In this document: one piece after another, positions 1 to 10,646 of the stretch
How the letters are laid out: every line of letters begins with the position of its first letter
Numbering within the stretch: the stretch's first letter is position 1
DNA from: Planctomycetaceae bacterium
GTDB taxonomy: Bacteria > Planctomycetota > Planctomycetia > Pirellulales > Thermoguttaceae
Direction: 5' to 3'
Assembly (NCBI GenBank): GCA_031259095.1
Contig: JAIRLW010000551.1
Span: 1-10,646 of the forward strand
Length of the DNA stretch: 10,646 bases
The notes under the pieces: generated by a model
Database searches by the model: none
What the model saw: only the letters and a program-made list of their open reading frames with translations
What the model was told of the DNA's origin: nothing
Program-made: the position numbers and the translations under genes

Positions 1-312
1 GAAACGGTTGATTTTTGTAAATCACACCAAATTCTTGTTGAGGCGTGGAGTCCGCTTGGACAAGGCAAAGTGCTTTCCGATCCCGAACTACTTCGTCTTG
101 CCGATAAGTACAAAAAATCAACAGCGCAAATTTGTGTTCGATGGTGTTTGCAAAACGGTATTCTCCCGTTGCCGAAATCAACAACACCCGCACGGATCAA
201 AGAAAATTCCGCCGTGTTCGATTTTGAACTTTCCACGCAAGAAATTCAAACGATCAATCAATTGCCGCATCGTTGGGATTCAGGATTTTACCCGGACAAA
301 ATCGATTTCTAA
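1..312 (+). CDS. Aldo/keto reductase, C-terminal fragment (5' end outside window)
   Basis: This is the last 103 codons of a cytosolic NAD(P)H-dependent oxidoreductase of the aldo/keto reductase superfamily, which reduces carbonyl substrates to alcohols. Codon phase starts at base 1 and the gene runs in from the left; TAA is at 310-312. The fragment begins late in the TIM barrel: 'VEAWSPLGQG' (residues 13-22) is the usual late strand, and 'LPLPKSTTPARIKEN' (55-69) matches the C-terminal signature in which Lys59, Ser60, Arg65 and Asn69 bind the 2'-phosphate of NADPH. 'FELSTQEIQTINQL' (75-88) is the usual closing helix. The catalytic Asp/Tyr/Lys/His residues lie upstream and cannot be checked. 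It looks like the diketogluconate-reductase-type group, but the substrate cannot be assigned. A GTG at 70 is inside the conserved barrel and is not the real start. Family sure, substrate unknown. Confidence 0.93.
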   Translation, partial: ETVDFCKSHQILVEAWSPLGQGKVLSDPELLRLADKYKKSTAQICVRWCLQNGILPLPKSTTPARIKENSAVFDFELSTQEIQTINQLPHRWDSGFYPDKIDF

Positions 313-365
313 TTTCTATCGTTGTCCTTTGAACGGTAACAAATTCCCTTTTTTATGTTCTTTGC

Positions 366-419
366 CCCGCTAGGGACGACATGTTATTAACCGTCGTATT
401 AAGTGTCGTCCCTAGCGGG
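366..419. repeat. 15-bp inverted repeat, gtcccgctagggac-type palindrome
   Basis: 'cccgctagggacgac' (366-380) is perfectly complementary to 'gtcgtccctagcggg' (405-419), with a 24-nt loop. Each arm also holds a smaller 'gtccc…gggac' palindrome. It sits 54 bp after the reductase stop and could work as a transcript-end hairpin, but no T-run follows. The right arm closely resembles the hairpin 'gtccctgcgggac' at 4848-4860, which suggests a REP-like dispersed family. Confidence 0.75.
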
Positions 420-469
420 ACTAAGACAAAATAACCATCACGGAAATTCCGTTGATATATTACTTATTT

Positions 470-517
470 TTTAAAACCTTTCGTAAATATTCGTATTTTT
501 TGTGGTGAACATAAAAA
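470..517 (+). repeat. Dispersed 48-bp 'ttcgtg' repeat, copy 1
   Basis: This segment matches 3481-3528 at 44 of 48 positions in the same orientation. The core is a roughly 10-bp-period run (ttcgtaaata / ttcgtatttt / ttgtggtgaa) flanked by 'tttaaaacc' and 'cataaaaa'. It is non-coding. I recall similar 'accacgaa…cacgaa' strings in intergenic DNA of several phyla, but their function is unknown. Confidence 0.8.
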
Positions 518-615
518 TAAGGCAAAATAGAACAATTTGAGAAAATCAGCGTCCTCTGCGGACTTCTCACTCGGTATGTTCGAAAGTTAAGAAAATAGAC
601 AATGACGATTCCAGA

Positions 616-643
616 TTGTTTTTTTCTTGATGACTGTTATACT
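616..643 (+). promoter_or_regulatory. Candidate extended -10 promoter for the anti-sigma-like gene
   Basis: TATACT at 638-643 is preceded by TG at 635-636 with one base between, giving an extended -10 element. A weak -35 (TTGTTT, 616-621) lies 16 bp upstream. Transcription would start near 650, leaving a leader of about 85 nt before the ATG at 735. This is a motif match only. Confidence 0.4.
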
Positions 644-711
644 AAGTGCGTAAGTTGCAGCAAATGTTTTCCTCAAATAAATCTATCATCCCTTAAAACA
701 AGGGTTGATTC

Positions 712-725
712 AATACAATTGTATT
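712..725. promoter_or_regulatory. 14-bp perfect palindrome, possible operator
   Basis: 'aatacaattgtatt' is a perfect palindrome that ends 9 bp before the chosen ATG at 735. It lies downstream of the candidate promoter, where a bound repressor or a small hairpin could affect expression or ribosome access. AT-rich palindromes of this length also occur by chance. Confidence 0.3.
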
Positions 726-734
726 AAGTTTTTC

Positions 735-1802
735 ATGTCTTCAGAACCCGATACCATTCAGGATATTTCTTCGGATGAAGCGATTTTGGTTGAATATCTT
801 GACGGCGAATTATCGTTGCAAAATCGGCGGATTGTTGAGAGTCGATTGGCGGCGGAACCGGAATTTCGGGAAACATTGACCCGATTAGAGGAAAGTTGGA
901 AACTTCTCGATTTATTGGAACGCGACGACACAGATAAAAAACTCGTAGAATCAACTCTTGAAACAGTTGTTTTTTCGGCGGAACAATCTGTTGCGGAAAT
1001 CCAAAAGCAAACAAAACGCCGGTCTTTTGTGAAAATCGTTTTGACCGGTGTTTTACTGTTCCTGATTTTTGGTTTCGCTTTTCATCTCGGCGAAGGTTTT
1101 GCGCCGGATAAAAATTACTGGCTTCGGATTGCGTCGCCGATTATTGATCGATTGGATATGTATTTGACCGTTATTGACGACGACCCGGAATTACTTCGGC
1201 TTCTAGCAGAACGGCGACTTTTTCTGCCAACGTTGCCTGACGGCGCGAAACCAATTAATCCCAATGAATATCGTCCTTCGTCTTCTGTTCGGATACTAGA
1301 TTCGTTAACGGTTTATCATCCGTCGTTTGCGGAATTAAAGCGTCGGGTAAAACGCATCGAAAATCTCGACAAGTCGCTTTATAATCGTTTCTACAACAAC
1401 TGTAAAAAGTTTCAGGAACTTTCGTGGGATAAAAAACAAAAACTCAAGGAATTGCATGAGAATATCGAACGGTCGCCGCGCCGTAACGAATTATTTCAAA
1501 CGCTTCAAAATTATTATAACTGGCGTAAATCGCTTCAATCGTATGAAAAAACAGATTTACGCCGTCCACTTCCGGCTGCCGAGCGGGTTGAACAAATTGC
1601 GGCGCTGAAAAGCCGTTTGGACGCAAACCAACCGGAAACTGTTACTGTACCGCTTTTATCCGAAATATATAAATCAAACGCCGATCTCGCCAAAACATTA
1701 GACCGTCTTTCTATGCAGGAAAAAGAAATCCTGCTTAATACCACGCCCGCACAAATAATCGGTATCTTATTGAAACAACTCGCTACAGAAGAAACAAAAT
1801 AA
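735..1802 (+). CDS. Membrane-anchored anti-sigma-factor-like protein
   Basis: 355 aa. It is probably a single-pass inner-membrane regulator that holds an ECF sigma factor through its cytosolic head. Residues 14-62 ('DEAILVEYLDGELS', 'RLAAEPEFRETLTRLEESWKLLDLLE') match the head I associate with planctomycetal anti-sigma factors; the zinc-binding His/Cys motif of ZAS proteins is absent. A positive patch (KQTKRR, 91-96) precedes one hydrophobic helix (98-118), followed by a charged, mostly helical domain of about 235 residues that I do not recognise and that should lie outside the membrane. ATG 735 is preferred over the upstream in-frame TTG at 705, because the head motif follows it at normal distance and the ten extra residues look unrelated. 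Neither start has a Shine-Dalgarno site. No sigma factor gene is adjacent in the window, which is unusual for this class. Role inferred from resemblance; the C-terminal domain is unassigned. Confidence 0.75.
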   Translation: MSSEPDTIQDISSDEAILVEYLDGELSLQNRRIVESRLAAEPEFRETLTRLEESWKLLDLLERDDTDKKLVESTLETVVFSAEQSVAEIQKQTKRRSFVKIVLTGVLLFLIFGFAFHLGEGFAPDKNYWLRIASPIIDRLDMYLTVIDDDPELLRLLAERRLFLPTLPDGAKPINPNEYRPSSSVRILDSLTVYHPSFAELKRRVKRIENLDKSLYNRFYNNCKKFQELSWDKKQKLKELHENIERSPRRNELFQTLQNYYNWRKSLQSYEKTDLRRPLPAAERVEQIAALKSRLDANQPETVTVPLLSEIYKSNADLAKTLDRLSMQEKEILLNTTPAQIIGILLKQLATEETK

Positions 1803-1840
1803 TCCGCAGATTACGCCGATTTTCGCAGATTATTTTGAGG
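1803..1840 (+). repeat. Dispersed 38-bp 'cgcagatta' repeat, copy 1
   Basis: The segment begins at the base after the TAA stop of the anti-sigma-like gene and is 37/38 identical to 3317-3354. Inside it are three degenerate units (cgcagatta, cgccgattt, cgcagatta) spaced 9-10 bp apart. A third, partial occurrence shares 17 identical bases (1796-1812 with 3544-3560), so the match reaches slightly into the coding end. Confidence 0.82.
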
Positions 1841-1891
1841 AATTCTAAAAATTCGTTTTTTAACCACAACATTTTATGAAAAATCAACATC

Positions 1892-1954
1892 ATTTGTCCC
1901 ATTAGTCCCTATTAAAAAGGGACTTTAGGGACAATAGAGACTAATGGGACAAAT
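1892..1954. repeat. 22-bp-arm inverted repeat between convergent genes
   Basis: 'atttgtcccattagtcccta' plus 'tt' (1892-1913) pairs with 1933-1954 with a single mismatch, around a 19-nt loop that itself carries 'agggac' steps. It lies about 90 bp after the anti-sigma-like stop and 92 bp beyond the transporter stop. It could protect or end transcripts from both sides, yet its 'gggac' composition resembles dispersed intergenic repeats. Confidence 0.8.
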
Positions 1955-2002
1955 AATCAATTAATTAATTGATTATTTAATTAATTAATTAAGATTTTTT
2001 TT
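1951..2002 (+). terminator. AT-only palindromes followed by T8, possible terminator
   Basis: A 28-bp perfect palindrome spans 1951-1978, overlapping the end of the preceding inverted repeat by four bases. A second pairing is possible between aattaattaatt at 1959-1970 and 1979-1990 (8-nt loop), followed by eight Ts at 1995-2002. That gives a terminator shape on the + strand for the upstream gene, but the stem has no G or C, so efficiency is doubtful. Confidence 0.4.
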
Positions 2003-2046
2003 GCAAATGATATTTTTAAAAATTCTTATTATTAACACTTTCGGAA

Positions 2047-2979
2047 TCAGTCAAGACCGGTACGTTTCAAAATGCCATAAGTCAGATAGCCAATCACAAT
2101 AAGCCCCAAAGCGAATAACGAATAAGAAATAGGCCAAGGAATGGGTTGGGTGAACGTTGTGTATTCCGACATGCCAAAAATACTCGCAATCACGTTCAGC
2201 GGAAGGAAGACAATCGATAAGACTGTTAATTGTTTCATTAACATGTTCAGGTTGTTACTGACCACCGACGCACGAGCGTCCATCATTCCCGCCATAATCA
2301 CCGAATAAATTTCCGCTTGTTTAAAACATTGGGTGTTATCGACATTCAGGTCTTCCAGCAACTCGTTGTGTTCCAACGTAAAACCAATCTTGCCGGAATA
2401 ACCCCGCAATTTGTCAATCAAAACGCCGTTGGTCGAAATCGCACTCAAATAATAGGTGAGACTTTGACTTAATTTGAACAAATGTAACAAATGTTTATTA
2501 CTCATGGTTGTTTCCAATTTCTTTTCCAATTCATCCACAATCATACTGATTGCCCGAATATGTCCGAGAAATTGTGAAATGGAGCGGGCAATCAGCCGAA
2601 GTAATAATTCGTGAAGTCCGCCGGTAATGTTGGAAACATCCTTGCCGCGATCAAAAAACGTAATGTCATCACTCATCACCGCAATAAGACGGTCTTTGAA
2701 AAGATAAAGACCCATTGATGAAACGCGGAATAAAAAATCGTCTCCCTCAGAATAATGACGCGGACGCTTGAAAATAATCGCAATATGCGTCGGCTCAAAC
2801 TCGACACGCGATAACTCGTCCGGGTCAAGCGCACTACTCAACGTGTGTTCGTCAAGATTCAATTCGCCAACAAGATAAAGCCGCTCCGTTTCATTCGGAG
2901 CAACAAATACCTGAATTTTTGAATTTTCATCATCCACCGGTTGAAGACGACCATCAATAATATCAAAATTTTTGCGCAC
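2047..2979 (-). CDS. CorA-family divalent-cation transporter with GMS signature
   Basis: 310 aa, the usual length for CorA-type Mg2+/Co2+ channels, which form pentamers in the inner membrane with a large cytosolic N-terminal domain. Residues 1-120 look like the alpha/beta domain, 120-250 the long stalk helices, and two C-terminal membrane helices lie at about 250-269 and 283-304. The first ends 'FLPLNVIASIFGMSEYT': the family's Gly-Met-Asn selectivity motif reads Gly-Met-Ser (269-271). I believe GMS relatives exist, but whether this one still favours Mg2+ is open. The start is GTG at 2979; no in-frame ATG lies upstream before a stop, and no Shine-Dalgarno is visible. The gene converges with the anti-sigma-like gene and is transcribed away from the VWA gene. 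Two 'ttaccccctt' repeats lie in its probable leader. Family sure, ion unproven. Confidence 0.9.
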   Translation of the reverse strand: MRKNFDIIDGRLQPVDDENSKIQVFVAPNETERLYLVGELNLDEHTLSSALDPDELSRVEFEPTHIAIIFKRPRHYSEGDDFLFRVSSMGLYLFKDRLIAVMSDDITFFDRGKDVSNITGGLHELLLRLIARSISQFLGHIRAISMIVDELEKKLETTMSNKHLLHLFKLSQSLTYYLSAISTNGVLIDKLRGYSGKIGFTLEHNELLEDLNVDNTQCFKQAEIYSVIMAGMMDARASVVSNNLNMLMKQLTVLSIVFLPLNVIASIFGMSEYTTFTQPIPWPISYSLFALGLIVIGYLTYGILKRTGLD

Positions 2980-2986
2980 TGGATTG

Positions 2987-3026
2987 AAGGGGGTAATTGA
3001 TTAACTCTTACTAACTAAGGGGGTAA
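2987..3026 (-). promoter_or_regulatory. Paired 10-bp direct repeats in the transporter leader
   Basis: 'aagggggtaa' occurs at 2987-2996 and again at 3017-3026, exactly 30 bp apart start to start (about three helical turns). On the transcribed strand they read ttaccccctt, between the candidate -10 box and the GTG start. Possible roles are a protein site bound on one face of the DNA, or C-rich leader RNA segments able to pair with G-rich RNA. Confidence 0.45.
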
Positions 3027-3052
3027 CTTTGACTCTACGTATGACCAAGTAA

Positions 3053-3058
3053 ATTATA
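3053..3058 (-). promoter_or_regulatory. Candidate -10 box for the CorA-type gene
   Basis: The minus strand reads a perfect TATAAT, 74 bp before the GTG start. No acceptable -35 lies at the normal distance (the position holds ACCGAA), so the site may be weak or activator-dependent. Confidence 0.35.
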
Positions 3059-3084
3059 CTTCTCACCCTTTACAATTCGGTTTT

Positions 3085-3119
3085 GTAGAGACGAGAGAGG
3101 CAATGCATTGCGTCTCTAC
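3085..3119. repeat. 'gtagagacg…cgtctctac' palindromic element with a 7-nt insertion
   Basis: The 9-bp arms at 3085-3093 and 3111-3119 are perfect. Between them lies 'agagagg' and then the perfect palindrome caatgcattg (3101-3110). Removing the seven bases would leave a 28-bp perfect palindrome. I recall arms of this type as abundant in cyanobacterial and other genomes, as dispersed non-coding elements. Confidence 0.75.
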
Positions 3120-3316
3120 GTCAATATCCAATGAATTTTATAACAATCAAAAAATAAAAAACGAAATTTCAAATCAAAAGGGTATAAAACGGAGGAAGCC
3201 ATAAAAACAAAATTTAGTATAACGTTGAATGAAAAAAAATCAACACAAGTTTTGATTTTATCCTTGAAAATTCCCGCAATACCGCTACAATGGAAAAAAT
3301 AAATGGAAAAAAATAG

Positions 3317-3354
3317 TCCGCAGATTACTCCGATTTTCGCAGATTATTTTGAGG
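3317..3354 (+). repeat. Dispersed 38-bp 'cgcagatta' repeat, copy 2
   Basis: It differs from 1803-1840 by one base (t for g in the second unit) and keeps the ~10-bp internal spacing and the 'attttgagg' tail. The flanks of the two copies differ, which defines the repeat ends. Confidence 0.82.
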
Positions 3355-3415
3355 GAGGTTATTATGAGATAAAAATAATAGTCATTATTCAGCGGAATTG
3401 TTCCTATTGATTTTT

Positions 3416-3446
3416 AACTACGAAATACACAAAAGGACACGAAAAT
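3416..3446 (-). repeat. Reverse-oriented 'acgaaa/acac' periodic repeat
   Basis: The units 'acgaaatac', 'acaaaagg' and 'acacgaaaat' are degenerate steps of about 9-10 bp. They are the reverse complement type of the 'ttcgtg' repeats at 470-517 and 3481-3528. With the latter, only 34 bp away, the segment forms a loose inverted pair. Confidence 0.55.
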
Positions 3447-3480
3447 GAGGTTTCTATTTTCTATTTTTTATTTTTCATTG

Positions 3481-3528
3481 TTTAAAACCTTTCGTGAATA
3501 TTCGTGTTTTTCGTGGTAAACATAAAAA
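3481..3528 (+). repeat. Dispersed 48-bp 'ttcgtg' repeat, copy 2
   Basis: Second copy of the repeat at 470-517, with four substitutions and no gaps. Its units read ttcgtgaata, ttcgtgtttt and tcgtggtaaa, closer to a regular 'ttcgtg' period than copy 1. Confidence 0.8.
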
Positions 3529-3609
3529 ACCGAACACTTGGATAAAATAATCCGCAGATTTCTCGGCGGTTAATTTTTGTATTTTTAATTCAAAACAATC
3601 TTGATAATC

Positions 3610-4791
3610 ATGAACGAAAACGAATTACAATCTGTTCCGGTACCAACAACAGTTCCGGTTCCGGGAAAGGTTCCGGTTCCAAGACAAACTCCTGTTTCGG
3701 AAACCGTTCCGGTTTCGCAGGAAAACTCTTCCGATTCAACAAAATTTGCTATCGGTATTGGGATTATTTGTCTTCTGTTGATTTTAGTATTACTTTTATT
3801 GTTATTACGGAACGCAGCTATGTCGCAGCAGGAAAACACGTCCGTTCAGCAAACGGCAGGCGAAACAACAACCGAGAATACCGATACCGGATTCGACAAT
3901 CAAGGTCAGGAAACAAATCAAAACAGTACAGAAAATAATAACAGTCAGCAGTCAACAGAAACAGCAACATCAACAGAAGGACAAAATCAAGAACAAGCAC
4001 AAAACAATGCAGAAACAAACGATTCCGATACAAAAATACAGGATGATGGTCATAAAAAATCCGCTGCAGCAAAACAATCTGAAGAAAAACCGCAAATCGA
4101 ATCGTCTGAAAACATTACGCAATCAGAAAAAACAACCGATGTTTCAACACAAAACAACGCCAATACTCCGTCATTTCAACCCCATTTGGAAAAACATTCG
4201 GAAAATGACGCCAACGGCTATTCGGACGGTTTTCATCAAGGCGACGCCACTGTTAACATTTTTAACACAACAGGAAAAGGTACACGATTTGTTTTTGTAT
4301 TTGATCATTCCGGCAGTATGGCAGGCAATCCGCTTGAAGCGGCGAAACGAGAATTAACACAATGTCTTACTTCATTAAGAGACCATCATCGATTTAATAT
4401 TATTTTTTATGATGATCAACAACTCATTTGGAAACCGGGTGATAAATTGATTTCCGCAGTGAAAAAAAATAAAAAAGACGCGGAACAATTTATTGCGGAC
4501 GTCAATCCCGGGGGGGGAACCGAACCGTTACCGCCGCTCTTAATGGCAATTGATTACAAGCCGGAGATCATTTTTTTTCTGACAGACGGGGATGCGACAG
4601 ACAGGGAATTTCAGCCAAATGGGGAATTGGCGCTTCATTTCGATAATATTTGTAAACAATGTAAGAAAATACGTATCAATGTCATCCAATTCGGTTCAAA
4701 CGGACGCCAATCGGCTCTTTTACAAAAATTAGCCCGAAGAACTCGCGGAGATTACGAATATATTGATGTAAAAAAATTTGACGCACTATAA
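3610..4791 (+). CDS. Single-pass membrane protein with VWA (MIDAS) domain
   Basis: 393 aa. Order: an N-terminal Val-Pro-rich hexad repeat (9-38), one membrane helix (about 46-67, 'IGIGIICLLLILVLLLLLL'), a low-complexity Gln/Asn/Thr/Glu/Ser linker (about 71-215) and a von Willebrand factor A domain (about 222-390). All metal-site loops are present: Asp232-x-Ser234-x-Ser236 ('FDHSGSM'), Thr304 ('GGGTEP') and Asp326 ('FLTDGD'). VWA domains bind protein partners through the chelated Mg2+. 'RFVFVFDHSGSM' is the form I associate with a planctomycetal family of unknown role. The polar linker should hold the domain away from the membrane. The side is uncertain, because few charges flank the helix. 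ATG 3610 is chosen over an in-frame TTG at 3601. No Shine-Dalgarno is visible. Eight Ts follow directly after the stop. A run of eight Gs (4510-4517) encodes part of the glycine loop, and the frame is intact across it. Domain sure, partner unknown. Confidence 0.88.
   Translation: MNENELQSVPVPTTVPVPGKVPVPRQTPVSETVPVSQENSSDSTKFAIGIGIICLLLILVLLLLLLRNAAMSQQENTSVQQTAGETTTENTDTGFDNQGQETNQNSTENNNSQQSTETATSTEGQNQEQAQNNAETNDSDTKIQDDGHKKSAAAKQSEEKPQIESSENITQSEKTTDVSTQNNANTPSFQPHLEKHSENDANGYSDGFHQGDATVNIFNTTGKGTRFVFVFDHSGSMAGNPLEAAKRELTQCLTSLRDHHRFNIIFYDDQQLIWKPGDKLISAVKKNKKDAEQFIADVNPGGGTEPLPPLLMAIDYKPEIIFFLTDGDATDREFQPNGELALHFDNICKQCKKIRINVIQFGSNGRQSALLQKLARRTRGDYEYIDVKKFDAL
3634..3723 (+). repeat. 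In-frame 18-bp tandem repeat encoding Val-Pro hexads
   Basis: There are five consecutive six-residue units in the VWA protein: VPVPTT, VPVPGK, VPVPRQ, TPVSET and VPVSQE. At DNA level they are about 18 bp each with a 'gttccggttcc' core, and they decay toward the last two. Slippage could change the unit number between strains. Confidence 0.85.
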
Positions 4792-4809
4792 TTTTTTTTG
4801 CACAACTAT

Positions 4810-4860
4810 CCGGCGGCGATGCGCTCCACCGCCGGTTATGCACTCTCGTCCCTGCGGGAC
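4810..4860. repeat. Double-hairpin intergenic element
   Basis: The first hairpin pairs ccggcgg (4810-4816) with ccgccgg (4829-4835) around a 12-nt loop. The second is gtccctgcgggac (4848-4860), a 5-bp stem with a 3-nt loop. It begins 19 bp after the VWA stop. The first stem is the most GC-rich hairpin near that stop and could help end the transcript, but the T-run (4792-4799) lies before it, not after. The second is the same type as the arms at 366-419. Confidence 0.6.
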
Positions 4861-4880
4861 AGGAACACAACCAACGTTGT

Positions 4881-4955
4881 CTGAAAGGCAAGATTTTAAG
4901 TTTTTAACTATTAAGATTAACGATTAACGAATACCCTCAAAATCCTGCCTTTCAG
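4881..4955. terminator. 17-bp-arm inverted repeat between convergent genes
   Basis: 'ctgaaaggcaagatttt' (4881-4897) pairs with 4939-4955 with one mismatch, around a 41-nt AT-rich loop that contains 'gattaacgattaacga'. It lies between the stops of the VWA gene and the HEAT lipoprotein gene, where a bidirectional terminator would be expected. No clean T-run adjoins either arm, so a dispersed repeat is an equal alternative. Confidence 0.5.
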
Positions 4956-5032
4956 GAAAAATAAAAATAGACTGAATTGTTACTAATTTTTAGCGATTCC
5001 CATGATATTAGTGTCAACATGCCCTAGAAACG

Positions 5033-7963
5033 TTAGGGATTGTTTTCCGTAACATTCAAATGATTTGCCCATTTTTTCCATCGAGCGGTTTTTTGTTTTG
5101 TGATGGAAGTTTCTTTGGAATACGATTGACCGAAATCAAGAATTTCAATGTCTTCTCCGGCTAATTTGGGCAGTCCGATTAATGCCGCCTGACGTACACT
5201 ACTGTTGCGGTCATCAAGAAAATAAATCAAAATCGGCACAAAAATAGGATCGCCAAGTTCCGACGTCTTTTGAACAACCTCAACTCTAATTCGAGCGTCG
5301 GACGAAAGAGCCAAACGTCGAAACGTTTCTTCGCCGGAAGGATCGCCTAGCCGATGTAACGCCATTGCTGTTTCAAGTTGAAGCCGGACGTCGCCTTGCA
5401 GTAATTTTGTTTCCAGTCTTTCAATAATTTCCGCACGTTCCTTTTCGCAATCGTTACGGTCAGATTTTTCGAAAATGGCAAGAATCGCGTTAAGGGCGTT
5501 TTGGAATACATGACGGTCGGGATCGTACAATAATTCAATCAGTTTCGGTAAATCATGGTTATTACCGGATTCCTGAAAAATCTCACACGCTAAACATCGA
5601 AGTTTCAACGATTCAGATCGGAGCAATGTTGTTGCCAATTGTTTTGCTAATTCCGAATCGGTTTTTCTAATCGTTTCGAGAAGTGAGGCAAGAACGGAGG
5701 AATCGGTTTGACGGCGGGCTTGATCGGCAATTCGCCGAAGAGTTAATTTGTCCATATTGCGAACAGAAAACCATCGGACAAGTTCTGAAGCGGCGTTACG
5801 TTGCTCGTTGAGGTCGTTAGATTTAAGTTGCACAATCCATTCAAAAACCGGATTCGTTTCGGCTAAAACAGAATCGAGTGATTCGGGAATTTTACGCCGT
5901 TCAAATTCGTACAGATAATTCAACGCCGGCAACAACTGATCTCCAAAACTCGCCAATCTGTTATAAATTTCTTGACGCTCTTCCGGTAAACGGTTTGCCG
6001 TTTGCCAATCGTTCAGGCAATACCGGATTTCGTTAAGAATCAACTCATTCGGCGGAGTCTGTTTTGATTGAGAAAAATCGTTACTTTGCGGATTTTGGGA
6101 ACGTAATTCGGCAGAACCAACCACTTCGTGAAAACGGCGAACTAACTTTTCGTATTGCTCTGTCTGATTTTTCGGCAAGTCCAACGGATTCAATTCTTTA
6201 ACCGCAATTCCATGTTTTGCGAGAATATCAAGAGCCTGCTGACGAGTTGAGGCGTGTTGACTTTTCGCAGCGTCCAGTAGAAGACGACCGCTTTCTTCAA
6301 GAGACCAATCCGTCAACGCATTTAATGTTGCCTGTCGGACTTTTTCGTAATAATCGTTTATCATTCGTCTTGCCAACGTCGCCGTTTGCGGAGAACATCG
6401 GTTGGCAAACGCTTTCACCGCTTCAAACCGAACATTGAAGTCCGAATCATTGACCATTGGAAGCACGTCTTCAAAACACCCCAATTTTCGTAGCGATTCT
6501 ACTGCTTTTGCCCGATTTGTTGCAACGGAATCGTTAAGTTTTTGTTTCATTATCGGAATGGCTTCCTGACAACCTGCTTCCGCTAACGCGGTCATTGCGG
6601 CATGGCGTACCATCATTTCGCCGTTCAAATCACGTTGGAGCAACGCCCAGATTTCAGGTTCTTTCCAAAGTCCCAATGTTCGGATCATTTCTGTACGGAT
6701 TATCGGATTGGTTTCGCGCCGGACGTATTCGAGATAGGCTTCCGGTAACCGAAATTCCCAACCGCCGAGCGTTGTTCCGTTTCGTTTTTTCGGAGGAGAA
6801 TGCTGCCGCCACAGTTTAGCGGTTTGGCTTCGTGTTTCGAAATTTCGTGCGGCGAGCGGTTCCAGAAAACACGGATGTTCCCAAGGTTCCAGCCGTTCCG
6901 CCAACGCCGTGAGCAATTCCAACCACAGCGCCGGAATTCCCGGTTCAATATTTCGGACGGAAAGACCGGTTTGTTCGTTTTTTGTTTCAATTTCACGTTC
7001 TTTGAATTGTTCCAACAATGGAATCAGAACATCGGGCGATACGGTTGGCAATCGTCCCAATGTTTCGGCGGCGGCGCAACGTAATTCGTTTTTCAACGAT
7101 TTATTGTTGACAATTTCAATCAATTCCTTTTCCGCAACAGGATCACCGTCCCGACCCATTAAAATCACCGCGTTTGCACGTAGAACACGGTAAGCGGTTC
7201 CCTGATATTTTTTATCGTGCAAAAATATTTCAGGAGTGCCGCGAAGTTCGGACGGAATGCGAAGCAGTTGTTCCATTTCCCGATGAAACCAACGCCACGT
7301 CGATGGTAAACCGGAAGAATAATCGTAATTGAAATTTTTCTGCTTTTGAATTTCCTTATTGGACATATTCAATTGATTGATTTCTTGCTGACGCTTTCGA
7401 TCTGCCGCGTTTTGATTCGGAAACGGGTCTTGCATTCCGTTTTCTTTCCAATAATCCAATACAATATTTTTCGTCCAAATATCTTTGGCGAGAATCCGTT
7501 CCTGCTCTTCATCGCTAACCATTTCCACTTCCGACTCCGTTTCAGTAATCAATTCCATTTCCGTTTCTGAATCTGTTTCGGAAATCAATTCTGTTTCCGC
7601 AACTGTTTCCGTTTCGGCAATTGGTTTTGTTTCCGTAACTGATTCTATTTCATCCGATAACAGGGATTCGGAAGAATCTAACGGTTGCTGTTTATTTTTC
7701 GTAACTATCTGAGAAGACGAAACCGTTTGAGCAAGATGTTCCACAAACGGATCACGCGGTGATTCATTGGAAACAGCCGCTAAAAACGAATCTATAACTG
7801 TTTCGGTTTTGCCGGATGTTTCCGCTGAAGGAGAAAAAACCGTTGCTTCCTGTAGAGGTAAACGTTCCATCGGCACGGTCAATGAGCAACCGGTAAAAAT
7901 TAAACCGGCGCAAATTAACAACATCTCTGTTATCAGAACAATAAATTTTTTCACGACATCCAT
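5033..7963 (-). CDS. Large HEAT-repeat lipoprotein
   Basis: 976 aa. Residues 5-25 form a lipoprotein signal with a lipobox-like 'LIFTGC'; Cys26 would be lipidated, placing the protein on a membrane facing the periplasm. Glu13 within the hydrophobic stretch is unusual, and a shorter start at Met14 is possible. A Glu/Thr/Ser-rich spacer follows (108-146). Helical HEAT-type repeats fill about 255-320, 415-590 and 715-935: 'VRHAAMTALAEAG', 'VRFEAVKAFANR', 'VRQATLNALTDW' and 'VRQAALIGLPKLAG' carry the repeat's V-R-x-x-A core. A break of about 120 residues (590-715) divides the array. The end 'ARWKKWANHL' resembles the C-termini of other planctomycetal HEAT proteins. HEAT superhelices are protein-binding scaffolds, and no enzymatic residues were seen. 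ATG 7963 has no Shine-Dalgarno. Same strand as the two genes to its right, but 138 bp from the nearer. Fold sure, partner unknown. Confidence 0.87.
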   Translation of the reverse strand: MDVVKKFIVLITEMLLICAGLIFTGCSLTVPMERLPLQEATVFSPSAETSGKTETVIDSFLAAVSNESPRDPFVEHLAQTVSSSQIVTKNKQQPLDSSESLLSDEIESVTETKPIAETETVAETELISETDSETEMELITETESEVEMVSDEEQERILAKDIWTKNIVLDYWKENGMQDPFPNQNAADRKRQQEINQLNMSNKEIQKQKNFNYDYSSGLPSTWRWFHREMEQLLRIPSELRGTPEIFLHDKKYQGTAYRVLRANAVILMGRDGDPVAEKELIEIVNNKSLKNELRCAAAETLGRLPTVSPDVLIPLLEQFKEREIETKNEQTGLSVRNIEPGIPALWLELLTALAERLEPWEHPCFLEPLAARNFETRSQTAKLWRQHSPPKKRNGTTLGGWEFRLPEAYLEYVRRETNPIIRTEMIRTLGLWKEPEIWALLQRDLNGEMMVRHAAMTALAEAGCQEAIPIMKQKLNDSVATNRAKAVESLRKLGCFEDVLPMVNDSDFNVRFEAVKAFANRCSPQTATLARRMINDYYEKVRQATLNALTDWSLEESGRLLLDAAKSQHASTRQQALDILAKHGIAVKELNPLDLPKNQTEQYEKLVRRFHEVVGSAELRSQNPQSNDFSQSKQTPPNELILNEIRYCLNDWQTANRLPEERQEIYNRLASFGDQLLPALNYLYEFERRKIPESLDSVLAETNPVFEWIVQLKSNDLNEQRNAASELVRWFSVRNMDKLTLRRIADQARRQTDSSVLASLLETIRKTDSELAKQLATTLLRSESLKLRCLACEIFQESGNNHDLPKLIELLYDPDRHVFQNALNAILAIFEKSDRNDCEKERAEIIERLETKLLQGDVRLQLETAMALHRLGDPSGEETFRRLALSSDARIRVEVVQKTSELGDPIFVPILIYFLDDRNSSVRQAALIGLPKLAGEDIEILDFGQSYSKETSITKQKTARWKKWANHLNVTENNP
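7526..7642 (-). repeat. Coding Glu-Thr-rich low-complexity tract in the HEAT lipoprotein
   Basis: Residues 108-146 are built from 'AETETV', 'AETELI', 'SETDSE' and 'ITETES' style units, with DNA units around 'gtttccg'. It is a flexible, strongly acidic spacer between the lipid anchor and the helical domain, comparable in role to the polar linker of the VWA protein. Confidence 0.75.
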
Positions 7964-8020
7964 TTCGCTAAATAGTCCGAATCAAATAGTTTTTATCGGA
8001 ACACAAAAAAGTTAAGCATT

Positions 8021-8043
8021 GACCGAAATCAATTTCAATCGAC
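8021..8043. repeat. Diverged copy of the 8780-8801 palindrome core
   Basis: 'gaccgaaatcaatttcaatc' plus 'gac' matches the centre of the nested palindrome at 8750-8849 with two substitutions over 22 bases. It lies in the 138-bp gap left of the nuclease-like gene, so related sequences sit on both sides of that gene. Confidence 0.45.
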
Positions 8044-8101
8044 ATTAAGTAACGCCTATCGTAACCGTCTATTTTAATACAACAAAATAGACCATGAGTT
8101 G

Positions 8102-8716
8102 TTAAAATTCTCTTGGTTTGAAGTTTTTTGGAACGTCAAATTTCATGGTATCGCCGGATTGGACAAGCACGTAGAAACCCGCGTTGACGGCAACCGTCTT
8201 AATTTTTTCAGGGAAAACTGCGCCGGCAATCGCGCCGATGATTATTTTGGGCGGTTCATTGAATTCTTGACGGTTTTGTTTTAGTTTTTCGATTCGGTCG
8301 ATGTGATTTTTGACATCTTCTTCGTCAGGTTTTGCCTTTATTTCAACAACCGCAATTGTGGTCGTGTTTTCGAGATAGGCGTCGATTTCAGCAATGAGTT
8401 GATTCTGGCGATTGATCACTTTGAAATTTCCTTCAAATTCTTTATGAAAGTGATAACCGAGTTCATTGAAACAGGCAACGACGGCAGGAAAAACCATGTG
8501 TTCTGTCACTTCGCCAAAACGATTGCCCAACTTGCCCATTTGTTTGGAAAGTTCTTTGAAAGATTTTTCAGTTTCTTTATGTTGTTCGGAAATTTCTTGT
8601 ATTGCTTTGTTGGTGTCTTTTACGAAGTCTTGAATCGTTTGTTGAGTTGTTTGGTGTGCTTCGCGGATGGATTGCATGACCTGTTCATAGGTCAAGGAGA
8701 TTGTTGGTGTTGACAT
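8102..8716 (-). CDS. Coiled-coil plus PD-(D/E)XK nuclease-like protein (DUF3782-type)
   Basis: 204 aa, cytosolic. Residues 10-65 are a charged, heptad-like helix ('REAHQTTQQTIQDF', 'EQHKETEKSFKEL'), likely an oligomerising coiled coil. The rest matches a widespread uncharacterised family: 'GNRFGEVTEHMV' (64-75) gives the first-helix Glu69, 'IAEIDAYLE' (108-116) gives Asp112, and 'AVVEIKAKP' (122-130) gives the E-x-K pair Glu125/Lys127. Together they form the metal-binding core of PD-(D/E)XK nucleases. 'YVLVQSGDTMKF' and 'FKPREF' at the C-terminus are typical of the family as I recall it. Whether it cuts nucleic acid is not established. The gene stands alone, between a HEAT lipoprotein and a secreted HEAT-like protein, with related palindromic sequences on both sides, which could mean it arrived by transfer. 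ATG 8716 has no Shine-Dalgarno. No methylase or other partner gene of a restriction system is adjacent. Confidence 0.82.
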   Translation of the reverse strand: MSTPTISLTYEQVMQSIREAHQTTQQTIQDFVKDTNKAIQEISEQHKETEKSFKELSKQMGKLGNRFGEVTEHMVFPAVVACFNELGYHFHKEFEGNFKVINRQNQLIAEIDAYLENTTTIAVVEIKAKPDEEDVKNHIDRIEKLKQNRQEFNEPPKIIIGAIAGAVFPEKIKTVAVNAGFYVLVQSGDTMKFDVPKNFKPREF

Positions 8717-8749
8717 CGTTTTTGATTTTGGTTAAAGGTTTTTGTGTTT

Positions 8750-8849
8750 AGGTAACTTCTAAAAACTTCGACTGAAATCGACTGAAATCAATTTCAGTCG
8801 ATTTCTGTCGAAGTTGGTCGATCAAAAAACGAGTTTTTAGAAGTTACCT
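8750..8849. mobile_element. MITE-like nested palindrome with 18-bp terminal inverted repeats
   Basis: Outer arms 8750-8767 and 8832-8849 (aggtaacttctaaaaact and its complement) are perfect over 18 bp. Inside, 8766-8788 pairs with 8791-8813 with one mismatch over 23 bp and only two central bases. An unpaired 18-nt stretch lies on the right side. The whole 100 bp can fold into one long hairpin. It carries no coding sequence and no clear target-site duplication. It sits 33 bp upstream of the nuclease-like start, where it could affect transcription. Confidence 0.55.
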
Positions 8850-8860
8850 TTATTGCTTTG

Positions 8861-8886
8861 AACACAGAAATCACGGAAAGACTGAG
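8861..8886 (-). repeat. Weak 'acacagaaa/tcacggaaa' periodic repeat
   Basis: 'aacacagaaatcacggaaag' and the following bases show two 10-bp units of the same general pattern as 3416-3446 (a-c-a-c-g/a-g/a-a-a-a). It is probably a degenerate member of that family, directly beside the MITE-like element. Confidence 0.4.
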
Positions 8887-8997
8887 ATTGTTTTGTTTGG
8901 AAAATTAGGTTGAAAATGAGGTTTTAAAAAATGAGTTCGAATCCTTGTGAAAATTCCACTAAATAATGACCATATAATCCGAAATAATCCGTAATTT

Positions 8998-10458
8998 TCA
9001 AACTCCGCTTCCGGCAATAATCGCACTGAGTTCGTCGCTCATTTTTTGAAGCGCATCACGAATGGCAGTGAAATTCACTTTGAGTTGTTGCTCTTTTGGT
9101 TTTGTTGTTGTTCTACCGCTGGAGCCGGAATACGGTTCACTCATTGAATCCGTCATGCCGGAGGTTAAACGTTGTCTTGTTATTTCTTCCGGCAGCCCTT
9201 CATCAAGAACTTTGAAGAGCGGCGTAATTAATTTGACGACAGAGTTTATTTTTGCCGCAACCGGATCATCACCGGGAAGCATTGGAAGAATTCCGGCGAT
9301 GGCAGTTCCGGTCAGGCGTGCGCCGCGCATTCCATGCGTTACATTGAGAATGTTCGATTTGACACTCTGCACCGCACCGGTCACTTCAAGTTGTTGTTCC
9401 GGAGTGAGCATAGCAAACTCCGGTTCCAAAGCAGTTGATGAAATACCGGTTATATCCACCGAAGGGATTCCTCCTTTGGCAACCAACGCTTTATTCCGAA
9501 GTTGTGTCACCATTTGGAGTTGTGAATCTGCGGTCGCTTTCATTAGCGTAATCAACGACGTTCCGAGTTGTTGATACTGCTGATTATTCAGCGTCGTATC
9601 GGAATCGGCAAAATTCAGTTCGCCGAATATTTTTGCCGCATAGGTTCGCATTTCGATTGTTTCCTCATTATTTTCGATCACTTCCGACAAGACTTTGATT
9701 ACTTGCCCATTGGTTCCGACAGATTTCAACGCTCCTAGTCCGTCCAAAGCGTGAGAACGAAACCAATCGGTCATTTCCTGATCTTCTTTATTTCCATCCT
9801 GTTTCGGTTTGCCTGATTGAATGATTTCGATGAACAGGTTGGGAATGGTCGTATTTTTCAAGCCTTCATCAGTGATTCCGATTTCGGCAAACCGAACAAT
9901 TCCAATGAGTGCGCCGAGTTGAATGAATTTCGGATTTTCTGTTTTCTGATATTCCCCGAGAAGATAGGGCAATGCCTGAACATAAGGAGTCGGCGGATTT
10001 CCGCGGCTAGCGGGTTCACGTTGCGTCAATTGCCCGATGGCGAGAATGGCATTATAACGTGAAGACGGAGTGGCGTTGTTATCTGCCGCGATTTTTTTAA
10101 GGGAATCGAACGATTTAGCGAGTAAATATTCCCGTGCATTTCCGGCGGCGTCGCGCAAGTCTTGAGACAAAAATTCTCTGACGAATTGCTGAACCTGACC
10201 GGTATTTTCAGGACGAGTCCATCGCGCAAAGTAATATTTATCGAAAAAAGTGTCCAAACCGGCACGGTCGGCATCAACACTGCCCGACTTGAACGCGGTG
10301 AAAATCGCGGTTTTCCGTCCTGCTTGTGTTTCGTCAACTTCCCAACCGGTTGCCAACGCCATTTGTGCCGACGCGATCCCCGAAAAAACAAGTTGAACCA
10401 AAACCACAACGAAAAACAACATAACCAATTTTATCTGAAAACGAACCCTGTAAAACAT
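8998..10458 (-). CDS. Secreted HEAT-like protein, planctomycete type
   Basis: 486 aa. A long cleavable signal peptide spans residues 1-31 (basic start, hydrophobic 9-27), with a signal-peptidase site at 'ASA|Q'. The mature protein is mostly helical: 'SRYNAILAIGQL' (133-144), 'IQLGALIGIVRFA' (179-191), 'RSHALDGLGAL' (234-244) and 'MRTYAAKIFGEL' (270-281) read as HEAT/ARM-type helices. 'FFDKYYFARWTRPENTGQVQQF' lies at 71-92; I recall a similar segment in uncharacterised Pirellulales proteins. The C-terminal third (about 345-440) is less repeat-like, and a Ser/Gly/Thr-rich stretch (438-453) precedes a final helix. It is probably periplasmic and protein-binding; no catalytic motif is seen. ATG 10458 is supported by AAAGGA eight bases upstream and a TTGACA promoter, both unusual for this window and suggesting stronger expression. 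Similar in fold to the lipoprotein at 5033-7963, but not an obvious duplicate. Confidence 0.83.
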   Translation of the reverse strand: MFYRVRFQIKLVMLFFVVVLVQLVFSGIASAQMALATGWEVDETQAGRKTAIFTAFKSGSVDADRAGLDTFFDKYYFARWTRPENTGQVQQFVREFLSQDLRDAAGNAREYLLAKSFDSLKKIAADNNATPSSRYNAILAIGQLTQREPASRGNPPTPYVQALPYLLGEYQKTENPKFIQLGALIGIVRFAEIGITDEGLKNTTIPNLFIEIIQSGKPKQDGNKEDQEMTDWFRSHALDGLGALKSVGTNGQVIKVLSEVIENNEETIEMRTYAAKIFGELNFADSDTTLNNQQYQQLGTSLITLMKATADSQLQMVTQLRNKALVAKGGIPSVDITGISSTALEPEFAMLTPEQQLEVTGAVQSVKSNILNVTHGMRGARLTGTAIAGILPMLPGDDPVAAKINSVVKLITPLFKVLDEGLPEEITRQRLTSGMTDSMSEPYSGSSGRTTTKPKEQQLKVNFTAIRDALQKMSDELSAIIAGSGV

Positions 10459-10466
10459 CGTTAAAT

Positions 10467-10472
10467 TCCTTT
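10467..10472 (-). promoter_or_regulatory. Ribosome binding site of the secreted HEAT-like gene
   Basis: AAAGGA on the minus strand lies eight bases before the ATG at 10458. It is the only well-placed Shine-Dalgarno sequence in front of any start in the window, and it fixes the start choice. Confidence 0.65.
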
Positions 10473-10521
10473 CGATTCAAAATAACCATGAAAGTTGTCC
10501 TAAAAAACAGAATAACATAAT

Positions 10522-10551
10522 AGGATACAAATTTTATAAATACTTTGTCAA
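10522..10551 (-). promoter_or_regulatory. Sigma-70-type promoter of the secreted HEAT-like gene
   Basis: A perfect -35 TTGACA (10546-10551) and a -10 TATCCT (10522-10527, four of six consensus bases) are separated by 18 bp. Transcription would start near 10515, giving a leader of about 57 nt that contains the AAAGGA site. Confidence 0.55.
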
Positions 10552-10605
10552 GAGAATACCTGAAATTTTTCGGATTATTTTGGAATTTTTGGGGTAGTGA
10601 TTTTA

Positions 10606-10646
10606 AGGTAGGCGACCTTTAGGTGGGCAACCTTTCGCCGAAAGGT
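10606..10646. repeat. 15-bp tandem, self-complementary repeat running off the right edge
   Basis: 'aggtaggcgaccttt' (10606-10620) and 'aggtgggcaaccttt' (10621-10635) are adjacent units at 13/15 identity; both are imperfect palindromes (aggt…acct). The last bases, from 10630, form 'acctttcgccgaaaggt', a palindrome with one central base. The array is cut by the window end, so its full length is unknown. Confidence 0.65.

Follow-up and report, generated by a model that had tools for sequence, protein, structure and literature searches.

MITEAba12 has a constant length of 111-114 bp, reaches at most 22 copies per genome and shows target duplications in 36 of 90 cases in the account of PMC6382973. 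The review PMC10969869 describes ERIC, with up to 711 copies in Photorhabdus luminescens, and QMITE2 of Coxiella burnetii, with DRs of 7-9 bp and 78 copies; its main text does not mention IS66. For IS66, ends starting with GTAA and 8-bp repeats have been described (PMC11946415). In the open-licence literature we found no paper on the repeat families of the genome studied here or on MITEs derived from IS66 in Planctomycetes.

The window analysed is the 10,646-nt contig JAIRLW010000551.1 of Planctomycetaceae bacterium GCA_031259095.1 (hereafter G000), for which an initial annotation had proposed that nearly every gap between genes holds a structured repeat. Multi-copy repeats were found in six of the seven gaps, with repeat-covered bases (E<=1e-5) amounting to 275 of 331 in gap 374-704, 239 of 244 in 1803-2046, 340 of 621 in 2980-3600, 67 of 241 in 4792-5032, 253 of 281 in 8717-8997 and 59 of 188 in 10459-10646, whereas gap 7964-8101 has none (0 of 138). 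Inverted repeats lie at 359-426, 1889-1957, 3085-3119, 4881-4955 and 8764-8815. Comparison of intergenic sequence with itself confirmed that the repeats are multi-copy and far above the shuffled expectation: of the window's 84 intergenic 50-bp tiles, 54 matched a 278-kb sample of G000 (E<=0.01) and 4 matched the dinucleotide-shuffled sample, the counts for coding tiles being 19 and 13 (shuffled) of 340. In a 289-kb sample, 45.6% of the intergenic bases of G000 matched another intergenic place, against 0.1% for shuffled sequence and 0.3% for coding segments drawn without overlap; 8 contigs of the 60 sampled consisted mostly of N and were excluded from the counts. De novo family finding was consistent with the seed-based families, with several of its consensus sequences over-extended.

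Of the at least seven families originally counted, several turned out to be parts of one composite element. Likewise, the period of about 10 bp is a mixture, since 4-mer identity in the repeat DNA peaks at lags of 7, 9, 10 and 14 and the GGGAC unit measures 9 bp. The two recurrences noticed within the window hold: the TTCGTG / CGAAACACGAA repeat at 458..517 (+) returns at 3469..3528 (+) with 87% identity and an opposite arm near 3418-3450, and the CGCAGATTA repeat at 1793..1840 (+) returns at 3307..3354 (+) with 94% identity, as well as in an inverted copy at 531..564 (-) that is 79% complementary. It also holds that the window carries no transposase, no such family being found among the seven window proteins scanned.

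One element of the window is intact. At 8751..8848 (+), 16-bp terminal inverted repeats without a single mismatch (GGTAACTTCTAAAAAC / GTTTTTAGAAGTTACC) surround an imperfect hairpin body, giving a 98-bp sequence without coding capacity that is bordered by the 4-bp target duplication TTTA at 8747..8750 and 8849..8852 (neither assigned a strand). The end motif was counted 304 times in G000, against once for the reversed control, and 34 of 36 ends are intergenic. Of 50 copies, 26 had an exact 4-bp duplication, compared with a mean of 2.59 and a maximum of 7 after shuffling, and none had a 5-bp duplication. Paired ends of the same type surround IS5-family frames at two of 30 DDE_Tnp_1 loci, both in congeners, one with the target duplication TTAA (L192) and the other without an exact duplication (L178). 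G000 itself has 12 fragment matches to the IS5-family transposase with these ends, and at L072 such a fragment is followed by a MITE-1 end; an intact partner was not found in this assembly, which is 78% complete. Given its terminal inverted repeats, fixed-length duplication, copy number and ends common to an IS5-family transposon, 8751-8848 is a MITE (MITE-1). An IS5-family transposase would move it in trans by recognising the 16-bp ends GRNAACTTCTAAAAAC, leaving a 4-bp A+T-rich duplication at each site.

A second family, MITE-2, has ends (GTAATATATCAGYGGAAT) that start with GTAA, the fuller GTAAGCG start quoted for IS66 (PMC11946415) being absent. Its bodies measure 112-525 bp, and 61 of 63 ends are intergenic. 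An exact 8-bp duplication was detected in 9 of 46 copies (shuffled mean 0.39, maximum 3), whereas no copy of the 46 had a duplication of 7 or 9 bp. A MITE-2 end stands at the expected place in six of 30 loci of congeners encoding an IS66 transposase (PF03050), in five of the six at 149-152 bp past the domain end; L242 has both ends and no exact duplication. No PF03050 match was obtained in the 78% complete G000. An IS66-family transposase may recognise GTAATATATCAGYGGAAT, move MITE-2 in trans and leave the 8-bp duplication. We dropped the candidate reading of this end as a 3' terminus shared by bodies that are otherwise unrelated, because pairs in inverted orientation identify it as a terminal inverted repeat. 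The window holds no intact copy, only degenerate or solo ends: a solo right end ATTCCGTTGATATATTAC (1 mismatch) at 446..463 (+) with no recognised partner, a degenerate left end GTCATTATTCAGCGGAAT (4 mismatches) at 3381..3398 (-), and a remnant at 8882..8970 (+) whose body reads CTGAGATTGTTTTG.. and whose degenerate right end lies at 8953-8970 (5 mismatches). The solo end is joined, as in L009, to a palindrome with arms CCCCGCTAGGGACGACA / TGTCGTCCCTAGCGGGA at 359..426 (+), which has one match in the G000 sample. GC-rich palindromes of many different sequences occupy 26 of 47 MITE-2 bodies. Among 21 genomes of the genus, exact MITE-2 ends number 247-617 in six and 0-3 in fifteen.

The copies used in the duplication tests (50 of MITE-1, 46 of MITE-2) are best matches and pattern hits from several species rather than a random draw; duplicate sequences were removed, and L126 and L135, which have flanks in common, could go back to a single event. 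The relatives compared yielded no exact empty site, and gene order around the window copy of MITE-1 differs in them. In G016, about 70 bp separate the 486-aa gene from the HEAT gene; neither the DUF3782 gene nor the MITE lies between them, and this gap is too diverged to reveal an exact insertion site.

These results point, with a probability of roughly 80%, to the intergenic repeats of G000 consisting for the most part of non-autonomous mobile elements and the remains of decayed ones, MITE-1 being moved by IS5-family and MITE-2 by IS66-family transposases. Because the ends of both match full transposons of close relatives, borrowed transposases rather than a new host mechanism would explain much of the density. 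Of the earlier suggestion of spread by a host-encoded or trans-acting mechanism, the trans-acting part thus finds support for both families in their inverted ends, fixed-length duplications and transposase genes with the same ends, but the host-encoded part does not, as the putative movers are insertion-sequence transposases. Both families may be mobile at present. Gaps would accumulate insertions since purging presumably removes the ones that land in genes. Since GC-rich, REP-like palindromes occur both in and outside MITE-2 bodies, two layers of mobility appear to be stacked, with RAYT as the putative mover of the palindromes. It is conceivable, if rather speculative, that MITE-2 is a general vehicle, in which one pair of IS66-type ends time and again takes up different palindromes mobile as single strands and then spreads them, a DDE transposase amplifying RAYT-type products, so that a few such systems build about half of the lineage's intergenic DNA and turn over between species.

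No mover has been demonstrated for at least five window families, including the GGGAC hairpins, the GTAG-type palindromes and the CGAAACACGAA and CGCAGATTA repeats. For the first of these, represented by a GTCCC / GGGAC hairpin of 9-bp units at 1889..1957 (+) next to a weak MITE-1-like end (3 mismatches) at 1837-1852, a possible though not favoured explanation is that the family is no transposon but a minisatellite with a 9-bp unit: slippage and inverted duplication would lengthen it, and recombination or carriage as a passenger would disperse it. In its favour, the arrays keep GGGAC exact while N4 varies, and the three-unit pattern has 274 matches in G000, overlapping ones included (reversed control, 4). 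However, the copies lie on many contigs with similar outer edges, which goes beyond slippage alone, and passenger status is poorly borne out: a loose search for MITE-1-like ends gave 81 pairs, of which 23 had a 4-bp duplication; a GGGAC array was enclosed by three of the 81, and no exact 4-bp duplication accompanied any of these three. As that search returned mostly MITE-1 and its relatives, the idea of a third IS5-like end family around the arrays was rejected.

It seems unlikely that the majority of the repeats are palindromes of the REP type, which a Y1 (RAYT) transposase would move in single-stranded form without target duplication. GTAG repeats are known in Planctomycetes (PMC3733652), and the GTAG-type palindrome GTAGAGACG..CGTCTCTAC at 3085..3119 (no strand assigned) has 22 sites in G000, compared with none for the reversed control. 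Y1_Tnp is present in 14 of the 21 genus genomes, with palindromes on both sides of the gene at L265 and L270, and some palindrome types flanking RAYT genes in congeners occur in and outside MITE-2 bodies. Nevertheless, no RAYT gene was found in the 78% complete G000, MITE-1 and MITE-2 have fixed-length duplications and DDE-type element ends, and GTAG in the window palindrome base-pairs with a CTAC at the opposite end instead of forming an unpaired tag. RAYT as the mover of all repeats was rejected on the first two counts. Further palindromes of the window are CCGGCGG..CCGCCGG and CGTCCCTGCGGGAC at 4800..4870 (+; 3 matches in the G000 sample), an inverted repeat at 4881..4955 (+) without a second copy in that sample, and a AGGTAGGCGACCTTT palindromic repeat at 10555..10646 (+; 10 matches), cut by the contig end.

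That the hairpins are retained because they serve the nucleoid or act in RNA (as terminators, in mRNA stability or in protein binding), RNA and nucleoid functions having also been suggested by the initial annotation, is very improbable. Repeat coverage in 48 co-directional gaps was somewhat higher on the stop-codon side (0.564 vs 0.408, p = 0.024), a point in favour of such functions. The inner arms of 29 MITE-1 copies pair better within than between copies (10.9 vs 9.7; 0 of 300 re-pairings reached 10.9), an excess that relatedness alone could produce; a double change affects 3 of 26 predicted pairs. In an arm alignment of 16 GGGAC hairpins, the own arm scored 17.9 versus 16.3 for arms of other copies, yet was the best partner in none of the 16; a fixed-register test of ten hairpins for paired N4 changes gave 1.6 vs 1.49. 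With a cut-off of E = 1, Rfam returned 12 matches; every one was to a microRNA family and fell far short of its gathering score, and these were discarded. Moreover, the repeats range from hundreds to none among genomes of one genus. That the density reflects assembly artefact or bin contamination (5.1%) can be dismissed almost entirely: the assembly is fragmented (653 contigs) and 35 of 61 intergenic MITE-2 ends lie in contig-edge gaps, but the same end families number in the hundreds in assemblies made independently from other genomes of the genus, and repeat collapse reduces counts rather than inflating them.

Contigs of such assemblies tend to end at repeats, those 35 ends having no called gene on one side, and copy numbers are therefore probably underestimated. 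With named transposase partners, the effect of non-autonomous elements on a bacterial chromosome becomes measurable, and the all-or-nothing distribution of MITE-2 among the 21 genomes offers a natural series on how a burst starts and stops.

MITEs are a known kind of element; the point of interest in G000 is the repeat density and the mixed cargo. Like MITEAba12 (PMC6382973), its MITEs are short and geneless, share ends with an IS, and have fixed-length duplications in some copies and A+T-rich sites, whereas MITEAba12 has few copies of constant length, compared with hundreds of ends and MITE-2 bodies of variable length in G000. ERIC is a similar intergenic, MITE-like hairpin but forms one family per genome, while the gaps of G000 share several, two of them with identified transposase partners (PMC10969869). 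QMITE2 is also a MITE containing a GTAG repetitive palindrome; (PMC10969869); in MITE-2, by contrast, palindromes of many kinds share a single pair of ends, which matches IS66 genes. The GTAG/CGTC REPs with RAYT resemble our palindromes in being short, near genes and in some cases beside Y1 genes, and differ in that GTAG is paired in the window palindrome and no Y1 gene was found in G000 (PMC3733652). BrickBuilt of Porphyromonas gingivalis is an intergenic MITE with internal tandem units as well, though these measure 23 bp in 19 copies, against units of 9-10 bp in hairpin form with hundreds of matches here (PMC4596501). Finally, Candidatus Thiomargarita nelsonii is another uncultured bacterium with many MITEs, which in the account of PMC4853749 differ in their ends (10-bp repeats; TATA-ended) and are linked to neither IS5 nor IS66, unlike the two families of G000.

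The genome under study (G000), assembled from a metagenome, totals 3.84 Mb in 653 contigs and has a completeness of 78%. It belongs to a planctomycete genus, probably from the termite gut, and the window makes up the whole of its contig C155. From this genome 60 contigs were chosen by number, and leaving out eight that were mostly N (e.g. C3, L003) gave a sample of 52 contigs (277,962 bp). Matches to the sample were found for 54 of the window's 84 intergenic tiles, versus 4 of 84 when the sample was dinucleotide-shuffled. With sample and window taken together (288,608 bp, 22.3% of it intergenic according to a simple ORF caller; E ≤ 1e-5), 45.6% of intergenic bases matched another intergenic site and 25.9% were at a depth of at least 5, versus 0.1% and 0.0% after shuffling; in the coding control, made up of non-overlapping pieces, the matching share was 0.3%. 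The repeats that the initial annotation described as filling the gaps are thus multi-copy as a whole, being neither single-copy nor at the shuffled level, but the palindrome at 4881-4955 lacks a second copy in the G000 sample, and the gap at 7964-8101 was clean of repeats in the intergenic self-match of sample and window. The absence of a transposase was borne out, none being present among the seven window proteins subjected to a protein family scan: the end of an aldo/keto reductase, a protein with a weak anti-sigma match, CorA, a VWA protein, a HEAT-repeat protein, a DUF3782 protein and a 486-aa protein that had no match above the cut-off. A series of 36-bp tandem repeats (7519-7645) lies within the HEAT protein coding sequence.

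A mechanism is well supported for two families, the IS5-type MITE-1 and the IS66-type MITE-2. For these, the proposed spread by a trans-acting mechanism agrees with fixed-length duplications and with ends common to IS5 or IS66 loci, whereas for the GGGAC, CGAAACACGAA and CGCAGATTA families no duplication or partner was shown. At 8751-8848, the MITE-1 hairpin is bounded by perfect 16-bp ends, with TTTA on either side. In a search with MITE-1, 40 of 447 first-look candidates were scored, and these 40 places reached 112 bits or more; G000 contains 304 instances of the end motif (reversed control, 1). Of 50 distinct copies among the collected loci, 26 are flanked by an exact 4-bp duplication and none by a 5-bp one (500 shuffles: mean 2.59, maximum 7, for 4 bp). 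MITE-1 ends are paired round IS5 family frames of 361 and 377 codons at L192 and L178, respectively, two of the 30 DDE_Tnp_1 loci of the genus; L192 has the duplication TTAA, and L178 has no exact one. Matches to the L192 protein occur in 15 of 21 genus genomes; the 12 in G000 are all partial, and some contain stops. Contig C475 begins with a piece 84% identical to this protein and then a MITE-1 end, consistent with a multi-copy insertion sequence that assembly has fragmented. MITE-1 DNA is matched in 15 of 21 genus genomes, 1 of 16 other family genomes and 0 of 23 other order genomes, many matches covering just the terminal 25-40 bp. A 20-base end pattern was found in 51 stretches among 84,980 species genomes, 48 of them in the Planctomycetaceae bacterium Ncb351_bin65 and Ncb351_bin97 MAGs and one apiece in a Bacteroidia MAG, a Flavobacteriaceae MAG and Candidatus Haliotispira prima. 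In the last, far from planctomycetes, MITE-1-like ends form a 179-bp pair (CP123443.1; L163 7710-7888).

The MITE-2 inverted end is a single motif that terminates many otherwise dissimilar repeats, and pairs of the form GTAATATATCAGYGGAAT..ATTCCRCTGATATATTAC span 112-525 bp. An exact 8-bp duplication flanks 9 of 46 copies (shuffled mean 0.39, maximum 3), and a 7-bp or 9-bp duplication none. Exact ends number 617 in G018, 552 in G005, 410 in G014, 395 in G020, 286 in G000 and 247 in G004, and 0-3 in the remaining fifteen genus genomes, with a reversed control of 0 in all. A domain search of the 21 genus genomes found IS66 transposase domains in 11 and none in G000 or in the MITE-2-rich G004 and G020. 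Allowing up to 4 mismatches, a MITE-2 end is located 149-152 bp past the domain end at 5 of 30 IS66 loci (L231, L237, L242, L244, L250) and 694 bp ahead of the domain start at L236. L242 (1549 bp) possesses both ends and a 400-codon frame scoring 163.5 bits against NF033517 (cut-off 180) when read through stops, with no exact duplication. At L239 an exact end lies in an unexpected orientation; the other loci of the 30, many cut by contig ends, had no MITE-2 end recognised in place.

The most promising lead is the mixed palindromic cargo between this one pair of ends. A GC-rich perfect palindrome occurs in 26 of 47 MITE-2 bodies, versus 0-7 shuffled bodies, 8-19 other equal-length intergenic pieces and 2-12 coding pieces (20 draws each); palindromes are thus common in all gaps and commoner in MITE-2. 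They vary between bodies, and some are of types flanking RAYT (Y1_Tnp) genes. In L265, CGTAGGGCAACGCCCTACG adjoins the RAYT gene, which has a variant of it on its other side; in L269 it is 900 bp away from the RAYT gene, and in L250 it is within the MITE-2. CCGCAGGTC..GACCTGCGG flanks the RAYT gene of L270 on both sides and also occurs within L128, L159 and L167. G000 contains the GTAGAGACG palindrome at 22 sites; in L025 and L018 it is found within MITE-2 bodies. In the domain search Y1_Tnp was detected in 14 of 21 genus genomes and was absent from the 78% complete G000 assembly.

The pattern GGGAC(N4)GGGAC(N4)GGGAC, counting overlapping matches, occurs 274 times in G000, 614 in G004, 294 in G017 and at most 33 in each of the 18 other genus genomes (reversed control: 4 in G000, 1 in G006, 0 in all others). 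Since G017, with its 294 matches, has no exact MITE-2 end, the GGGAC and MITE-2 bursts were independent. Of the reported ~10-bp periodicity, lag 10 is indeed among the identity peaks in total repeat DNA, but so are lags 7, 9 and 14, and the GGGAC unit is 9 bp; these peaks are absent from repeat-free gaps. Hairpins of the CGAAACACGAA type adjoin CGCAGATTA units at several sites. Separately, a AAAACCGAATTTTAAAGTG..GAGTATA motif lies ahead of genes at 3130-3190 and at 23 places in the sample (up to 3 mismatches), and is possibly promoter-like or regulatory as opposed to mobile.

Most ends lie within gaps (MITE-1, 34 of 36; MITE-2, 61 of 63), and in the proposed test for enrichment at gene 3′ ends, repeat coverage in 48 co-directional gaps was higher on the stop side (0.564) than on the start side (0.408; p = 0.024). 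Tests for conserved paired-base changes gave mixed results: the inner arms of a MITE-1 copy pair better with each other than with those of other copies (10.9 vs 9.7, reached by 0 of 300 re-pairings), but on folding 24 MITE-1 copies a double change of any kind occurred in just 3 of 26 pairs, and GGGAC arms had scarcely any within-copy advantage (17.9 vs 16.3 with other copies), the own arm being best in 0 of 16. Comparison of five genomes shows that the DNA after the 486-aa gene turns over between species. In G000 this stretch holds MITE-1 together with a remnant of MITE-2; G005 shows a MITE-2 end there, G011 and G018 have repeats of other kinds, and G016 has some 70 bp in which no repeat was recognised; the next gene is the same only in G016 and G018, and no exact empty site was seen among the five. 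The DUF3782 gene (8102-8716; region 7964-8997) separates the 486-aa and HEAT genes in G000, and in G016 those two are ~70 bp apart (L292 2977-3045). G014 has another short gene after the 486-aa gene (L289 1-226), the start of which, judged by eye, resembles an Rpn/PD-(D/E)XK nuclease.

In a genome crowded with MITEs of the IS5 and IS66 types, REP-like palindromes and what remains of them, the window is an ordinary sample. The repeats are of known kind and unusually dense. A GTAA start and 8-bp repeats, as in MITE-2, are marks of IS66 (PMC11946415), although the start quoted there is GTAAGCG. As a comparison for copy number, the review PMC10969869 gives 711 copies of ERIC in Photorhabdus luminescens.
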